Shown here piece after piece: positions 1 through 64,000 of a stretch of 64,000 nt of DNA (its first letter is position 1; each line of letters starts with the position of its first letter). The notes under the pieces are model-generated. The model saw only the letters and a program-made list of their open reading frames with translations, was not told the DNA's origin and ran no database searches. Position numbers and translations under genes: made by a program. The stretch comes from Peribacillus sp. ACCC06369. GTDB taxonomy: Bacteria; Bacillota; Bacilli; Bacillales; DSM-1321. Location: NCBI RefSeq assembly GCF_030348945.1, contig NZ_JAUCEN010000002.1, positions 4,464,001-4,528,000 of the forward strand, given 5' to 3'.

Positions 1-148
1 TCATAAAACGCTTGTGTAAAGCGCCAATAACCTCCCTGTCCCTTAGAAATAATGAAAGCAGGTACCCTTACTGGGTTCCTGCTTAAGAATATCTTAGTCT
101 ATTCCCGTTTAAAATTGTGAAACTGTTCAGCGTGATTATATGCATGAA

Positions 149-288
149 ACCCTCATTGGATTGAAGAATTTTGCGACACTCCTGCCGAATAACTGGCTAG
201 ACGAGACCCCACAGACGGTTGCTTTGATGCGGCTTGGCAGACAGCCGGCGGAAAGGGAGCGGATTTCTGAAATCAACTGGACCGTTTT
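149..288 (+). repeat. Degenerate copy of dispersed GC-rich repeat (copy R1)
   Basis: The stretch reads TTGCGACACTCCTGC, then AATAACTGGCTAG, then GAGACCCCACAG, and ends with CTGAAATCAACTGG. It is a diverged version of the Bacillaceae repeat seen in better form near 10.6 and 25.7 kb (CGAGACTCCTGCGGG ... GAGACCCCGCAGGCG ... AATCAACG). It shares the sub-variant AATAACTGGCTAG and the lead-in TTGAAGAA with the copy near 8.1 kb, so these two form a subfamily. No coding function is seen; positions 1 to 148 show nothing else recognisable. Confidence 0.6.
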
Positions 289-300
289 TCAAAGAAAAAA

Positions 301-372
301 ACTGTAGGCAAACTCGCTTTCTTCGAATTTGTCTACAGTCTGAAACCTGCCGTTAAATCGGCAGGCTTTTTT
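301..372 (+). terminator. Imperfect palindrome plus terminator hairpin
   Basis: Positions 301-340 form a long imperfect palindrome, ACTGTAGGCAAACTCG against CGAATTTGTCTACAGT. It is followed by the stem CCTGCCG (346-352) / CGGCAGG (359-365) and CTTTTTT, a typical intrinsic terminator. The same order, TTTGTCTACAGTCTGA followed by a terminator stem, recurs after the other dispersed repeat copies, so it is the trailer of that element. Confidence 0.65.
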
Positions 373-517
373 ATAGCATCTATGATTTTCACAAACAGGT
401 GAACAGAAACTTGCCAATCGGGTGGAGGATTCATGTTTTCACCTTGCCTCCCCCACCTTTTTCTATCTTCTTCCTTCCCGTTTCGTCTCCAACATCCCTC
501 TCTAATCCAGGATATGC

Positions 518-661
518 TTAATTCAGTAAAGTCAGGCTGATAAAGGCAATGCCAAATATACAGTACAGAATGAGGGTAAAGGGCTGGGGAAAAATAATAT
601 ATACCATCATACTAATGATCATCAGCAGGATGCTGAAGGCATTTATCCTATCTCTCCACAT
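518..661 (-). CDS. Small hydrophobic membrane protein (47 aa)
   Basis: A 47-codon frame begins with MWRDRINAFS and then is almost wholly hydrophobic: two likely membrane segments at about residues 10-24 and 28-46, separated by PQP. An AAAGGTGA sequence sits about 5 bases before the ATG, a reasonable ribosome binding site. A second tiny membrane protein lies 33 bp upstream on the same strand, so the two may be co-transcribed. I do not recognise the family; it is called from the start signal, composition and pairing only. Confidence 0.5.
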   Translation of the reverse strand: MWRDRINAFSILLMIISMMVYIIFPQPFTLILYCIFGIAFISLTLLN

Positions 662-694
662 ACTCACCTTTGGTCAACTCCTTTTCCATTGCGT

Positions 695-823
695 TCAAGC
701 GTAAGGTACATTTTCATCGCATACTTCTTCCGGTGCTGCCTGGTCGGCTTTGAGGAAACGCCATAAAAATACTCCTCCCACAGTCAAAGCGAATATCAGC
801 AAAAATAGAGTTACTTTCTTCAT
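695..823 (-). CDS. Small single-span membrane protein (42 aa)
   Basis: The frame starts MKKVTLFLLIFALTVGG, a charged start followed by one hydrophobic helix (residues 4-21), then a short hydrophilic tail rich in acidic residues with one cysteine. This is the shape of a membrane-anchored micropeptide, or of an uncleaved signal-anchor protein with its tail outside. It precedes the 47-residue membrane protein at 518-661 on the same strand. No family is recognised. Confidence 0.45.
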   Translation of the reverse strand: MKKVTLFLLIFALTVGGVFLWRFLKADQAAPEEVCDENVPYA

Positions 824-1004
824 CCATCATTTCTATTTGTTATAATGGCTGTGTGCCTAATTTGTATTTTTTCATTTTTCGTTAGTAAGTAAGCGACTGA
901 TAATTTATAATTATAAGATTGAACCCACTAAACAGCCATGTAGCCAAAATGATAAATCCATGAAAATAATTTTAATATTCAGACTTTTAAGGGGTATGAA
1001 GTGA

Positions 1005-1697
1005 ATGATCTATAAAACTTTCAAGGTTGTATTGAGGGCCTTGCACAAAGGTCAAACCGAGGAATTCGCCTATGTTTTTGAAGGAAAAAGCCTGCTGATT
1101 GGCCGTGCAAGCCAGCACTCCAAAGCTGATTTCAAGCTTTACAATGACTTCGTTTCCAGGGAACATTGCCGGATTTATATGGAGGAAGGACAGCTCTTCA
1201 TTGAGGATTTGGCAAGCAAACACGGTACCTCGGTGAACGAGATGCCGCTCGTACCGGGCAATCCCTGTCTCATTGAACCGGGGGATTCCATTACTTTGAT
1301 TAATGGATTGATTGAATTCATGATCTCCATCGACAATGATTTAACACGGGATTTCACGCCGTTGAACCCCGATATCATGCAAACCGTGGCTATCAATGAG
1401 CACCTTCAGACTGTGATCATCAATGAAGAAGCACCCATTAAAATGCCTACAAAGGAATTCAATTGCTTTAAGTTGCTTTATGAGAATTTGGACAACCTTA
1501 TTTCGAAGGAAGAGATTGTCCAGCATGTATGGCCAGAGAGAATCGGTGATCCCGAGCAAATCGTTACGGCAGAAGAAATCGCTTCACTCCTGTACCGGGT
1601 ACGGAAACGGTTAAATGGGCACTTCGCCATAAAAGCCGTCATTCAAAAGGGATATTATATGGAATCCATCCTTACATTCAATCTATCGGACTTATAA
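1005..1697 (+). CDS. FHA domain protein with C-terminal winged-helix DNA-binding domain
   Basis: This 230-residue protein combines two domains. Residues about 8-108 form a forkhead-associated domain with its phosphothreonine-binding signature: GR at 33-34, SREH at 51-54, and N78 in GTSVNEM. FHA domains bind phosphothreonine made by Ser/Thr kinases. Residues about 145-228 resemble an OmpR/PhoB-type winged helix (ISKEEIVQHVWPER, then LLYRVRKRLNG and KGYYM). The likely role is a transcription regulator that reads Ser/Thr phosphorylation instead of a receiver-domain phosphate; that is inference. AAGGGG lies 11 bp upstream of the ATG. The gene is monocistronic, closed by the hairpin at 1718-1752. 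No kinase gene is nearby, so its partner is unknown. Confidence 0.8.
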   Translation: MIYKTFKVVLRALHKGQTEEFAYVFEGKSLLIGRASQHSKADFKLYNDFVSREHCRIYMEEGQLFIEDLASKHGTSVNEMPLVPGNPCLIEPGDSITLINGLIEFMISIDNDLTRDFTPLNPDIMQTVAINEHLQTVIINEEAPIKMPTKEFNCFKLLYENLDNLISKEEIVQHVWPERIGDPEQIVTAEEIASLLYRVRKRLNGHFAIKAVIQKGYYMESILTFNLSDL

Positions 1698-1717
1698 TGA
1701 CAATCATTCGAAGACAT

Positions 1718-1752
1718 GAAAAAAAGCATTGCTGATTACAATGCTTTTTTTC
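1718..1752. terminator. Bidirectional terminator
   Basis: The stem AAAAAAAGCATTG / CAATGCTTTTTTT around a 7-base loop has A-runs and T-runs on both sides, so it can stop both the FHA gene (+) and possibly the convergent membrane-protein gene (-). Confidence 0.8.
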
Positions 1753-1835
1753 ATGCTTTAATAATTGGTTTAGTGTTTCATATATTGGAGATGGCCAGCC
1801 TGTAGCCTGAATCCACCCGTTTCATCGTAATGCTT

Positions 1836-3638
1836 TTATTTCTTTGGTAAGTCCAGATTAGTGAATTGATCGACTGGAACGACATCTTCTTCCATATCCA
1901 TCACCTTCAGTACAACCCGGTCTCCTACATTCGTCAATACAACATCGGATAGCGCATTGACCCCAGGGTCCACTGAGAATCTCTTGGCATTACCCTCGAC
2001 GATTAAATGAAATACATATCCATTTGGGAGATTGGCGTCGTTGATCCTTGTTACTTTCCCCTTTATTTCTTTCATCTCAAATCCTTTTTGTGGCGTTATA
2101 CCGCTGACTTTCCCTAAAGATGCAATCAGTTTTTTATAATTCCGGAAAGCTTCGTCTTTCGTTTTCCCGAAGACCACTTGGGGATTATCGCTATTGGCGT
2201 AAACGATCGCCACACCTTGAAACTTGCTGCCCTTTGTAACTGGAATGACATAAGTGGGAGCACCGTATATCGTATAGAAAATTCCATTAGTGGCTTTCCA
2301 TCCTGGATATTTAGACAAAAATTCACTCGCATTGGCGTTGGATTTTGCTTCCTTTCCAGTTAGAACGGACGTGACACCTTTGTAGTACGTCATTTCACCG
2401 GTTTTGGCATTGAAAACACCGTAACCTACCAAGGTTTTGGAGTTTCCTTTTGATTTAGCCCTGGTAAAGTCCACTACATAAATCAATTCGCCTTTTTCGT
2501 TAAACGTAACCTGCATATTATCCTCATTAGGTATCAAGACATCTTTCTTCGGCCCAATCAGGGATTGGTTTTTCCACCCGTGAACATATTTCCCCCAGTA
2601 GGTCCAATATTCCAGGGCTGTTTTCAGCGTGAATGTTCGATCCACCCATTCAGGTTCTTTTCCTTTTGGGTAGTATTTCGTATCCCCCGTTTCCGGATTC
2701 ACCAATACCACCCCGTCCACTACGGAACCGCTGCGGTATTTCAAATAATGTCCCACAGAAGCTACGAAGTAGGGCTTTCCATCTTCGTTCGGTTCCAAAT
2801 ATGAATCATGGATGATTTTATTCGGATAGGCCTTGCGGATGGTCCTTTCCAAATCATGATCGAGATACTGTGAGGGAGCATACAGCATCTTCCCTTTTAC
2901 CGTACTTGCCCCTTTATCCGTCGATACGGCGGAAATCAGATTATAACCTGGCGTGTACTCCGCTTTCCCGGCTTTCAAAAATCCGTCCATTTCAATGGGG
3001 GAAGTATAAGCCAATTGATCATTTATATTCGTTAGACGGTATTCGCCTTCAGTGAAATATGATGCATTTTCTATTTTATTAATCGCGGCATCGCCTTTTG
3101 CGTCTGCCATTTTCACTGTAACAAGCGGCATGGTTTTAATATCTTGAACTTCTTCCAGCTCATTTTTCTTATCGACCTTTGCCAAGCCATGCAGACCTGC
3201 GGCAAGAGTGATGGGGTAAAACAACATGATAACCCATGCTGCAATCAAAATGCCCCCTAACAAACTGTTGAAATGTACGTTCCATGGTGTTTTTGGTTTC
3301 TTCGCAGCTTCATTTTCCCTCCGATTTCGTCGGGTCATTAAAGATTCCCTGGCACTGTACACATACATGCTTGAATCAATGATGAGAATGAGCCCAAGAA
3401 TGATGGCAAAACTCGAAAAGAATGCTGCGGCAGTAAGATCCACTAACATAATATCGATAACGAAAAATAATACGGCAGCAGAAACTAAAAGTCTCAGCAC
3501 CTGTTCAATGAAAAAGGGTATATCCTTTTTAGTGATTGCGTTTGTCCATCTCTGCGGAATCAAGGAAAGTCCCAATATGGCAAATGGTATTTTCATTAAA
3601 ATTCCTTTTAAGATGAAAACGAGTAGTGAAAGTATCAT
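1836..3638 (-). CDS. Membrane protein with large extracytoplasmic domain, unknown function
   Basis: The protein has 600 residues. The first 150 hold about four membrane segments (around 2-26, 44-63, 68-90 and 128-148) with a basic cytoplasmic loop (RRNRRENEAAKK near 103-114). The remaining 450 residues are hydrophilic and probably outside the membrane. They contain repeated beta-rich elements such as VLVNPETGDTKYY and GVFNAKTGEMTYY, which suggest a duplicated fold similar to PepSY or beta-propeller blades. There are no catalytic motifs that I recognise. It stands alone, convergent to the FHA gene. A conserved Bacillus membrane protein of unknown role is the safest description. Confidence 0.75.
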   Translation of the reverse strand: MILSLLVFILKGILMKIPFAILGLSLIPQRWTNAITKKDIPFFIEQVLRLLVSAAVLFFVIDIMLVDLTAAAFFSSFAIILGLILIIDSSMYVYSARESLMTRRNRRENEAAKKPKTPWNVHFNSLLGGILIAAWVIMLFYPITLAAGLHGLAKVDKKNELEEVQDIKTMPLVTVKMADAKGDAAINKIENASYFTEGEYRLTNINDQLAYTSPIEMDGFLKAGKAEYTPGYNLISAVSTDKGASTVKGKMLYAPSQYLDHDLERTIRKAYPNKIIHDSYLEPNEDGKPYFVASVGHYLKYRSGSVVDGVVLVNPETGDTKYYPKGKEPEWVDRTFTLKTALEYWTYWGKYVHGWKNQSLIGPKKDVLIPNEDNMQVTFNEKGELIYVVDFTRAKSKGNSKTLVGYGVFNAKTGEMTYYKGVTSVLTGKEAKSNANASEFLSKYPGWKATNGIFYTIYGAPTYVIPVTKGSKFQGVAIVYANSDNPQVVFGKTKDEAFRNYKKLIASLGKVSGITPQKGFEMKEIKGKVTRINDANLPNGYVFHLIVEGNAKRFSVDPGVNALSDVVLTNVGDRVVLKVMDMEEDVVPVDQFTNLDLPKK

Positions 3639-3882
3639 GGTTTTAAAAATCTCTCCTTGTCATATATGTTTCCATTTACCCAGTTTATCACTTTTGTGCA
3701 ACAAATTTACTGTTTTTGAAATATATCGAAATAACATTTCTACCAAATCATAAAACTTATTTTTTCCAGCGATGCTACTTTTTCCGATTCATTGTTTATA
3801 TAGACGGTGAAGTTCGTTCTTTTCGATGTAGATATACCAGATATTCGATAGGATCGAACCAAACCATTCGGGAGGGATGTAA

Positions 3883-4251
3883 ATGAAAATGGAATTGGAA
3901 ACGATACTAGATCAGAGATATGAGATGGGGCTCAACCCCCATTTGGCAAAAGCGATTGGCTTGCAAAAAGCTCTGATGCTGGTACATCTTCATTCATTGA
4001 TTGAAGCTTATGGAGTGGAACGGGACGGGAGTGATTGGATTTGCCAGACTTATGAACAGTTGCAAAGGCAGATGCCCTTTTGGTCGAGGGGTACAGTCAA
4101 ACGGACGATCCTTAATCTTGAAAAGGATGGATGCCTTGTTTCATGCAACTATAACAAATGGAAAATGAATAAAACGAAATGGTATAGCATTCGTTACGAA
4201 TTAGCCATTGATATGTGTGATGACACAGATAGAACATCGCATTATCTTTGA
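3883..4251 (+). CDS. Winged-helix protein of the phage/plasmid replisome-organizer (DnaD N-like) type
   Basis: At 122 residues, the protein reads LNPHLAKAIGLQKALMLVHLHS, then WICQTYEQLQRQMPFW, RGTVKRTILNLEKDGCLVS and NKTKWYSIRYE. This pattern is familiar from the N-terminal winged-helix domain of phage and mobile-element replication proteins, where W/TYE, FWS, TxKR and KWYxIxYE are conserved. GGGAGGG lies 8 bases before the ATG. It is followed 44 bp later by a 466-residue gene on the same strand and then by phased DnaA-box-like sites, so a role in replication initiation or in its control is likely (inference). It has only the DNA-binding part; a C-terminal helicase-loader domain is absent. 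Confidence 0.7.
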   Translation: MKMELETILDQRYEMGLNPHLAKAIGLQKALMLVHLHSLIEAYGVERDGSDWICQTYEQLQRQMPFWSRGTVKRTILNLEKDGCLVSCNYNKWKMNKTKWYSIRYELAIDMCDDTDRTSHYL

Positions 4252-4295
4252 AAAGTGACACTGCGTCATAGAAAAATCAAAGGGGACAAAACCGT

Positions 4296-5696
4296 ATGAT
4301 TTATGAAGAAACCTACCAATACCTATTAAGAAATGTATCTTCCACTGAATTCGATACGTGTTTGTACGCCTTGCTTCACAGTGATTGGGATGGGGTCATC
4401 CAGAGCCCGCTTCATATGATGGCCCGAGGAGTCGGGACAACAGAAAAGTACTTAAGGCAGATCATCAATAAATTCACCGCCCCTCAAGGATCACTAAAAG
4501 AAGTGTTTGTGCCTGTTCATCACGGCGAAGACATTTTATATAAGTTTAACCTGGGGCCTGCAAGCAATCTTGGTTTTAACAGGAAGACGGACCGTTACTG
4601 CAAGAAATACCGTTTCTTTTATAGCGATGCTTTCAAAATCTTAACGATTCATGGAAAACGGCTGCTGCTGATGGGCGCTTTTCGAATGTCTGTTTTGAAG
4701 TCTGAGGAAGTACTATTCGATTATAGTGAAATCGTTCCTGATTCCAGCTCGCTCTTCACTAGGCAGCGCTTATTGGATGCAATCGATGCAGTCCATGACG
4801 CTTTAGGCCATTTAGTGAGGATTTCTTTTGCAAGCAGAGCTTTTTCAAAGAAAGAAGTTCTGGTATTCACCTTTACCGGAGGAGTCTTGGAGCAGTATAA
4901 GGAAAATCGGGCGGAAAGGACATTGTTGCGAAGAACGATTTTTAACTCTGGCTTCCTTGGGCATATCAATGATTCTGTATGCAAGGAATTGGAACGGATC
5001 GGCAAATATATTTTCCGTTCATTTCTACAAGAAGCGACAAATCCAGGGGTTTCCAATGATACCCAACAGGAACTTCTGAAATTAGCCCGTTTCGTCTATT
5101 CTCATTCCCTTAAGAAATTTGGCACGGCCCTTCCTTCCAATAAGCAGTTACTTCTGGCACCAAAACAAGCTTCTGCCTATTTAAGCAAGATCATTTATAA
5201 CGAAACCCTGGAACAGATGGTGAAATTTTCCCACCAGGCGGAATCCATCAAAAGCTTGCTTGAACGTGTTCATTTTCATAGGGACATCTCCGAGAAAGCT
5301 CTAGGCCGGGAAGTGAATGATTTGGAAATGGCTGACCATATCGAACCCATTCTCCATAAATACCATCAGGCGGAATTCATCCGCAATGTACTGAACGGCT
5401 GGTGCGAGACATGGCTCATTTCCCGTGTGAAGACAGTGACCGAAGAACTGAGAGCAGAAGGAAAAAAGAAAAGAACGCATGATGATAAGCAGATTGCTGC
5501 CGAATATATGACACGCATTAGAAACGATACATATGGACAGTTGGACAGGCTGTTGACCTTGATCCTTAAATTCGGCAACCATGCAGTGGCCCCGTCTGCC
5601 CGGAATTCTCCCCTCACAAAGAAAAAGGAAATCCTCCAATCCTATTTCGCAATCCAAAAGGAGCGTCTGGATGTTCTCTCTATTTCCACTTGCTAA
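4296..5696 (+). CDS. Protein of unknown family, probable replication-linked partner
   Basis: This is a 466-residue soluble protein with no membrane segments and no motif I can name. The first 70 residues resemble another helix-turn-helix fold (HMMARGVGTTEKYLRQIINKF). The middle is rich in basic and aromatic residues, and the C-terminal half is helical and charged (RAEGKKKRTHDDKQI near 387). AAAGGGG lies upstream of the ATG. It follows the winged-helix gene by 44 bp and ends 60 bp before a strong terminator and 100 bp before an array of DnaA-box-like repeats. Its place suggests an initiator or origin-binding protein, but nothing in the sequence proves it. Confidence 0.65.
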   Translation: MIYEETYQYLLRNVSSTEFDTCLYALLHSDWDGVIQSPLHMMARGVGTTEKYLRQIINKFTAPQGSLKEVFVPVHHGEDILYKFNLGPASNLGFNRKTDRYCKKYRFFYSDAFKILTIHGKRLLLMGAFRMSVLKSEEVLFDYSEIVPDSSSLFTRQRLLDAIDAVHDALGHLVRISFASRAFSKKEVLVFTFTGGVLEQYKENRAERTLLRRTIFNSGFLGHINDSVCKELERIGKYIFRSFLQEATNPGVSNDTQQELLKLARFVYSHSLKKFGTALPSNKQLLLAPKQASAYLSKIIYNETLEQMVKFSHQAESIKSLLERVHFHRDISEKALGREVNDLEMADHIEPILHKYHQAEFIRNVLNGWCETWLISRVKTVTEELRAEGKKKRTHDDKQIAAEYMTRIRNDTYGQLDRLLTLILKFGNHAVAPSARNSPLTKKKEILQSYFAIQKERLDVLSISTC

Positions 5697-5755
5697 CATT
5701 CACACAGAGCATTAAGTTTCGTGTGGTTCCCCATGCCTTTTTATATAGATTGTTC

Positions 5756-5783
5756 AAGAGAACGAATCCGTTCTCTTTTTTTT
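5756..5783 (+). terminator. Intrinsic terminator of the 3.9-5.7 kb gene pair
   Basis: The perfect stem AAGAGAACG / CGTTCTCTT with a 4-base loop AATC runs into a row of T residues. It separates the two replication-like genes from the DnaA-box array that follows. Confidence 0.85.
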
Positions 5784-5798
5784 GCGGTCTTTGGGGTA

Positions 5799-5910
5799 TG
5801 TGGATAACGAATGTCGACTGTGAATTGCAGAATGACGACTGTGGTTTGGGGATGGCCCACTGTGGATTTCCCCTTTGAATTCGTGGGTTGCATATGAATC
5901 ATGTGGATAA
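5799..5910 (-). other. Six phased DnaA-box-like repeats (candidate origin or DnaA-binding cluster)
   Basis: Six 9-mers lie in the same direction at a near-constant spacing of 20-21 bp (two helical turns). They are TGTGGATAA at 5799, TGTGAATTG at 5819, TGTGGTTTG at 5840, TGTGGATTT at 5861, CGTGGGTTG at 5882 and TGTGGATAA at 5902. The first and last are perfect complements of the DnaA box TTATCCACA; the inner four deviate at one to three positions. Regular phasing on one face of the helix is the hallmark of iterons or of cooperative DnaA binding. No coding sequence covers the region, and nothing else was recognised between 5911 and 6129. Confidence 0.7.
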
Positions 5911-6129
5911 GAGTACTTGGTCAGCAGGTTGTTGTGACAGCAGACCCTAACCCCTGTAAGGGCAAGGGCATTTATAAATGAGTTATCCAAGGGTCTAAGA
6001 AAACGGTCTATATAAAGGAACTGAAAAAGATTCTGATCATCAGTATGAACAAGGAGTTGAATGTGGCGGGCCCATTTAAGAAAGGAATGAAAAAAGGCCC
6101 CCATTTGAATGGATGACCCTCATACGTTT

Positions 6130-7098
6130 TTACGGTATTAATAATATCTTCCCCGTACTTTTCCGGCTTTCAAGAAGTCTATGTGCATCCGCCCCATTTT
6201 CCAACGAAAAAAGAGTCGGTTTTTCAATGAGGATTTTCCCTGACATGATCCATTCAAACAACTCTGCGGTCCTTCTTTTCCGTTCTTCATGGGTAGTCAA
6301 GACGTTCCAGAGGTCTCCACCTATCAATGCTTTCGATGTATCCATCAACATTCTCGGATCGATTTTCTCTGGATCTCCGCCCGCCATTCCAAAGAAAACG
6401 ACCGTTCCACCAGTCTTGGTCGCCTCGAAACTATCCAGCAAAGTTTGTCCTACTGATTCATAAACGACATTAACGCCTTTCCCGCCGGTCACATCCTTAA
6501 TGGAATTCACCCAGTCGGATCCGTAAAGGAAAACATGATCGGCACCCGCTTGTTTGGCAACAGCCGCTTTATCATTTGATGAAGTCAAGCCAATGACCTG
6601 ACCGCCCTTCATCCTGATCATCTGTGTCAATAATTGACCGACTCCGCCTGCAGCTGCATGGACCAGAATGGTTTCCCCTTCTTTTACTGGATAACTGTCA
6701 TGAGTTAAATATTGCGCAGTCAATCCTTGAAGTAAAACGGAAGCGGCCGTTTCAAAGGAAATGCCCTCAGGCAGCGGTAGCAGTTTATCCGCTGGAACTG
6801 AAACCAGCTCCGCATTGGCATGGGGAACATCAGCAAATCCGACACGATCACCTGCTTTCACATGATGAACATCTTCCCCGACATATTCGATGACCCCCGC
6901 CCCTTCATAACCTAGAATAAATGGAGGATCACCCACCAAGTGATAATTCCCTTTCCTTCTATATACATCAGCAAAATTCAATCCGATTGCTTTCATTCGA
7001 ACGATCACGGTTGATTTTGAATGTTCAGGTTCTGCAATTCCCCTTACAGACAGGACTTCCGGTCCGCCGAAATTATCAAAGACAAGTGCTTTCATCAT
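6130..7098 (-). CDS. Zinc-free quinone oxidoreductase / NADPH:quinone reductase family
   Basis: This protein of about 322 residues belongs to the medium-chain dehydrogenase/reductase family, quinone oxidoreductase branch. It shows the N-terminal GroES-like fold (GLNFADVYRRKG, then GYEGAGVIEYVG), the NADPH-binding Rossmann turn HAAAGGVGQ near residue 148, and LTSSNDKAAVAKQAGADHV. The family reduces quinones or enones with NADPH. The start is chosen at ATG 7098 (or 7095) because AAGGGAG lies just upstream and the family motif MKALVF begins there. The open frame runs further upstream, but that part overlaps another small gene. It is monocistronic; the substrate is unknown. Confidence 0.85.
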   Translation of the reverse strand: MMKALVFDNFGGPEVLSVRGIAEPEHSKSTVIVRMKAIGLNFADVYRRKGNYHLVGDPPFILGYEGAGVIEYVGEDVHHVKAGDRVGFADVPHANAELVSVPADKLLPLPEGISFETAASVLLQGLTAQYLTHDSYPVKEGETILVHAAAGGVGQLLTQMIRMKGGQVIGLTSSNDKAAVAKQAGADHVFLYGSDWVNSIKDVTGGKGVNVVYESVGQTLLDSFEATKTGGTVVFFGMAGGDPEKIDPRMLMDTSKALIGGDLWNVLTTHEERKRRTAELFEWIMSGKILIEKPTLFSLENGADAHRLLESRKSTGKILLIP

Positions 7099-7216
7099 CC
7101 TAACTCCCTTCAATGGTTCTTTCATTCTTAAAGATATAGGATGAACCCCTTGATGGCAAGGAACACAAATAACCGCCCTGCCCTTAAAGGCTAGAGCGGT
7201 CACTAAGTTTGACCCA

Positions 7217-7363
7217 TCAATCGGTATTGGAACCAGGGCCGTTCTTTCGTTTATTGGCAGAATATTCCTTACCGTGTGCTTCATGTTCTGCAATGATGTC
7301 CGCTTTCGGAATATGATTATTCTTTTTCGGTGAACCGGTACGGTTGCGATGTTTTTTTCCCAT
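7217..7363 (-). CDS. Small basic hydrophilic protein (48 aa)
   Basis: A 48-codon frame starts MGKKHRNRTGSPKKNNH and ends NKRKNGPGSNTD. It is rich in Lys, Asn, His and Gly, with no hydrophobic stretch. An AAGGGGAGATG-type ribosome binding site sits about 8 bases before the ATG. The composition resembles small spore-core or nucleic-acid-associated proteins of Bacillus, but I cannot name the family. It lies upstream of the quinone oxidoreductase on the same strand, with a gap of 118 bp, and could share its transcript. Confidence 0.6.
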   Translation of the reverse strand: MGKKHRNRTGSPKKNNHIPKADIIAEHEAHGKEYSANKRKNGPGSNTD

Positions 7364-7520
7364 GATGCATCTCCCCTTCATAATGCTATTTATTACGTTT
7401 TCTAATGTTAGCTTGTCCGATTATCACCGAAAATACCTGCAAAATAAGCACTTCATAATAAAGGAAAAACCATCGCTGAGACCGAATAGATAGAAAACTG
7501 ATATATGTGGAGGGAATAAT

Positions 7521-8045
7521 ATGTTTCCTGTATTGAACACGGAAAGGTTACGATTAAAGGAAATTCGTGAAAGTGATGCGGAAGCCCTTTTCCAATGTTT
7601 ATCAAAAGATGAAGTCACCCGCTTTTATGGTCAGGATTCATTGGAAACTGTCGGGCAGGCGCAGGATATTGTGGCAACTTTTGCGAAAAACTATCTTGAA
7701 AAACGAGCGATTCGATGGGGAATTGAACGAATTGATACGCAAGAATTGATTGGTACAATCGGTTTTCATGCCCACAGTCCCAAATACAGGCGGGCGGAAA
7801 TCGGTTATGAAATCCATCCTGCACATTGGCGCAAAGGATTTGCTTCAGAGGCTCTTAAAGAAATTATCGCTTACGGCTTCAACAACCTTGATTTAACACG
7901 CATCGGTGCAGTTGTCTTTCTGGAAAACCAGCCATCAAGTGATCTATTGGTTAAGCTGGGCTTCATCCAGGAAGGAATATTAAGGAGTTATATATATCAA
8001 AATGGTGTCCCTCATGATACATATGTCTATTCACTTCTGAAGTGA
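7521..8045 (+). CDS. GNAT acetyltransferase, RimJ/RimL type
   Basis: The 174-residue protein opens with LNTERLRLKEIRESDAEALF, typical of RimJ/RimL N-acetyltransferases. It continues with IGTIGFH, the EIGYEIHPAHWRKGFASEAL acetyl-CoA-binding motif A (R/Q-x-x-G-x-A variant) and SSDLLVKLGFIQEG near the end. Such enzymes transfer acetyl from acetyl-CoA to ribosomal N-termini, or in Bacillus to small metabolites or antibiotics; the acceptor cannot be deduced. GGAGGG sits upstream of the ATG. It is transcribed alone, away from the gene pair at 6.1-7.4 kb. Confidence 0.85.
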   Translation: MFPVLNTERLRLKEIRESDAEALFQCLSKDEVTRFYGQDSLETVGQAQDIVATFAKNYLEKRAIRWGIERIDTQELIGTIGFHAHSPKYRRAEIGYEIHPAHWRKGFASEALKEIIAYGFNNLDLTRIGAVVFLENQPSSDLLVKLGFIQEGILRSYIYQNGVPHDTYVYSLLK

Positions 8046-8051
8046 AACGAT

Positions 8052-8195
8052 AACCCTCTTTGGAGGGTTCCATTGAAGAAATTTGCGACACTCATGCAGA
8101 ATAACTGGCTAGTAGAGACACCACAGGCGCAAAAAGCGTCGAGGGCCGACCACCCGCGGAAGGCGAGTGCCTGGAGTGAAATCAACGTTCACTTG
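8052..8195 (+). repeat. Degenerate copy of dispersed GC-rich repeat (copy R2)
   Basis: After a short hairpin (AACCCTC / GAGGGTT, 8052-8069) the sequence reads TTGCGACACTCATGC, AATAACTGGCTAG, GAGACACCACAGGCG and GGCGAGTGCCTGGAGTG, and ends AAATCAACG. It belongs to the same family as the copies at 0.15, 10.6 and 25.7 kb and to the same AATAACTGGCTAG subfamily as the first. Open frames crossing it are not genes. Confidence 0.7.
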
Positions 8196-8324
8196 CTTCG
8201 AAGCATCCGTTCCCCCATTCCATTTACTTATTCGAGTCGAAAAAAACAGCAAATATATTTCCTTAATATACCAAATTACCCACAAGAAAAAGTCACCAAA
8301 ACATGGCGACTTCCACTTCACGAT

Positions 8325-9152
8325 TTAGGTGACTACAAGATAGTCTTTCAAGGCCTGCTGCAGCGTCCCCTTTGTCTCTGCTCTACTTTCGATTTGAACC
8401 CCTGAACGGATCATTTTGGTAACCACTTCAGGGCGTAAACCAGTCACTACAGCTTTACACCCCATCATTGCCGTTCCATCGAGGATTTTCAATAAATCAT
8501 TAATGATTTCAACCTCCATTTCGATGATACCGGATAGATCCAAGATTAAGGTATGTATCCGTAGTTTACCTATCTCCAGCAATACCTTTTCCTCGATTAT
8601 CCGTATACGTGAATCATCGATTGTCCCAATTAAAGGAAGGACGCAGGTGGTGGAAGTGATTGGAATGATCGGGACGGATAGATTTTCCACCAAGTTTTGC
8701 TGGGCCAGAATCAATTTGTCTTTGTAATCGGAGTAACTGACGAAAAAGGATTTAAGAAATACATCAACCTTTTCATTCACTTTTTTCTCTAATTCAAAAA
8801 AGGTTTTGGATTCACTAAACACTACTTTTGCACTTTCGTACTTATAAAGAAAGGTCCAAAGCGTTCGGCGGATGGCCTGAATCCATTCCAGCTTGAATGA
8901 AAGCGTCAAGGAGTGGGTTGCCCACGTAACTCCCTCTTGTTCGGCAAAGGCAATCATATCCACTTCATTCTGTTCCACTATATAACGGATGAGTTTATGG
9001 GCATTATTCAAAAGGTCGACATTTCCAATCAGAAGGATTTCTTCGATCTTATCCCTGACATTGACAGCTTCCGATAAAAGATATTCTTCAAATTCACTTT
9101 TATTCTGCAAAAGGAATTCCATTATTTTTTCTTCCTCATAAACAAAACTCAT
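8325..9152 (-). CDS. RsbR-like stressosome protein with C-terminal STAS domain
   Basis: The protein has 275 residues from the ATG at 9152, chosen for the AAAGGGAG site just upstream. Residues 1-150 are helical like the sensory N-terminal half of RsbRA-type proteins. Residues 163-275 are a STAS domain (PIIPITSTTCVLPLIGTIDD, LILDLSGI, KAVVTGLRPEVV). RsbR paralogues build the stressosome that controls RsbT and SigB. In RsbRA two threonines are phosphorylated by RsbT; aligned from memory, the first falls on V214 (EMEVEI) and the second on K246, next to T245. This paralogue may therefore not be switched in the usual way. It is a single gene, not beside other rsb genes. Confidence 0.8.
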   Translation of the reverse strand: MSFVYEEEKIMEFLLQNKSEFEEYLLSEAVNVRDKIEEILLIGNVDLLNNAHKLIRYIVEQNEVDMIAFAEQEGVTWATHSLTLSFKLEWIQAIRRTLWTFLYKYESAKVVFSESKTFFELEKKVNEKVDVFLKSFFVSYSDYKDKLILAQQNLVENLSVPIIPITSTTCVLPLIGTIDDSRIRIIEEKVLLEIGKLRIHTLILDLSGIIEMEVEIINDLLKILDGTAMMGCKAVVTGLRPEVVTKMIRSGVQIESRAETKGTLQQALKDYLVVT

Positions 9153-9263
9153 TCGTCTCCACTCCCTTTTTGTAACTTTCAACTGTGACTTTTGTTACTA
9201 ATTACTTTCTATATTGGTGAAGTTTTTTCCTGCTAAAATATTAGAGATATGGCAGGCATATAA

Positions 9264-9719
9264 TTAAAGCTGGGTTACATCCTCGCCTGAAAAGACATTA
9301 TTCGTTGCTGAAGAAAAAATCAAATGGGTGGAAGATTTCCCGTATTTGATGGCTTCATCGACGAATTCTTCCAGTGTTTCCATGGAAAATGTACTTATTT
9401 TAATAAGATAACTGTATTGTCCGGCTAACCGGTGGCACTCCAGAACGTCTGGATGACTTAAGCTAAAATTATAAAAGTCTTTACATCGATCCGTTTCGAA
9501 TAAAATGAAAGCTGTAATGCTCCTATCAAGTTTTTCAAGGGATATTTCCGTTTTATATCCTTTTATCACTCCGCTTTCCTCCAATTTATTAACACGTTCT
9601 TTAGTTGCTGGAGCTGTCAAGGAAACTTCATGTGCCAGTTCCTTCATTGACATGCGCCCATTATTCTCCAGCAGGGAAAGTATCTTTTTATCCGTTCTAT
9701 CCAACTCAATCGCCCTCAC
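9264..9719 (-). CDS. Lrp/AsnC family transcriptional regulator
   Basis: About 150 residues. The N-terminal helix-turn-helix reads LDRTDKKILSLLENNGRMSMKELA, then VSLTAPATKERVNKLEESGVI. The C-terminal RAM (amino-acid-sensing) domain runs from about residue 65 to the end (CHRLAGQYSYLIKI). The family binds amino acids or related ligands and usually controls a neighbouring or divergent gene. The start is uncertain: the frame opens at GTG 9719, but GTGAGGG upstream of TTG 9704 fits a shorter form. It is divergent from the DJ-1/PfpI gene, with 138 bp between them, which makes that gene the first candidate target. Confidence 0.85.
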   Translation of the reverse strand: MRAIELDRTDKKILSLLENNGRMSMKELAHEVSLTAPATKERVNKLEESGVIKGYKTEISLEKLDRSITAFILFETDRCKDFYNFSLSHPDVLECHRLAGQYSYLIKISTFSMETLEEFVDEAIKYGKSSTHLIFSSATNNVFSGEDVTQL

Positions 9720-9857
9720 TTTTCATTATTAATAAAAATCATCTAAATACATTATAAAATAAATAGAAATGTATTGAATACGTAATTAATCGTATGTAAT
9801 GGGGAATTTCATTTTTATATAATTAATACAAATATAAGGTTAAGGGGGTATGCTGCT

Positions 9858-10442
9858 ATGAAAAAAGTATTGATGCTGCTTTCCAATGGATTCGAAGCAG
9901 TTGAAGCAAGTGTTTTTACAGATGTATTGGGATGGAATAAATTGGAGGGTGATGGTACCACTGATCTGGTTACGGTGGGACTTCATGAACAATTGAAATG
10001 CACATGGAATTTCATCGTGCAGCCCGAATTGACCATCGATCAAGTAAATCTAGATGACTTCGATGCTTTGGCCATTCCTGGAGGCTTTGAAGAAGCCGGT
10101 TTCTATGATGATGCATATGATCAGAGGTTTCTTGATGTTATAAAGTATTTTCACAATAAGAACAAAATCATAGCAACGATTTGTGTAGGTTCTCTACCAT
10201 TAGGAAAAAGCGGGATATTGAATGGAAGAAAAGCCACTACGTACAATCATCCAACTAGTAAGAGACAGGGTCAGCTAAAAGATTTTGGTGCGATTGTCGT
10301 TAATGAACCGATTGTCGTCACTGATAATATCATTACATCCTACAATCCTTCAACAGCATTCGATGTTGCCTTCACGCTCTTGGAAATGCTCACTTCCGAA
10401 GAGAATTGTAAACATGTGAAGGAATTGATGGGTTTCCATTAA
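9858..10442 (+). CDS. DJ-1/PfpI family protein
   Basis: The 194-residue protein shows the DJ-1/ThiJ/PfpI fold: MKKVLMLLSNGFEAVEAS with the conserved Glu (E16), DALAIPGGFEEAGFY, and the nucleophile elbow ATICVGSLPLG with C109. Downstream come RKATTYNHP and VVTDNIITSYNPSTAFDVAF. Members are chaperones, deglycases or isocyanide hydratase-like enzymes; the exact reaction cannot be read from the sequence. AAGGGGG lies before the ATG. The gene faces away from an Lrp-type regulator, which suggests control by that protein. Confidence 0.85.
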   Translation: MKKVLMLLSNGFEAVEASVFTDVLGWNKLEGDGTTDLVTVGLHEQLKCTWNFIVQPELTIDQVNLDDFDALAIPGGFEEAGFYDDAYDQRFLDVIKYFHNKNKIIATICVGSLPLGKSGILNGRKATTYNHPTSKRQGQLKDFGAIVVNEPIVVTDNIITSYNPSTAFDVAFTLLEMLTSEENCKHVKELMGFH

Positions 10443-10599
10443 GAATGGTTCTTATCCTAATGAATAAGAAAATCCAGCGGTTGGCTGACACTCATTCACA
10501 CGGTTCTATTTGAAAAGACTGTAGGCGTAGGAGAAAGGGGGCGGAAAACGTATCTTTCATCAAATAATTCCGAACCAATGACCAAAAGCAACACCTTCA

Positions 10600-10751
10600 C
10601 AAAGTTGATTGGAGAGGAAGGCGCGAGACTCCTGCGGGAAAAGCGCGTCTAGGGGAGACCCCGCAGGCGCAAGCCGAGGAGGCTCCCGGACCGCCCGCGG
10701 AAAGCAAGTTTCTTGAGCGGAAATCAACGTCCAAATTGTATACAGTCTGAG
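10600..10751 (+). repeat. Dispersed GC-rich repeat, well-preserved copy (R3)
   Basis: It runs from AAAGTTGATTGGAGAGGAAG through CGAGACTCCTGCGGGAAAA, GCGCGTCTAGGGGAGACC, CCGCAGGCGCAAGCCGAGG and CCGCCCGCGGAAAGC to AAATCAACG, and ends TGTATACAGTCTGA. The GAGACTCC/GCAGGAG-type parts can fold into strong stems. It is markedly richer in GC than its surroundings. A short hairpin GTTCCG / CGGAAC follows directly, as hairpins do after the other copies. The family is common in Bacillaceae intergenic regions; its function is not settled. Confidence 0.85.
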
Positions 10752-10794
10752 GGTTCCGAAGGCCAAAAAACGGAACAAGATGAATGATGAAATG

Positions 10795-10842
10795 AAAAAA
10801 CCAGTCATATCAATAAGAAATAATTGATATAACTGGTTTTTG
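10795..10842 (+). terminator. Long stem-loop with T-run
   Basis: AAAAAACCAGT plus ATATCAAT pairs with ATTGATAT plus ACTGGTTTTT around a short loop. It follows the repeat copy at 10.6-10.75 kb. The remaining DNA between 10443 and 11052 holds only the repeat, this hairpin and a palindrome GTAAGCATA / TATGCTTAC at about 11018-11045. Confidence 0.65.
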
Positions 10843-11052
10843 ATTTAGGTCTGCCATCGCCTTAAAATGGTCGGTGATTTAAAAGATTAATCTATAAATA
10901 ACTGTCGAATCTAATGGACTTCGCCAGTCAGCGAAGCTAAGAGTTAACTTTCAGAATATCCGAACAGCTGCATAGTGAGGATTGAGGAGTTTTTTTTACA
11001 AAAATGAGCAACACTAAGTAAGCATAACTGGTTCGCTATGCTTACGAAATTA

Positions 11053-11223
11053 TTATTTATCAGATGTTTCCGATGTGCCTTCCTCACTGTTTTTGAGGTA
11101 AACTTCAGAAATTCCATTCATGCCTTCCAATAGTTGCGCTTTCGTATATTCCATATTGCCAACCAGTTTATTATGCTTCTTATCATTATTCTCTTCTACA
11201 AGTTTAGATTCTGAATCAGTCAC
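11053..11223 (-). CDS. Small acidic hydrophilic protein (56 aa), unknown
   Basis: The best start is GTG at 11223, 6 bases after a perfect GGAGGTGA. The product is TDSESKLVEENNDKKHNKL..., hydrophilic and acidic, with a more ordered centre (VGNMEYTKAQLLEGMNGISEVYLK) and a Ser/Thr/Glu-rich tail. There is no membrane helix or known motif. It is divergent from yjlC. Such short charged proteins in Bacillus are often sporulation or stress products, but nothing here shows that. Confidence 0.6.
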   Translation of the reverse strand: MTDSESKLVEENNDKKHNKLVGNMEYTKAQLLEGMNGISEVYLKNSEEGTSETSDK

Positions 11224-11491
11224 AATATTCACCTCCATCATTTAGGATGGCAGATAAAGAAGGAAATATGTATGACAGGCGACGACGATAGACATTTTAC
11301 AAAATAGTCCATTTTAGTTAAAAATCTCAGGACATACATAAGACCTTCCATTTGGTTAGATCCTTTAAATATGAAGGAAAAGCTTATTTTATGGATATTT
11401 TTAAAAAATCAGCTGTTTTCATGAAGCTAAAGGGATATACTAAAGGATAGCTTTTATTTAATTTTTAAAAGTATTTTTTTCGTGTTGCACT

Positions 11492-11520
11492 TTGTGCAAT
11501 ATTTTACAAGTTTTTCTAAT
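11492..11520 (+). promoter_or_regulatory. Rex operator overlapping the yjlC-ndh promoter
   Basis: TTGTGCAATATTTTACAA (11492-11509) differs at two positions from the Rex palindrome TTGTGAAATATTTCACAA. It overlaps a plausible promoter: TTGTGC as -35, a 17-base spacer and TCTAAT (11515-11520) as -10, 38 bases before the yjlC start. Rex is the NADH/NAD-sensing repressor known to control yjlC-ndh in Bacillus subtilis, so the site fits the gene downstream. Confidence 0.8.
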
Positions 11521-11558
11521 TATTTTAACAAAATGCTTATTGTAAAGGAGAATTGGAT

Positions 11559-11990
11559 ATGTCAGAAACGATTACCCAATCACAGACTGAACAACTTAAT
11601 GACCGCCAAAAACAATTAGATGTACTGGACCAATTATTAAAGCCTGAGGTTCAGGAATCCTTGAACACTTTAGTTGAGCAGTTACCAAAGCTGACTGAGA
11701 TAGTGAATATTTTAACAAAGTCTTATGATTTTGCTCAATCAGTAGCGACTGATGATGTTTTGAAAAAGGATACGGTCAGCGCCATTTCGGAGATCGCAGG
11801 ACCTGTGGTCGATTCAGTGAAAGGGCTTGCGGCCACTTCCATTGAAGCTAAGGATCGCGCTGAAGTGAATAATGATGTGATCGGTCTTTTTGGTCTGTTA
11901 AGAATGATGAAAGACCCGCAAGCGCAAAAGCTTTTCCGTTTCGCCCAAGCTTTTCTTGAAGTCTCTTCAGAACGTAAAAACCAAAAATAA
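11559..11990 (+). CDS. yjlC: DUF1641 family protein YjlC
   Basis: This 143-residue helical protein (ITQSQTEQLNDRQKQLDVLD..., LGLLRMMKDPQAQK-type ending) matches the DUF1641 family, whose members sit beside NADH or formate dehydrogenases. The ATG at 11559 follows AAAGGAG by 8 bases. It lies 39 bp upstream of ndh on the same strand, the same arrangement as yjlC-ndh of B. subtilis. It is expected to be co-transcribed with ndh under Rex control. Its molecular role is not established; a part in assembling or modulating the respiratory dehydrogenase is a guess from context. Confidence 0.85.
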   Translation: MSETITQSQTEQLNDRQKQLDVLDQLLKPEVQESLNTLVEQLPKLTEIVNILTKSYDFAQSVATDDVLKKDTVSAISEIAGPVVDSVKGLAATSIEAKDRAEVNNDVIGLFGLLRMMKDPQAQKLFRFAQAFLEVSSERKNQK

Positions 11991-12029
11991 TTTGATAAAC
12001 TTTCAATCAGTAAGGACGGGGGATTAACT

Positions 12030-13211
12030 ATGTCAAAACAAATCGTCATCTTAGGTGCAGGTTATGCTGGATTACTATCTGCCTTATCCGTACGTGAATA
12101 TTACAAGAAGGATGAAGTGCAGGTTACAGTGGTGAACCAATTTCCAACGCACCAAATCATCACCGAATTGCACCGTCTTGCAGGCGGATCCATTTCTGAA
12201 CAAGCTGTTTCCATTCCTTTGGAAAAGCTTTTTAAAGGAAAAGATATCGACCTTGCCATTTCCAAAGTGGAGTCTTTCTCAGTCGATAAAAAAGAAGTGA
12301 AGCTTTCCAATGGCTCCACTTTATCTTATGATGCCCTGGTTGTTGCTTTGGGAAGCCAAACAGGATTCTTCGGCATTCCGGGACTTGAGGAAAACAGCAT
12401 GGTCTTGAAATCCGTAAATGATGCAAACAAGATTTACAAACATATCGAAGATCGCATCCGCGAATATGCACAAACGAATAATGAAGCGGACGCAACAATC
12501 GTGATCGGCGGCGGCGGCTTGACGGGCGTCGAGTTAATCGGTGAAATCGTGGATCATTTCCCTAAAATCGCCAAAAAGTTCGGAGTGGACTTCAAGGACT
12601 TGAAAATCAAGCTTGTGGAAGCTGGTCCAAAAATCCTACCGGTCCTGCCTGATCACTTAATCGAACGTGCCATGACAAGCTTGGAAGCACGCGGCGTTGA
12701 ATTCTTGACAGGTCTGCCTGTTACGGGTGTTAAAGGAAACCAAATCGAATTGAAAGATGGACAAACGATCGTTGCCAATACGCTTGTTTGGACAGGCGGA
12801 GTCGCAGCCCTTCCTATCGTAGGCGAATCAGGCCTTGAAGTGGATCGCGGCAAAGCGGCCGTCAATGAGTATTTGCAATCCAAATCCCATAATGATGTAT
12901 TCGTCGTCGGGGACAGTGCCCTTGCTTTCCCTCCAGAAGGCGGACGTCCATACGCTCCTACTGCACAAAATGCTTGGCAAATGGGTGAGCTTGTTGGATA
13001 TAACCTTTATGCAGCGTTTGAAGGCAAGAAACTTGAAGAATTTTCACCTGTAAACTCAGGTACACTTGCGAGCCTTGGCCGTAAGGATGCGGTGGCAACC
13101 GTTGGAGCCAATAACACTTCCCTAAAAGGTCTGCCAGCTACATTGATGAAAGAAGCAAGTAATATTCGCTATCTATCACACATCAAAGCCCTATTCAGCT
13201 TGGCTTATTAA
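12030..13211 (+). CDS. ndh: Type II NADH dehydrogenase (NADH:menaquinone oxidoreductase)
   Basis: The 393-residue flavoprotein has an FAD-binding start IVILGAGYAGLLSAL, a second nucleotide-binding fold for NADH (ATIVIGGGGLTGVELIGE, near residue 155), and the FAD-contact motif VFVVGDSALAFPPEGGRPYAPTAQNA in the C-terminal third. The C-terminus ends in a membrane-surface region. The enzyme oxidises NADH and reduces menaquinone without pumping protons. It is the second gene of yjlC-ndh, under a Rex-type operator, and a terminator follows at 13253. Confidence 0.93.
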   Translation: MSKQIVILGAGYAGLLSALSVREYYKKDEVQVTVVNQFPTHQIITELHRLAGGSISEQAVSIPLEKLFKGKDIDLAISKVESFSVDKKEVKLSNGSTLSYDALVVALGSQTGFFGIPGLEENSMVLKSVNDANKIYKHIEDRIREYAQTNNEADATIVIGGGGLTGVELIGEIVDHFPKIAKKFGVDFKDLKIKLVEAGPKILPVLPDHLIERAMTSLEARGVEFLTGLPVTGVKGNQIELKDGQTIVANTLVWTGGVAALPIVGESGLEVDRGKAAVNEYLQSKSHNDVFVVGDSALAFPPEGGRPYAPTAQNAWQMGELVGYNLYAAFEGKKLEEFSPVNSGTLASLGRKDAVATVGANNTSLKGLPATLMKEASNIRYLSHIKALFSLAY

Positions 13212-13252
13212 TTTATAATAGCCGTTGACATGCATTTACATGTCCGCGGTAC

Positions 13253-13295
13253 ATGCCCTTTATTCCCGGTCATTGGGAGTAAAGGGCATTTTTAT
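13253..13295 (+). terminator. Terminator of yjlC-ndh
   Basis: The 10-bp stem ATGCCCTTTA / TAAAGGGCAT is followed by TTTTATTT, 42 bases after the ndh stop. Confidence 0.85.
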
Positions 13296-13332
13296 TTCAC
13301 TAGGATTAACTTTTTATTGATGGCCTACAGAA

Positions 13333-13366
13333 AAGGCGGGCCCCCTACTTGAAGGGGGCCCGCCTT
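13333..13366 (-). terminator. Terminator of the hexulose-phosphate operon
   Basis: The very strong GC stem AAGGCGGGCCCCC / GGGGGCCCGCCTT lies directly behind the last gene of the minus-strand operon. On the minus strand it ends GCCTTTTC, a short T-run. Confidence 0.8.
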
Positions 13367-13369
13367 ATT

Positions 13370-13921
13370 TCACTCTACATTACTATGTTTGGAATAAGTG
13401 AGCTCATGGCTTATGGACTGGGTTAATGAATAGTCCAAGCAAACTGCATCACATAAAACATGTACGCATTGATCAAACAATGAGCTTAACGGCTGGACGC
13501 TTTTCGTTTCATGGTCCAAGCGATTTTTCGTTGCAGCTGGAATCAACAAGACCTCATGCGAGACATTCGCTAAATCGGATTGATCATTCGTCGTGATGGA
13601 AAACACCTTGCATCCCATTTCCCTGCCTTTTACCGCAACCGAAATCACACTTTTCGTCGAGCCGCTACCGCTAATGGCTATGATTAGATCGCCTTTTGCA
13701 ATAGAAGGCGTAATCGTTTCGCCGACTGCATAAACGTTTAAGCCGAGATGCATCAATCGCATCGCAAAGGCTTTAGCCATGAAGCCCGACCTTCCTTCAC
13801 CTACGATAAAAATCCTGTTTTCCGACTGTAACTGCTTTAGGAGCTCATCCGTTTCCGTTCCGTCCATTTTGTGAAATACACCGTTCACTTCTGCTAAAAT
13901 AACCGCAATTTCTTTTTTCAA
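13370..13921 (-). CDS. hxlB: 6-phospho-3-hexuloisomerase-like SIS protein
   Basis: The 183-residue SIS-domain protein has IFIVGEGRSGFMAKAFAMRL (about 37-56), VYAVGETITPSI, the sugar-phosphate loop SGSGSTKS (84-91), and QPLSSLFDQCVHVLCDAV. These match 6-phospho-3-hexuloisomerase (HxlB), which interconverts arabino-3-hexulose-6-phosphate and fructose-6-phosphate in the ribulose monophosphate pathway. The start overlaps the stop of the upstream gene by 4 bases (ATGA), so the two are translationally coupled. It is the last gene of a five-gene operon. In this operon it may serve a sugar pathway instead of, or as well as, formaldehyde fixation. Confidence 0.8.
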   Translation of the reverse strand: MKKEIAVILAEVNGVFHKMDGTETDELLKQLQSENRIFIVGEGRSGFMAKAFAMRLMHLGLNVYAVGETITPSIAKGDLIIAISGSGSTKSVISVAVKGREMGCKVFSITTNDQSDLANVSHEVLLIPAATKNRLDHETKSVQPLSSLFDQCVHVLCDAVCLDYSLTQSISHELTYSKHSNVE

Positions 13922-14550
13922 ACTTTCTTCACACCTTTCTCCCCATTCATCGTTTCCTTAAATAGACGTGCAGCTTCTGCTGGATTTTTTGCTTGTGTAA
14001 TCGCCGAGCCAATTATCAAGACATCTACACCCCGCCTGATCATTACAGGCAAGGATGAAAGTGTGATCCCTCCTGCAGCCGCGCTCATGGATCCAGCGTG
14101 ATTTCTCATATGGATCATGGCATGATCAGCTATCTCCTGGCTATCCTTGCTTACATGCTCACAGAAAATCGCCTGATTGTAAATCCGTAACTGTTCAAGC
14201 CGGGAATTGGATACATTCAATAAATCAATCATGATCTGCCCATTGTATTCAAGTGCCTTTTCCAGACATTTTTGGATGGTTACATCTGATGCAGCCCCCA
14301 TTACCGTAGCTACATCGGCCCCGCCTTGAAAGCAAAGATCCATTTCGTAAGCCGCATTGTCCATCGTCTTCATGTCTGCAACAATCTTTTTATCGGGAAA
14401 GTGTTTTCTCATTTCTTTGATGCTATTCGTTCCGAACTCTTTGATCAGGGAAGTCCCCACTTCGATCCAATCAATCGAAGATTCCACGGTTCGTGCCATT
14501 TCAATGGCTTCCCCCATATTCATGCGATCCAACGCCAGCTGAATTTTCAA
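13918..14550 (-). CDS. 3-hexulose-6-phosphate synthase / 3-keto-gulonate-6-phosphate decarboxylase family
   Basis: The 210-residue TIM barrel belongs to the OMP-decarboxylase superfamily. It has the conserved ADMKTMD (D59, K61, D64), GADVATVMGAASD and GGITLSSLP. Specificity is open. Hexulose-phosphate synthases carry VHTGxD at the second active-site segment; the UlaD/SgbH decarboxylases carry HRSRD; here it is EHVSKD (H132, K135). The residue pattern is therefore intermediate. Pairing with an HxlB-like isomerase favours an aldolase-type reaction between formaldehyde, ribulose-5-phosphate and hexulose-6-phosphate; the operon context with a kinase and transporter leaves room for another 3-keto sugar acid phosphate. 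It overlaps both neighbours by 4 bases. Confidence 0.75.
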   Translation of the reverse strand: MKIQLALDRMNMGEAIEMARTVESSIDWIEVGTSLIKEFGTNSIKEMRKHFPDKKIVADMKTMDNAAYEMDLCFQGGADVATVMGAASDVTIQKCLEKALEYNGQIMIDLLNVSNSRLEQLRIYNQAIFCEHVSKDSQEIADHAMIHMRNHAGSMSAAAGGITLSSLPVMIRRGVDVLIIGSAITQAKNPAEAARLFKETMNGEKGVKKV

Positions 14551-15830
14551 GACGAAACCACCTCCATTTGCTTGACTGATGTAACCGCTGGCTTTTTAAC
14601 CATCAATGTCAGTAACGCTGAAATCAATAAAGATCCCGCCATGAAAATATAGGATGCTCCAGGCCCGCCAGTCAATCCGTTTAAATATCCGACGAAATAG
14701 GCACCTACAAATGAGCCAAGCGCCCCCATGCTGTTAATCAGGGCCATTGCTCCGCCAGCAACATTCCTTGGAAGTATTTCAGGAATGATGGCAAAGAACG
14801 GTCCATACGGGGCATACATCGCACCGCCAGCAATGACCAACAGTGCATATGAAAGCCAGAAATTCGATGTGCCGATCATGAAGGATCCGAAGAATGCGAT
14901 GGCCCCCACTAGCAGCGATGTCCAAACGAACGTTTTTCGATTCAATGTTTTATCCGAATAATAGGATAGTGTCAACATTGAAATGACCGCTAATAAGTAA
15001 GGTCCGGATGAAAGCCAGCCCGTTGCTACTATATCCATATTGGATGCCTGTTTAATAATGGACGGCAGCCACATGACGAACCCATAAACCCCAATACTCC
15101 ACATGAAGTATTGGACGCTGAGCACGATGACCTGCTTCGACTTAAAAGCTTCCTTATAATTTTTAACGGGTTTTAATGCGGCCTGTTCTTTCTGGAGGAC
15201 CATTTCCATATCTTTCTTTTCTTGATCGGTAAGCCACTTGGCATCTTTTGGACGATCATTGACGACCTTATACCAGATGAACGCCCACAGGACAGCCGGA
15301 AGTCCTTCAATGATGAACAGCCATCTCCAGTCGAATGCTTTCAATAGGTAGCCTGAAAGGATCGACATCCACAATACAGTAACAGGATTCCCCAGGATCA
15401 AAAAGGTGTTGGCCCGGGAACGTTCTTCTTTTAAGAACCAGTGGCTAAGGAAAACGAGCATCGCAGGCATAACAGCGCTTTCAACGACACCCAGAAGGAA
15501 GCGAATCGGATAGAGCCATTCCACACTTGTCGCCATACCCGTCAATGTGGCCAGTCCTCCCCAAAGAATCAAGCTCCAGAAAATCAGAATTTTGGCACTT
15601 TTCTTTTCCGCGTAATGCGCGCCTGGAATTTGAAAGAAGAAATAACCAAGGAAAAACAGTGCGGCCAGAAAGGAAGATACCCCGGCTGTGATATTGAGGT
15701 CTTCCCCCATCCCTCCCGCTACACCAAACCCATAATTGGCACGGTCGAGATAGGCGAGGCTGTATGTGATGAACACTAAGGGGATCAATCTCATCCACCT
15801 TTTTCGCGAAGCTACCTGTAATTGAGACAT
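14547..15830 (-). CDS. MFS transporter, anion:cation symporter (hexuronate/glucarate) type
   Basis: This 427-residue protein has about 12 membrane helices. It shows the ACS-family start RRWMRLIPLVFITYSLAYLDRANYGFG (motif with Y-DR-N), GYFFFQIPGAHYAEK in loop 2-3, RFLLGVVESAVMPAM in helix 4, and a long cytoplasmic loop near 195-225. The family takes up sugar acids such as hexuronates, glucarate or tartrate by proton symport. GGAGTGG lies before the ATG. It overlaps the PfkB kinase gene by 19 bases. It is the presumed importer of the operon's unknown substrate. Confidence 0.85.
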   Translation of the reverse strand: MSQLQVASRKRWMRLIPLVFITYSLAYLDRANYGFGVAGGMGEDLNITAGVSSFLAALFFLGYFFFQIPGAHYAEKKSAKILIFWSLILWGGLATLTGMATSVEWLYPIRFLLGVVESAVMPAMLVFLSHWFLKEERSRANTFLILGNPVTVLWMSILSGYLLKAFDWRWLFIIEGLPAVLWAFIWYKVVNDRPKDAKWLTDQEKKDMEMVLQKEQAALKPVKNYKEAFKSKQVIVLSVQYFMWSIGVYGFVMWLPSIIKQASNMDIVATGWLSSGPYLLAVISMLTLSYYSDKTLNRKTFVWTSLLVGAIAFFGSFMIGTSNFWLSYALLVIAGGAMYAPYGPFFAIIPEILPRNVAGGAMALINSMGALGSFVGAYFVGYLNGLTGGPGASYIFMAGSLLISALLTLMVKKPAVTSVKQMEVVSS

Positions 15831-16783
15831 GATTGAACCACTCCTTTTTTCATAAAGTGTTCTAGCTCTGCCATATTAGGAAGCCCTTCGTGATCTCCAG
15901 AAGACATCACGGCTTTGGCCCCTATCGCATTTCCCCGTACAACTGCTTCTTGATACGTTGCCCCTTCCAATAAAGCGCTTATTACCCCGACTGCAAACCC
16001 GTCTCCTGCCCCTACGGTATCTACGACCTTCGTTACAGCAAAACCCGGTACCTCTTTCCTTTCATTCTGGGTCGCAAAGTAGGCGCCTTCTTCCCCAAGT
16101 TTAATCACCACAAGCTTAACACCGAGTTCGAGATAGTAACTGGCGATATCCTCTTTGTTGCTGTATCCTGTAAGAATTTCACCCTCCTTCATTCCGGGAA
16201 GCAGCCAATCCGCCTCTTCCGCAAACCGATTGACGATGTTGATCATCTCCCTTTCATTCTTCCAGAGTGATGGACGAAGGTTTGGATCGAATGATACGGT
16301 TACACCCTTTTGTTTCAGATGATTCAAGACTTCCCACGACAACTCTCTGAAACTGTTGGAAATCGCAGGAGGTATCCCCGTTAAGTGCAGATGCTGAGTT
16401 AAAGGGAGCTTCTCCAGGGGAAAATCCTCCAGGGAAATCTTACTGGCGCTTGAATTCTTCCTAAAGTATTCAACGACCGGATCCCCTTGTTCGACTTTCG
16501 ATTTTAGCTGGAACCCAGTTGGATTGAACGCATCCACTAAAACATTGGAGACATCCACGCCTTCATTTGTTAGCGTTTTCAAAATCATTCGCCCGAACGA
16601 ATCGTCCCCCACCTTGCTCATCCATGCAGTTTTGATCCCTAACCTTGACAGACCAATCGCTACATTGGTTTCCGCCCCCGCCACATAACGTTTATAACTA
16701 AAGCAGTCTTCAAGTTTTCCTGGCTCATCAGCTATGAACATCGCCATTGCCTCTCCCATCGTCAATACCTTAAGCTCGCTCAT
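15812..16783 (-). CDS. PfkB family sugar kinase (KdgK-like)
   Basis: 323 residues with PfkB signatures: GEAMAMFIADEPG, YVAGAETNVAIGLSRLG (substrate region), SFDPNLRPSLW, and the ATP/catalytic motif DTVGAGDGFAVG near 257 with the base Asp. The closest type by eye is 2-keto-3-deoxygluconate kinase, but the group also holds fructokinases and ribokinases. CGGGAGG lies before the ATG. It overlaps both neighbours. It probably phosphorylates the sugar or sugar acid brought in by the MFS protein, giving the phosphate ester used by the two downstream enzymes. Confidence 0.85.
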   Translation of the reverse strand: MSELKVLTMGEAMAMFIADEPGKLEDCFSYKRYVAGAETNVAIGLSRLGIKTAWMSKVGDDSFGRMILKTLTNEGVDVSNVLVDAFNPTGFQLKSKVEQGDPVVEYFRKNSSASKISLEDFPLEKLPLTQHLHLTGIPPAISNSFRELSWEVLNHLKQKGVTVSFDPNLRPSLWKNEREMINIVNRFAEEADWLLPGMKEGEILTGYSNKEDIASYYLELGVKLVVIKLGEEGAYFATQNERKEVPGFAVTKVVDTVGAGDGFAVGVISALLEGATYQEAVVRGNAIGAKAVMSSGDHEGLPNMAELEHFMKKGVVQSCLNYR

Positions 16784-17540
16784 GGCTAACCTCCCGTTCT
16801 GATTTCATGTGTGAAATATAGGTTTCTATATTTTCCAGGGTTATCGGGAATTCAATCGCTCTCGGACAGGCATCACTGAACCTTTCCAATAACTCTATCA
16901 CCTCAGGCTGCAGCGGCAATGATACCGGCTCGGTCACCCATTCCTCTTTCCCCCGCTTCACTTTTTTCAGATGAATATAGTCTACATATCTCGCTAAATC
17001 TTTTGCAGCATTCATTGGAACCTCGTCTGTATACAGCCAGTTCCCCGTATCAAACGTCAATCTAATCGGGATATCAAACTTTTCGGAGCGGTTCAGGAAA
17101 TGGGCAATCCGGTTTACATTTCCGCCGTCTAGCGTTTGATCGTTCTCGATGGTGATTTTTAATCCGCCGTTTTGCAGATTTTCCGTCAAGACCTCTTTCA
17201 CTTGAGCCATATCGGTTTCCGAGAAGTGGTAGTTTCCTAGAGGCATCTTTAACAATTCCGCTCCCAGTTCATCCGATTCCCTTGCCAGTCGCTTAAAACC
17301 TTGTTCATTGATTTGATAGTTAGGTCCGATCAGGAATTCCGGAGCGGAATAATAAATGTCCAAGTTAAGCTCCTTGCATAAGGCACCCAATTCTTCCAAC
17401 GTATCATCCTGGCCCAATAGCTCTCTTCTGATTTCGATTCCATCAGCTCCAGCAGCCGCCACTGCTTTTATGATTTCAAGATGTCCGAGCGTTTGAAGCA
17501 ATTCCAGCGGTAGTGAATTCATGCATACAAAGACTTTCAT
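16770..17540 (-). CDS. Sugar phosphate isomerase/epimerase-like TIM-barrel protein
   Basis: The ATG at 17540 is chosen because GGAGGAGG lies 8 bases upstream. The 256-residue protein is a xylose-isomerase-like TIM barrel. The four metal ligands can be placed: E132 (TIENDQ), D164 (TFDTGN), H190 (YIHLKK) and E230 (RAIEFPI). Such enzymes move keto groups or epimerise ketoses (IolE/IolI, UlaE, tagatose epimerase types). It is the first gene of the operon, just behind the operator palindrome at 17577-17598, and its end overlaps the kinase gene by 14 bases. The substrate is unknown. Confidence 0.8.
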   Translation of the reverse strand: MKVFVCMNSLPLELLQTLGHLEIIKAVAAAGADGIEIRRELLGQDDTLEELGALCKELNLDIYYSAPEFLIGPNYQINEQGFKRLARESDELGAELLKMPLGNYHFSETDMAQVKEVLTENLQNGGLKITIENDQTLDGGNVNRIAHFLNRSEKFDIPIRLTFDTGNWLYTDEVPMNAAKDLARYVDYIHLKKVKRGKEEWVTEPVSLPLQPEVIELLERFSDACPRAIEFPITLENIETYISHMKSEREVSHERA

Positions 17541-17576
17541 AATGATTCCTCCTCCTAATGAACGCTTTAACAAACT

Positions 17577-17598
17577 AAAATGGTATCGGTACCATTTT
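17577..17598. promoter_or_regulatory. LacI-type operator before the sugar operon
   Basis: AAAATGGTATCGGTACCATTTT is an almost perfect palindrome with the central CG step usual for LacI/GalR operators. It lies 37 bases upstream of the first operon gene and between it and the end of the LacI-type regulator. The second site at 18692 has the same layout (TGGAACCGGTTCCA), giving the shared pattern TGGWAYCGGTWCCA. Confidence 0.8.
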
Positions 17599-17633
17599 AA
17601 GTGAAGAATAAAAGTCTTCCATGCTTAGAAGAC

Positions 17634-18677
17634 TTACTTCTGTATAAAAGGCGTCGTTTGTCTAACATTCAACTTCGCTTGATATGCCATTGTTTGGGCT
17701 GGAGACACCTGCCCATCAATGCGGCGCAGGATCATTTCCATAGCAGCGACCCCGATTTGGTATGTGGGCTGTTCAATCGTTGTAATACCCGAATAAACAA
17801 TGGTACTCCAATCCGGATTATCAAATCCCATTATTGCTAAATCTCTAGGTACCGCCAATTTCTTTTCTTGTAATAGTAAAATTAATTTTAATAGCACGAC
17901 GCTATTTGCCGTCAATATAACTCTTGATACGCCTTTTGAGTCATCTAAAAAATGCTGGAGCTTGGACTCGACATCATGTAAATCGTCGACATTTACCTCA
18001 TAAACATCTTCTGAACTCGGATGACTGTGGCTCATCAGCGTTTGCTGAAACGATAGCCGCCGTTCATACCTGGTACTGACCTTGCTTGCAGGTTCGCTGA
18101 AAAACGCAATCCGTTCATAATTTTGGCCGACGAGATAATTGACCGCTTGGGAAGTAGCCTGAAAATTATCCAATCCTACCGTATCGATTTCAAGATCTGG
18201 CACTTTCCGATCCAAAAGGATGATCGGTGTCTTTTGGTCTTGCATCTGTTTTAACATGTCGTGATTTCCGCCAGTCGTATGAATGATAAGACCGTCAATG
18301 CGATGGGATAGAAGCATATCAAAATATCCTCTTTCCTTCTCCGGATTATTATCCGAATTGCAAATCATCAGATTATATCCATTCTGGCTGCATATATCTT
18401 CAGCCCCCCGAAGGGTGGCCGTCGTATATGGATTGTTGATGTCCGCCACGATGATTCCAATCAAATAACTCTTATTGCTTTTAAGCCCTCTGGCCATCGT
18501 GTTTGGGCGGTAATCCATTTTGTTGATCGCAAACTCGATTTTCTTGCGGGTTTTGTCAGAGAGTTCATCATATCTCCCCCCTAAATACCGGGAAACGGAG
18601 GTTTTTGAAACACCTGCTTCTCTAGCGACATCGTAAATTGTAACTTTTGAATTTTCTCGTTTAACCATTTCATTCAT
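17634..18677 (-). CDS. LacI family transcriptional regulator
   Basis: The 347-residue protein begins with a LacI helix-turn-helix (VTIYDVAREAGVSKTSVSRYL) and the hinge (MDYRPNTMARGLKSNKS), followed by a periplasmic-binding-protein-like effector domain (IGIIVADINNPYTTATLRGAE, DGLIIHTTGG, IMGFDNPDWS). It resembles KdgR-type repressors of sugar acid genes. It is upstream of and co-directional with the five-gene operon, separated from it by the operator at 17577. A second operator lies just before its own start, so self-control is likely. The effector is probably the operon substrate or its phosphate. Confidence 0.9.
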   Translation of the reverse strand: MNEMVKRENSKVTIYDVAREAGVSKTSVSRYLGGRYDELSDKTRKKIEFAINKMDYRPNTMARGLKSNKSYLIGIIVADINNPYTTATLRGAEDICSQNGYNLMICNSDNNPEKERGYFDMLLSHRIDGLIIHTTGGNHDMLKQMQDQKTPIILLDRKVPDLEIDTVGLDNFQATSQAVNYLVGQNYERIAFFSEPASKVSTRYERRLSFQQTLMSHSHPSSEDVYEVNVDDLHDVESKLQHFLDDSKGVSRVILTANSVVLLKLILLLQEKKLAVPRDLAIMGFDNPDWSTIVYSGITTIEQPTYQIGVAAMEMILRRIDGQVSPAQTMAYQAKLNVRQTTPFIQK

Positions 18678-18691
18678 CCATTCGCGAAATT

Positions 18692-18705
18692 TGGAACCGG
18701 TTCCA
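18692..18705. promoter_or_regulatory. LacI-type operator before the regulator gene
   Basis: TGGAACCGGTTCCA is a perfect 14-base palindrome 14 bases upstream of the regulator start. It shares TGGWAYCGGTWCCA with the site at 17577, which suggests autoregulation. Confidence 0.75.
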
Positions 18706-18893
18706 TTTTTATAAATATTAACACATTCCCAATGAATGTCAATCCATTTTATTCATATTTTCCCACATCAAATTTAATAACAGAGCCTACTTTTGAAAAA
18801 ATAGCTTCTTCTTCCGGTCCGTTCATCCATCAATCAATCTCTCTTGCAGGTTCCTGAATCAATACCGTAAGTACGACAAAACACTCTTGGTTG

Positions 18894-19135
18894 GTTGAAA
18901 CATTGGAAACTACATTTACCGTGCAGCATCTGGAAAAAAGTAGTATCACTGCACCAGGGTTGCCTTAGGAAATGAATCACTATTCGATCATTCTTACACT
19001 CCGAATGCGCCGTTCGATCATAATTCAGTAGATTTAACGATAGACTTTTATGCACATAAAGATAAAAAGGCTGGCGAGGAAATCACGATCAAAATTGATG
19101 ATAAATCACCCTTATGGTTTTATGTCATCGAGTAG
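18894..19135 (+). pseudogene. SET-domain protein remnant
   Basis: The frame from 18962 reads ALGNESLFDHSYTPNAPF, then VDLTIDFYAHKDKKAGEE and DDKSPLWF to a TAG at 19133. This is the C-terminal half of a small bacterial SET-domain (lysine methyltransferase-like) protein: the (N)HSYTPNA motif with N changed to D, DFYA, and GEE. The part before it (VETLETTFTVQHLE) lies in another frame and stops at 18965-18967. The segment between GEEITI and DDKSPLWF is shortened. No start codon or ribosome binding site was found, so I read it as a decayed gene. The 160 bp upstream show nothing clear. Confidence 0.65.
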
Positions 19136-19208
19136 GAGTTCTATTTCATTTAAAAAGAATCCATTTTGATCAATCTTCCGTCAAAATGGATTCTTTATTC
19201 GTTAAACG

Positions 19209-20888
19209 TTACATTTTAGTCGGCGCTGAAATTCCCAATAAACTTAGCGCATCCTTTAATACCGTCGCTACGGAAAAAGCGAACGAGAGCTTCATTTGTT
19301 TCCATTCATCTTCAACCAAGATTTTCGTATGTGCATAATACTTATTGAATGCGCGTGATAACTGCAAGCTGAATTTCGCGATTTGTGATGGGTCGGCTTG
19401 TTCAAATGATTTTTGGACAATGAGCGGATATTGCTCCAGCAGCTGGAGTACTGACCAAGCATATTCTCCTAAAGCTTCAAAATGGTTGGCCTGCTCTTTA
19501 TATTCACCTTTTTCAAGCAATGATGAAATTCGCGCAAATGTGTACTGTACATAAGGACCCGTTTCTCCCTCAAAATTCATCATTTGCTCTAATGAAAAAT
19601 CAATATCGTTCATGCGGTGATTTTTTAAATCATTAAAGATTACCGCTCCGACACCAACCTGTTTCGCAACCAGTTCTTTCTGTTCAAGTGCCTGATTTTT
19701 TTCTTCGATATTGCGCTTTGCAGTTTCGATTGCCTCTGCCAATACATCCGCAAGCAGCACGACTTTCCCTTTACGTGTCGACATTTTCTTACCGTCTTTT
19801 AACATCATGCCAAATGCTACGTGCTGTAAGTCATTTGACCAATCGTACCCCATTTTCCCAATGACATTAAAGAGTTGTTTAAAATGCAGGGATTGTTCGT
19901 TTCCTACAACGTAAAATGTTTTCTTCGCATCATACTGCTTTTTACGATACAGTGCTGCTGCTAAATCACGCGTCGCATAAAGTGTCGCACCGTCCGTTTT
20001 CGTAATCAAGCAAGGCGGCATATCTTCCAATTCCACGACATAAGCACCTTCGGAAAGGGTAAGTAAGCCTTTTTCATTCAATTCCTCGACAACAACATCC
20101 ATCTTGTCATTGTAAAACGCTTCGCCAGCATAGGTATCAAAACGGATGCCCAATAAATCATAAATCGTATCGAATTCTTTTAAAGACGCATCCCTGAACC
20201 ATTTCCATAGTGCCAGTGCCTCCTCGTCTCCATCTTCAAGCGACTTGAAGCTAGCGCGTGCTTGGTCATTCAACGATTCATCCGTTTCAGCCATAGCATG
20301 GAACTTCACATAGATTTTCAATAATTCTTGAATCGGGGAAGCTTCGATTGCCTCTTTGTCTCCCCACAGCTTATACGCGACGATCAATTTGCCGAATTGC
20401 GTGCCCCAATCCCCTAAATGATTAATACGCACGGCATTGTAGCCATTTTTTTCAGCAATGTTAGCCAGTGCATTCCCTATGACCGTTGAGCGTAAGTGCC
20501 CCATGGAAAAAGGCTTGGCAATATTCGGGGATGAATAATCAATCACGACATTTTCCTGTACAGGCTGCTTCGAACCATACTGCTCCTTCTCACTTAATAT
20601 GGTTTGCAGCACATTTTCCGTCACCATCTTTTGATTGACGAAGATATTCAGATAGCCACCCACTACGTTCACTTCGTGGATCAATTGACCGTTTAATTGC
20701 TCAGCTATTTCAGACGCAATAACTTGAGGTGATTTTCTAAATTTTTTTGCAAGTGTAAAGCACGGAAAGGCGACATCACCTAACTCCATTAATTTAGGCT
20801 TTTCCATTAATTTTTCTATTTCACTTGCTGGCAATTCATTGTTTAAAGCAGTTGAAATTAATGCTGCAATTGTTTTATTCATCGTCAT
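19209..20888 (-). CDS. argS: Arginyl-tRNA synthetase
   Basis: The class I synthetase has about 560 residues. The N-terminal ArgS-specific domain is followed by the HIGH-type motif SSPNIAKPFSMGHLRST (SMGH at about 128-131) and the KMSKS-type motif KKMSTRKG; the anticodon-binding C-terminal domain ends LLGISAPTKM. It charges tRNA-Arg with arginine. AGGAGGGG precedes two possible ATG codons (20888 and 20882); the open frame extends further upstream, but that part is the T-box leader. Control is by the T-box at 20905-21140. Whether a second argS exists elsewhere cannot be seen here. Confidence 0.93.
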   Translation of the reverse strand: MTMNKTIAALISTALNNELPASEIEKLMEKPKLMELGDVAFPCFTLAKKFRKSPQVIASEIAEQLNGQLIHEVNVVGGYLNIFVNQKMVTENVLQTILSEKEQYGSKQPVQENVVIDYSSPNIAKPFSMGHLRSTVIGNALANIAEKNGYNAVRINHLGDWGTQFGKLIVAYKLWGDKEAIEASPIQELLKIYVKFHAMAETDESLNDQARASFKSLEDGDEEALALWKWFRDASLKEFDTIYDLLGIRFDTYAGEAFYNDKMDVVVEELNEKGLLTLSEGAYVVELEDMPPCLITKTDGATLYATRDLAAALYRKKQYDAKKTFYVVGNEQSLHFKQLFNVIGKMGYDWSNDLQHVAFGMMLKDGKKMSTRKGKVVLLADVLAEAIETAKRNIEEKNQALEQKELVAKQVGVGAVIFNDLKNHRMNDIDFSLEQMMNFEGETGPYVQYTFARISSLLEKGEYKEQANHFEALGEYAWSVLQLLEQYPLIVQKSFEQADPSQIAKFSLQLSRAFNKYYAHTKILVEDEWKQMKLSFAFSVATVLKDALSLLGISAPTKM

Positions 20889-20904
20889 TTCCCCTCCTAA
20901 AAAA

Positions 20905-21140
20905 ACAAAAAAGCCCCCGTCTCTAAATAAGAGACGAGAGCATAGATTCCCGTGGTACCACTCTAGTTGCCACAAATCGTGACCACTTTCCATTGTTAAC
21001 GAGGTGACTCCCCGATGTTCCCTACTAAACGTTTCAAGAAATTTCTCCAAAGTGCGCTTCATTCATCCGTCCTGCATTAGGCTCACACCGTCCCTAACTC
21101 GCTTTCCATTTCAAAATGAACTACTCTCTTTATCACAGAA
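20905..21140 (-). promoter_or_regulatory. T-box riboswitch (tRNA-Arg) with terminator
   Basis: On the minus strand: AAAGAGAGTAGT near the 5' end (stem I base), the AGCGAGTTAGGGACGGTG-type apical region, GAAGCGCACTTTGGAG with the likely Arg specifier CGC, and then the T-box AGAGTGGTACCACGG. The terminator CGTCTC / GAGACG with GGGGGCTTTTTT follows at about 20905-20940. Uncharged tRNA-Arg should favour the antiterminator and allow argS transcription. The element is complete in all expected parts. Confidence 0.9.
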
Positions 21141-21163
21141 TTTTCAATATTATGATTTAATCC

Positions 21164-21192
21164 ATCGTACACAATTTAAAAATACGTGTCAA
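21164..21192 (-). promoter_or_regulatory. Promoter of the argS T-box transcript
   Basis: On the minus strand TTGACA (21192-21187), a 17-base spacer and TACGAT (21169-21164) form a good vegetative promoter that starts transcription just ahead of the T-box. Confidence 0.7.
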
Positions 21193-21233
21193 CACAGGAT
21201 TTCAGATCCAACCGGTTATAAGCCTCAATATGA

Positions 21234-21779
21234 CTAACCAGCCGGTAACTTCATTTTATCCTTGATGGTTGAAAAATATTTCCTTACGGTACCAATTGGG
21301 TTTCTTTGCTGATTAGATGGTTCATTTGTGGTTTGACCATCGGCTAACAGGCCTAACACTCCCATTTCCCGGGTATTATTGTTGGAAGACTCATCTGTAA
21401 GTTCGGGGGAGTATATACGCTCGCCATCCATTATTCTGCGAATCGAGCAGGCTAACTCTTCGCTCGGGCCATCCTTCAATAAATAACCACTTACATTAGC
21501 TTTTAACGCAAGTTGAAAATAACCAGTCCTTCGAAATGTCGTTAATATAATCACTTTGCATTCAAATGACTTTAAAGCTTCTGCTGCCTCAAGTCCCCTC
21601 ATTACAGGCATCTCCATATCCATGATACAAACATCAGGCTGTAATTGGTTCACAAGAGTGATCGCTTCTTCTCCATTACTGGCTTGCCCGACAATTTCTA
21701 TATCTTCTTCAAGATTGAGTAGAGAACTTATTGCCTCTAACAGCATTTGCTGATTCTCTGCAATGACAATTCGAATCAT
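21234..21779 (-). pseudogene. desR: DesR-like response regulator with damaged, truncated DNA-binding domain
   Basis: The receiver domain is intact: IRIVIAENQQMLLEAISSLLN, phosphorylation site D54 in VCIMDMEMP, ILTTFRRTGYFQ and GYLLKDGPSEELA closely match DesR. After residue 125 the LuxR-type helix-turn-helix is scrambled: ADGQTTNEPSNQQ replaces the usual DG-x-T-x-E-I-A-x-x-L-S, and the protein stops at KMKLPAG. The missing end (like IEAYNRLD) can be read just downstream in another frame. No DesK-like sensor kinase lies beside it, although desK-desR-des are usually adjacent. I read it as a decaying regulator next to an intact des gene. It could also be a shortened protein that is still made. 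Confidence 0.7.
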
Positions 21780-21872
21780 TTTAAGTTCTCTCCTTTATCG
21801 AGTCGCTTATATGAAGCAAAGACTCCCCCTAATCCAAGGATTATTAAGGGAGTCTGGAATGATCCATGAACG

Positions 21873-22904
21873 TTACAGTTCAGATTTCACTTGAGCGGAA
21901 ACGCTTTTTTTCGTTAAATATTTTATGTCTTTGAAGCCAACAAAATTCTTGTTTTTCTCATCCCATAAACGGAAACGGAGTGAGCTCAAGCTTGTCGCAA
22001 GAGTAATCGTTGGAACGTTCTCTAATGGCTGCGTATTATTGTGCGCCATTTCCAATTTATAGTTAGGTACCCTTGGACTTAAATGGTGAACATGATGGTA
22101 ACCGATATTACCAGTAAGGAACTGCATCAGTTTTGGAAGCTTATAAAAAGAACTTCCTTCCACTGCTGCCAATACATATTCCCACTCCTCATTTTCTTCA
22201 AAATAAGAGTCCTCAAATGTATGCTGGACGTAAAACAGCCAAATGCCCACTGAACCAGAAATCATGAAAATGGAACCTTGTACTAAAAGAAACGTCTGCC
22301 AACCTACTGCCAGGCAAAGTAATGCCACTAAAACAACGATTATTACATTCGTCAAATAAGTATTCATTTTTTCCTTCTTTCTAGCACCTTTACGGTTAAA
22401 TCTATTCTTAAGAAGGAAAACATAAATTGGACCTATTCCAAACATAACCAATGGATTGCGATAAAAACGATAGGCAAAACGAAGCTTAAGCGGTGCAGCC
22501 AAATATTCATCCACCGTAAGGGTCCAAATGTCTCCTGTACCCCGCTTATCTAAATTACCGCTTGTTGCGTGATGCACAGAATGCTCGTGCCCCCATTGAT
22601 CAAAAGGGAATAAAGTCAAAACACCCATGATTGTCCCGACTATCCTATTCGCACGGCGGCTTTTGAAAAATGAATGATGCGTACAATCATGAAAAATAAT
22701 GAAAATTCTTGTCAGGAAACCAGCAGCCAACACAGCTGGAATTAAAGTTAACCAATAAGAAACGGAAAGGCTTATATATGCTAGGTACCATAAAATGATG
22801 AACGGTCCCAATGTATTGATGATCTGCCATATACTTTCCTTTGTCGTTGATTGTTCAAAAGGAGCAATTTGTTTTCTCAAGTTTTTAGTGTTTTGTATAG
22901 TCAT
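21873..22904 (-). CDS. des: Acyl-lipid fatty acid desaturase
   Basis: The 343-residue membrane enzyme has four or more membrane helices and the three histidine boxes of the di-iron desaturases: HDCTHH (72-77), HEHSVHH (106-112) and HHVHH near 273. It introduces a cis double bond into membrane phospholipid acyl chains, the cold response of Bacillus. Upstream lie inverted-repeat sequences with TGTCAT/ATGACA that could bind DesR. The regulator beside it is damaged, so cold induction may be lost or taken over by another system. A terminator-like A/T-rich gap separates it from desR. Confidence 0.92.
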   Translation of the reverse strand: MTIQNTKNLRKQIAPFEQSTTKESIWQIINTLGPFIILWYLAYISLSVSYWLTLIPAVLAAGFLTRIFIIFHDCTHHSFFKSRRANRIVGTIMGVLTLFPFDQWGHEHSVHHATSGNLDKRGTGDIWTLTVDEYLAAPLKLRFAYRFYRNPLVMFGIGPIYVFLLKNRFNRKGARKKEKMNTYLTNVIIVVLVALLCLAVGWQTFLLVQGSIFMISGSVGIWLFYVQHTFEDSYFEENEEWEYVLAAVEGSSFYKLPKLMQFLTGNIGYHHVHHLSPRVPNYKLEMAHNNTQPLENVPTITLATSLSSLRFRLWDEKNKNFVGFKDIKYLTKKSVSAQVKSEL

Positions 22905-22979
22905 TAATCAATTGCACTTCCTTTTATTTGTCGTTATTTCATATTATAAAGAAATCAACCTAAAATTATTAGTACCAGG

Positions 22980-23008
22980 TGTCATGACTAGAAGATGACA
23001 AATGTCAT
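22980..23008 (-). promoter_or_regulatory. Candidate regulator-binding repeats upstream of des
   Basis: ATGACAAATGTCAT (22995-23008) is a palindrome, and another TGTCATGA lies at 22980-22987; the TGTCAT cores are 23 bp apart. A -10-like TAATAAT follows on the minus strand near 22968. The arrangement resembles the DesR-binding region of des promoters, but the match is made from memory. Confidence 0.5.
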
Positions 23009-23272
23009 GTACAAGTTTTTTTAGCCTGCACATAAATGAAAAACCTTACCCAAAAACCAAAACGAGAATAGGCCCAACCAGTGACAACTGGTTAACCTGT
23101 TCATAAGTATAGCATTTCTATATCGTTCTCCAATAAGGCTTGGCAACATTTTTTGACAATACAACAGTAAGTAAAATGATTTTAGAGAGATGTTTATTAT
23201 CGACAAATGCTACTTATGATAGGCTTAGACTATAAGGATTTACCAGGTGAAAAACTGTAAAGGAGGATTTAA

Positions 23273-23689
23273 ATGGATAAGGAAATCGAAAAAATAATTG
23301 TAAAATCATTTTTCACCAAAAGGCTCCAAGATAGAGTTCTGTTCGAATTGTCTTCAAACAAGAAACGCAAAGATGCCTTAAGTCGACTTTGTCATACTTA
23401 CAGAACAACTCTTCGTGAAGAATATATCATTGAGATCCCAAAACCTAATTCAGATCCAGTAGATATAGCAAAGTTACTGAAACAGAATGGTGCTGAAGAC
23501 TCTTGTTATGTAATATCCTGGGATAAAGATATTGATGGTAAGGAGCTCCCCTTATTAACCGCCTTAGAAAAAGCCGTTGGGATGGGAATGCCGTCAATCA
23601 TATCCTGTATCCCAAATAAACTCGCTTATTTTGAAGCTGAACAAGAAGTCCTTCCATCTCCAAGATTTTTACTTAAAAGAAAACAATAA
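23273..23689 (+). CDS. Hypothetical protein (138 aa)
   Basis: A soluble protein with a strong start (AAAGGAGG 7 bases before ATG). The N-terminal 45 residues are basic (KKRKDALSRLCHTYRTT). The middle has KPNSDPVDIAKLLKQNGAEDSCYVISWDKD, and the end is GMPSIISCIPNKLAYFEAEQE. There is no membrane segment or known catalytic motif. The alternating beta/alpha pattern suggests a small alpha/beta fold. It stands alone between the des promoter and a decayed DinB fragment. I do not recognise the family. Confidence 0.75.
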   Translation: MDKEIEKIIVKSFFTKRLQDRVLFELSSNKKRKDALSRLCHTYRTTLREEYIIEIPKPNSDPVDIAKLLKQNGAEDSCYVISWDKDIDGKELPLLTALEKAVGMGMPSIISCIPNKLAYFEAEQEVLPSPRFLLKRKQ

Positions 23690-23746
23690 ATATTTGCATA
23701 CACAAATAGTCCTATTTCTAGATGAAAAATCAACATTAACCTTTAG

Positions 23747-23865
23747 TCACTCCCCTTTTAAAAATAAATAAAGACCATAATCCGTTGAAATTGAAGCGTA
23801 ACCCATTTGGCGTAACATGGCTGTGATATTGCCACGATGGTATGTTCCATGATTCACGACATGTG
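23747..23865 (-). pseudogene. C-terminal remnant of a DinB-family protein
   Basis: On the minus strand the sequence encodes HVVNHGTYHRGNITAMLRQM, then STDYGLYLFLKGE and a stop. This is the very conserved end of Bacillus DinB/YfiT-type proteins, whose last metal-binding His lies in the HxxxHRG segment. Only about 40 residues remain. The upstream part is replaced by unrelated sequence near 23866, so the gene is broken, perhaps by rearrangement with the nearby insertion sequence. Confidence 0.75.
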
Positions 23866-23898
23866 GCCCCAATTCGGCTACACATGTTTTCATTAGGC

Positions 23899-24117
23899 CG
23901 CCAGATGGGTTCTCAATTACCCCTAAATGTAGGTCCTAATAGACAAGCCTATATGGGATATAGAGTGAGATATGCTGTCGAAACAGGCGAAAACCACACA
24001 GTCAATATCTACAATGGGGATATCATTTCTAAGAAAAAAGATAAAGTCAATAAAATTAGCACGGCGAATACACAAACTAGTCGACTATTAAACCATCAAT
24101 CTAAAAAAAAAGATTAG
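23899..24117 (+). pseudogene. Probable gene fragment, unknown origin
   Basis: An open frame reads MGSQLPLNVGPNRQAYMGY..., AVETGENHTVNIYNGDII... and ends in a lysine-rich tail, followed at once by a terminator hairpin. It has no ribosome binding site, and upstream it runs into the antisense of the DinB fragment. The even protein-like composition and the position before a terminator suggest the tail of a lost gene. I cannot assign a family. Confidence 0.3.
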
Positions 24118-24135
24118 CTCATAGCTAATCTTTTC
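24103..24135 (+). terminator. Terminator hairpin, inverted partner of 25879-25911
   Basis: AAAAGATTAGCTC / GAGCTAATCTTTT-type stem around ATA. The same hairpin with its neighbouring TTTGTCTACA occurs inverted on the far side of the insertion sequence. Confidence 0.7.
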
Positions 24136-24146
24136 AGTTTGTAGAC

Positions 24147-24186
24147 AAAAGGGGTTCGGAATTAAAAAATTCCGAACCCCTTTTTG
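24147..24186. terminator. Perfect stem terminator at the left border of the IS region
   Basis: AAAAGGGGTTCGGAATT / AATTCCGAACCCCTTTTT forms a 17-bp stem around a short A-rich loop. It sits between TGTAGACAAA and the left end of the insertion sequence and would stop transcription in both directions. Confidence 0.85.
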
Positions 24187-24200
24187 AGATTCCCTTTGAA

Positions 24201-25663
24201 TTTTTGCCTGAAGTTAGGAGATTGGGGCTCTACGAGCCCACTATGTTAGGCCATTTTTGGACCTCGCCATGTCCAATTGGCCATCTTCTTTAAATTAATG
24301 GCAGCGAAAGTAAGCATCGCCTGCATCGACAATTTTTTAAGTCCCCTTAAAGTTGTCCAACGCATACCATGCTTTTCTTTTGCATCTGCGAATACACGCT
24401 CAATCGTTTCTTTACGTTTCGCATATATAGTTTTTACATCTTGATGATGACGCAGATGATCTGCTTCTTCCACATGTGTTTGCCAAATATGCCGTGTCAC
24501 CACTTTTTGATGGTCTTTGCTTTCTGTACACTGAGATAAAAATGAGCATGTCGCACAAGTGTGTTTGGGTGATTTATACTCGCGATAGCCCTCTTTATTG
24601 GTTGTTGAGTACTTTAATAGCTCTCCCGAAGGACAAAGGTAACAATCAAAATGTTCATCGTATACATAGTCCTGTTTGCGGAAAAATCCTTCTTTGGTGC
24701 GAGGACGTGTATAAGGTAAAGCCGGTATGATTTCTTTGTTAAATAGGTAGCTTGTAATCGCTGGTGTTTTATAAGCTGCATCTGCGGCAACGGCTTCCGG
24801 TTTTCCAACTTTCTCAATCACTTGTTCAACTAGTGGCTCTAAGATCTGACTGTCATGTATATTTCCAGGTGTTACAATCGTTCCCAATACAAAACCGTTG
24901 CGGTCTGCGGCCGCATGGAATGAATAGGCAAACTGTTTTGTTCGTTCATCTTTCACATAGTAGCCACTCTCAGAATCCGTTGTACTTTCTTTAATCTCTT
25001 TGGTCTCTTCTTTATCAAATTTATCTGATGGAAAAGGCTTCTTTCCATGTTTTTCACGATCTTGATTGATTTCTTCTTGAAGACGCCCTTGATACGCTCG
25101 TGTTTCTTTACGAACGATTTTCTTTTCAAATTTCCTTTTATTCGCACTGGCTTTCACATGTGTGGAATCCACGAAAACGTGTTCAGCACTTATTAACTTT
25201 TTATTAGCAGCTGTCATTAAAATGCGATAGAAAATCTGTTCAAACAGGTCTGTATCTTTAAAGCGTCGCTCATAATTTTTCCCGAACGTAGAGAAATGAG
25301 GTACTTTATCATGGAAACCATAGCCTAAGAACCAACGGTAAGCCATATTGGTTTCAACTTCTTCAATCGTTTTACGCATGGAACGAATACCGAAGGTATA
25401 TTGAATGAATGTCAGTTTAACTAAAATAACTGGATCAATACTTGGGCGTCCTACCTCTGAATACATCTCTTTCACCAAGTCATAAATGAAAGTGAAGTCA
25501 ATGGCAGCCTCCATTTTACGAACCAAATGGTTCAGTGGCACCAGTTGATCTAACGTAATCATTTCAAGTTGATCTCGCTGAATAGAATCATGTTTAGAAA
25601 GCATCCTCATCACCTCAAGTTTTAATACTTCTATTTTAAAACAAAAATGACTCCAGGCAAAAG
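24201..25663 (-). mobile_element. IS1182-family insertion sequence
   Basis: A single transposase gene is bracketed by short imperfect inverted ends: TTTTTGCCTGAAGTTA at 24201 and its counterpart TGACTCCAGGCAAAAG ending at about 25663. The core TTTTGCCTGRAGT is shared. I could not find a clear target duplication, so the exact ends are approximate. The transposase is full length and may be active. Confidence 0.75.
24246..25604 (-). CDS. IS1182-family transposase
   Basis: The 452-residue DDE transposase has the N-terminal DUF772-type region (MITLDQLVPLNHLVRKME, VGRPSIDPVILVKLTFIQY). The first catalytic Asp is in FVDSTHVKASANKRK, the second in AVAADAAYKTPAIT, and the Glu in RKETIERVFADAKEKHGMRW. 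A Cys-rich segment (CPSG, CATC, C) lies between, as in IS1182. All three catalytic residues and the full length are present. The start at ATG 25604 follows GAGGTGATGAGG. It catalyses transposition of its own element. Confidence 0.92.
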   Translation of the reverse strand: MLSKHDSIQRDQLEMITLDQLVPLNHLVRKMEAAIDFTFIYDLVKEMYSEVGRPSIDPVILVKLTFIQYTFGIRSMRKTIEEVETNMAYRWFLGYGFHDKVPHFSTFGKNYERRFKDTDLFEQIFYRILMTAANKKLISAEHVFVDSTHVKASANKRKFEKKIVRKETRAYQGRLQEEINQDREKHGKKPFPSDKFDKEETKEIKESTTDSESGYYVKDERTKQFAYSFHAAADRNGFVLGTIVTPGNIHDSQILEPLVEQVIEKVGKPEAVAADAAYKTPAITSYLFNKEIIPALPYTRPRTKEGFFRKQDYVYDEHFDCYLCPSGELLKYSTTNKEGYREYKSPKHTCATCSFLSQCTESKDHQKVVTRHIWQTHVEEADHLRHHQDVKTIYAKRKETIERVFADAKEKHGMRWTTLRGLKKLSMQAMLTFAAINLKKMANWTWRGPKMA

Positions 25664-25682
25664 TGTTTATCTAAAAGGTAAG

Positions 25683-25875
25683 ACAAAGTTGATTGGAACG
25701 GAAGGTACGAGACTCCTGCGGGAAAAGCGCGTCTAGGGGAGACCCCGCAGGCGAAAGCCGAGGAGGCTCCCCGACCGCCCGCGGAAAGCGAGTGCCTGGA
25801 GTGGAAAATCAACGGCCAAATTGTACAACTCATAAAAAATAGACAAACTCGATTTTCATCGAGTTTGTCTACAGT
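25683..25875 (+). repeat. Dispersed GC-rich repeat, well-preserved copy (R4) with palindromic trailer
   Basis: It runs ACAAAGTTGATTGGAACGG, CGAGACTCCTGCGGGAAAA, GGGGAGACCCCGCAGGCG and GCGAGTGCCTGGAGTGG, and ends AATCAACGG. After 20 bp comes the perfect palindrome TAGACAAACTCGA / TCGAGTTTGTCTA, then CAGTCTGAA. It lies directly beside the right end of the insertion sequence. The core is very close to the copy at 10.6 kb. Confidence 0.85.
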
Positions 25876-25878
25876 CTG

Positions 25879-25911
25879 AAAAGATTAGCTCATGGCTAAT
25901 CTTTTTTTTTT
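25879..25911 (+). terminator. Terminator hairpin following R4
   Basis: AAAAGATTAGC / GCTAATCTTTTTTTTTT around TCATG. Together with the preceding TTTGTCTACA it forms an inverted copy of 24103-24149. Confidence 0.8.
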
Positions 25912-25949
25912 AGGCTATGTTAAATTCTAATGTTGATATTTGACCATAA

Positions 25950-25977
25950 GAAAACCGCCTTGGTGAAAAGGCGGTTC
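25950..25977 (-). terminator. Terminator of the DUF2975 gene
   Basis: On the minus strand AACCGCCTT / AAGGCGGTTTTCTT with a TTCACC loop, downstream of the DUF2975 gene and the regulator remnant. Confidence 0.8.
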
Positions 25978-26007
25978 ATTGAGCTATCGTCCCCGTAGTT
26001 AAATAAA

Positions 26008-26091
26008 TTAGTTGTGTCTGTTTTTATTGAGTGTCTTCGTCGCTTTTGTACTCCAAAAATCACCTGGCTGACAATCCAAAGTCTTACATAT
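26008..26091 (-). pseudogene. C-terminal remnant of a YozG-like Cro/CI regulator
   Basis: On the minus strand, directly behind the DUF2975 gene, the sequence reads ICKTLDCQPGDFWSTKATKT and ends at a TAA. CxxLDCQPGD is the end of the small YozG-type helix-turn-helix regulators that normally follow DUF2975 genes. The DNA-binding part is gone and the frame has no start, so the regulator appears to have been deleted down to its last 28 codons. Confidence 0.7.
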
Positions 26092-26098
26092 CCGTTAA

Positions 26099-26584
26099 TC
26101 ATTCATTTTTTGACTTTATATCTGGGACATTTTTTAATGGCTTTTGAAGTGCGTCCACAATGGCTGCGATGATACTTGTTGCTAAAATACCCATTAGACA
26201 TAATGATGTAGGACCCGCTGCATCATCACTACCTGTAACTTTAGCAAGCACCCTTAAGCTTACTATTCCTAACAAAATGAGGAAAATGACTGTAAAAGCA
26301 CATTTCTTTATAATCTTCAAAGATTTAAGGGATAATTCAGAGAAAGCATTGTTCTTTTCGATGTAGGTTAATAGTTTATATGCTTGATACAACGCAACAG
26401 AAAACGCAATACAGAATCCGTATGCACATACTAAAAAGGGGATTAGGAAGTAAGCCGTATCTGGATGTACCCTTGCATCTCTAACGGCTATCTCAGGCAA
26501 CCAGATACACAAAGCAAGCACTGCAATTCCAGCCAGAAAAATAATTACCTTTAAGAAAGTGGTTGAACCTCGTTTAACATTCAT
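26099..26584 (-). CDS. DUF2975 family membrane protein
   Basis: The 161-residue protein has four membrane helices (about 11-30, 42-66, 90-110 and 125-145). The loop LLTYIEKNNAFSELSLKSLKIIKKCAF is the conserved DUF2975 signature. Members such as YoaS are usually paired with a small Cro/CI-type regulator (YozG); here only the tail of that regulator remains downstream. The gene itself looks intact. The function of the family is not known. Confidence 0.85.
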   Translation of the reverse strand: MNVKRGSTTFLKVIIFLAGIAVLALCIWLPEIAVRDARVHPDTAYFLIPFLVCAYGFCIAFSVALYQAYKLLTYIEKNNAFSELSLKSLKIIKKCAFTVIFLILLGIVSLRVLAKVTGSDDAAGPTSLCLMGILATSIIAAIVDALQKPLKNVPDIKSKNE

Positions 26585-26699
26585 TTAAAACACCTCACTT
26601 ATTTAATGACAACATGATTTTAGCATACCATTTATCGTTTTACAATAAATTTATATTGTTTTTATTTATATTGTTATTGAAATATCCTTCTAATTTTGA

Positions 26700-26738
26700 C
26701 AAAAATAAAAAGCACTTCTCATTACAAAGAAATGCTCT
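26700..26738 (-). terminator. Possible terminator in the 26.6-27.0 kb gap
   Basis: On the minus strand AGCATTTC pairs with GAAGTGCT (one G-T pair) and is followed by TTTTTATTTTTG. It would close a transcript coming from the short frame at 26789-26923. Confidence 0.45.
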
Positions 26739-26788
26739 TACTTTAAAATGTTAAATTTACAACTTGTTCAACAAAACTGCCCGTTAGC

Positions 26789-26923
26789 TTAACAAGAATA
26801 AGCAGAGAGCCGAAGTTTGGTATTCGTGTCGGTCACAGTAAATAGGTACGATTTGACCAACATAACAGCAGAATCGTAATCCTTTTTAGATTCCCCATTT
26901 CCTTCTATATAGGGCCTTTCCAC
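26789..26923 (-). CDS. Possible 44-residue small protein
   Basis: A GTG-started frame (ERPYIEGNGESKKDYDSAVM...) follows AGAGGTAC by 3 bases and ends in LRLSAYSC. It has one moderately hydrophobic stretch, and a terminator-like hairpin lies 50 bases downstream. The evidence is thin. The rest of the 420-bp gap between 26585 and 27005 shows nothing else. Confidence 0.25.
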   Translation of the reverse strand: MERPYIEGNGESKKDYDSAVMLVKSYLFTVTDTNTKLRLSAYSC

Positions 26924-27005
26924 AATGTACCTCTATTTTAAAGCTATTTACCATAGTAAACTAGTAAAGTTAAAATTGACGTAATTTAAGGGGAATAAAA
27001 TAATA

Positions 27006-28523
27006 GTGAAAAAATTCTTTGGATGTCTTATTATGTTAAGCCTTCTTTGTATATGTCTCTGTCCTGCCAGTGGTGAAGCATCAAGTAAAACCCTTGACAT
27101 AGGTTCCGTTAAGGAAGGCAATACGAAGGTTTTCAGTTCTCCTAAACTAGGTTCCACTATATTACAGACCTTAAAAAAGGGCGAGGAATTTCCCGTCATT
27201 TCTTCTGTCGCCGGGGATTCTGCGAAGCCTATTATACATACAGTAAAGACTGGAAGCACCTTATGGAAAGTAGCAAATCAATATGGAGTTTCAGTAAGTG
27301 CGCTACAGAAAGAAAACAAGTTAACCTCTTCCGAAATTACTGTTGGCCAAAAATTGAAGATTCCTCAAAAATATAAGATCCATACGGTTGGATCAGGCGA
27401 TACATTGTGGAAGATTTCTTCTAAATATAAGGTAGCCACAAGTGATTTGACTAAATTGAATAACTTACGTACAACTTCCCTTAAAGTTGGCCAAAAATTG
27501 AAGATTCCGGAATATTACTACCAGGTTCAATTGCTTGGAGGTAAAAAGGGATGGATAAAGAAATCCCATCTTCAAAAAAAAGCGCAAAACCGCATCGTCA
27601 TGGGCTGGAAACATAATGGATCGAAAGAAAACTACACCCAACAACTTAAACACCCCAATTTAAATGTAGTATCTCCCCGTTCCTATACGCTGACGAATAC
27701 CGGTAATTTCGTTTCCGTTTCTGTAGATACAAAATACGTTCAATACGCTCATAAACAAGGAAAACAAGTTTGGCAACTTATCGGTAATAAATTCGATCCT
27801 GTTTTAACTGATTCTATACTAGGCAATACAAAAAAACGTCAGAAACTAGTTTCAGCTTTACGTGATTCACTTGTTCAAACTAAAAGTGATGGATTAAATG
27901 TAGATTTTGAAAACATCGATCCAAAAAATAAGAAAGACTTTGTACTTTTCATAGGCGAACTAAAAAAGGCCCTAAAACCCCATGGCATCAAACTATCTGT
28001 GGATGTCACCCGAGAAAATGACGATCCTTTTTGGTCAAAAAGTTTAGATAGGAAAGCACTTGGCAAAATAGCGGACTACATAATCATAATGGGTTATGAC
28101 GAGCATTGGGGAGGTAGCCCAGTAGCCGGGTCCGTTTCCTCGTTACCTTGGATCAAAGAAGGAACTAAGCTTTTAATGAAAGAAGTACCAGCTCATAAGA
28201 TTATATTGGCTGTCCCATTTTATACGAGAGAATGGGTAACCGATTTATCGACCAATAAAGTGAAAAGTCATGACCGTACCATGGCTGAGGTCAACAAAAT
28301 CATTTCATCTCATGGACTTAAAAAGGTATGGGATAAAAAGACCTCACAAAATTATGTGGAGTATACTTCCAAAGGGAAAAAGCATCAAATATGGATAGAA
28401 GATAAAAAATCGGTGACCCTTCGTCTTGACTTGGTAAAACAAAATCATCTAGGCGGTGTAGCTGCTTGGTACATTGGAGCAGAAACTCCTGACATTTGGG
28501 ATGTATATCATTTTAATAAATAG
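27006..28523 (+). CDS. Secreted LysM / GH18 peptidoglycan hydrolase (SleL/YaaH-like)
   Basis: The 505-residue protein starts with a signal peptide (residues 1-25), then a short SH3-like region (28-70), two LysM domains (about 77-120 and 124-168) that bind peptidoglycan, and a GH18 catalytic domain from about 195 on. The catalytic motif DGLNVDFEN has D295, D300 and the acid E302. MGYDEHWGG and PFYTREW are further GH18 hallmarks. Related Bacillus proteins are cortex- or wall-lytic N-acetylglucosaminidases used in spore germination. The start is GTG with AAGGGG upstream. It is monocistronic, with a terminator at 28545. Confidence 0.88.
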   Translation: MKKFFGCLIMLSLLCICLCPASGEASSKTLDIGSVKEGNTKVFSSPKLGSTILQTLKKGEEFPVISSVAGDSAKPIIHTVKTGSTLWKVANQYGVSVSALQKENKLTSSEITVGQKLKIPQKYKIHTVGSGDTLWKISSKYKVATSDLTKLNNLRTTSLKVGQKLKIPEYYYQVQLLGGKKGWIKKSHLQKKAQNRIVMGWKHNGSKENYTQQLKHPNLNVVSPRSYTLTNTGNFVSVSVDTKYVQYAHKQGKQVWQLIGNKFDPVLTDSILGNTKKRQKLVSALRDSLVQTKSDGLNVDFENIDPKNKKDFVLFIGELKKALKPHGIKLSVDVTRENDDPFWSKSLDRKALGKIADYIIIMGYDEHWGGSPVAGSVSSLPWIKEGTKLLMKEVPAHKIILAVPFYTREWVTDLSTNKVKSHDRTMAEVNKIISSHGLKKVWDKKTSQNYVEYTSKGKKHQIWIEDKKSVTLRLDLVKQNHLGGVAAWYIGAETPDIWDVYHFNK

Positions 28524-28544
28524 GTTAATAGAAAAATCATAAAG

Positions 28545-28576
28545 GAAAAAGGCCTCACATTGTGTGCGGCCTTTTC
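28545..28576. terminator. Bidirectional terminator
   Basis: AAAAAGGCCTCACA pairs with TGTGCGGCCTTTTC around a short loop, between the convergent GH18 and EamA genes. Confidence 0.75.
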
Positions 28577-29451
28577 TGCATGACATCATTTTCAGTCGGT
28601 CTTGTCGTCATAAGTGAATAGACCACCCCAATGAATATTAGTGAAATGCCCAAGATTTGAATCCTGTCAGGTTGAAATCCTGAAAGCAGAATATCCAAAA
28701 GTATGGCAACTGCCGGATCGACAAAAATCATGAAGGATACTACATTTGTGGGCAAATGACGGATACTATTAAAAAACAGAAGATACACGACGCCTGTATG
28801 GATGATGCCGGTAAGTATCGTATAAAACCATTCGGAAGATTTTAGCGTTGTGTATACTGAAAAATCGGCAAAAGGAATCAGTAATAGAAATCCAATGAAC
28901 ATTTGCAGAAAAGTGGTCGCATATACACTCGTCTTTGTAATGCTCTTTCCTAAAAGCATGGTTGCCGCATAGAAAAATGCAGCTATGATTCCATACATGA
29001 TACCTTCCCATTCAGGAGATGATGATCGAAATCCATCTGTTCCCATAATGAATAATGTGCCAATGAAACATAATGAAATGGCCAGGATGGAGAATAAAGT
29101 CATTTTCTCCCTAAAGATGAAGCTCCCTATGATGAGTACGATGATCGGGGCTAAATGATAGAGCGAAATGGCAATTGTCACGGATATCAGTTCAAATGAT
29201 TTAAAGAGGAATATCCAGTTTAACAAGTTGGCCACGGCGCAGAATATGATGAGCATCACCTCTCTACCATTCCATATTTCGTTCTTGAAATTCCCTGTAA
29301 TCATCCAGGCTGCACATAAGAATATGGCAGCACAAATGCAGCGAACAAATACCAACTCCAGTGCTGGGAGTCCTGATAGTTCTGAAAAGAAACCGACAGA
29401 ACCAAAGATTGTCATTGCTAAAGACAGTTGAATAAGTGCTATTTTATTCAT
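28555..29451 (-). CDS. EamA/DMT family transporter
   Basis: The 298-residue protein has ten membrane helices in two EamA repeats (residues about 5-140 and 150-285), with the typical ISLYHLAPIIVLIIGSFIFREK at the end of the first repeat and FVDPAVAILLDILLSG in the second. Members export amino acids, nucleosides or other metabolites; the substrate cannot be read. AAGGAG lies 8 bases before the ATG. It is downstream of and on the same strand as the Old Yellow Enzyme gene with 54 bp between, so the two could be transcribed together. Confidence 0.87.
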   Translation of the reverse strand: MNKIALIQLSLAMTIFGSVGFFSELSGLPALELVFVRCICAAIFLCAAWMITGNFKNEIWNGREVMLIIFCAVANLLNWIFLFKSFELISVTIAISLYHLAPIIVLIIGSFIFREKMTLFSILAISLCFIGTLFIMGTDGFRSSSPEWEGIMYGIIAAFFYAATMLLGKSITKTSVYATTFLQMFIGFLLLIPFADFSVYTTLKSSEWFYTILTGIIHTGVVYLLFFNSIRHLPTNVVSFMIFVDPAVAILLDILLSGFQPDRIQILGISLIFIGVVYSLMTTRPTENDVMQKRPHTM

Positions 29452-29505
29452 TTAATTTCTCCTTGTATAATCACCTATTATTTTACATTAATGCAACTAA
29501 TACTA

Positions 29506-30639
29506 TCACTTCTCGGGCATTCCGTCACGAGTGATGATATTCTCCCACATTTGCTCTGGAATCATCAATTTACACTTGCTATCGCGCGGCAAGGTTGTCA
29601 TGATTTGTTCTTCCTTACCTTCCTTTATTTTGGCGGCCCAGTCCGGTTCCATCAGCAATTCCCTCCCCAGCGCGAAAAGCGGAATATTTTTCTCAAGCAC
29701 AGCATTTGCTTCTTCTGGAGTATTAATCGATCCGAGTGATATGAAACTGGTTCTGCCAGCAATGATATCGCGGATAATTTCCGTCCTTGTTAACCCCATG
29801 TTCAAGCCGCTTCTAGGCATGGACCAGACATTTTTAACGGAAAGATGTAAATAGGAAAGCTCTTGGCTTGCCAATTTATCCACCAATGCAGCTGTGTCAT
29901 CCATTTTCATTCCGCCTTCTTCCGGTTCTTCGGGGGAGAAGCGATAGCCTATAATGAAATCTTTGTCTGCGTATAGATCACGTATCCGTTTCACTTCCGC
30001 GATGACGGCAAGTGGAAAATGCATTCTATTCTCCAAATTCCCGCCCCATTGATCTCTCCGCCTGTTAGAGTGGGGTGAGAAAAACTGCTGAAGGAGATAT
30101 CCATTCGCACCATGGATTTCCACACCGTCGAATCCTGAACGAATGGCATGGCGAGTGGCTCTTCCAAAGTCTTGAATAGTGGAGATGATCTCCGTGTGAC
30201 TCATTGGCCTTGGAATGTATTCCCCGCCCATTTCTTTATAAACGCTTGCAATGATTCCACTCGGACTAACCATACGTTCTCCGCCTGTACAGCTTGGAAG
30301 GCTCTCGCTTCCGCCATGATGAAGCTGGAGAATTGCTTTTGCACCTTTTGACTTGATTGTTTTTGAAAGCTGTGTGAGTCCAGCGATGCTTTGTTCATCA
30401 TATACATTCATTTGCCGGGGAAAGCTTGTAGCAACAGGGGATATGGCGGCCGCAGCAGTAATGAACATGGCAGGTCCATCTGCCCTTCTTTTATAGTAAG
30501 CTAGTTCCTGGTCAGAAACCAAGCCATCCTCTTGAGCAGAATAAGTGGTCATTGGCGCAACTACAATCCTGTTTTTAAGAACCGTTCCATTAGAAAGCGT
30601 GTACGGTGAAAAAATTTGGCTGTATTTCCGTTTCATCAT
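29506..30639 (-). CDS. NADH-dependent flavin oxidoreductase (Old Yellow Enzyme family)
   Basis: About 377 residues. The FMN-binding TIM barrel shows [21 protein letters not shown] at the start, AILQLHHGG, the active-site [36 protein letters not shown], and [12 protein letters not shown]. These are the NADH:flavin oxidoreductase (YqjM/NamA-like) hallmarks. It reduces activated double bonds of enones or nitro compounds with NAD(P)H. The start at ATG 30639 fits GGTGATGG upstream. It is divergent from a LysR regulator, which probably controls it. Confidence 0.9.
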
Positions 30640-30767
30640 TTTCCCATCACCCATTCGAATTTTATTTTTTCTAATTTTATTGTATTCTCGACCCTAACAT
30701 AAGTAAAATGAATGTTTTTCATCACTTACATTAGAACTTCTCATGTATAATTCATTAGAAGAAAGGT

Positions 30768-31643
30768 GTGGGGAATTTGAATTTTTTTCAGTTGGAAGTC
30801 TTCTTACATGTTGTTGAACACGGAAGTTTCACGAAAGCGGGAGACCGGATCGGACTGACTCAATCAGGCGTGAGCCATAACATTACGGCGCTTGAAACGG
30901 AACTTGGTGTGACTTTATTAAAACGTGATCGAAAAGGAGTAACACTCACCACTGCTGGAGAACAGGTTATTCCACATATGCGGGCCATTGCTGCCAATCT
31001 TGCACATATCGAACAAAAGATTGCAGCTGTGAATGGAATGGAAATCGGGAAGATAACGATTGGCAGTTTTCCAAGCTTCACTGCCAGATTCATACCGCTG
31101 CTATTCTCTATCTTTAATGAAAAATACCCTACTATTGAATTGCTGATTCATGAAGGAGGATATGATGAAATCTTAAAATGGATAGAAGAAGGAACAGTGG
31201 ACATCGGCTTTGCAGCAAAACCAGTTAAGAATGTGGAATTCATCCATCTGCTAACAGATCCTTTATCAGCCGTCGTATACGAAGGCCATCCACTTTCAGG
31301 GAAAACCGGAATCAATCTTGAGGACTTCGCTGATGAACCATTCATCATGCTGCGATCCGGCTGTGAAACACTCATAGAGGATAGATTCCTTGATGCCAAA
31401 ATAAAACCAAACATTTCATACGACATTAAAGACAATCAAACGGTGCTCTCAATGGTGGCAGGAAAATTAGGCATCTCAATTATGCCCAACTTGGCTATAC
31501 CTGAAAAACCGGAACGTATAAAAAGCCTGCCCTTGACTCCGGAAATTTCCCGGGAGATCGGATTGGTCATGAAATCATCCAAAGACCTTTCACCAGCAGC
31601 AAAGGAATTTTCAAACGTCGTTCAAGATTATTTCCGAAAGTAG
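30768..31643 (+). CDS. LysR family transcriptional regulator
   Basis: The 291-residue protein has an N-terminal winged helix (FFQLEVFLHVVEHGSFTKAG, then LTQSGVSHNITALETELGV) and a substrate-binding effector domain (about 90-290: ITIGSFPSFTARFIPLLFSI, DIGFAAKPV). The start may be GTG 30768 or TTG 30777, the latter fitting the usual MNFFQLEVFL start behind AAAGGTG. It is divergent from the Old Yellow Enzyme gene with about 130 bp between, the classic LysR-target layout. The effector is unknown, possibly the enzyme's electrophilic substrate. Confidence 0.9.
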   Translation: MGNLNFFQLEVFLHVVEHGSFTKAGDRIGLTQSGVSHNITALETELGVTLLKRDRKGVTLTTAGEQVIPHMRAIAANLAHIEQKIAAVNGMEIGKITIGSFPSFTARFIPLLFSIFNEKYPTIELLIHEGGYDEILKWIEEGTVDIGFAAKPVKNVEFIHLLTDPLSAVVYEGHPLSGKTGINLEDFADEPFIMLRSGCETLIEDRFLDAKIKPNISYDIKDNQTVLSMVAGKLGISIMPNLAIPEKPERIKSLPLTPEISREIGLVMKSSKDLSPAAKEFSNVVQDYFRK

Positions 31644-31660
31644 AAAAACATAATGAAGAA

Positions 31661-31701
31661 AAAAAAAGAATCCCCTTTTCATGAAAAAGGGGATTCTTTT
31701 C
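31661..31701. terminator. Bidirectional terminator
   Basis: AAAAGAATCCCCTTTT / AAAAAGGGGATTCTTTT stem around TCATG, between the LysR gene and the convergent Zn-ribbon gene. Confidence 0.85.
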
Positions 31702-31710
31702 GTGCAGTGA

Positions 31711-31914
31711 TCATCCCAAGAATAGATCCAGCAGATTACTGCCTGCCGATGATTGCTTATTATAAAACTCCGAATAACCGCAATTCTTGCAATACACAAC
31801 CGTAAATTGATTATTCTGGACATCGAACATTTTTGACAATCCTGTTCCAGTCATGGCTACGTCCTTCTTAGCAGCATCATTGCTTCCGCATTTCATGCAT
31901 CCCTTTTCATTCAT
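31711..31914 (-). CDS. Zn-ribbon nucleic-acid-binding-like small protein
   Basis: The 67-residue protein has two zinc-binding CxxC pairs, CMKCGS near the start and YCKNCGYSEFY in the middle. Between them lies VAMTGTGLSKMFDVQNNQF, the characteristic linker of the small COG3478-type zinc ribbon proteins (YpzJ-like). GGGAGATGAAGG is upstream of the ATG. The function of the family is not known beyond its predicted nucleic-acid binding. Confidence 0.82.
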   Translation of the reverse strand: MNEKGCMKCGSNDAAKKDVAMTGTGLSKMFDVQNNQFTVVYCKNCGYSEFYNKQSSAGSNLLDLFLG

Positions 31915-32057
31915 GATCCTTCATCTCCCAATTTATAAATAATAATGCCGATAAATACCGGAGCTTCCCAGCACCGTTCATAATTAAATATACGGATAAA
32001 GTGATAAATGGTTTCGGAACTCATGCAAAAATATGTAAATTCCATTGAGTACTGTTT

Positions 32058-32267
32058 TTATTGGCTGCCTTTTTTATTACGATTAGATTTTATGGTAGGC
32101 AAAGCATGATACACACTAATAGCAAAATAATAGAGTAAAATCATATGCAGAGCATCACTTATAGGAACGGGGGTATCATCAAGCTTAAAAATGGCAAATA
32201 ATGCATAAACCCCAACAAATATGATTGGATAAATGATGTAATGATAGCAGAAATTTTTAATGAACAT
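32058..32267 (-). CDS. Small two-span membrane protein (69 aa)
   Basis: There are two hydrophobic helices (about 10-27 and 38-57) with a short loop LDDTPVPIS and a basic C-terminus (KSNRNKKGSQ). The start signal is weak (AAGCGAAGA upstream of ATG). No family is recognised. It lies alone between the Zn-ribbon gene and the broken lipoprotein gene. The 200 bp before it hold only weak hairpins. Confidence 0.55.
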   Translation of the reverse strand: MFIKNFCYHYIIYPIIFVGVYALFAIFKLDDTPVPISDALHMILLYYFAISVYHALPTIKSNRNKKGSQ

Positions 32268-32482
32268 ATTCTTCGCTTTCTTATTTACTTAAACGGCAAA
32301 TTCTTTAATATGGACCTCCCCATGTAAAAGGGGTGTTTTTCTTATTATTATTATATATTTGGTCCCTCCACAGGTAGAAACTGTCTTCCTCAAAAAAAGA
32401 AAAGCTCTGTAGAAAATCCCCTTCCACAAAGCTTTCTTCGAATCTATTAGTCTTTTACAAAACTACAGGAGTGCACCTTACT

Positions 32483-33471
32483 TTATTCATGCTTTGAAAA
32501 TAAGGTATTTTCTGTCCCATCTGTTTTAACTCGGAAGATGTCTTCATGACCATCTATTTTGTAGTATATCCAATTATCCAGTACATTTATATTTGACACT
32601 TCTTTATCTAGTAGTAATTGATTTGTTCGCCATTTTTTTCATCTTATATATATGGTACTTATCACTTGGATTCAAGTAATAAATCCAATTTTCATCTACG
32701 ATTAAGGATGAAAACTTCTGATCGGTTATTTTCATTTCCTTACCATTTTGTTTATCCACTTTATACAAGTGCTCTTCTGTATCTGTATAATAGAGAAATT
32801 GCTCATCCGCATCATCAATAATTTGAAGATACGAAACTGTATCATTTAATTTCCTTATATGTTCTCCATCGAGTGACATCGAATAAAGTTTTCCATCACC
32901 GTCTTCATTGATAGGTTTATAGAAAAAACTTGTTTATGATCAACGACGAAACTTCCTGTAATTTCCTTTTCAAAAGAATAAATTTGAATCTTATCCGTGC
33001 CATCCAAATTCATTTTATATAGACCATTCTTAAGCGAATCATAAAAGTATATTCGATCATTTTTTACCTGAACATATTCTGCACTTTTGAGCAGCTTCTC
33101 CCTTCCCTTCCCGTCCCATCCAATTTCACTCGATATAACTTCGGTCTATCAGAGAAGGGCATTACTGTATAATATACCCATCCCTTCATTACTTGGATAT
33201 CGCCAAAGCCTTTAGAGGCAAGTTTCACCTCCATTGTTCCACCTTCAGTTTTAGCGATCATTTCATTATTGGTTAACGGAATCGTGGATGCATTGAATTT
33301 CATGTAAACAAGCAGGTTGTCCTGATTCGCGACGAATCCATGATTGATCATATTTCCATATGAATTCCCGGTTCCATTAGGCATTTCAGGCGCTTCAATT
33401 CCTTTCGATTGTTCATTTTCACAACCCATTACTAAAACTATCAGCCCTAAAACAACGAAGTATTTTTTCAT
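32483..33471 (-). pseudogene. Frameshifted lipoprotein with DUF5050-like beta-propeller repeats
   Basis: The frame starts with a lipoprotein signal (KKYFVVLGLIVLVMGCENEQ, Cys at 17) and continues with propeller repeats of the type GWVYYTV...KLYRVKLDGTG. The reading frame then shifts near 33100, inside the tandem AAGGG run. The continuation (DRIYFYDSLKNGLYKMNLDG) shifts again near 32930 in a T6 run, then MSLDGEHIRKLNDT... and KDEQFLYYTDTEE-like repeats, with a third shift near 32640. The last part reads NVLDNWIYYKIDGHEDIFRV and ends at 32483. Three independent shifts at simple runs make this a pseudogene rather than a programmed frameshift. The intact ancestor would have been about 330 residues, an outside-facing lipoprotein. 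Confidence 0.8.
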
Positions 33472-33644
33472 TTTACCTACCTTCTCATTAAAAATAACGG
33501 GCCATAAGTGAAAATTGGAGATTTAGCATCAACACCTTTGTTTTTGTGGGGAATTGAAATGTCTCTTTCCAATACGAACACCCTGTGGCATTTAAAGCTA
33601 CTTTCCTAGACATGGAACAAAGTAATTTCCAGTATCGATGAACA

Positions 33645-33962
33645 TTATATTTTAAAAATCTTAAGAATGTTTATAGGTTCCATAAAATATCCTATCATTA
33701 TAAAAAGAAAGCCAAATAAGAGTGTAGAGATAAAATCTATAGTAGACTTATTTTCATTAAATCGCTTTGTACTTTTAATAATGTAATAAAGTCCCAATAA
33801 ATAAAATATTATCTGCACATATAAATAATCAGTAATGAACATTATAATCAAAATCACCAAAAATGATAATTTTAAAAAAATATCCATTACAGTTTCATGA
33901 AAAATCTTGGAAAATACATTCTTCTTGTCGTTTTTTATTAGTTTTAATTTTATTTTTTTCAA
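33645..33962 (-). CDS. Small membrane protein, candidate immunity protein for the RHS toxin
   Basis: A TTG start follows GGGGGTG by about 9 bases. The 105-residue protein has a basic N-terminus (KKIKLKLIKNDKKN) and three membrane helices (about 29-46, 48-63 and 76-93), and ends in a short basic tail. It lies 78 bp behind the RHS-repeat giant on the same strand, exactly where polymorphic toxins place their immunity gene. A membrane location would fit the hydrophobic toxin tip. It is low in GC like the toxin tip. No family is recognised; the immunity role is inferred from position alone. Confidence 0.65.
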   Translation of the reverse strand: MKKIKLKLIKNDKKNVFSKIFHETVMDIFLKLSFLVILIIMFITDYLYVQIIFYLLGLYYIIKSTKRFNENKSTIDFISTLLFGFLFIMIGYFMEPINILKIFKI

Positions 33963-34040
33963 AATCTTTACACCCCCTAAAAAATACTACTTTTAAATTA
34001 GGACAGCTAATACCAGCAGTCTTAATTTTTTTATACTACT

Positions 34041-37000
34041 TTATTTTCTGCTGACTATACTTGTTATAGGAACAGTCACCGTCCAACCATAGTTTCGGCC
34101 ATAAAGTATGACTCCCTTGCCTTTATTTTTATCCTCCAATTTTTTTGCAAACCTTGTCATGCCCCAATTGGCAATTAGACCCGCTCCTGAAATTAATTTG
34201 TTTTTTCCAATAAAATTACGAATAGTTTTGCTAATTAAGGCAGCCACTCCAATTAAAGTTGCATCAATCAATCCATAATTTAACTTTTGAACAATTCTTT
34301 TGGTTTCTTTATTACTTAACGTGACTTTGTATTTAAATCCCCACCAACCTTTAGAATATACACTGAAACCATAATTACCATCAGGATCAACATTACTTAT
34401 TGGATTGTTATTGACATATGTGTACCCGTTTTGTGAAATTGGCTCATCTTCATCTCCTGGGTAAGGATCTAGAGCTAAGAATCTACCGTTTTCTGGATTA
34501 TAGTAACGAGCTTGAAGATAATAATTTTTTGTTTCTATATCATAATAATAACCAGCATAGCGAATCGGGTTCTCTTGAGCGACTTCGCCGACTTCTGTTA
34601 ATATATTTCCAAATGCATCATACGTATATAAACCGGCTTCTTTTCCTTCGTTATCTCTAATTGACACTACGTCGCCACGTTGATTTGTCCAGTAATGATA
34701 CACTTGTTGCTTCCAGTTACCACTTTTATCTTTTTCTCGAAGAATCATTCCTAAAGGAATGTGTCCTTCCCATTGGTAACTTCGATACTGTTCCAAAGAG
34801 TCACCATTCCGTATGACTTCAAGTGATAATTGGTTACCAGCGTAAAAGTATTCATGAGTTTTGCTTCCGATAACTTTTTTCGTCCGTAATCCTGCTTCAT
34901 CATAGTCGTAACGAGCCACTTCCTTGCCTTGTAAATCAGTGACTCTTGTTTGATAACCAAGGGAATTGTACTCATATTTGAATGTTTCGTCCTGAAGCAA
35001 GTTCCCATCATCGTCATACTGATAGCCTTTACCATTTTTAAATTCAATTTGATTAGCTGCGTTATAAATAAAGGTATCGGCCTTATCACCGCGTGTGGTT
35101 TCTTTGCGATTCCCAACGTCATCATAGCTATATTTATTTACCGTGCCATTTGATAAGACCTCTTGAATCAGCTGGTTATTTTTATCATAGGTTAAACTCG
35201 TAACTCCTTGTTCATTTATTTCTTTTAAAATATTTCCTGATTCATCATAGTCATAGATATATTCTAAGTTAGTACTGGATCCTTGAGTATAGCTAATACT
35301 CTTTAGAAGGTTACTATTATTAAATGTACTGGTTCTTTGGTATAGATTTTCGTTAATAGTGACTAACTGTTGATTATTAGACATTTTATCGTCGTAATCA
35401 AATACCATCCATTTTTGTTCCCCTTCTCCTACTGTCAGTACATTATTTTTCCCATCATCCGTATATGTTAATGATTGTTCGACCTTCCAAGGTTCTTTAT
35501 CTGTATATTGGATGGCTGAACTTAGAGGTTGTTCATTATCGTTATACGTAAATCCTATTTTGAATTTCCCTTGTTTATAAGACTCAAGTTGTGAGCGATC
35601 ATTATAGGTTAAATCTTTTTGAAGAATTGTTTGCGTGGTTTCTAGGTCTTGATAGTTTACGCTAGATAATTGACCACCTTCATTATACGTTTGATTCCAC
35701 TCTAATACATTTCCTTTTGATTTAGTAGAGACTGTCACACTTTCTACTTGATTCATATCATTATAGGAATACTTTAACTTATTACCAGAAGGTCTTTCTT
35801 TTAAATCCATATTTCCATTTGAATTATAATGATAATTAAAAACCATGCCAGGAAAAGTTGCTTTTGTGAGTTGATCATTATCATTATATTCGTATGTTTT
35901 ATTTCGCCCTAAAGCATCTGTAAGAGTCGTTAAATTCCCATTTCTATCGTATTTATATTGAGTCGTTTTTCCTTTCCCGTCTGTTACAGCAGTAACTACG
36001 TTAGGCTGTAGTGGATGGTATTCGTAAGAATTACTTCTTGCTCCAGCATCTGTTTTACTCTTTATGTTGCCAAACTGATCATAAGAGGTACTTGTAAATA
36101 AACCTTTGGCATCTTTTACCTTAACTGTATCTGTTTTATCATCATAGACCGTTTCTTCATACGTTTGATTCGGATAAATAACTTTTGTTTCCCTACCAAA
36201 CGAATCATACTCATACTTTGTCGTTTCCTCACCAATCTTCGTGCTAGACAGATTTTCCCCTTCGTATGTGTTAATCGTCAGAGTGCTCTTTGGATCCGTG
36301 AATCTAGTTAACCGGTTTTTACTATCATATTCATAAGTAGTCGTACCGTTAGAATCTGTGTTGGTTTTCAAATTCCCGTGAGAATCATAGCTGTTAGAAC
36401 TGGTTATTCCTTCTTCATCAACAGATTGTAATACATTGTATTGTTCATCATATTGGAAGCTGGAACTTGTCTCATCACTATTCATGATCTCGCTAACGGC
36501 AAAAGTTCCATTTTTCGTATCTCGTTTATAAACCGTCTCATTGTCGTCTGTATCTGTTACCGTAAATTCATTTTTTGCCTGATCATAACGATACGTAGTA
36601 GAGACAGAAATGGACGCATCTTTTTCCTGTTTGTCAAATATTTTCAATTCATTTTCATCATATAGATACTTGGTTTCATTCCCCTTGCCATCTACATAAG
36701 ATGCTAGTTGGCCAATTGAATTATAGGTAAGCTTTTCTGTGATGCTATCCGTTGTGCGCGTATCTTTCGTTACAACGGATGCCAACTGCTTATTCTGATA
36801 TCCAATTCCCTTCCAATTACTTCCGTATTCTACTTTATTGATTAATCCATCCGTGTTATAGGCTAATTGAATACTAGTCCGAATTTTTTCGCCTTGGTGA
36901 TTTACTTCAGAGATTTCGGATAACTTATCTTGATTGTAAAAAAAGCGGATTGTATTTTGATTGATATCCTTGTAGGCATATAAGCGATACTCTTTAGTTT

Positions 37001-39971
37001 TACTTGAATTCCCCTCGAAGATTTTGGAAAATCCATCTTTTTCTTTCAGGCTAAATCCTTGTGCATCATTAACCGTTTCCTTTGTTAAGGTTAAATATTT
37101 CCCTTTTGGAGAGATATATTTTTTATTGCTAGAATCATAGCTAAATTCATGTTTGGTTCCATCTTCATCATAATAAATGACTTTTGCTGGTTCTGTGCTC
37201 GTAGCATCTACTTCTACAAGATTTTCATTTCCTGCAAATGTCCAACCTTGCCCAAGCGCAGAAGTACGAGTGGACCGTGAATTATAGTAACGGGTAAAAT
37301 CAAATCCTAAGAGACCTCGAGTGAATAGGGATTGATCCGTGAACTCCATGACCATATTTCCCGTGGTTACATTCACGGAAGCAGTTGCATTTCCAAATGA
37401 ATGGTCTTCATAAGTGAAATAATCTTCTAAACCATTTAAATCCTCTCTAGGATCAACTGATACCGTTCCTTTATTCGAAGCAGGACTTAAACCACGATTT
37501 CCTGTAATTTTACCCTGTTCTGTTTCTGGAGCATTGTCGTCGTCCACATAATAGGCTTTAACCGTTGCGGAATAATTTGATGAAACACCATAAATGGGTT
37601 CTGTTGTGAAAGATGTTTTGCCTTTTACTTGATATGTTTTAGTTGTTTTATCATCGGAAATCTGTACCTCGTAATATTTTGCTGAAGTTGTCGCATCCCA
37701 CTTCACTGTCAAACTACTTTTGTTATTGACCATATCCTCTAAATTACTAGTTAGCTTTGCATTTTTAGGTGCATATAATGGTATGTATCCATAGTTAACA
37801 TCTGATGAAGCTGAATCTCCTGCTGCAGAAATTGCTTTGACTCGAATACTATAACGATTTGAACCATTTCCATAAGTAATGCTAGGGTCAATTGGTAATT
37901 CTGTTCCTATACCTATACTTGTCGATTTGTCTAATTCGACTGGATAAAGTTCTTTCATCCCATTTTTCAAATCCGCATCCGTAGGCCAGATCTTTTTCCC
38001 CTTTGTACTAATACTGGTTACTTTACCTACCGAAAACTCTTTATATTTTGTACCATTCCAAATAAGAACTTTATAACCCGTTGCATTAGTCACTGGTTTC
38101 CAGGAAATATCAAGCCAACCACGCCCTTTATTTACTGTATCTGTTTCCGGGTACGCATATGGTTTTACGGTTGGAATATCCGGAATTCCCACTTGCACAA
38201 CTGGTATGGCTTTGTAAATAGCTGTTGAAGCCGGGCTATCTCCATTTGCAAATTTTGCTACTACACGAAATCCGTAATCTTTTTTCGTAGTTGTCGTTCC
38301 ACTTTTCGCACTATAAAAAGCACTCGGATCTACCGGTAATTCAACACCCGTGCTATCCGTTTTATACGTGGAACTTGTTGAATAAGGAGCTTTAGGGAAT
38401 ATCTTTTTGCCCTTTGTTGACCAACTTGTAGATGTACCAGAATAAATAGTCTGATAACCCTTACCATCATACATTTGCAAATCATAAGACTTTGCTCCAT
38501 GAACGGAACCCCACTTAACATCAATATATCCATCAGCCTTCCCCTCACCATAGGAGAAAGAACTGACTGTAGGATTCTTCATCTTTTCATAATGGTAACT
38601 AATAACCAATTTAGCTTTTTTCGCACTTTCTGCAGCCGTGATTTTTTTCCAATGTGTTTTGCCATTTCCGTTCGTATGGAATTTAAATCCATAGTTTTCT
38701 CTTGTACCGTCCACCCAAGCCTGGATGGTATTCTTAACATCAAAATAAGCCCACTGATCCCTAGCAACAGACGTACTCGTTATTTTGGTGGATGATGGCT
38801 TATTGTTCCAAGTTAATTCATCTACATACCATTGTGCTTTTACCTCATCTACCCATATATCCGTTTTTGTATCGACATAATAAGAATGGGTAACATAGGC
38901 GGCTAATTCAGCAGAATCAATGGTTGCACCCTTTAAATCCCCAATTACACTAAATTTAACAAACGGGTAATTGGTTCCTGTAGTGCTATCATAATATCCT
39001 GTTTTTAATACATATTCTCCTTGTGATGGATCCCATTCTTTATTGTAATTGTTATTTGGATAGGCGCTCATCACAAATGTATCTCCCAATGCATCAATCG
39101 ATACTGAAGGGTCAATATAAATAGGGAAGACTCGCTTAGATGAAGATAGCCATTCTTTACTAGCATTTAATACTAACTCATAACTATCGTCTGATTTTTT
39201 ATTTAACTCATAATGGATATCTGTCGATCGGACACCATCACCTAAAGTGTCGTTATAGTTTGAATCCACCATTACAGGCTTTGGTAAAGTGAAAATTGAT
39301 TTCTCTTTAGATTCGTTTTCATAGAATCCTATAGATCCGTCTTTTTCAACTTGACCGTATAAATCCGTTTGAATGGTATAGTGAAATTCATTGATACCAT
39401 TATATTCATTCATAATCCAATCTTCTTTTACCTCATTATTTAAGGCTACATGCCGTAGATCAATATTCGGGTATATAGATTTAAGAGTTATTGAATTTTC
39501 TTCTTTTACTGACCCCGATGTATAAGTTGGTTCAGTCTGCTTCTCTCCATCAGAGGCATAAGTTAACTCAAATGATAACTTGTGTTCACCAGATTGATAA
39601 ATTAAAGGCTTATCTTCCCCTAATTTCTCAGGAAACATAAATTCTAAGTTTGTTGTTTCTGTCTCTATGTAGCCCTTATTATCTTTTTCCACTAACTCTT
39701 CGGAAATGGTCTTGTACTTTCCGTCTACTTTGTTATGTATTTCTTCTGGATAAATCTCTTTAACAAAGTTTCCTTCTCCATCAGTGAATGTTTTTGAACT
39801 TTCCGTTCTTTCTTTCACCACTTCATCCAAATTGTCAGTGTTGATTGTTTCCTTTTCATTTTCTTTCGTCTGACTCGTATTTTCACTTGAAGCACCTGTA
39901 TAGGTTGGCAACAAGCTACATAACAAAGCCAAAATTAAAATCGATGCAATGTACTTTCTGAATTTCAACAA
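34041..39971 (-). CDS. WapA-like RHS/YD-repeat polymorphic toxin
   Basis: From the TTG at 39971, behind GGAGG, the protein has 1976 residues. The order is: signal peptide (about 1-28); an acidic linker; a DNRLRE/CBM96-like wall-binding domain (about 290-460); three fibronectin-III-like modules (about 465-820) with repeated STKGKKI-P motifs; a DUF6531-type start of the shell (GNATASVNVTTGNMVME, near 860); more than 20 YD repeats (about 960-1750); and the RHS core (LQARYYNPENGRFLALDPYPG, then YTYVNNNPISNVDPDG) ending near 1865. The last 111 residues after DPDG (34044-34376) are a distinct tip with a glycine-rich hydrophobic segment (LIDATLIGVAALISK, LISGAGLIANWG). Such tips are contact-delivered toxins; this one looks membrane-acting. 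A candidate immunity gene follows. Confidence 0.88.
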   Translation of the reverse strand: MLKFRKYIASILILALLCSLLPTYTGASSENTSQTKENEKETINTDNLDEVVKERTESSKTFTDGEGNFVKEIYPEEIHNKVDGKYKTISEELVEKDNKGYIETETTNLEFMFPEKLGEDKPLIYQSGEHKLSFELTYASDGEKQTEPTYTSGSVKEENSITLKSIYPNIDLRHVALNNEVKEDWIMNEYNGINEFHYTIQTDLYGQVEKDGSIGFYENESKEKSIFTLPKPVMVDSNYNDTLGDGVRSTDIHYELNKKSDDSYELVLNASKEWLSSSKRVFPIYIDPSVSIDALGDTFVMSAYPNNNYNKEWDPSQGEYVLKTGYYDSTTGTNYPFVKFSVIGDLKGATIDSAELAAYVTHSYYVDTKTDIWVDEVKAQWYVDELTWNNKPSSTKITSTSVARDQWAYFDVKNTIQAWVDGTRENYGFKFHTNGNGKTHWKKITAAESAKKAKLVISYHYEKMKNPTVSSFSYGEGKADGYIDVKWGSVHGAKSYDLQMYDGKGYQTIYSGTSTSWSTKGKKIFPKAPYSTSSTYKTDSTGVELPVDPSAFYSAKSGTTTTKKDYGFRVVAKFANGDSPASTAIYKAIPVVQVGIPDIPTVKPYAYPETDTVNKGRGWLDISWKPVTNATGYKVLIWNGTKYKEFSVGKVTSISTKGKKIWPTDADLKNGMKELYPVELDKSTSIGIGTELPIDPSITYGNGSNRYSIRVKAISAAGDSASSDVNYGYIPLYAPKNAKLTSNLEDMVNNKSSLTVKWDATTSAKYYEVQISDDKTTKTYQVKGKTSFTTEPIYGVSSNYSATVKAYYVDDDNAPETEQGKITGNRGLSPASNKGTVSVDPREDLNGLEDYFTYEDHSFGNATASVNVTTGNMVMEFTDQSLFTRGLLGFDFTRYYNSRSTRTSALGQGWTFAGNENLVEVDATSTEPAKVIYYDEDGTKHEFSYDSSNKKYISPKGKYLTLTKETVNDAQGFSLKEKDGFSKIFEGNSSKTKEYRLYAYKDINQNTIRFFYNQDKLSEISEVNHQGEKIRTSIQLAYNTDGLINKVEYGSNWKGIGYQNKQLASVVTKDTRTTDSITEKLTYNSIGQLASYVDGKGNETKYLYDENELKIFDKQEKDASISVSTTYRYDQAKNEFTVTDTDDNETVYKRDTKNGTFAVSEIMNSDETSSSFQYDEQYNVLQSVDEEGITSSNSYDSHGNLKTNTDSNGTTTYEYDSKNRLTRFTDPKSTLTINTYEGENLSSTKIGEETTKYEYDSFGRETKVIYPNQTYEETVYDDKTDTVKVKDAKGLFTSTSYDQFGNIKSKTDAGARSNSYEYHPLQPNVVTAVTDGKGKTTQYKYDRNGNLTTLTDALGRNKTYEYNDNDQLTKATFPGMVFNYHYNSNGNMDLKERPSGNKLKYSYNDMNQVESVTVSTKSKGNVLEWNQTYNEGGQLSSVNYQDLETTQTILQKDLTYNDRSQLESYKQGKFKIGFTYNDNEQPLSSAIQYTDKEPWKVEQSLTYTDDGKNNVLTVGEGEQKWMVFDYDDKMSNNQQLVTINENLYQRTSTFNNSNLLKSISYTQGSSTNLEYIYDYDESGNILKEINEQGVTSLTYDKNNQLIQEVLSNGTVNKYSYDDVGNRKETTRGDKADTFIYNAANQIEFKNGKGYQYDDDGNLLQDETFKYEYNSLGYQTRVTDLQGKEVARYDYDEAGLRTKKVIGSKTHEYFYAGNQLSLEVIRNGDSLEQYRSYQWEGHIPLGMILREKDKSGNWKQQVYHYWTNQRGDVVSIRDNEGKEAGLYTYDAFGNILTEVGEVAQENPIRYAGYYYDIETKNYYLQARYYNPENGRFLALDPYPGDEDEPISQNGYTYVNNNPISNVDPDGNYGFSVYSKGWWGFKYKVTLSNKETKRIVQKLNYGLIDATLIGVAALISKTIRNFIGKNKLISGAGLIANWGMTRFAKKLEDKNKGKGVILYGRNYGWTVTVPITSIVSRK

Positions 39972-40397
39972 AATATTTCCTCCAATTCCAATTAACTCTA
40001 ACAGATTATACATCAGTAAATATATCTAGTAAATTAGTAAAAATATCAGAATATTAACAAAATACAACAAAACATAGATACTTATTAACCATTACAAAAG
40101 AACCCTTCTAATATAATGAATTTTATATAATCATAAGTGATTAGGTTAAAATACCTGTTATCGTAAAATAACTCAATTTATATACTTATCTGGTATCAAG
40201 ATTCATTGGAAATAAAATTTTAAGTAACTATAAATTTCGAAGAACTTTTCAATTTTCAATCAATATGGAGATTCGCATTACAAACTTTAGAGTGGGGTTG
40301 GGAGGGGAAAGAAACTGCGGAAAATTCCAAGTAATAGTAGATTCAAACACCCTCCGTTTTTTCCCATGATAAAATCCCCTTCAAACAGAGGTGTAAC

Positions 40398-40421
40398 ACC
40401 ACGATCGCTCGTGGTCTTTTT
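40398..40421 (+). terminator. Terminator-like hairpin between xylB and the RHS gene
   Basis: ACCACGA / TCGTGGT with a TCGC loop and CTTTTT. The remaining DNA between 39972 and 40487 is A/T-rich and holds the presumed promoter of the RHS gene, but no clear -35/-10 pair could be chosen. Confidence 0.65.
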
Positions 40422-40487
40422 ACACGTTCCATTTAAAGGGGACGGGAATTGAATATTTATATTATTTTTCTTAAAGCTTTTGAATCA

Positions 40488-41987
40488 TCAATTGCGATAT
40501 TTCAATAGTTTTTCATTCAAATTCTTTGTTTGTGCATAGATTTCTTGGTAAATCAGGAATAAGGCTTCATACTTTTCAGCATTCTCTTTATTGGGCATGT
40601 ACTGTTTCTCTTCTTTTATGAATTGGGCTGCACATTCCTTTAAAGAGTCGAACCAGCCGCAGCCATAAGCCGCTAACATGGCCGCCCCCAAGCCTGGGCC
40701 TTGTTCACTTGATAGCCTGACAATTTTCGAATTGAATATGTCCGCTTGCATTTGCAGCCACGCTTCGTTTTTGGCACCTCCGCCAATCGAAATGATTGTA
40801 TCGATATTTTTTCCGCTCCTGCGGAAGATATCAATGGATTCATTCAAGGAGAAAGTGATGCCTTCAAGGACGGCCCGTACAAAGTCTTTACGCTGATGGG
40901 AGCCATCGATTCCAATGAAGCTTCCGCGTATTGCCGCATCTGCATGCGGGGTCCTTTCGCCCACTAAGTACGGAGTGAATAAAAGTCCATTAGATCCGAC
41001 GGGCACATCACCTACATCTGCCAATAACGTTTCAAATGATTCACCTTTGGCAAAAACTTCTTTAAACCAAGTGAGGCTGTAGCCTGCTGCCAAGGTTACT
41101 CCCATCGTGTAGAAGGCATCAGGTGCACCGTGATTAAAGTAGTGGACTTTTCCTTGAAAATCCCTGTCATCCCTTGCTTCATAGGACAATATCACTCCTG
41201 AAGTGCCGATGCTGCAGAGTGTTTTTCCGTCTTCTAAAATGCCAGCGCCAATGGCACCGCAAGCATTGTCTGCTCCGCCTGCAAATATACGGGTGGAAAC
41301 GGTTAGCCCCGTGCGTTCTGCCACTTCGTCCGTTATCCTGCCCACTTCCGCATGTGATTCTACCAATGTCGGACATAGCCCGATATCAAGACCAAGCATC
41401 TCACAGATTTCTTTACTCCATTCCTTTTCGCTGACATTCAATAATAATGTGCCGGCTGCATCGGAGTATTCCATATGTAATTCCCCAGTCAGTTTATATC
41501 TCAGATAATCCTTTGGAAGGACGAATTTCGCTGCATTTTTAAATACTTCAGGCTCATGCTCTTTCACCCATAGGATTTTGGGTAAAGTGAATCCTTCTAA
41601 TGCAGGGTTTTTCGTTATTTCCAACAGTCGTTCTTCCCCGACCATGTCGTAAATGGTCTGACACTGATCGGTCGTCCGCGTATCATTCCAAAGGATGGCA
41701 TCACGCAATACACGGTTTTCTTCATCCAGCAGGACAAGTCCATGCATTTGCCCGGAAAAACTGATCCCTTCAATATCTTCCGGGTTTCCATCAAAGCTTT
41801 TCAGTAGCTCGGCAAGCCCGGCAACTGTCTGTTCCACCCACGTGTCAGGGTCCTGTTCACTGTAGCCTGTTTTCAGATGAATCAATGAATAGGATTTAGC
41901 TACTTCCTGCATGACCTCGCCATGTTGATTCACGAGTAAAATTTTTACCGCACTTGTCCCCAGATCGATACCGATTACGTATTTCAT
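40488..41987 (-). CDS. xylB: Xylulokinase
   Basis: The 499-residue FGGY-family kinase has VIGIDLGTSAVKILL at the start (phosphate-1 motif), ISFSGQMHGLVLLD, WNDTRTTDQC, AGGADNACGAIGAG with the catalytic Asp region near 240, and SIGGGAKNEAWLQMQADIF (ATP/adenosine motif) near 395. It phosphorylates D-xylulose to xylulose-5-phosphate. It follows xylA by 24 bp on the same strand, so both are in one operon with the XylR-type operator upstream of xylA. Confidence 0.95.
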   Translation of the reverse strand: MKYVIGIDLGTSAVKILLVNQHGEVMQEVAKSYSLIHLKTGYSEQDPDTWVEQTVAGLAELLKSFDGNPEDIEGISFSGQMHGLVLLDEENRVLRDAILWNDTRTTDQCQTIYDMVGEERLLEITKNPALEGFTLPKILWVKEHEPEVFKNAAKFVLPKDYLRYKLTGELHMEYSDAAGTLLLNVSEKEWSKEICEMLGLDIGLCPTLVESHAEVGRITDEVAERTGLTVSTRIFAGGADNACGAIGAGILEDGKTLCSIGTSGVILSYEARDDRDFQGKVHYFNHGAPDAFYTMGVTLAAGYSLTWFKEVFAKGESFETLLADVGDVPVGSNGLLFTPYLVGERTPHADAAIRGSFIGIDGSHQRKDFVRAVLEGITFSLNESIDIFRRSGKNIDTIISIGGGAKNEAWLQMQADIFNSKIVRLSSEQGPGLGAAMLAAYGCGWFDSLKECAAQFIKEEKQYMPNKENAEKYEALFLIYQEIYAQTKNLNEKLLKYRN

Positions 41988-42011
41988 GGCAGCACCTCAT
42001 TCTATTAAGCT

Positions 42012-43337
42012 TTATTCCCCTGCGTAAGCTCTTAACAAATATTGGTTGATCGTCCCTTTAACTTTCTCCAAGCGTCCTGATTGATTTTTGATTTCTTTCA
42101 ATCCAAGCGCATATTCTTCCAGTTTACGAAGGTCTGTATTCCCTTCGACGATTTCCAACCCGATTCCTTCTGTATAGCTGCTATAGCGGTTTTCAATCAC
42201 ATCATCAAGGATTCTATCGTCGATCAACTTTTGGGCAACCTTCAGGCCGGCTGCAAAACTGTCCATTCCTGCAATGTGTGCATGGAATAGGTCTTCCAAT
42301 TCAAATGAACCACGGCGGACTTTAGCATCAAAGTTCAAGCCACCACGGCCTAAACCGCCATTTTTAATGATTTCATACATTGCCAGGGTTGTAGAGTACA
42401 AGTCGGTTGGGAACTCATCCGTATCCCAACCCAATAATGGATCTCCCTGATTGGCATCAACGGATCCAAGCATACCATTTATCCGTGCATAGCGAAGCTC
42501 GTGTTCGAATGTATGGCCGGCAAGAGTGGCATGGTTTGCTTCAATATTAAATTTGAAGTGATCTTGAAGACCATAATTCTGCAGGAATGCATGACCGGTC
42601 GCTACATCGAAATCGTATTGATGTGTTGTCGGCTCTTTCGGTTTTGGTTCAATCAGGAATTGTGCATCGAACCCGATTTCTTTCGCATAATCGACCGCCA
42701 TATGGAAGAAACGCCCGAGGTTATCCAATTCAAGCTTCATATCGGTGTTAAGCAGCGTTTCATATCCTTCACGTCCGCCCCAGAATACATAGTTTTCCGC
42801 GCCTAGTTCCTTACCGATTTCCAATCCTTTTTTTACCTTCGCAGCAGAATAGGCGAAAACATCCGCATTATTTGAAGATGCTGCGCCATGAGTGAAACGG
42901 GGGTTCGTGAAGTTATTCGCCGTATTCCAAAGCAATTTCGTTTGACTATCTTTCATATAGTCTTTGATCATTGCGACGATTTCATCTAAGTTGTTATAGG
43001 TTTCTCTCAAATTACTTCCTTCAGGAGCAATATCGGCGTCGTGGAAACAGAAGAATGGTACACCTAGTTTTTCAAAGAATTCGAAGGCCGCTTCTACACG
43101 CGCTTTTGCCATATCCATTCCATTGAATTTGTCCCATGGACGGATCATCGTGCCTGCACCAAATGGATCTGACCCATCGGCAGTGAATGTATGCCAATAT
43201 GCCACGGCATAACGCAGATATTCCTTCATTGTCTTCCCGCCGATGACCTCCTCCGGATTGTAAAATTTAAATGCATATGGATTTGAAGAGGTGGCACCTT
43301 CATAATTTATTTTACTGATGTTGTTAAAATAGGACAT
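42012..43337 (-). CDS. xylA: Xylose isomerase
   Basis: The 441-residue enzyme has [25 protein letters not shown] with the catalytic pair H99/D100, [14 protein letters not shown], the metal-site [16 protein letters not shown] near 232, [18 protein letters not shown] and GSVDANQGD. These are all hallmarks of the class II xylose isomerases. It converts D-xylose to D-xylulose. AAGGGGG lies ahead of the ATG. The promoter region carries the operator and cre described at 43380-43440. Confidence 0.97.
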
Positions 43338-43379
43338 TGTTTTTACCCCCTTATTATTTCATGAATGATATCCGGTAAA

Positions 43380-43393
43380 TGTAACTGCTTACA
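43380..43393 (-). promoter_or_regulatory. Putative cre site (CcpA) in the xylA leader
   Basis: TGTAACTGCTTACA (minus: TGTAAGCAGTTACA) matches the catabolite-responsive element TGWAARCGYTWWCA except at the central G. It lies between the -10 box and the xylA start, where a roadblock-type cre is expected. Confidence 0.6.
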
Positions 43394-43398
43394 TTTCC

Positions 43399-43440
43399 AT
43401 TATAGCAACACTAAGTTAGTTTGTACATTAGATAAACTAA
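43399..43440 (-). promoter_or_regulatory. xylAB promoter with XylR operator
   Basis: The minus-strand -10 TATAAT is at 43404-43399. The operator at 43416-43440 has half-sites TTAGTTT and AAACTAA separated by 11 bases, the same 25-bp layout as the known Bacillus xylO. It overlaps the -35 region (TGTACA, 43427-43422, 17-base spacer), so XylR binding would block the promoter until xylose is present. Confidence 0.8.
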
Positions 43441-43576
43441 GTTTATTAAAATACCCCCATTTTACTAGTTAATCATGTAAAATGAGTAATGTAGTCTTAT
43501 TATTGGCGTGAATTAAGCCGCTCCCTCTCTAAGTTCACCCATCATGCAACTCATTCCAAGGAGGAACGACACATTT

Positions 43577-44194
43577 ATGGACAATGCCAGCCGGGTCATT
43601 TATAACATACTTGAATGGATCACTAAATTCGCTTACCTGCATATTCTGTGGATATTTTTCACTATTGCAGGCGGAGTCCTTTTCGGATTCTTTCCATCCA
43701 CAACAGCCATGTTCGCGATCATCCGGGATTGGTTAAGAGGAAACACCGATATTCCCCTCTTTAAAACCTACTGGAAATTTTTCAAACGCGATTTCTTGAA
43801 AAGTAATGGACTGGGAATATTCATCACAGCCATTGCCGGCATCATCGGCATCGACCTCTACTATATCCAGAATCATATAAACGATGTTTTGACATGGACT
43901 TACATCCCGTTATTCGCCTTCATCTTAGTATTCACTATATTCATATTCTATCTATTTCCTGCCTTTGTTCATTATGACTTACCTGTGTTCAAGGTCATGA
44001 AGAATGCTTTTTTGATCATGTTGATCAATCCGCTCAACAGCTTTTTAATCCTGCTTTGCCTAGGCTTGCTTTTCATGGTGATGAGAACACTTCCGGCACT
44101 GGCCTTCATTTTCGGCGGAAGCACTTATGCCTTCATTACAATGTGGCTTTGTTTACATGCTTTCAATAAAGTCCAAGGAAAACAGAATAAATAA
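43577..44194 (+). CDS. DUF624 family membrane protein (YesL-like)
   Basis: About 205 residues with four to five membrane helices. The N-terminal YNILEWITKFAYLHILWIFF, GGVLFGFFPSTTAMFAIIRDW and FKTYWKFFKRDFLKSN match the DUF624/YesL family, which accompanies carbohydrate ABC transporters in Bacillus. The ATG at 43577 follows AAGGAGG by 12 bases. It is divergent from xylAB, and the shared intergenic region holds the XylR operator, so co-regulation is possible. Function unknown; a role in sugar uptake is inferred from context. Confidence 0.85.
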   Translation: MDNASRVIYNILEWITKFAYLHILWIFFTIAGGVLFGFFPSTTAMFAIIRDWLRGNTDIPLFKTYWKFFKRDFLKSNGLGIFITAIAGIIGIDLYYIQNHINDVLTWTYIPLFAFILVFTIFIFYLFPAFVHYDLPVFKVMKNAFLIMLINPLNSFLILLCLGLLFMVMRTLPALAFIFGGSTYAFITMWLCLHAFNKVQGKQNK

Positions 44195-44198
44195 ATAA

Positions 44199-44247
44199 AA
44201 AATCACCCACCGTTTATCGATTCGCTTCGGTGTGGTGATTTATTTTA
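44199..44247. terminator. Bidirectional terminator
   Basis: AAATCACCCACCG pairs with CGGTGTGGTGATTT across a 15-base loop and is flanked by A-rich and T-rich runs, between the convergent DUF624 and ABC permease genes. Confidence 0.8.
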
Positions 44248-44254
44248 TCGCTCT

Positions 44255-45076
44255 TTATCCCTTCACGGCACTCGAAGAAATCCCTTCGACGACTTTATTG
44301 CTAAAGAAGACGAATGCAAGCAATATCGGTAGGATACTAATAATTAATGTAGCTCCGATTGCCCCCCAGTCCGTCATATATTGCCCGATGAAGTTTTGGA
44401 TGCCCACTGTCAGCGTTTTATATTTATCTGAACTTATAAACGTATTGACGAATACGAATTCATTCCAATTATAAATCATATTGATAATGACGGTTGTGGA
44501 CATGACCGGTAACGTCATCGGAAGAATGACCTGGAAGAACATCCGGTGGACCGAACATCCATCTATGATGGCTGCCTCTTCTATTTCAACCGGCAAGGTA
44601 TAGTAGAACCCAAGCAGGATCATCATGGTGATGGGCAAGTTATAAGCCGTATACGTTATAACGATCGACCATGGATTATCAATCAGATTAATATTTAAGA
44701 ACATGCTGAATAAGGGGATTATTGCGGAATGAATCGGGATCATCAGGCCAACCATGAACAATCCCAACACAAGCTTGCTTAATTTCCACCTCATCCGTGA
44801 AATGGCGAAAGTGGCCATGCTCGCTAATAAAACGGTAAGAATGATCGCTATGCCTGTAATCCAAATACTATTCCAGAAGTAAATGCCTATACCGCTTTCC
44901 CAAACCTTCGCATAATTTTCCCATCTTAATTCAGCTGGCCATGCAAACGGAGAACCTGAGAAGATTTCACGGTTATCCTTTAAGGAAAACAGGAATAGCC
45001 AAATGACCGGGAAGATTTGAAAAACAGCTACCAGCGTTAATAAGAGATAGAGAAAAAAGTAACCCACGCGCCCCAT
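44255..45076 (-). CDS. Carbohydrate ABC transporter permease (MalG/LacG type)
   Basis: The 273-residue protein has six membrane helices and the EAA-type coupling loop EEAAIIDGCSVHRMFFQVILPMTLP near residue 170. This binding-protein-dependent permease is the second of the pair, ending YNWNEFVFVNTF. It forms the membrane channel with the product of the gene 14 bp upstream. No ATPase gene is present in the cluster, as is usual for Bacillus sugar importers that share MsmX. The context indicates uptake of xylo-oligosaccharides or xylose. Confidence 0.9.
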   Translation of the reverse strand: MGRVGYFFLYLLLTLVAVFQIFPVIWLFLFSLKDNREIFSGSPFAWPAELRWENYAKVWESGIGIYFWNSIWITGIAIILTVLLASMATFAISRMRWKLSKLVLGLFMVGLMIPIHSAIIPLFSMFLNINLIDNPWSIVITYTAYNLPITMMILLGFYYTLPVEIEEAAIIDGCSVHRMFFQVILPMTLPVMSTTVIINMIYNWNEFVFVNTFISSDKYKTLTVGIQNFIGQYMTDWGAIGATLIISILPILLAFVFFSNKVVEGISSSAVKG

Positions 45077-45090
45077 TATGTAACCCTCCC

Positions 45091-45969
45091 TTAGTATTGG
45101 ATTTCTTCTTTTGTCGCTGTAACTTTACGGACGAAGACCGTCACGATCAGGGTGATGATCAATAACAAAAAGCCAACTGCACTGCCGTAGCCGAAGTTAT
45201 TGCTCGAGAAGGCCAGCTTATACATGTAGGATGCCATGACCTCACTAGATCCGTTCGGTCCGCCGCCAGTCATTACGTAAATCAGGTCAAAGTATTTCAA
45301 GGATCCGACCACAGCCAATACTACGGTCACTTTAACCACACCCATTATTAATGGCAATTTGATTTTGCAAGCGATTTGAAAACTGGTTGCCCCATCGATT
45401 TTTGCCGCTTCCACCAATGACTCAGGAATATTTTTCAAAGCTGCATAATAAATCAAAATATAAAAACCGGCATATTGCCATAAGATCGGGATGAATATCG
45501 CATAGAGCACAATAGTCGGCTCCGCCAGCCATGCCGGGGGATTTTCGACCCCGATTGCCATAAGCAGACTATTCAACATTCCATTCGTCGGGTTAAACAC
45601 CTTAATCCAAAGCTGCGCTATCGCAACTGAAGACAAAAGCATCGGAATCAAATATATTTTCCTTAAAAGATCGGATCCTTTTATTTTTGAAGCTAACACA
45701 AGTGATATTGCTAAATAGATCACTAAACTGAGTGTGGAGAATATCGCCAGCAAAAAGGAATGCCAGGCACTATACCAAAATTTATCGTCTTTCAATGCTT
45801 CCGTGTAATTTTCCAGCCCAATGAATTCCATGGGGCCGATACCATCCCACTTCATCAATCCATAATATCCCGTTAAAAATAATGGGATGAATATGAGTAC
45901 AGCGATTAATAATAGTGCAGGAAGGACATACAAGGCTATAATCCACTTATTGGACATTACTTTATTCAT
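45091..45969 (-). CDS. Carbohydrate ABC transporter permease (MalF/LacF type)
   Basis: The 292-residue protein has six membrane helices and the coupling loop ESLVEAAKIDGATSFQIACKIKLPL near 190. It begins WIIALYVLPALLLIAVLIFI and ends in a seventh hydrophobic stretch. Together with the downstream permease it makes the translocation pore of the sugar ABC importer. The gene follows the binding-protein gene by 115 bp and precedes the second permease by 14 bp. Confidence 0.9.
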   Translation of the reverse strand: MNKVMSNKWIIALYVLPALLLIAVLIFIPLFLTGYYGLMKWDGIGPMEFIGLENYTEALKDDKFWYSAWHSFLLAIFSTLSLVIYLAISLVLASKIKGSDLLRKIYLIPMLLSSVAIAQLWIKVFNPTNGMLNSLLMAIGVENPPAWLAEPTIVLYAIFIPILWQYAGFYILIYYAALKNIPESLVEAAKIDGATSFQIACKIKLPLIMGVVKVTVVLAVVGSLKYFDLIYVMTGGGPNGSSEVMASYMYKLAFSSNNFGYGSAVGFLLLIITLIVTVFVRKVTATKEEIQY

Positions 45970-46084
45970 AACTATTCAACCCCATCGTTATAAAAAGTTG
46001 AAAAGGACCATCCATCATCAAGGATATGCCCTCCTCATGTTTTGACTAAGATTACATAAAGTGAAATCAATTTCTATCAATCAT

Positions 46085-47383
46085 TCATTCTTTCGAAAGT
46101 GCCTCTTCATGTTCTTTTGCGAATTTTTTCGGTGTTACTTCCTTACCGAACAAAGCCTGGATCATATCCAAGTGGACTTGCGCTACATCTGAATTCATTT
46201 GAACGTCGGCAAATAATGTGATATTCGTTGCTGCATTCAATTCATTCAACACATCCACATACATTTGCGGTAGATCCAAAGACTCGGCATCCACTTTAGT
46301 TGCGGGAATCACGCCTGCTTTAGTCACGGATTTTTCTCCCCATTCTTTTACGAAGAATGATGTAAATGCCTTCGCTTCTTCTTTTACTTCCGAATCCTCT
46401 GCAACGAATAACCCAACACCAGGTCCGCCAACGAAACTGTTCATGTCCCCTTTCCCGTCGACTGTCGGAAATTTGAAATAGCCTACAGAATCTCTGAATT
46501 CTTGGGGAACCCCTTCATTTGTCGTGTAATTGGGCAAGTCCCAAGTAGCGATCAAATACATCGCTGCCTGTTCGTTCATGAACATGCTTTTAGCTTCCTC
46601 ATCGGATAAACCGTTAAAGCCTTTCACAAAAGCATCCATATCCACAAGGTCCTGGACTTTTTTCGCTGCCGAAACCAATGCAGGGTCTTCAAAAGAGCCA
46701 GATCTATTGATTGCATTTGTCAATACGTCTGAACCGCCCATGCGATCAGCCAAATACATATACCATAATGAACCTGTCCAACGGTCTTTATTTCCAAGTG
46801 CGATGGGTGCCACTTCCTTGTCGGATAGCGTTTTCACTACCTGTTCAAACTCTTCATACGTTTTAGGCACTTCAAGGCCATATTTTTCAAATATTGCTTT
46901 GTTATAGAATACAATCGCAACATTCAATTCCAAAGGGAGACCATAGGTTTTACCATCGATTGCGTAAGCCTCTGCAGTTCCTGATACGAAACGGTCTTTA
47001 AGATCCCCTTCCAATAAATCATCCAGCGGGGCAAACTTCTTGCCGTTGACATAAGGCTCCAAGAACCCTGCTGCCCAGGTCATCCCCACATCCGGTAATT
47101 CATCAGAAGTGGACAGTACTTTTAATTTATCTTTATATTGCTCATTACTTAGTACTTCCAGGTCGATTTTCACATCAGGATTTTCCTTTTCAAAATCCCC
47201 GATGATCTCTTTTACAATCTGATTATGCGTTTTAGAACTTCCTTCCGGCCATAAATGCATGAATTTAACCACTTTTTTGTCATCAGAACTTGCTTTTTCA
47301 GTACCCGAGCCTGAACAACCTGAGATTAATAAAATAGATGATATAACGGCAAATAATAATGTAAACGCTTTCTTTTTACCCAT
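46085..47383 (-). CDS. Extracellular sugar-binding lipoprotein (ABC importer)
   Basis: About 432 residues from ATG 47383, behind GGGGAGGG. The lipobox is LLISGC after a typical signal (KKKAFTLLFAVISSILLISGC), followed by the solute-binding fold: FMHLWPEGSSKTHNQIVKEI, TWAAGFLEP, YNKAIFEKYGLEVPKTYEEF, and GGPGVGLFVAEDSE. Family 1 binding proteins deliver oligosaccharides to MalFG-type permeases. It is divergent from xylR, with an operator palindrome between them, which points to a xylan-derived ligand. Confidence 0.9.
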   Translation of the reverse strand: MGKKKAFTLLFAVISSILLISGCSGSGTEKASSDDKKVVKFMHLWPEGSSKTHNQIVKEIIGDFEKENPDVKIDLEVLSNEQYKDKLKVLSTSDELPDVGMTWAAGFLEPYVNGKKFAPLDDLLEGDLKDRFVSGTAEAYAIDGKTYGLPLELNVAIVFYNKAIFEKYGLEVPKTYEEFEQVVKTLSDKEVAPIALGNKDRWTGSLWYMYLADRMGGSDVLTNAINRSGSFEDPALVSAAKKVQDLVDMDAFVKGFNGLSDEEAKSMFMNEQAAMYLIATWDLPNYTTNEGVPQEFRDSVGYFKFPTVDGKGDMNSFVGGPGVGLFVAEDSEVKEEAKAFTSFFVKEWGEKSVTKAGVIPATKVDAESLDLPQMYVDVLNELNAATNITLFADVQMNSDVAQVHLDMIQALFGKEVTPKKFAKEHEEALSKE

Positions 47384-47461
47384 TCCTAACCCTCCCCAAG
47401 ATATTAAAATATTGATTATTCTGTTTTTTGAGCTTATTAATAGATTATCAAACAACACATC

Positions 47462-47480
47462 GTTTGTCTAGTCGACAAAC
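47462..47480. promoter_or_regulatory. Second XylR-type operator between the ABC importer and xylR
   Basis: GTTTGTCTAGTCGACAAAC is a 19-base palindrome whose GTTTGT/ACAAAC arms match the inner part of the Bacillus xylO. It lies 79 bases upstream of the binding-protein start and 69 bases before xylR, so it could control both. Confidence 0.72.
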
Positions 47481-47548
47481 AAAGTTTGTAATCGTTTTAT
47501 AAAATGCTACAATGTAATAAAGTCTTAAAAAATGAAGGTGAAAATCGA

Positions 47549-48742
47549 TTGAATAAAACGTGGAATCAACATGTTGTCAAGGAAGGAAATAAATCATTAG
47601 TTCTGCAAACCATCAAGGATCGTTCGCCCATTTCAAGAGCTGATATTGCTGTTCACACCGGTTTGAATAAAGGAACCGTTTCTTCTCTCGTAAGTGAACT
47701 GCTGGAAGAACAGTTCATCTATGAATCTGGACCAGGCGAATCAAGCGGTGGCAGGAGGCCAGTCATGCTGCTCTTTAATCAGGCAGCTGGATATTCCATT
47801 GGTATCGATTTAGGCGTCAATTATTTACTGGGGGTGCTAACAGATCTCGAGGGGAATATCTGTCACGAAAAAACTTTGAAATTCAATGAGCCATCATTCG
47901 AAGAACTTGAGATCAAACTGTACGAAACCATCGATCACCTCATCTCTTCTGCCCCGCAAAGTCCATACGGTATCGTAGGAATTGGAATTGGGGTTCCGGG
48001 AACGGTCAGCACAAACGGAAAAATCTTGCTTGCACCTAATCTCGGTTGGAAGAACATCGATTTACAATCATTGATGCAAACGAGATACAGTCTTCCTGTC
48101 ATCGTTGAAAACGAAGCGAATGCTGGTGCTTATGGGGAGAAAAAATTTGGTGCCGGCAAGGATTTCAACAATATTGTCTATGTAAGTGTTGGAATCGGGA
48201 TAGGCGTCGGCCTCATTCTTAATGATCAGCTCTACAGAGGAAATAATGGACTTTCAGGTGAATTGGGCCATATGACGATCGATATACACGGTGCGGAGTG
48301 CAGATGTGGAAATGTAGGATGCTGGGAACTGTATGCATCGGAACAAGCCTTAATGAAACAAGCCATGCGTTTAGGAATAGCCCCACCTGCAAACGAGGAG
48401 CTTTCCTTGGAAAGTTTATTGTCTCTTGCGGAAGATGGAGATTTGAAAACCATTCACTTATTTGAATATATCGGTGACTATTTAGGCGTGGGCATCAATA
48501 ACATCATTAATATCTTCAATCCCCAGCAGGTCATCATAGGCAATCGGATGGCTTCTGCGAAACAATGGCTGACTGAACCATTAAACAAACGGATGGTCAA
48601 TCAAACACAATGGTTTCACCAAAAAGATTTACGAATTAATTTTTCAGAGTTATCGACCCATTCAACAGCTTTAGGGGTAGCCGCATTTTCCGTCGAAAAC
48701 TTTTTCAAGGATGATATTCCGAATATAGAGGCGATACTCTAA
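47549..48742 (+). CDS. xylR: Xylose repressor (ROK family)
   Basis: 397 residues from TTG 47549, behind GAAGGTGA. The N-terminal winged helix reads IKDRSPISRADIAVHTGLNKGTVSSLV. The ROK sugar-binding part shows GGRRPVMLLFN, GIGIGVPG, NEANAGAYGEKKFGAGKDF, and the zinc motif CRCGNVGCWELYASE. The overall pattern follows Bacillus XylR closely. It represses xylAB and probably the importer until xylose binds. It is upstream of and co-directional with the GH43 xylosidase gene (237 bp gap). Confidence 0.93.
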   Translation: MNKTWNQHVVKEGNKSLVLQTIKDRSPISRADIAVHTGLNKGTVSSLVSELLEEQFIYESGPGESSGGRRPVMLLFNQAAGYSIGIDLGVNYLLGVLTDLEGNICHEKTLKFNEPSFEELEIKLYETIDHLISSAPQSPYGIVGIGIGVPGTVSTNGKILLAPNLGWKNIDLQSLMQTRYSLPVIVENEANAGAYGEKKFGAGKDFNNIVYVSVGIGIGVGLILNDQLYRGNNGLSGELGHMTIDIHGAECRCGNVGCWELYASEQALMKQAMRLGIAPPANEELSLESLLSLAEDGDLKTIHLFEYIGDYLGVGINNIINIFNPQQVIIGNRMASAKQWLTEPLNKRMVNQTQWFHQKDLRINFSELSTHSTALGVAAFSVENFFKDDIPNIEAIL

Positions 48743-48880
48743 AGATCACAAACCCTTAAATTTGAATAGGAAACTGTCTGCAAGGAATCGTTGTGAATGT
48801 TGCCCATCTTAGATATTCCACAGATATCACAGCTCCCATCCAGGGATGGTTTCCTATTGAAAAAAGGACCTTGCAAGAAA

Positions 48881-48895
48881 AAGAAAGCGCATACA
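48881..48895 (+). promoter_or_regulatory. Possible cre upstream of the GH43 gene
   Basis: AAGAAAGCGCATACA fits the cre pattern WTGNAANCGNWNNCW with one mismatch, 85 bases before the xylosidase start. The gap between xylR and this gene (48743-48979) holds no other clear signal. Confidence 0.4.
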
Positions 48896-48979
48896 CTATT
48901 TTGGATTGACGCTCTGTTTATGTTATTCATTGCATTGCTATTATTCATAAAAAATATCAATATACGAGGTGGATTACCC

Positions 48980-50593
48980 ATGACAACGATTCAAAACCCC
49001 ATTTTAACTGGATTCAATCCCGACCCATGCATTTGTCGCGCAGGGGAAGATTATTATATTGCTGTTTCAACGTTTGAATGGTTTCCCGGTGTAGGGATTT
49101 ATCATTCCAAGGATTTAAAGAATTGGCGATTGGCATCAAGACCCCTGAATCGGCTGAGTCAATTGAATATGATGGGTAACCCGGATTCCGGGGGGATATG
49201 GGCACCCGCTTTATCTTTTAGTGACGGGAAATTCTGGCTTATCTATACCGATGTGAAGGTTACAGAAGGTCAATGGAAGGATTGTCACAATTACCTGGTT
49301 ACTTGCGATACCATCGATGGCGAGTGGTCAGAACCCATTCACATGAACAGCTCAGGCTTTGATCCATCACTATTCCATGATGATGATGGCAGGAAGTATT
49401 TCGTTAACATGTATTGGGATCATCGCGTCGGCAATCATAATTTTTATGGAATCATGCTCCAGGAATATAGTGTTGACCAAAAGAAACTTATCGGAAAAGC
49501 CGAAATCATCTTCAAGGGAACGGATATCAAACTGACGGAAGCGCCGCATTTATATAAAATGAATGGCCATTACTACCTGTTAACTGCAGAAGGCGGGACA
49601 AAATATGATCATCAAGCCACTATCGCCCGTTCAGAAAATTTACGGGGACCCTATGAAGTGCATCCTGATAATCCATTGATCACTTCCATGCCATATCCCA
49701 GAAATCCGCTGCAAAAATCTGGACATGCATCCATCATTCAAACACATACAAATGATTGGTTTTTAGTTCATTTAACAGGCCGCCCATTACCTCAGGACAA
49801 CCAACCCCTATTGGACCCAAGAGGATTCTGCCCATTAGGAAGAGAAACGGCCATCCAACGCTTGGAATGGAAAAATGACTGGCCTTATGTGGTTGGAGGC
49901 AACCAACCGTCCAAAGAAATTGAAGGCCCGGACATCAAGGAAGTAAAGTGGGAAAAAGAATATGAGGAAAAGGATGATTTCAATTTCAAGACATTGAATC
50001 CACATTTCCAAACCTTACGTATCCCACTTGGTGAGGATATCGTTTCACTAAATGACAACCCGGGACATTTACGTATATATGGCAAAGAATCGCTAACATC
50101 AAAATTCACACAAGCCTTTGTCGCAAGACGCTGGCAGCACTTTACCTTCACTGCAGAAACCAAAGTAGCTTTCAGACCAGATACCTTCCAACAATCAGCA
50201 GGGTTAGTAAACTACTATAATACGCAAAATTGGACATCCCTTCAAATTTCCTGGCACGAGGAAAAGGGAAGAATCCTTGAGCTCGTGACCTGTGATAACT
50301 TTTCTTTCGATCTGCCGCTTAAGAATAAGGAAATTGTCATTCCGCACGATGTCGACTATGTTTACCTGCGAGTGGATGTGAAAACGGCGATTTACGAATA
50401 CTCCTATTCATTCGATGGCGAAACCTGGACCCTGATTCCTATCACATTCCAATCATACAAGCTCTCTGATGATTATATTCAAGGAGGAGGATTCTTTACT
50501 GGAGCCTTTGTGGGCATGCAGTGCCAGGATACATCCGGTCAAGGTCAGCACGCAGACTTCGATTACTTCATCTATAAAGAAAAGCATGAGTGA
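48980..50593 (+). CDS. xynB: GH43 beta-xylosidase
   Basis: 537 residues from ATG 48980, behind GAGGTGG; the longer upstream frame has no start signal. The five-bladed GH43 propeller has its three acids in place: D15 ([10 protein letters not shown]), D128 ([14 protein letters not shown]) and E187 ([12 protein letters not shown]). The C-terminal beta-sandwich (about 320-537: [24 protein letters not shown]) is the usual XynB partner domain. It has no signal peptide, so it cleaves imported xylo-oligosaccharides to xylose in the cytoplasm. It is the last gene of the xylose/xylan cluster. Confidence 0.95.
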
Positions 50594-50662
50594 CTAAGGT
50601 TTTAGGGGAAGAGCCTGACAAGGAACCCGACAAGCTTGGTAAGTCTTTAAACGTGAAAACCC

Positions 50663-50714
50663 TGATTTTTTCGATTAAATCAACGACTGTCTCTTCGTAG
50701 ACTACAGACTGAGT
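50663..50714 (+). repeat. Possible decayed remnant of the dispersed repeat
   Basis: AAATCAACGACTGTC and then GTAGACTACAGACTGAG echo the end (AAATCAACG, GTCTACAGTCTGA) of the dispersed repeat; the GC-rich core is missing. The 313-bp gap 50594-50906 holds only this and the terminator at 50859. Confidence 0.4.
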
Positions 50715-50858
50715 TATACCAGAGGTCCTTGGGATGGGGAATAACCACTTCTTCCCTCCCTGATCTCAAGAGAATAAACAATTTATATGTGGCAATAGCA
50801 ATGCATACAAATCTTCCATTTATATTTCACTCTCGGCAATATTCATGGCCTCAATAAG

Positions 50859-50893
50859 AAAAAACCGAAATCAGCCACTGATTTCGGTTTTTC
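50859..50893 (-). terminator. Terminator of the ABC exporter operon
   Basis: AAAAACCGAAATCAG / CTGATTTCGGTTTTT with a 3-5 base loop, directly behind the permease gene on the minus strand. Confidence 0.88.
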
Positions 50894-50906
50894 CAGTAAG
50901 GATTAT

Positions 50907-51866
50907 TTAATTAGTGATATCTTTTTTCTGGAAGAAGAAGAAAGTTAGCGCTAAAAAGATAAGATAATAGATGCCCAGTACCCCCATTGAAAATCCAAGG
51001 GTAGCCCCATCAAACATTTCTATGGTTCCGGAAATATAGCCCCTTAAATCAAGATGGGGGAATAAGACGAATTTTAACCACTCGTATTTACCGATGAATG
51101 ATTGAATGACCATATTTAACGTCGAAGAAGCGAATAGGATGAAAATGGATATACCTACTGCAAGTGCTTGGTTTTTAAATAATGTGCTTAGCATGAAAGC
51201 GATGGTCGTGATGACTAATAATCCTGGTATCCAGTAAACGATCATGTCTACGAAATATTCTCCGACTACCACCGTACTGAATTCACCGAAAGATGCAGGA
51301 TCCATGATTTTGTCTGAATACGAGCCATTGCCAAAGAATATGATTCCGATTAGATAACTGAATATAAGTAGGCTCGCCAGTAATAACGCTGCAAATAACA
51401 GGGAAGTAATGTATTTGGAAAGTAGAATCTTCCACCGTTTATAAGGCCTGATCAACAGTTGTTTTATGGTGCCATCCGAAAATTCCGAGGAGACGAGCGA
51501 GCTGCAAACAATGACAACGAATAAAGTGACAAATGATGTTAATGATGTCGTCCATTCCGCCATATAGGTCCAATTCGTGTTTAAGTCAGGGTTTATATTA
51601 TCAGCCAACTGTTGCTTATTGAGATCAATTTCTTCCATGATCATCGCTTTTTCCTCGTCACTGATATCCTTAGCTTCCAATGCCTTTTGCTGTTCTTGGA
51701 TATCTGCCTTTAACTCTTGCTTCCAATCTTTACCCGTTTCGTCGGGACTTAGTTTATAATCGATGACTGCAGCCCCTAATGCAGCCAATAAAAGAAAAGC
51801 GATGAATATATAAGTTGATACTTTTGAAAAGATTTTCATCCATTCATTTTTTACTAAGGACATCAT
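50907..51866 (-). CDS. ABC-2 type transporter permease
   Basis: The 319-residue protein has six membrane helices. A long extracytoplasmic loop (about 35-110) is rich in charged residues (WKQELKADIQEQQKALEAKDIS...). ELIKIFSKV-like (NEWMKIFSKVSTYIF) at the start and SDGTIKQLLIRPYKRW are typical of ABC-2 permeases of the lantibiotic-immunity/bacitracin-export class. The start overlaps the ATPase stop by 4 bases. The substrate is unknown. Confidence 0.87.
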   Translation of the reverse strand: MMSLVKNEWMKIFSKVSTYIFIAFLLLAALGAAVIDYKLSPDETGKDWKQELKADIQEQQKALEAKDISDEEKAMIMEEIDLNKQQLADNINPDLNTNWTYMAEWTTSLTSFVTLFVVIVCSSLVSSEFSDGTIKQLLIRPYKRWKILLSKYITSLLFAALLLASLLIFSYLIGIIFFGNGSYSDKIMDPASFGEFSTVVVGEYFVDMIVYWIPGLLVITTIAFMLSTLFKNQALAVGISIFILFASSTLNMVIQSFIGKYEWLKFVLFPHLDLRGYISGTIEMFDGATLGFSMGVLGIYYLIFLALTFFFFQKKDITN

Positions 51867-52795
51867 ACAGACTCCCTCATTTCCTGCTCAGTGATTTCAA
51901 AGAATTTATCTTCCAGTGATTTTCTAGTAATGCCAATTTCATAGACATCCAGCTGATTTCCATTAAAACTCCTATTTATATCGGCCGTTTGTTCACGAGT
52001 GGCTGATACGGAGATTGTCTTCGCATCATATTTTAAAATCGTAATATCGACAAACTGTTCTTGAAGGATTTTTTTAGCTAGCTTCCCATCACTCACAGTG
52101 AATGAAACTTCATTGATCGTTTCGATTTTTTCATCTAATATATGTTCTTTCGTATGTATCAGTTTTCCCTTTTCGATAACGGCAAAACTATCACACATCA
52201 ACTGCATTTCCGATAGTAAATGGGATGAAATCAATATCCCGACGCCTTCACTTGCCAGTACTTTCAAATAATCACGAAACTCGCGAATCCCTTGTGGATC
52301 CAAGCCATTCGTCGGTTCATCAAAAATCAATAACGACGGTTTATGTAAAATGGCCTGTGCCACGCCAAGGCGCTGACGCATCCCTAATGAATAGGTTTTA
52401 ACCTTCTTATCGATGGCATGATCCAATTTTACAAGCTTTATGACCTCTTCTATTCTCTCATTGGATATCTCATTGGATGACATTCGGGCATAATGCAGGA
52501 TATTCTTTCTGCCTGTCATGTACTTATAAAACTCCGGGTTTTCAACAATGGCCCCCAATTGATTCATCGCACCTTCGAAATCTCTATCGAGGTCACTGCC
52601 ATTGATCATGACAGTGCCGCCAGTACGATTGATAAGACCTGTGATCATACGGATGATAGTGGTCTTACCAGCCCCGTTCGGACCAAGCAAACCAAATATT
52701 TCATTACTTTTTATTTCAAAGCTAACATTGTCTACAATGGTTGCTTTTCCAATTTTTTTAGTTAAGGATTGAACCTTAAGAACCGATTCAGACAT
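51863..52795 (-). CDS. ABC transporter ATPase (BcrA/lantibiotic-immunity type)
   Basis: 310 residues from ATG 52795, behind AAGGAAGG. Walker A is GPNGAGKTT (38-46), the signature YSLGMRQRLGVAQA, Walker B LLIFDEPTNGLDP, and the H-loop ISSHLLSEM. The C-terminal extension after residue 220 is the regulatory part of the drug-export subfamily. It powers the permease encoded immediately downstream. Neither two-component genes nor a peptide gene lie beside it, so induction and substrate are open. Confidence 0.92.
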   Translation of the reverse strand: MSESVLKVQSLTKKIGKATIVDNVSFEIKSNEIFGLLGPNGAGKTTIIRMITGLINRTGGTVMINGSDLDRDFEGAMNQLGAIVENPEFYKYMTGRKNILHYARMSSNEISNERIEEVIKLVKLDHAIDKKVKTYSLGMRQRLGVAQAILHKPSLLIFDEPTNGLDPQGIREFRDYLKVLASEGVGILISSHLLSEMQLMCDSFAVIEKGKLIHTKEHILDEKIETINEVSFTVSDGKLAKKILQEQFVDITILKYDAKTISVSATREQTADINRSFNGNQLDVYEIGITRKSLEDKFFEITEQEMRESV

Positions 52796-52948
52796 ATAAT
52801 ACCTTCCTTTTTTTATATTTTCCAAAATAACACAAATTCAACATTACCATATTATGCATATTATTACTATACTGATATTTTTCCATCTGGATATGGAGCA
52901 GCCCATTGGGATTTGATGGACCACAGTTATTTTCAATATCAGCCACAA

Positions 52949-53272
52949 TCAATAGATTTTTTCATCGTTACCATCGATGGAACCCAAGGTGATGGCAGCC
53001 TCTCCGACATACCCTTTTTCAAAATACCCAATGATCGTTTCCGTATGTCGCTTCCCTTTTTAATCCTTATAGTGCAATATCATCGAACTCTCGTTAAAGT
53101 CTTACTTCTGCGTTACATTCAGCTTAAGCTCTTTGCCAGCCTGTATAGAGGAATATAATCCTGATATATTTTCCACTGCTTGATTTTTGACCTTAATGTC
53201 AAATCCTTTTTGCTTATACATCCCGCCCCCAGAGTTCCCATTATCAATAACACTGCCATCACTTTTTTCCAT
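52949..53272 (-). pseudogene. Decayed lipoprotein gene
   Basis: The sequence begins with a broken lipoprotein signal (MAVLLIMGTLGAGC in one frame, after an apparent one-base insertion next to the ATG at 53272). It then switches frame to GFDIKVKNQAVENISGLY and GKELKLNVTQK, where a TAA interrupts, and continues in frame as DFNESSMILHYKD, another TAA, and then ETIIGYFEKGYVGEAAITL to a TGA. One to two frameshifts and two internal stops show decay. The intact form would have been a small outside-facing lipoprotein, of a type often found beside ABC exporters; its function is unknown. Confidence 0.72.
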
Positions 53273-53372
53273 CGAAATAGCCACAACTCCTATGTATCGT
53301 TACCTTTTAATACGTTTCCGAAAGAATAAGGTTTCAGGATTATTTTATCTAATAAGGAAAATTCATGGAAAA

Positions 53373-53612
53373 TCATAAAAAAAGCAAAAAATAGATAAAG
53401 AATATAGAAATGGCAAGACCCAAGGCAAAAAGAAAGATTCTTCTAATAAAAGAAGGAAAAAGCCTATATATCATCATTACAATTACATCGATGAAATTCG
53501 TTGGTATTCCTGATCCGAACTCTTTGATCTCTTTCTTTTTGCCAAATACGGCGAACCACATTACAAAAAGACCACATAAAATAAAAATGATGGAAAAAAT
53601 CTTAAACCCCAT
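53373..53612 (-). CDS. Small two-span membrane protein (79 aa)
   Basis: There are two strong hydrophobic segments (about 4-23 and 56-78) with a basic, glycine-containing loop (KKKEIKEFGSGIP) between. CGGGTGA precedes the ATG. It is downstream of a GNAT gene on the same strand (38 bp gap), so the two are probably co-transcribed. No family is recognised. Confidence 0.65.
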   Translation of the reverse strand: MGFKIFSIIFILCGLFVMWFAVFGKKKEIKEFGSGIPTNFIDVIVMMIYRLFPSFIRRIFLFALGLAISIFFIYFLLFL

Positions 53613-53650
53613 TATATGTCACCCGTTTCCTCATAGGTTAAACGATATTG

Positions 53651-54169
53651 TTATATTCTTATCTTAACTGGGTTTGTGGATTCAAGTTTCAAAATGAATT
53701 CTTCAACCTCTTTACCCCTTGCATGGGAATACCCTTTGTCCTCACCGAATCTCTCAAATCCGCATTTTTCCAGCACCCGGATGGATGCTAGATTATCCTT
53801 GGCCGACCGGGCATAAAGAGGACGAACATTTATTTTCGGCAAAAAATTGACCAGTGCCTCTGTAGCAATTCCTTTACCCCAATATTGTTTCCCAATCCAA
53901 TAACTCACTTCCGGGTTACCAAACTGTTCAAATTTGAGAATGCTGCCCGCAACACATCCGTTGCAGATTATCGTCATTTTTTGAATATCCCGGTTCGATA
54001 CGATATTCTTCCAGCGGGTCAGAAAAGCCACTTTGTCTGTTGGATCTTTAGATGTGAAAGCAGCCATATAATTTGCGGACGTATCCAATTGCTGCTCGAA
54101 AAAGATAGGAAGATCACTTTCCTTTACCTCCCGCAGCCGGACTCCTTCGTCATTGATATGCAATCCCAT
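53651..54169 (-). CDS. GNAT acetyltransferase (RimJ/RimL-like)
   Basis: 172 residues from ATG 54169, behind GGGGAGGG. It shows VRLREVKESDLPIFFEQQLD at the start, SYWIGKQYWGKGIATEALVNF (acetyl-CoA motif with Q/R-x-x-G-x-G/A), and ASIRVLEKCGFERFGED near the end. These are the marks of the GNAT_3 group. The acceptor is unknown. It is followed by a small membrane protein gene on the same strand. Confidence 0.87.
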   Translation of the reverse strand: MGLHINDEGVRLREVKESDLPIFFEQQLDTSANYMAAFTSKDPTDKVAFLTRWKNIVSNRDIQKMTIICNGCVAGSILKFEQFGNPEVSYWIGKQYWGKGIATEALVNFLPKINVRPLYARSAKDNLASIRVLEKCGFERFGEDKGYSHARGKEVEEFILKLESTNPVKIRI

Positions 54170-54284
54170 AAATTCACCCTCCCCACCTAAATATAACATT
54201 CAATAAAAACCCAGAAAAACCGAAGACTCTGCCATCTTCGGCGTGGTTTCATTCCTTTATCATACTATACTTACCGCCGAACGC

Positions 54285-54938
54285 TTATTGCTCAATATGT
54301 TTTATAACATCAGATAAGCTCTTATCCACCATGGATCGGAGGCGTAAATGATGGTTTTCAAAAGCTAAAGCTTCCGTCACGGGATTTGGTACGATTACAC
54401 ACTTTAATCCAGCAGTCAGGGCCGCTTGAAGCCCATTTAACGAATCTTCAAATGCTACGGCTTCTGTGGGCTGAATATCCAGGACTTCTATTGCCTTTAA
54501 ATACAAATCAGGAGCTGGTTTTACTTTATCCACATCATCCCCTGTGATTATTACTTCAAAATAGTTTAACAGTCCAAGTTCCCCCAAATGATGAGTGACC
54601 CACTCTTTTGTTGAACTTGAAGCGAGGGCGATTTTATATCCATTTTTTTTTGCTTCTTCTAAATAATCCTTTACACCTTCACGTGCCTGTGATGTTTTCA
54701 TCTTTACTTCATGGACGCTTTTTGCTCTGGATTCAATTTCTTCAATATTACAACTTTCCCCCAGCTGATCTTTGAAGTACTGATTAAGTTCAGTATTATC
54801 CGTTCCGATGCATGTAACGAAATGTTCGAGAGGCAAATCAGATTTATAAAAAGACATCGTTTCCTTATAAGCCTCATACCAAGCCGTTTCTGTATCTAAA
54901 ATTAAACCATCAAAGTCGAAAATAACTGCTTTAATCAA
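54285..54938 (-). CDS. HAD-superfamily phosphatase (beta-phosphoglucomutase-like)
   Basis: 217 residues from TTG 54938, behind AGAGGAGG, giving MIKAVIFDFDGLILDTE with the catalytic D8 and D10. The motif II Ser/Thr is in IALASSSTKEW, and motif III/IV are K-PAPD and VAFEDSLNGLQAA. The helical cap after residue 16 places it in the beta-PGM/YhcW subgroup of phosphatases acting on sugar phosphates or phosphoglycolate. It stands alone; the substrate is not known. Confidence 0.88.
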   Translation of the reverse strand: MIKAVIFDFDGLILDTETAWYEAYKETMSFYKSDLPLEHFVTCIGTDNTELNQYFKDQLGESCNIEEIESRAKSVHEVKMKTSQAREGVKDYLEEAKKNGYKIALASSSTKEWVTHHLGELGLLNYFEVIITGDDVDKVKPAPDLYLKAIEVLDIQPTEAVAFEDSLNGLQAALTAGLKCVIVPNPVTEALAFENHHLRLRSMVDKSLSDVIKHIEQ

Positions 54939-55238
54939 AATAATTTCCTCCTCTAACCGTGAAATGGAATTTCTATTAACATAAACGTACATGAATGAAT
55001 CCCCTTGTTCAACCAAACGGTTCTTTTCGTTCCATGGGAAGCCTGATTATTTTTCATAGAATCCAGAATCCGTTAATTACTAAGGACATGGTAACCCGTT
55101 CTCCGCCTCATTTCTTTTCTTTATGTTACATGTTTTAACAATTCCTTAGTGCCTTTGCGGTGTTTTTCCTTAACTGCGTCTAAAAGAGTGATAGTTTAAC
55201 GAATGGTTTAATTGCAGGAAACAACGAGGAGGATAAAC

Positions 55239-56036
55239 ATGAAGAAAATTTTATTAACGATCCTAACGGCTTCTGTATTCATTCTAGGAGTTTGCATGCC
55301 AACTAAAGGCGAAGCCGCTGCTTTGGATCGCACACTTTCATTTGGAATAAGTAATGGCGATGTAAAAGAACTACAAGAATTATTACTGACAAAAGGGGTT
55401 TTTCCCTATCATGAAGCAACAGGTTACTACGGACCGATTACAAAGGAATCCGTAAAGCAATTTCAGGAAAAATCAGGGCTGAAAGCCGATGGAATAGCAG
55501 GAACACAAACGAATCAGAAAATACAGACCCTGAAAAGCGGGGATATGGGAAAACCTGTAGCTGAACTGCAAAGGCTATTGAAAGCCTGGAATGTTTACAC
55601 ATCAACGATCGACGGCATTTATGGAACAGGTACAAAGCAAGCAGTTATGAACTTTCAAAAGCAAAAGGGATTATCAGCTGATGGAATAGCCGGTGCACGG
55701 ACTTTCAGTAAATTAGATGAAAAAGCAGTTTCAGCAAGTTCAGCCGTTAAAGAACTGACGGTTACAAGTACAGCTTATACAGCGAGCTGCGAAGGGTGCT
55801 CAGGCACAACAAGAATGGGCGTCGATTTAAAAAAATATGATGATGCCAAACTGATAGCAGTCGACCCGAATGTGATTCCGCTAGGATCAATCGTTGAAGT
55901 CGAAGGCTACGGACAAGCCATCGCCGCAGATACGGGCGGAGCGATCAAAGGAAACAGAATCGATGTATTCATCGCTAAAGAAGCGGATGCTTTAACATGG
56001 GGAAGAAAGCAAGTGAAGGTTAAAGTAATTAAATGA
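55239..56036 (+). CDS. Secreted peptidoglycan-binding 3D-domain protein (YocH-like)
   Basis: About 265 residues. The signal peptide (KKILLTILTASVFILGVCMP...EAAA) is followed by two peptidoglycan-binding repeats (SNGDVKELQELLLTKGVFPY and GKPVAELQRLLKAWNV, each ending in LKADGIAG/LSADGIAG). The C-terminal 3D domain has three conserved Asp residues (AVDPNVIPLGS, AADTGGAIKGNRIDVF). The 3D domain belongs to lytic transglycosylase-like wall enzymes. The ATG at 55239 follows GAGGAGG. It acts in the wall; promoters of such genes are often WalR-controlled, but no clear WalR box was found. The 300-bp gap 54939-55238 shows nothing else. Confidence 0.88.
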   Translation: MKKILLTILTASVFILGVCMPTKGEAAALDRTLSFGISNGDVKELQELLLTKGVFPYHEATGYYGPITKESVKQFQEKSGLKADGIAGTQTNQKIQTLKSGDMGKPVAELQRLLKAWNVYTSTIDGIYGTGTKQAVMNFQKQKGLSADGIAGARTFSKLDEKAVSASSAVKELTVTSTAYTASCEGCSGTTRMGVDLKKYDDAKLIAVDPNVIPLGSIVEVEGYGQAIAADTGGAIKGNRIDVFIAKEADALTWGRKQVKVKVIK

Positions 56037-56039
56037 TAC

Positions 56040-56060
56040 ATGACGGAAACGTCATTTTTA
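56040..56060 (+). terminator. Terminator of the 3D-domain gene
   Basis: ATGACG / CGTCAT with a GAAA loop and TTTTTA, directly behind the stop codon. Confidence 0.8.
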
Positions 56061-56086
56061 TATAAAAAGATACATAACAAACAGAA

Positions 56087-56115
56087 AGAGCATGTATGGA
56101 TTCAATACATGCTCT
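56087..56115. terminator. Second hairpin, likely terminator for the convergent GNAT gene
   Basis: The 10-bp perfect stem AGAGCATGTA / TACATGCTCT has a 9-base loop and lacks a long T-run. Confidence 0.5.
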
Positions 56116-56157
56116 TCCTGTATCCTGCTGAGCTATGGATTTCAAGCAGCCGACTTA

Positions 56158-56691
56158 TCAAACCAACTTGTACATGATAATGTCATCGACGTATTCACTT
56201 TCGCTCATCTTAAATTCCTTTATTTTTCGTCCTTCTTCAACAAACCCCATACTTTTGTACAAGGCTATTGCCCGATGATTTGTCGAAAAAACTCCTAAAC
56301 TCACCTTTTCTATTAACGGATTGGCTTCTGCCCAGTCCAATAATGCTTGAACAAGCTCTTTTCCGATTCCCATCCCCCTGTAATTTTTTCTGATCATCAA
56401 TCCAAATGAGCCCTTGTGAGACATTCTCTTTCTATTTTCCGATTCAAATCCAATCCATCCAATCACTTCACCATTTATTTCGGCCACGATGATGGTTTCC
56501 CGTTCATTTTCCAATGACCTTTGTATCCAATCTCTTTGTTGTTCTATTGTTTTATTAAACTCGTTTGATACTGCAATGAAATACTCCCCTTCGGAAATAA
56601 CGGAACTCTGTAACTCCAAAACAGCTTCCGCATCTTCCAATTCACCAGTACGAATCATATACGAAAGACTATCATTTTTCATTTCTGACAT
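56158..56691 (-). CDS. GNAT acetyltransferase
   Basis: The 177-residue protein reads YMIRTGELEDAEAVLELQSS, IIVAEINGEVIGWIGFE, and the acetyl-CoA motif GLMIRKNYRGMGIGKELVQAL (R-x-M-G-I-G), then VSLGVFSTNHRAIALYKSMGF. It is a general N-acetyltransferase, similar to the PhnO/RimI-like group. AAGGGGG lies before the ATG. The start overlaps the end of the VOC gene by 13 bases, so they are co-transcribed. Confidence 0.88.
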   Translation of the reverse strand: MSEMKNDSLSYMIRTGELEDAEAVLELQSSVISEGEYFIAVSNEFNKTIEQQRDWIQRSLENERETIIVAEINGEVIGWIGFESENRKRMSHKGSFGLMIRKNYRGMGIGKELVQALLDWAEANPLIEKVSLGVFSTNHRAIALYKSMGFVEEGRKIKEFKMSESEYVDDIIMYKLV

Positions 56692-57116
56692 TCCAATCCC
56701 CCTTGACTGCTCCCGCTCGGATTCAATGACTGTGAAAACCTTAGTAAATAGCCATCTGGATCTTGAACTAAAATCTCTTTTTTTACAAAAACCCCTTTAT
56801 CGCTTTCATAATGATTTTCCATCATTTCTCTAAATAAGTTTATTCCATTTCTTTTTAAAGCAGCCGCCAATTTTTCAACATCATCAATATCAATCTGAAA
56901 ATTAATCCCTCTGCCTAATGGATGGATTAATTCTCCTGTATCCCAGCTCCCATTTATTTCTTCTAGCATCATTTGCGCTTCGCCTAAAGAAAGAAAAGCA
57001 AATTTATCATTAACACGCTCATATTCTAAATGGAACCCCAAAATATCCATATAAAACTTTTTCGATTCGCTTATATCCGATACTGATAATTCAGGTACTA
57101 GTGCATTGAATTTCAT
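56679..57116 (-). CDS. VOC family protein (glyoxalase/bleomycin-resistance fold)
   Basis: The 145-residue protein has LVPELSVSDISESKKFYMDI, GFHLEYERVNDKFAFLSLGE, GINFQIDIDDVEKLAAALK and ILVQDPDGYLLRFSQSL, the paired beta-alpha-beta-beta-beta modules of the VOC fold. Bleomycin-resistance-like members bind a drug without chemistry; glyoxalase-like members are metal enzymes. It overlaps the GNAT gene downstream, and such pairs often act in drug or metabolite detoxification. Confidence 0.87.
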   Translation of the reverse strand: MKFNALVPELSVSDISESKKFYMDILGFHLEYERVNDKFAFLSLGEAQMMLEEINGSWDTGELIHPLGRGINFQIDIDDVEKLAAALKRNGINLFREMMENHYESDKGVFVKKEILVQDPDGYLLRFSQSLNPSGSSQGGLECQK

Positions 57117-57187
57117 ATTTGTTCTAAAGTCTCCTTGTCTAACTTTCTTATACGGCCATTATCAATGTAACTTTTCATTACGAACCC

Positions 57188-58192
57188 TCAATGAATCACG
57201 TTCGCATCGAAGTGAACAATAGGACGGCTTTCCATAATTCTGCGTTCGATTTTTTGAACGGTTTTGTATAATTGACTATCCCCACTATTCAAATCGTACT
57301 TTTTATGAAAAAAATTATATAACGTCAGGTCCCTTAATTTTAAAAATAGCGGGATCGCTTCGTAATCTGCCTTTTCCAGTTTATTTTCCGTCTCATAACC
57401 TTTTATAAATTCCCTCATGAATTTTGCAGCATAATCATCGAGTTCTTTTACACCTTCACGTTCCAAGCTCCATATCAGATAATACAGAGGTATGGCCAAA
57501 TCGCTGGCAAACCAGTGATAAGAACAGTCATCAAAGTCAAACACATGAATCTTCCCCTCATGAAAATGGAAATTGCCGTTATGTATATCAGAATGAATCA
57601 ATCCAAAATTATCTTGATGAACTGGAAGCGCATTTAATTTCTTCATGATTAATTCTTGTTGGTGCTTCACTTGCTCTGGAACATCAGATTGATAGAGTTC
57701 GGCATTCAATAATTCTTCTTCATGCCAATCCAGCCTTTTATATTCCGTTTCAGGCTTGTAACTTTTTGTTTTTTTATGTAGTTGCCCTATTGTTCTTCCC
57801 CATTCAAAAAATAAATGTTCGTCGAAATTTTCATCGGTGACTTTCATCCTTACACCAGGAGCCTTTTCAAACAGGCAGCAATAAAAATCCGTGCCATCCA
57901 GACCATTTACAATTTCAACTAAATTATTTCCTGTCGAAGAGATGACTTTCGGAATTTCACTTCCATTATTCTGTAAATGCTCAATCCACTTCAACTCAGC
58001 AAGCACTTGCCCTTTTGTACGATGTGATTGGTGTGTCATTCTTAAGATGTATGGCGTTCCATTCCGGTAAACCTCAAATACATAGTTCTCTGCATCTCCA
58101 AGTTTTACTGGACTCGCTGAGTTCACTTGAAAAAAGTGCCCAGCCATTTCTATCAATTCATTAGAAAAAACCCGCTCTACCGACGCTTCCAT
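57188..58192 (-). CDS. Aminoglycoside phosphotransferase-family protein (APH / YerI-like kinase)
   Basis: 334 residues from ATG 58192, behind GGGAGTG. The protein-kinase-like fold shows LGDAENYVFEVYRNGTPYIL (nucleotide-binding strand), the catalytic loop FGLIHSDIHNGNFHF with the base Asp, and the metal motif HVFDFDDCSYHW. It belongs to the APH/choline-kinase/homoserine-kinase II group of small-molecule kinases. The acceptor is unknown; drug resistance cannot be assumed. It is a single gene. Confidence 0.88.
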   Translation of the reverse strand: MEASVERVFSNELIEMAGHFFQVNSASPVKLGDAENYVFEVYRNGTPYILRMTHQSHRTKGQVLAELKWIEHLQNNGSEIPKVISSTGNNLVEIVNGLDGTDFYCCLFEKAPGVRMKVTDENFDEHLFFEWGRTIGQLHKKTKSYKPETEYKRLDWHEEELLNAELYQSDVPEQVKHQQELIMKKLNALPVHQDNFGLIHSDIHNGNFHFHEGKIHVFDFDDCSYHWFASDLAIPLYYLIWSLEREGVKELDDYAAKFMREFIKGYETENKLEKADYEAIPLFLKLRDLTLYNFFHKKYDLNSGDSQLYKTVQKIERRIMESRPIVHFDANVIH

Positions 58193-58528
58193 ACTCTTCA
58201 CTCCCATTAATGATGTTGCTAACTTAGTTAATAAAAAAACGAATTATACTATGCTTTATACGATATCAAGATGCCTTTTCCCTTTATTTGTATATCATTC
58301 TTCTTTAATAAGACTTTATGATAACCAGGATAAAGATATGTTTATAGGGATGAAGCAATTACGGATTCCCACCAGTTATCACTCTATCCCCAAAGTTTAA
58401 CGCATCACTTGGTTCATAAAGAAACCTATATAAATGAAACCATATTTTTCATAGGATCCTTTGTGGTCAGTACAAAGGAAAACTAATGTTTGGTATACTA
58501 TTCGTATAATCATTAGGGAGCATATCTT

Positions 58529-58889
58529 ATGAAAACAGAAATGTTTCAAAGTATCCAAGAGTTCCTAATCGGCAAAATTGATCCTTCATTTATAATCGTG
58601 TTTCGCTCATACGCGAATAATACTACACATCGGGATAGTGACATCGATGTGGCGTCCTTACAGTACCTATGAGCTTTTTTATTGGCCCAGGAACGGCAGA
58701 TATCCTTGAAATAGATGTTGATCTTTCAGGCACAGATTCACACGACTGGTACTGTGATATATTCAAAGGATGACCCCTTCTTAAAAACCAACAAATGACT
58801 GTTCTTAGCATGTAAGCTAAATTGAATGAGGAACGTGAAAACATCTTAAAAAAATAGGGGAAAGTGGGACCATATATGAAGAATGATGT
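58529..58889 (+). pseudogene. mntA: MntA-type minimal nucleotidyltransferase antitoxin, degraded
   Basis: The frame KTEMFQSIQEFLIGKIDPSF, then FRSYANNTTHRDSDIDVA matches MntA/MNT adenylyltransferases, but the catalytic GSYA is changed to RSYA and a TGA ends it after 47 codons. The continuation is scattered in other frames: LEIDVDL, QAQIHTTGTVIYSKDD, KLNEERENILKK, and finally IGESGTIYEE. In the intact form the stop would overlap the hepT start. The region has at least three frameshifts or stops, so no active antitoxin can be made. AGGGAG lies before the ATG and TATAAT at 58505. Confidence 0.82.
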
Positions 58890-59283
58890 GATTTTAAACA
58901 AAATCAATGCAATAGAACGTTGCATGAACCGCGTTAAGGTGGTATATGCGAATAATCCAGAAAACCTAAAGGACTTTACCAAACAAGATTCCATCATCCT
59001 AAATATACAACGTGCTTGCGAATCCTCGATCGACTTGGCCATGCATATTGTAGCTGATCAAAGACTCGGGTTGCCTCAGTCAAGCAGGGATGCTTTTGAT
59101 ATGTTGCAGGAACACTCGGTTATTGATGAAGATACAGCAAAGCGCTTAAAAGCTATGGTTGGATTTAGAAATATTGCCGTGCATGATTACCAAACCATTA
59201 ATTTAGATATTTTAAAACAAATCGTAGTGAATCATCTCAGTGATTTCACTGTTTTTACAAAACAAGTCCTGAATTTCCAGTAA
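58876..59283 (+). CDS. hepT: HepT-type ribonuclease toxin (type VII toxin-antitoxin)
   Basis: 135 residues from ATG 58876 (the GTG at 58864 is also possible). It is an all-helical HEPN protein of the DUF86/HepT class: KINAIERCMNRV at the start, NIQRACESSIDLAMH in the middle, and the catalytic R-x4-H-x-Y motif as R98, H103, Y105 in RNIAVHDY. HepT cleaves RNA and is normally silenced by adenylylation of that tyrosine by MntA. Here the toxin is intact while the antitoxin gene before it is broken. It may be tolerated because it is poorly expressed or altered elsewhere. Confidence 0.9.
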   Translation: MKNDVILNKINAIERCMNRVKVVYANNPENLKDFTKQDSIILNIQRACESSIDLAMHIVADQRLGLPQSSRDAFDMLQEHSVIDEDTAKRLKAMVGFRNIAVHDYQTINLDILKQIVVNHLSDFTVFTKQVLNFQ

Positions 59284-59392
59284 AGAGGTTTTCCTGAAAT
59301 TTGGGACTAGAAACCTCATATATAAAATAGGAAATTGGCGAATAACAGGGGCATCTTGAAATAAGTCATTAGAATAAAGGGGAAAGATATGA

Positions 59393-60097
59393 ATGGCGGA
59401 ATTAATCGATTGGAAACATGGTGCTCACGGGCATAAATTTATAGCTTCTTTTAGCGGAGGAAAAGATAGTGTCCTAGCTCTGTATAAAGCAATGAAGGTT
59501 GGAGAAGCGGTTGGACTGATCGTCATGCTGGAGGAAGAAGGGAAACGTTCCAGATCCCATGGAATGCCTCCTGAGCTCATACGTGCCCAAGCGAATTCCA
59601 TAGGTTTGCCCGTATATACTGCAGCTGCAAGTTGGACAGATTATGAAAAAGTATTTATGCGCCTTTTAGAAAAAGCTAAAAATCAAGGAGCGGAAGTTTT
59701 AGTAACTGGAGACTTGGATATGCCTGCTCATGGCTGTTGGCATGAAAAGGTTACGAAGAATGCGGGATTAAAGCTTGGGATGCCTTTATGGGAAATGAAC
59801 CATCGTGAAGCTGTCGAAGAGTTCATGAATCTAGGATTTGTAACGATCATTGTAACTGTTAATTTATCATTGGGAATGCGTGAGGACGACTTAGGGCGAA
59901 CGTTGACCCATGAATACGTGAAGGAGCTTGAAGCCCGTGGTATCGACCCTTGCGGAGAAGGTGGAGAGTTCCATACCACGGTAATAGATGGGCCCATTTT
60001 CAAGCATCCCATTCCAGTTCGTAAATGTGAGATCATTAAGGATGGAGAATATGCCTTTTTGCCTTTGGAGCTAGATCAGATGGCAGATATAGTATAA
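59393..60097 (+). CDS. Dph6-like ATP pyrophosphatase (diphthine-ammonia ligase family)
   Basis: The 234-residue protein has the PP-loop FSGGKDSVLALYK (21-33 region), VMLEEEGKRSRSHGMP, VTGDLDMPAHGCWHEKVTKNAGL, and the family end CGEGGEFHTTVIDGPIF. These match the Dph6/adenine nucleotide alpha-hydrolase-like family (COG2102). In eukaryotes and archaea it amidates diphthine; bacteria lack diphthamide, so the bacterial role is unknown and may be amidation or thiolation of another substrate. AAAGGGG lies 9 bases before the ATG. Confidence 0.9.
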   Translation: MAELIDWKHGAHGHKFIASFSGGKDSVLALYKAMKVGEAVGLIVMLEEEGKRSRSHGMPPELIRAQANSIGLPVYTAAASWTDYEKVFMRLLEKAKNQGAEVLVTGDLDMPAHGCWHEKVTKNAGLKLGMPLWEMNHREAVEEFMNLGFVTIIVTVNLSLGMREDDLGRTLTHEYVKELEARGIDPCGEGGEFHTTVIDGPIFKHPIPVRKCEIIKDGEYAFLPLELDQMADIV

Positions 60098-60104
60098 AAT
60101 CACA

Positions 60105-60142
60105 TAAAAAAGATAGTGAGGATATCCCTCACTATCTTTTTC
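60105..60142. terminator. Terminator of the Dph6-like gene
   Basis: AAAAAGATAGTGAGG / CCTCACTATCTTTTT perfect stem with an ATATC loop. Confidence 0.9.
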
Positions 60143-60192
60143 CGTTAATTTACATAATTTCAGCGGAAAGGCTAGTAAGAGTTGTCCCATAT

Positions 60193-60215
60193 AAAAAAAC
60201 GCCCAATAGGGCGCC
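60193..60215 (-). terminator. Terminator of the 77-residue protein gene
   Basis: On the minus strand GGCGCCCTATTGGGCG with a following T-run (GTTTTTTT), directly behind the stop of the gene at 60219. Confidence 0.82.
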
Positions 60216-60218
60216 TAA

Positions 60219-60452
60219 TCATGATTCCTTCTCTTCTTCATCATTTGCTATTTTATTGAACTTCAAGATGGATTCTTGGATTACTGGATTGTTGAATTCT
60301 TCCTGAATGGCTGATTGTACAAATGAATCCGCATCATTCGTTTCGTCCCAAGCATTAGCTCTGTACTCTGGATCATTATTCGAATGCTCCCTGGTATCTT
60401 CTGAACCTTGCCGACGATTTGATTGACCGTTTTGTTTCTCATTATTCGACAA
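60219..60452 (-). CDS. Small acidic hydrophilic protein (77 aa)
   Basis: A TTG start follows GAGGTGG by 6 bases. The first 40 residues are rich in Asn, Gln, Arg and Ser and probably disordered (SNNEKQNGQSNRRQGSEDTR). The second half is acidic with a possible helix (SFVQSAIQEEFNNPVIQESIL). There are no Cys, no membrane span and no known motif. It lies beside another short acidic protein on the same strand; both may be stress or sporulation proteins, but nothing shows it directly. Confidence 0.7.
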   Translation of the reverse strand: MSNNEKQNGQSNRRQGSEDTREHSNNDPEYRANAWDETNDADSFVQSAIQEEFNNPVIQESILKFNKIANDEEEKES

Positions 60453-60529
60453 CTATTTCCACCTCTTCATGCATATTAGAGTTCGTTTATAAAGCCCAAA
60501 AATCTAAATGAAAAAAGTTTTAATTGCCT

Positions 60530-60796
60530 CTAAAGTTCCTCTTCCTTCATTGAAATCGGTGACCCAGTTGAAGTATGTTGATTAACCCAGTCAAGCGACA
60601 CTTTTGAAACGGCAGGCCACTCAGGGATTTGGTTTTTATGCTGTTCCACCCAGCTCATGCAATATTGGGGATCTATATTGCTTTCTTCAGATTTTGCCAA
60701 GAATGACTGAATTGTATTTTCCGTACAGTTTTCCCATGATCCACATGTATCCTGCCAAATATTTTCCATTTTCATTTGTATATTTTCGTCAGGCAT
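60530..60796 (-). CDS. Small acidic protein (88 aa), unknown
   Basis: A strong AGAGGAGG lies 7 bases before the ATG. The product is acidic, with three Cys and several Trp (KMENIWQDTCGSWENCTENT, QYCMSWVEQHKNQIPEW), and ends MKEEEL. It has no signal peptide and no family that I recognise. It is upstream of and co-directional with the 77-residue gene (77 bp gap). The tandem repeat array begins 130 bp on its other side. Confidence 0.7.
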   Translation of the reverse strand: MPDENIQMKMENIWQDTCGSWENCTENTIQSFLAKSEESNIDPQYCMSWVEQHKNQIPEWPAVSKVSLDWVNQHTSTGSPISMKEEEL

Positions 60797-60926
60797 TGGG
60801 GTTCCTCCTCTAATAAAATTTTCTTTAAGAGTCTTAACTAAGTATGTCCAAGGCTAAAAAAATCATTACAAAATTTTTCCGAATTAATGTTAAGTACATC
60901 TACAGCACCCGTTTTCATTAAGTTGC

Positions 60927-62059
60927 AGGCTTTTACTCGTGAGTTTTGAGCTTTTACTCGTGAGTTTCGAGCTTTACTCGTGAGTTTCGAGCTTTACTCG
61001 TGAGTTTCGAGCTTTTACTCGTGAGTTTCAGGCTTTTACTCGTGAGTTTTGAGCTTTTACTCGTGAGTTTCGAGCTTTACTCGTGAGTTTCGAGCTTTTT
61101 CTCGTGAGTTTCGAGCTTTTACTCGTGAGTTTCAGGCTTTTACTCGTGAGTTTCGGTGTTTACTCGTGAGTTTCGAGCTTTTTCTCGTGAGTTTCGAGCT
61201 TTTTCTCGTGAGTTTCGAGCTTTTACTCGTGAGTTTCGAGCTTTTACTCGTGAGTTTCAGGCTTTTTCTCGTGAGTTTTGAGCTTTTACTCGTGAGTTTC
61301 GGTGTTTTCGCGTGAGTTTCGAGCTTTACTCGTGAATTTCGGTGTTTTCGCGTGAGTTTCGAGCTTTACTCGTGAGTTTCGAGCTTTTACTCGTGAGTTT
61401 CGAGCTTTTTCTCGTGAGTTTCGAGCTTTTTCTCGTGAGTTTTGAGCTTTTACTAGTGAGTTTCGAGCTTTACTTGTGAGTTTCGAGCTTTACTCGTGAG
61501 TTTTGAGCTTTTACTCGTGAGTTTCGAGCTTTTACTCGTGAGTTTCGAGCTTTTACTCGTGAGTTTCGAGCTTTTACTCGTGAGTTTCAGGCTTTTACTC
61601 GTGAGTTTCGAGCTTTACTCGTGAGTTTCGAGCTTTACTCGTGAGTTTCGAGCTTTTACTCGTGAGTTTCGAGCTTTTACTCGTGAGTTTCGGTGTTTTC
61701 GCGTGAGTTTCGAGCTTTACTCGTGAATTTCGAGCTTTACTCGTGAGTTTCGAGCTTTACTCGTGAGTTTTGAGCTTTTACTCGTGAGTTTCGAGCTTTT
61801 ACTCGTGAGTTTCGAGCTTTACTCGTGGTTTCAGGCTTTTACTCGTGAGTTTCAGGCTTTACTCGTGAGTTTTGAGCTTTTACTCGTGAGTTTCAGGCTT
61901 TACTCGTGAGTTTCGAGCTTTTACTCGTGAGTTTCGAGCTTTACTCGTGAGTTTCGAGCTTTACTCGTGAGTTTCGAGCTTATTCTCGTGAGTTTTGAGC
62001 TTTTACTCGTGAGTTTCGAGCTTTTACTCGTGAGTTTCAGGCTTTTACTCGTAAGTTTG
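60927..62059. repeat. Large tandem array of 20/21-bp units (minisatellite)
   Basis: About 55 head-to-tail copies (length divided by period) of the unit GAGCTTTACTCGTGAGTTTC (20 bp) or GAGCTTTTACTCGTGAGTTTC (21 bp) cover 1.13 kb. Variants include CAGGCTTTTAC, GGTGTTTTCGCG, TTTTGAG, TTCTCGTG and GAATTTCG. A block GGTGTTTTCGCGTGAG followed by CTTTACTCGTGAATTTCG occurs at least three times (near 61.30, 61.33 and 61.69 kb), showing higher-order duplication. The ACTC-GT-GAGT centre is a near-palindrome. Units of 20 and 21 bp shift frame, and each carries stop codons, so it is non-coding. The block separates two minus-strand gene groups. Confidence 0.95.
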
Positions 62060-62142
62060 GTCGATACATGAGTTTGCGGCTTTTATGCAAGGAATGGAAT
62101 TACAAACACCTTCAAAAACCACCGTTGCCCCGATAGTCAAAT

Positions 62143-62167
62143 AAAAAAAGCTGATTACTCAGCTCTT
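62143..62167 (-). terminator. Terminator of the GNAT gene
   Basis: On the minus strand GAGCTGA / TCAGCTTTTTTT with a GTAA loop, 25 bases behind the gene's stop. Confidence 0.85.
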
Positions 62168-62191
62168 GTACTTGATTACTGCTATTTTTAA

Positions 62192-62629
62192 TCACAATGT
62201 TTTCCTGAATGAATAGCACCATTTATCATAATCAAATTTCTCTTCATAAAAACGGTGCGCATCGTTTCGCTGAATTCCAGATTCCAATGCCACATATGCT
62301 GCTCCATTTTCTTTTGCCCAGTTATGTATATAACTTAATAATTTCTCTCCATATCCAAATGAACGGTGCGCAGTATCTGTTACCAGATCATAAATAAACA
62401 CGTGACGTTTATTATAAAAGTTAACTCTCCAACTTAAACCAGCCAAGGATACAATCCGGTCATCCTTATATAAAGCATACAAACGATACCCATCTTTCCT
62501 CATTTCTTCTAGTGACTCCAGATATGTCTTTTGAGTAAAGTCAGTACGTAACTGATTCATAATTGGAAAGGCTGCTAACCATTGTTCTTTCTCTGTTAAT
62601 TCTTGTATTGTTTCTACCGTTGAATTCAC
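62192..62629 (-). CDS. GNAT acetyltransferase
   Basis: About 145 residues from GTG 62629, behind CAGGGGTG; the longer frame has no start signal. It shows QELTEKEQWLAAFPIMNQLR at the start, YRLYALYKDDRIVSLAGLSW, the acetyl-CoA motif VTDTAHRSFGYGEKLLSYIH (R-S-F-G-Y-G), and ESGIQRNDAHRFYEEKFDY at the end. It is a typical single-domain GNAT with unknown acceptor. It is transcribed behind the VOC gene on the same strand, with 104 bp between them. Confidence 0.88.
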   Translation of the reverse strand: MNSTVETIQELTEKEQWLAAFPIMNQLRTDFTQKTYLESLEEMRKDGYRLYALYKDDRIVSLAGLSWRVNFYNKRHVFIYDLVTDTAHRSFGYGEKLLSYIHNWAKENGAAYVALESGIQRNDAHRFYEEKFDYDKWCYSFRKTL

Positions 62630-62733
62630 ATAAACACCCCTGAAAATTTTATTAACATTACATTCAACTTTGAACACCGTAATTCCTTCATCAGATTGCA
62701 AGGGGCGCGTCCCATCTGTACACTTTTATTATT

Positions 62734-63153
62734 TTAATTTCCTATGCCGGGCGAATTCATTAATACAATTCTCCAACCATCCGGATCTTCAATGGTAACA
62801 CCTGACTTTTCCCAATATGGATTTTCTGGAGAAACTGGATCATACCCCATAGCTTTCAATCTATTTGTGATTTCTTCAATGGTTTTACGTTCAGGAATAT
62901 AAAAGACAAGCAGATTATCCTTTGATGGGGCAGGACAAGGACTGCCATCTTTATGTTGAGTGAACTCTAAATGATAGTCGGAATCAGGTAGCCCGATCAT
63001 GATACCGTCATATCCCTCGTGCTCTTCAAAAGAACCGATTTTTTTCAAACCTAAGCCTTCACAATAGAAGTTGACAACCTTTTTTAGTTGATCAGTAGGA
63101 CGTGCAACTCGGATTTGCGCTACTTTCATTTCTTTTGGCCATTTACTTTCCAT
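62734..63153 (-). CDS. VOC family protein (glyoxalase-like)
   Basis: The 139-residue protein shows QIRVARPTDQLKKVVNFYCEG, GIMIGLPDSDYHLEFTQH, NLLVFYIPERKTIEEITNRL and VTIEDPDGWRIVLMNS, the two VOC half-motifs with His/Glu at the metal-ligand positions. A glyoxalase or extradiol dioxygenase-like fold is certain; the substrate is not. AGAGAGGGATGG lies before the ATG. It lies behind an EamA transporter gene on the same strand, with a gap of 41 bp. Confidence 0.88.
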   Translation of the reverse strand: MESKWPKEMKVAQIRVARPTDQLKKVVNFYCEGLGLKKIGSFEEHEGYDGIMIGLPDSDYHLEFTQHKDGSPCPAPSKDNLLVFYIPERKTIEEITNRLKAMGYDPVSPENPYWEKSGVTIEDPDGWRIVLMNSPGIGN

Positions 63154-63194
63154 TGTCCCATCCCTCTCTGTATATCGAATTACTGCGGAAACCC

Positions 63195-64000
63195 TTATTT
63201 AAAGGTCGATTTTTCTTCCTTCAAGTTTATTTTACCAATACGCGTGCCTAATCCTAAGGCAATAGCAGCACCTAAACAACTGAAAAGACAGCCAGCAGCC
63301 AAGAAAATGGATGGATCTGATTCACCAATCATCACTGAAGCTATACCTCCAATTGTCGGAAAAAGGGCAACCATGTATCCACTTTTCGCCCCACCTATTT
63401 TCTCTACAAGCTTTAGGTAGAATAGCCAAGCTCCAAAGGAAGCGAATATAGTTAAATAGAACAAAGCAGATAAATATGTAATAGATGTTGGCAGACTGAC
63501 TGCCTGTCCTTTAATGAACACAATTGCCCCTAAAAGAATTCCCCCTGCCGCAAATCCAAGTACATTAGCATAGATTGGATTTACTTTATTCTTAGCATTT
63601 CTAGCTGAGCTAGCATCGCCTAATGCAGTAAGGATCGTACCAAGAACAGCTATCATGATACCTTTTATATCATTAAAACCATGAATGTCATTCAAACTTG
63701 GGTAAATAACGATACAAACAGCCAGCACTCCAATTACCCCGCCTATTAAGATACGGGGATGTAATTGTTCTTTCAAAAAAATACGGAGGGCAATGGGTGT
63801 TAAAATGACTTTCAATGAAAATATCAATGTAACCATTGCCGCTGAACTTAAGATAGTGGCGTAATAAAGGCATAAATAACTTAAGGCAAAATTACATATA
63901 CCAAACACAATAATAAATGGAACATCCTTTTTCATTGGTTTTCCTTTAGGTCTAAGAATGCACAATAGAATGAAAAATAGGATAGCCGTCAAACTTAAAC
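63195..64000 (-). CDS. EamA/DMT transporter, 5' end outside the window
   Basis: The visible part has about nine membrane helices in two EamA repeats, with LIFSLKVILTPIALRIFLKEQ closing the first repeat and TIFASFGAWLFYLKLVEKIGG in the second. The frame stays open to position 64000, and the N-terminal 30-40 residues of a usual 300-residue EamA protein are missing, so the start lies beyond the edge. It exports or imports an unknown small metabolite. It is co-directional with the VOC and GNAT genes. Confidence 0.85.
   Translation of the reverse strand, partial: LSLTAILFFILLCILRPKGKPMKKDVPFIIVFGICNFALSYLCLYYATILSSAAMVTLIFSLKVILTPIALRIFLKEQLHPRILIGGVIGVLAVCIVIYPSLNDIHGFNDIKGIMIAVLGTILTALGDASSARNAKNKVNPIYANVLGFAAGGILLGAIVFIKGQAVSLPTSITYLSALFYLTIFASFGAWLFYLKLVEKIGGAKSGYMVALFPTIGGIASVMIGESDPSIFLAAGCLFSCLGAAIALGLGTRIGKINLKEEKSTFK

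Follow-up and report, generated by a model that had tools for sequence, protein, structure and literature searches.

Do positions 3883–5910 of the window, a 64,000-nucleotide stretch of the Peribacillus sp. ACCC06369 chromosome, hold a cryptic replication origin? An initial annotation had proposed this for two genes, encoding a DnaD-type protein and a 466-residue protein of unknown family, that are followed past a strong terminator by six phased DnaA-box-like 9-mers. At this locus, the unit comprises the 466-aa gene with a terminator behind it, then the array and a block of 12–13-bp repeats, and on balance we lean toward the view that gene, array, and repeats are one half of a bipartite megaplasmid origin that has been domesticated on the chromosome. 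The argument draws on cis architecture, conservation, selection, plasmid context, and one coincidence with a skew minimum.

The two genes and the shared chromosomal site

Both predicted open reading frames are present. The first (3883–4251, + strand) encodes a 122-aa protein resembling the N-terminal part of DnaD-like replisome organisers; it has no Pfam match, and the DnaD-type assignment holds, with residues 15–112 matching PHROG 6493 (DnaD-like helicase loader) at E = 1.5e-22. As the defining partner in an origin, this protein fares badly: among 18 relatives compared, only G007 shares it with our genome at this site, and two others (G006 and G022) carry a deletion scar within its codons, with our position 3805 joined to 4116–4137 and then to 4292. 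Because the ORF is not conserved, we rejected a unit made of the DnaD-like ORF and the array, and regard the ORF as an optional part of the locus. Elsewhere in the genus, 11 of 13 PHROG 6493 matches lie in open frames of 188–315 aa.

The second gene (4296–5696, + strand) encodes the 466-aa protein, a candidate array-binding origin protein whose family was rightly called unknown: it has no significant match in Pfam, PHROG, or NCBIfam (best E = 0.11). The family comprises at least 59 protein clusters among the best 8000 candidates scored, and a profile re-search of the protein database, likewise with the best 8000 candidates scored, added one further short protein. When 48 members were aligned (47 of the first 58 clusters, excluding short and near-duplicate ones, plus the window's protein), no known family recurred among them with a significant score, and single members gave sporadic weak matches (best Pfam E = 0.00044 and best PHROG E = 0.0013, each in 2/48). 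The family profile has no significant match among PDB chains (best E = 0.13), and the protein matches no known Rep initiator family, Rep_3, RPA, and RepA_N included; homology to the RPA (PF10134) initiators was rejected at an hhalign probability of 0.1, and none was found to the 122-aa ORF. Among the open-licence PMC papers listed, none describes the family or the module in its title or the opening of its abstract. A phage origin of the module was also rejected, as no phage record encodes a relative of the protein at E values up to 0.1. One IMG/VR contig encodes such a relative.

Among 397 genomes of the order (135 genera), the family was found in five, all of them Peribacillus. Within Peribacillus, the unit occupies a single chromosomal site shared across one clade, where 14 genomes have a full-length open frame; the gene is broken or gone in four (G007, G008, G031, and G035), and G016 and G028 have only fragments of a 600-aa neighbour gene and no 466-aa match. 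In 10 relatives with intact genes, dN/dS is 0.116–0.186 at dS 0.35–0.90, with dS near that of the neighbour genes and dN/dS above both neighbours; the 466-aa gene is thus under purifying selection. The neighbours at 1005–3638 were examined by profile, and no Rep-type gene lies beside the locus. With no Rep half in place, the chromosomal copy is probably not a main origin here, and the GC-skew profile lends no support to an active main origin either, being negative in all 36 windows between 4.26 and 4.69 Mb, with no inflection.

Array, terminator, and repeats

The array (5799–5910, + strand) consists of six 9-mers starting at 5799, 5819, 5840, 5861, 5882, and 5902, exactly where and in the common orientation in which they had been annotated; all lie on one strand at 20–21-bp spacing, that is, as tandem sites at helical spacing. 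In order, they have 0, 3, 3, 2, 4, and 0 mismatches to TGTGGATAA. The first and last boxes are therefore perfect, as claimed (two of the six match TTATNCACA perfectly), whereas "DnaA-box-like" is generous for the middle four, which have 2, 3, 2, and 4 mismatches to TGTGNATAA when counted by hand. The Peribacillus box motif is TGTGgATTG. The DnaA consensus has A at both positions 8 and 9, whereas the 36 box words of the genus favour T (75%) and G (70%) there, and the common motif ends in TTG, not TAA. The first box is absent from 11 of 12 close-group genomes; the last is TGTGGATAA in 10 of the 12, and beyond the close group, 5 of 6 genomes have TGTGGATTG or TGTGGATGG as the last box. At the orthologous loci examined, the array is conserved, and between the clades (12 + 6 genomes, excluding G008) identity is 0.753 in the boxes versus 0.478 in the spacers.

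How often would such an array arise by chance? Six 9-mers at 20–21-bp spacing with a summed mismatch of at most 12 occur at this one place in 424 kb of chromosome, both strands, and no equally good array was found in 4.24 Mb of first-order Markov sequence. This uniqueness holds for the DnaA-box score. When scored by a matrix trained on the 36 distinct box words of the genus (excluding the G008 boxes, gapped words, and box 5799), a 21-bp intergenic tandem repeat of CTCGTGAATT at C2:4,388,979 scores 52.5 versus 68.4 for the array, and phased arrays as such therefore occur elsewhere too. Together with CGATATA repeats found between the gene and the array in G013, G017, G011, and G034, this could suggest that the array is itself a worn intergenic tandem repeat of a kind seen elsewhere in the genus; given the preservation of boxes over spacers, and the recurrence of the array behind homologues in other genera (see below), we find this scarcely credible.

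A decaying, presently functionless relic of an integrated plasmid would account for the loss or breakage of the gene in four clade genomes, for its dN/dS being somewhat above that of its neighbours, and for the lack of a skew signal in the host chromosome. It would not account for dN/dS values this low at such dS, for the boxes being kept over the spacers, or for the 14 open frames at the shared site, and we consider it improbable.

The strong terminator claimed between the 466-aa gene and the boxes is indeed present in the sequence, as an intrinsic terminator at 5757–5783 (+ strand; AGAGAACGAATCCGTTCTCT followed by a T run), and a similar hairpin with a T run was seen by eye in 12/12 close-group rows. 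On the other side of the array lies a feature absent from the initial annotation, an unwinding-element-like block of 12–13-bp repeats (5991–6054, + strand; GGGTCTAAGAAAAC GGTCTATATAAAG GAACTGAAAAAG ATTCTGATCATC AGTATGAACAAGG) with autocorrelation at lags 12, 13, and 24, scored without a shuffle control. Identity between clades is 0.729 over 5975–6064 versus 0.489 over 5911–5974, and the block is retained in G008, where the 466-aa gene was not found. With the blocks excised by eye, a 12–13-bp periodicity after the array is found at our locus and at L073, L052, L053, and L087, and by eye at L150; autocorrelation detects none at L082, and no repeat block was found on the Cytobacillus plasmid. Among the 60-bp windows of 2.4 kb, the least stable one starts inside the block at L052 and L053, and at the block's end or about 50 nt beyond it at L082 and L087; on our own chromosome, another stretch of the locus is less stable than the block. 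An RNA element was rejected, as no Rfam match was found between 5600 and 6200 at E up to 1.

Upstream of the genes is a conserved element (3771–3805, no strand assigned; GATGCTACTTTTTCC...GTTTATATAGAC), a candidate promoter or operator, whose TTTATATAGAC reads on the opposite strand as GTCTATATAAA, a sequence of the downstream repeats. By eye, all 13 Peribacillus copies compared are preceded by a similar element (TGCTACTTTT ... TTTAT). The GTCTATATAAA motif is matched at 10–11 of 11 positions in our genome, L055, L073, L074, and L071 (the last in reversed orientation), and at 9 of 11 in L068, where 65 of 500 shuffles were equally good. It is clearly above shuffles upstream in none of five plasmid or viral loci (best L054, 60/500 shuffles).

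Plasmid homologues and a proposed bipartite layout

With the Peribacillus-trained matrix, a six-unit array of 20–22-bp period is found behind 7/7 distant homologues tested (two near-identical Niallia loci among them, fragments L074 and L085 excluded), 6.5–9.3 sd above 1000 dinucleotide shuffles with 0/1000 equally good in each case; the array thus recurs beside homologous genes in other genera. In 800 kb of pFDU301A, three places score above 20: the known homologue, an array behind a second homologue, and a minisatellite.

Is it then DnaA that reads these arrays? A chromosomal DnaA-binding cluster, serving titration or initiation timing as the B. subtilis clusters or E. coli datA do, with the 466-aa protein perhaps modulating it, is a real possibility, if not a probable one. 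It would fit the two perfect boxes of our own array and the TGTGGATAA last box in most close genomes. In five distant arrays (29 units), the hand-averaged mismatches per unit are 2.4 to TGTGNATAA and 2.3 to the family motif TGTGNATTG, so that the DnaA consensus fits about as well, and four plasmid or viral arrays have 2.2–3.3 mismatches a unit to it. We also count in its favour that functional B. subtilis DnaA boxes can carry three mismatches, as stated in PMC4447404. Against it stand the T and G at positions 8–9, the altered last box beyond the close group, plasmid units such as TGTTATTTG, which are without the TGTG core, and the presence of an array behind every gene of the 466-aa family tested.

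The plasmid neighbourhoods would fit a two-part origin, in line with our preferred reading. Upstream, at a distance of at most 3.2 kb, five of six plasmid or viral contexts have a Rep-type gene, two of these five being only weakly Rep_3-like. Module 1 of pFDU301A neighbours RPA and 13 iterons, pMEGANia has a sub-cutoff Rep_3-like protein and 11 iterons near the module, and the second pFDU301A module lies beside a relative (33%) of that pMEGANia protein and 15 repeats; the neighbour in FJAT-29937 matches Rep3_N (2.5e-40) and is followed downstream by genes for primase, two SSB proteins, and DnaN, and in L087 the neighbour is RPA. Two strong Rep_3 genes lie elsewhere on pFDU301A. The Cytobacillus plasmid has no match to Rep_3, RPA, or RepA_N.

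The position of the module on the plasmids was compared with GC skew, which was sampled in 40 stretches of 20 kb each for pFDU301A and pMEGANia and computed in full for 920–976 kb of pMEGANia and for the entire Cytobacillus plasmid. The module coincides with a skew minimum in one of three plasmids, pMEGANia, where the minimum is at 958,536 and the gene at 954,100–955,539, about 3 kb from the module; since Rep and iterons lie within the same few kb, skew cannot separate the two origin halves there. The Cytobacillus plasmid has its minimum about 45 kb from the module, and a direct-repeat search at that minimum gave two-copy repeats only. With pFDU301A sampled at 27 kb, the distance to the broad skew low is roughly 130–200 kb for module 1 and, measured to its near edge, about 20–40 kb for module 2.

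Partition sites on large plasmids also combine phased direct repeats with an adjacent gene that encodes a DNA-binding protein, and a 466-aa protein assembled on a centromere-like array could form a segregation complex with no part in initiation. Initiation is indicated instead by the 12–13-bp block, by neighbours encoding Rep, primase, SSB, and DnaN, and by the skew minimum of pMEGANia, and separate actin-type partition genes are present on the Cytobacillus plasmid and L087; we consider a partition role highly improbable. What stands of the original proposal is an origin-like element of plasmid descent, to judge from the layout behind megaplasmid homologues near Rep-type genes and from the pMEGANia minimum; the DnaD-like protein as defining partner and an active main origin in this chromosome find no support.

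For the domesticated half-origin that we favour, we infer the following course of binding, opening, and chromosomal role. The module would have been captured onto the chromosome before the split of the Peribacillus clade, whose members also share the 600-aa neighbour gene, and retained at that site in domesticated form. Its counterpart half on plasmids would be the Rep-type gene (RPA, Rep_3, or distantly Rep_3-like) located shortly upstream and usually accompanied by iterons of its own. The six degenerate boxes, which lie on a single face of the DNA at intervals of two helical turns, would be bound by the 466-aa protein, perhaps together with DnaA, and the bound complex may help to open the adjoining 12–13-mer block in the manner of DnaA or RctB; the Peribacillus protein may bind a related sequence at its own promoter as well. 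The chromosomal copy may serve as a regulatory or titrating site, or act against related plasmids. A bolder version, which we regard as speculative and rather unlikely, is that proteins of the 466-aa family open origins and form a new class, standing in for or partnering DnaA on plasmids by reading DnaA-box-like arrays and opening 12–13-mers beside a conventional Rep/iteron unit, that large Bacillaceae plasmids have bipartite two-protein origins, and that the Peribacillus chromosomal copy is a domesticated but working secondary origin or initiation regulator.

What the locus offers is an origin layout for plasmids of Bacillaceae (two of them larger than 1 Mb) that is defined by sequence and open to testing, with a protein that matches no family in the libraries searched. 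It also provides a natural example of parts of a plasmid origin that selection maintains on a chromosome and could show a route from plasmid replication parts to chromosomal regulators, and the layout can serve as a search pattern for further such modules.

Comparison with known systems

The 122-aa ORF shares the N-terminal winged-helix region of the PHROG 6493 helicase loaders but has this N-terminal part only. Clusters of DnaA boxes outside oriC are described for Bacillus subtilis in PMC5295017, and the module resembles them in having DnaA-box-like sites outside oriC on a Bacillaceae chromosome; it differs in its association with a gene of its own and with a block of repeats, in occurring on plasmids, and in the deviation of the Peribacillus motif at positions 8–9. 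With iteron plasmid origins (RK2 oriV, F, and P1), for which a section of PMC4980987 lists a direct-repeat array, a DUE with 13-mers, and DnaA-box-like sequences, the module shares the array, the 13-mer-type repeats, and the DnaA-box-like sequences, whereas the 466-aa protein has no Rep_3, RPA, or RepA_N match and the array is present in addition to the Rep iterons. Vibrio cholerae ori2-min, as outlined in part of PMC6090056, has six head-to-tail RctB sites at about two helical turns, an adjacent AT-rich region, a single DnaA box, and an initiator site at the initiator's promoter. Unlike these sites, the module's boxes are without GATC, and the plasmid modules usually neighbour an independent Rep-type gene that has iterons of its own, a gene the chromosomal copy is without. 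The six head-to-tail sites at about two helical turns, the adjoining AT-rich region, and a single DnaA box are common to both systems, and the initiator site at the promoter has a counterpart in Peribacillus only, in the form of a related sequence.

Layout and conservation of the module in Peribacillus

The window is chromosomal (4,464,001–4,528,000 of 5,466,422 on contig NZ_JAUCEN010000002.1). In it, a 466-aa ORF (4296–5696; no significant family match) is followed by a terminator and then by six same-strand 9-mers (starts 5799, 5819, 5840, 5861, 5882 and 5902). The initial annotation had described these as phased DnaA boxes; all six are present in one orientation where it had placed them, and the outer two match TGTGGATAA perfectly, whereas the inner four deviate from it (mismatches, in order, 0, 3, 3, 2, 4, 0). 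The summed box score is reached at the array alone in 424 kb of chromosome (both strands) and nowhere in 4.24 Mb of Markov sequence. Overlooked in that parts list was a block of 12–13-bp repeats (GGGTCTAAGAAAAC, GGTCTATATAAAG, GAACTGAAAAAG and others) at 5991–6054, for which autocorrelation, averaged over 19 genus rows and five other loci without a shuffle control, peaks at lags 12 (0.43), 24 (0.42) and 13 (0.39), the next value being 0.31; at L082, a distant homologue's locus, autocorrelation gave no 12–13-bp periodicity.

The DnaD-like protein that had been counted as part of the unit (122-aa ORF, 3883–4251; DnaD-like helicase-loader profile, PHROG 6493, E = 1.5e-22) turned out to be optional, being found at the module site, among the 18 relatives inspected, only in G007 (Peribacillus butanolivorans), besides the host genome itself. 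In two relatives (G006 and G022), the sequence joins position 3805 of the window to 4116–4137, inside the ORF, and then to 4292; because this scar retains its codons, the ORF was once present there and then deleted. The profile matches at 13 more places in the genus, 11 of them within open frames of 188–315 aa.

The 466-aa gene is matched in 18 of 61 genomes (the host included), every one Peribacillus, and the noncoding stretch of the module in 19 of 36 genus genomes. A 600-aa gene and a quinone oxidoreductase gene flank the site in 16 of the 18 relatives inspected, the exceptions being G025 (600-aa gene not found) and G011 (contig end reached). The 600-aa protein (1836–3638), for which profile searches gave no convincing family, occurs at ≥85% identity in 18 of 36 genus genomes, including two matched piecewise; convergent with its gene is an FHA domain fused to a response-regulator-type DNA-binding domain (1005–1697). 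A full-length open 466-aa frame is retained at the shared site in 14 genomes; elsewhere, the gene has a stop inside the matched stretch (G025; database protein 450 aa), is interrupted (G031), keeps only its first 72 residues (G035) or has lost its N-terminal half (G007), and in G008 the repeat block is the sole module part found. G007 has family members at three places (L073, L074 and L066): the truncated orthologue, a fragment, and an intact paralogue (52–54% identity) that has an array and repeats of its own; these are, respectively, L066, L074 and L073.

Judging from its dN/dS (0.116–0.186 against 10 relatives; two neighbour genes lower, at 0.055–0.132) and dS (0.35–0.90 versus 0.27–1.30 for the neighbours), the 466-aa gene is vertically inherited and under purifying selection, a little relaxed. 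The array, too, is conserved at related loci: comparing one clade of 12 genomes with another of 6 gives an identity of 0.753 in the boxes versus 0.478 in the spacers, and of 0.729 in the repeat block versus 0.489 in the flank between array and block. Sliding the box register either way lowers the identity, leftward only slowly (0.750 at −1). The first perfect box is confined, among the aligned genomes, to the host and G007, and is absent from 11 of 12 close genomes. At L020 (G034), L021 (G011), L023 (G013) and L024 (G017), the 466-aa stop codon is separated from the array by runs of TTTTCGTCGATATAATTC-type repeats.

Homologues and arrays on plasmids

The 466-aa family looks small (at least 59 protein clusters); in an order-wide search it was found in five of 397 genomes (135 genera), all Peribacillus. 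Homologues are encoded on Niallia taxi pMEGANia (1.44 Mb), Priestia megaterium pFDU301A (1.08 Mb), a Cytobacillus solani plasmid (270 kb), a Bacillus sp. FJAT-29937 contig, a second Niallia contig and one IMG/VR contig (L087; 29% identity). Using a matrix trained on 36 distinct Peribacillus box words, we found a six-unit array with 20–22 bp spacing behind seven of seven distant homologues tested (six non-genus loci, of which L052 and L084 are near-identical, and the paralogue L073), 6.5–9.3 standard deviations above shuffles (0/1000 each). The module array is top by far on the Cytobacillus plasmid, scanned completely (31.2 versus 6.4 for the next), and leads as clearly on pMEGANia, which was sampled (36.6 versus 10.6); on pFDU301A, also sampled, three places exceed 20, of which one is a minisatellite, one belongs to the known homologue and one lies behind a second homologue. 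On the host chromosome, the array scores 68.4 and the runner-up, a tandem repeat, 52.5. This runner-up, outside the window at 4,388,979 of the contig, is intergenic, with a 21-bp unit (ACTCGTGAATTTAGCAGTTTT) and adjoining CGATAAA-type repeats. The first unit is CTGTGAATTG in six of eight loci (the seven tested and the second pFDU301A module).

Replication genes and GC skew

pFDU301A (NZ_CP045273.1) carries two modules, at about 1064–1068 kb and 839.7–844.7 kb, which differ in Rep gene type and iterons. An RPA initiator (PF10134, 2e-12) and 13 iterons lie upstream of module 1, with seven iterons downstream; near module 2 are a relative (33%) of a 480-aa pMEGANia protein and a 64-bp repeat in 15 copies. 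The pMEGANia protein itself, whose match to Rep_3 does not reach the cutoff (E = 0.0044), is accompanied by 11 iterons. In FJAT-29937, Rep3_N (2.5e-40) lies 3.2 kb upstream, and a CHC2 primase, two SSB and DnaN downstream. L087 (118 kb, catalogued as viral) encodes RPA 0.5 kb upstream and an Alp7A-like actin downstream, along with ORFs resembling, by eye, thymidylate synthase, DHFR and an amidase; we read it as a plasmid or phage-plasmid. Two further pairs of RPA and 466-family clusters have longest contigs of equal size (10,539; 338,157), which suggests that they are linked. The Cytobacillus plasmid (NZ_CP085713.1) had no Rep_3, RPA or RepA_N match anywhere, and a repeat block was looked for behind its array and not found.

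The skew of pMEGANia is two-armed and reaches its minimum at 958,536, which is ~3 kb away from the 466-family gene and ~2.5 kb away from the repeat block; since the Rep gene and iterons also lie within ~7 kb, the minimum cannot tell which half is the start. On the Cytobacillus plasmid, the minimum is ~45 kb from the module; it is sharp, at ~242.6 kb, and adjoins a ParM/StbA gene. The broad low of pFDU301A (864–938 kb) is ~130–200 kb from module 1 and, at its near edge, ~20–40 kb from module 2.

Candidate binder and likeness to known origins

DnaA, whose consensus is TTATNCACA (PMC4447404), may bind the array, alone or with the 466-aa protein: 10 of 12 close genomes have TGTGGATAA as their last box, and five distant arrays (29 units) show about as many mismatches to the DnaA consensus as to the family motif (the common word of Peribacillus boxes). 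The genus motif, however, departs from the DnaA consensus at positions 8 and 9, where T (75%) and G (70%) replace A and A, and some plasmid units, e.g., TGTTATTTG, lack the TGTG core. Because the 466-aa family is the factor common to all loci, we infer that it would bind the array, alone or with DnaA. The titles, abstract starts and passages covered by a literature search held no description of the family.

We conclude that the module is a candidate origin half, conserved, selected, plasmid-derived and now chromosomal. The cryptic origin initially proposed thus survives as a plasmid-derived, origin-like half; it is probably not a main origin on the host chromosome, where no skew inflection is seen across 4.26–4.69 Mb. 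The 466-aa protein had no match among the initiator families tested, and we do not claim membership of the module in either of the systems that it resembles. In V. cholerae, ori2-min combines six 12-mers, arranged head-to-tail with 10–11 bp spacers, with an AT-rich region and one DnaA box (PMC6090056), and RK2 has a DUE with four 13-mers, all required (PMC4980987); as far as layout goes, the module appears similar to both.
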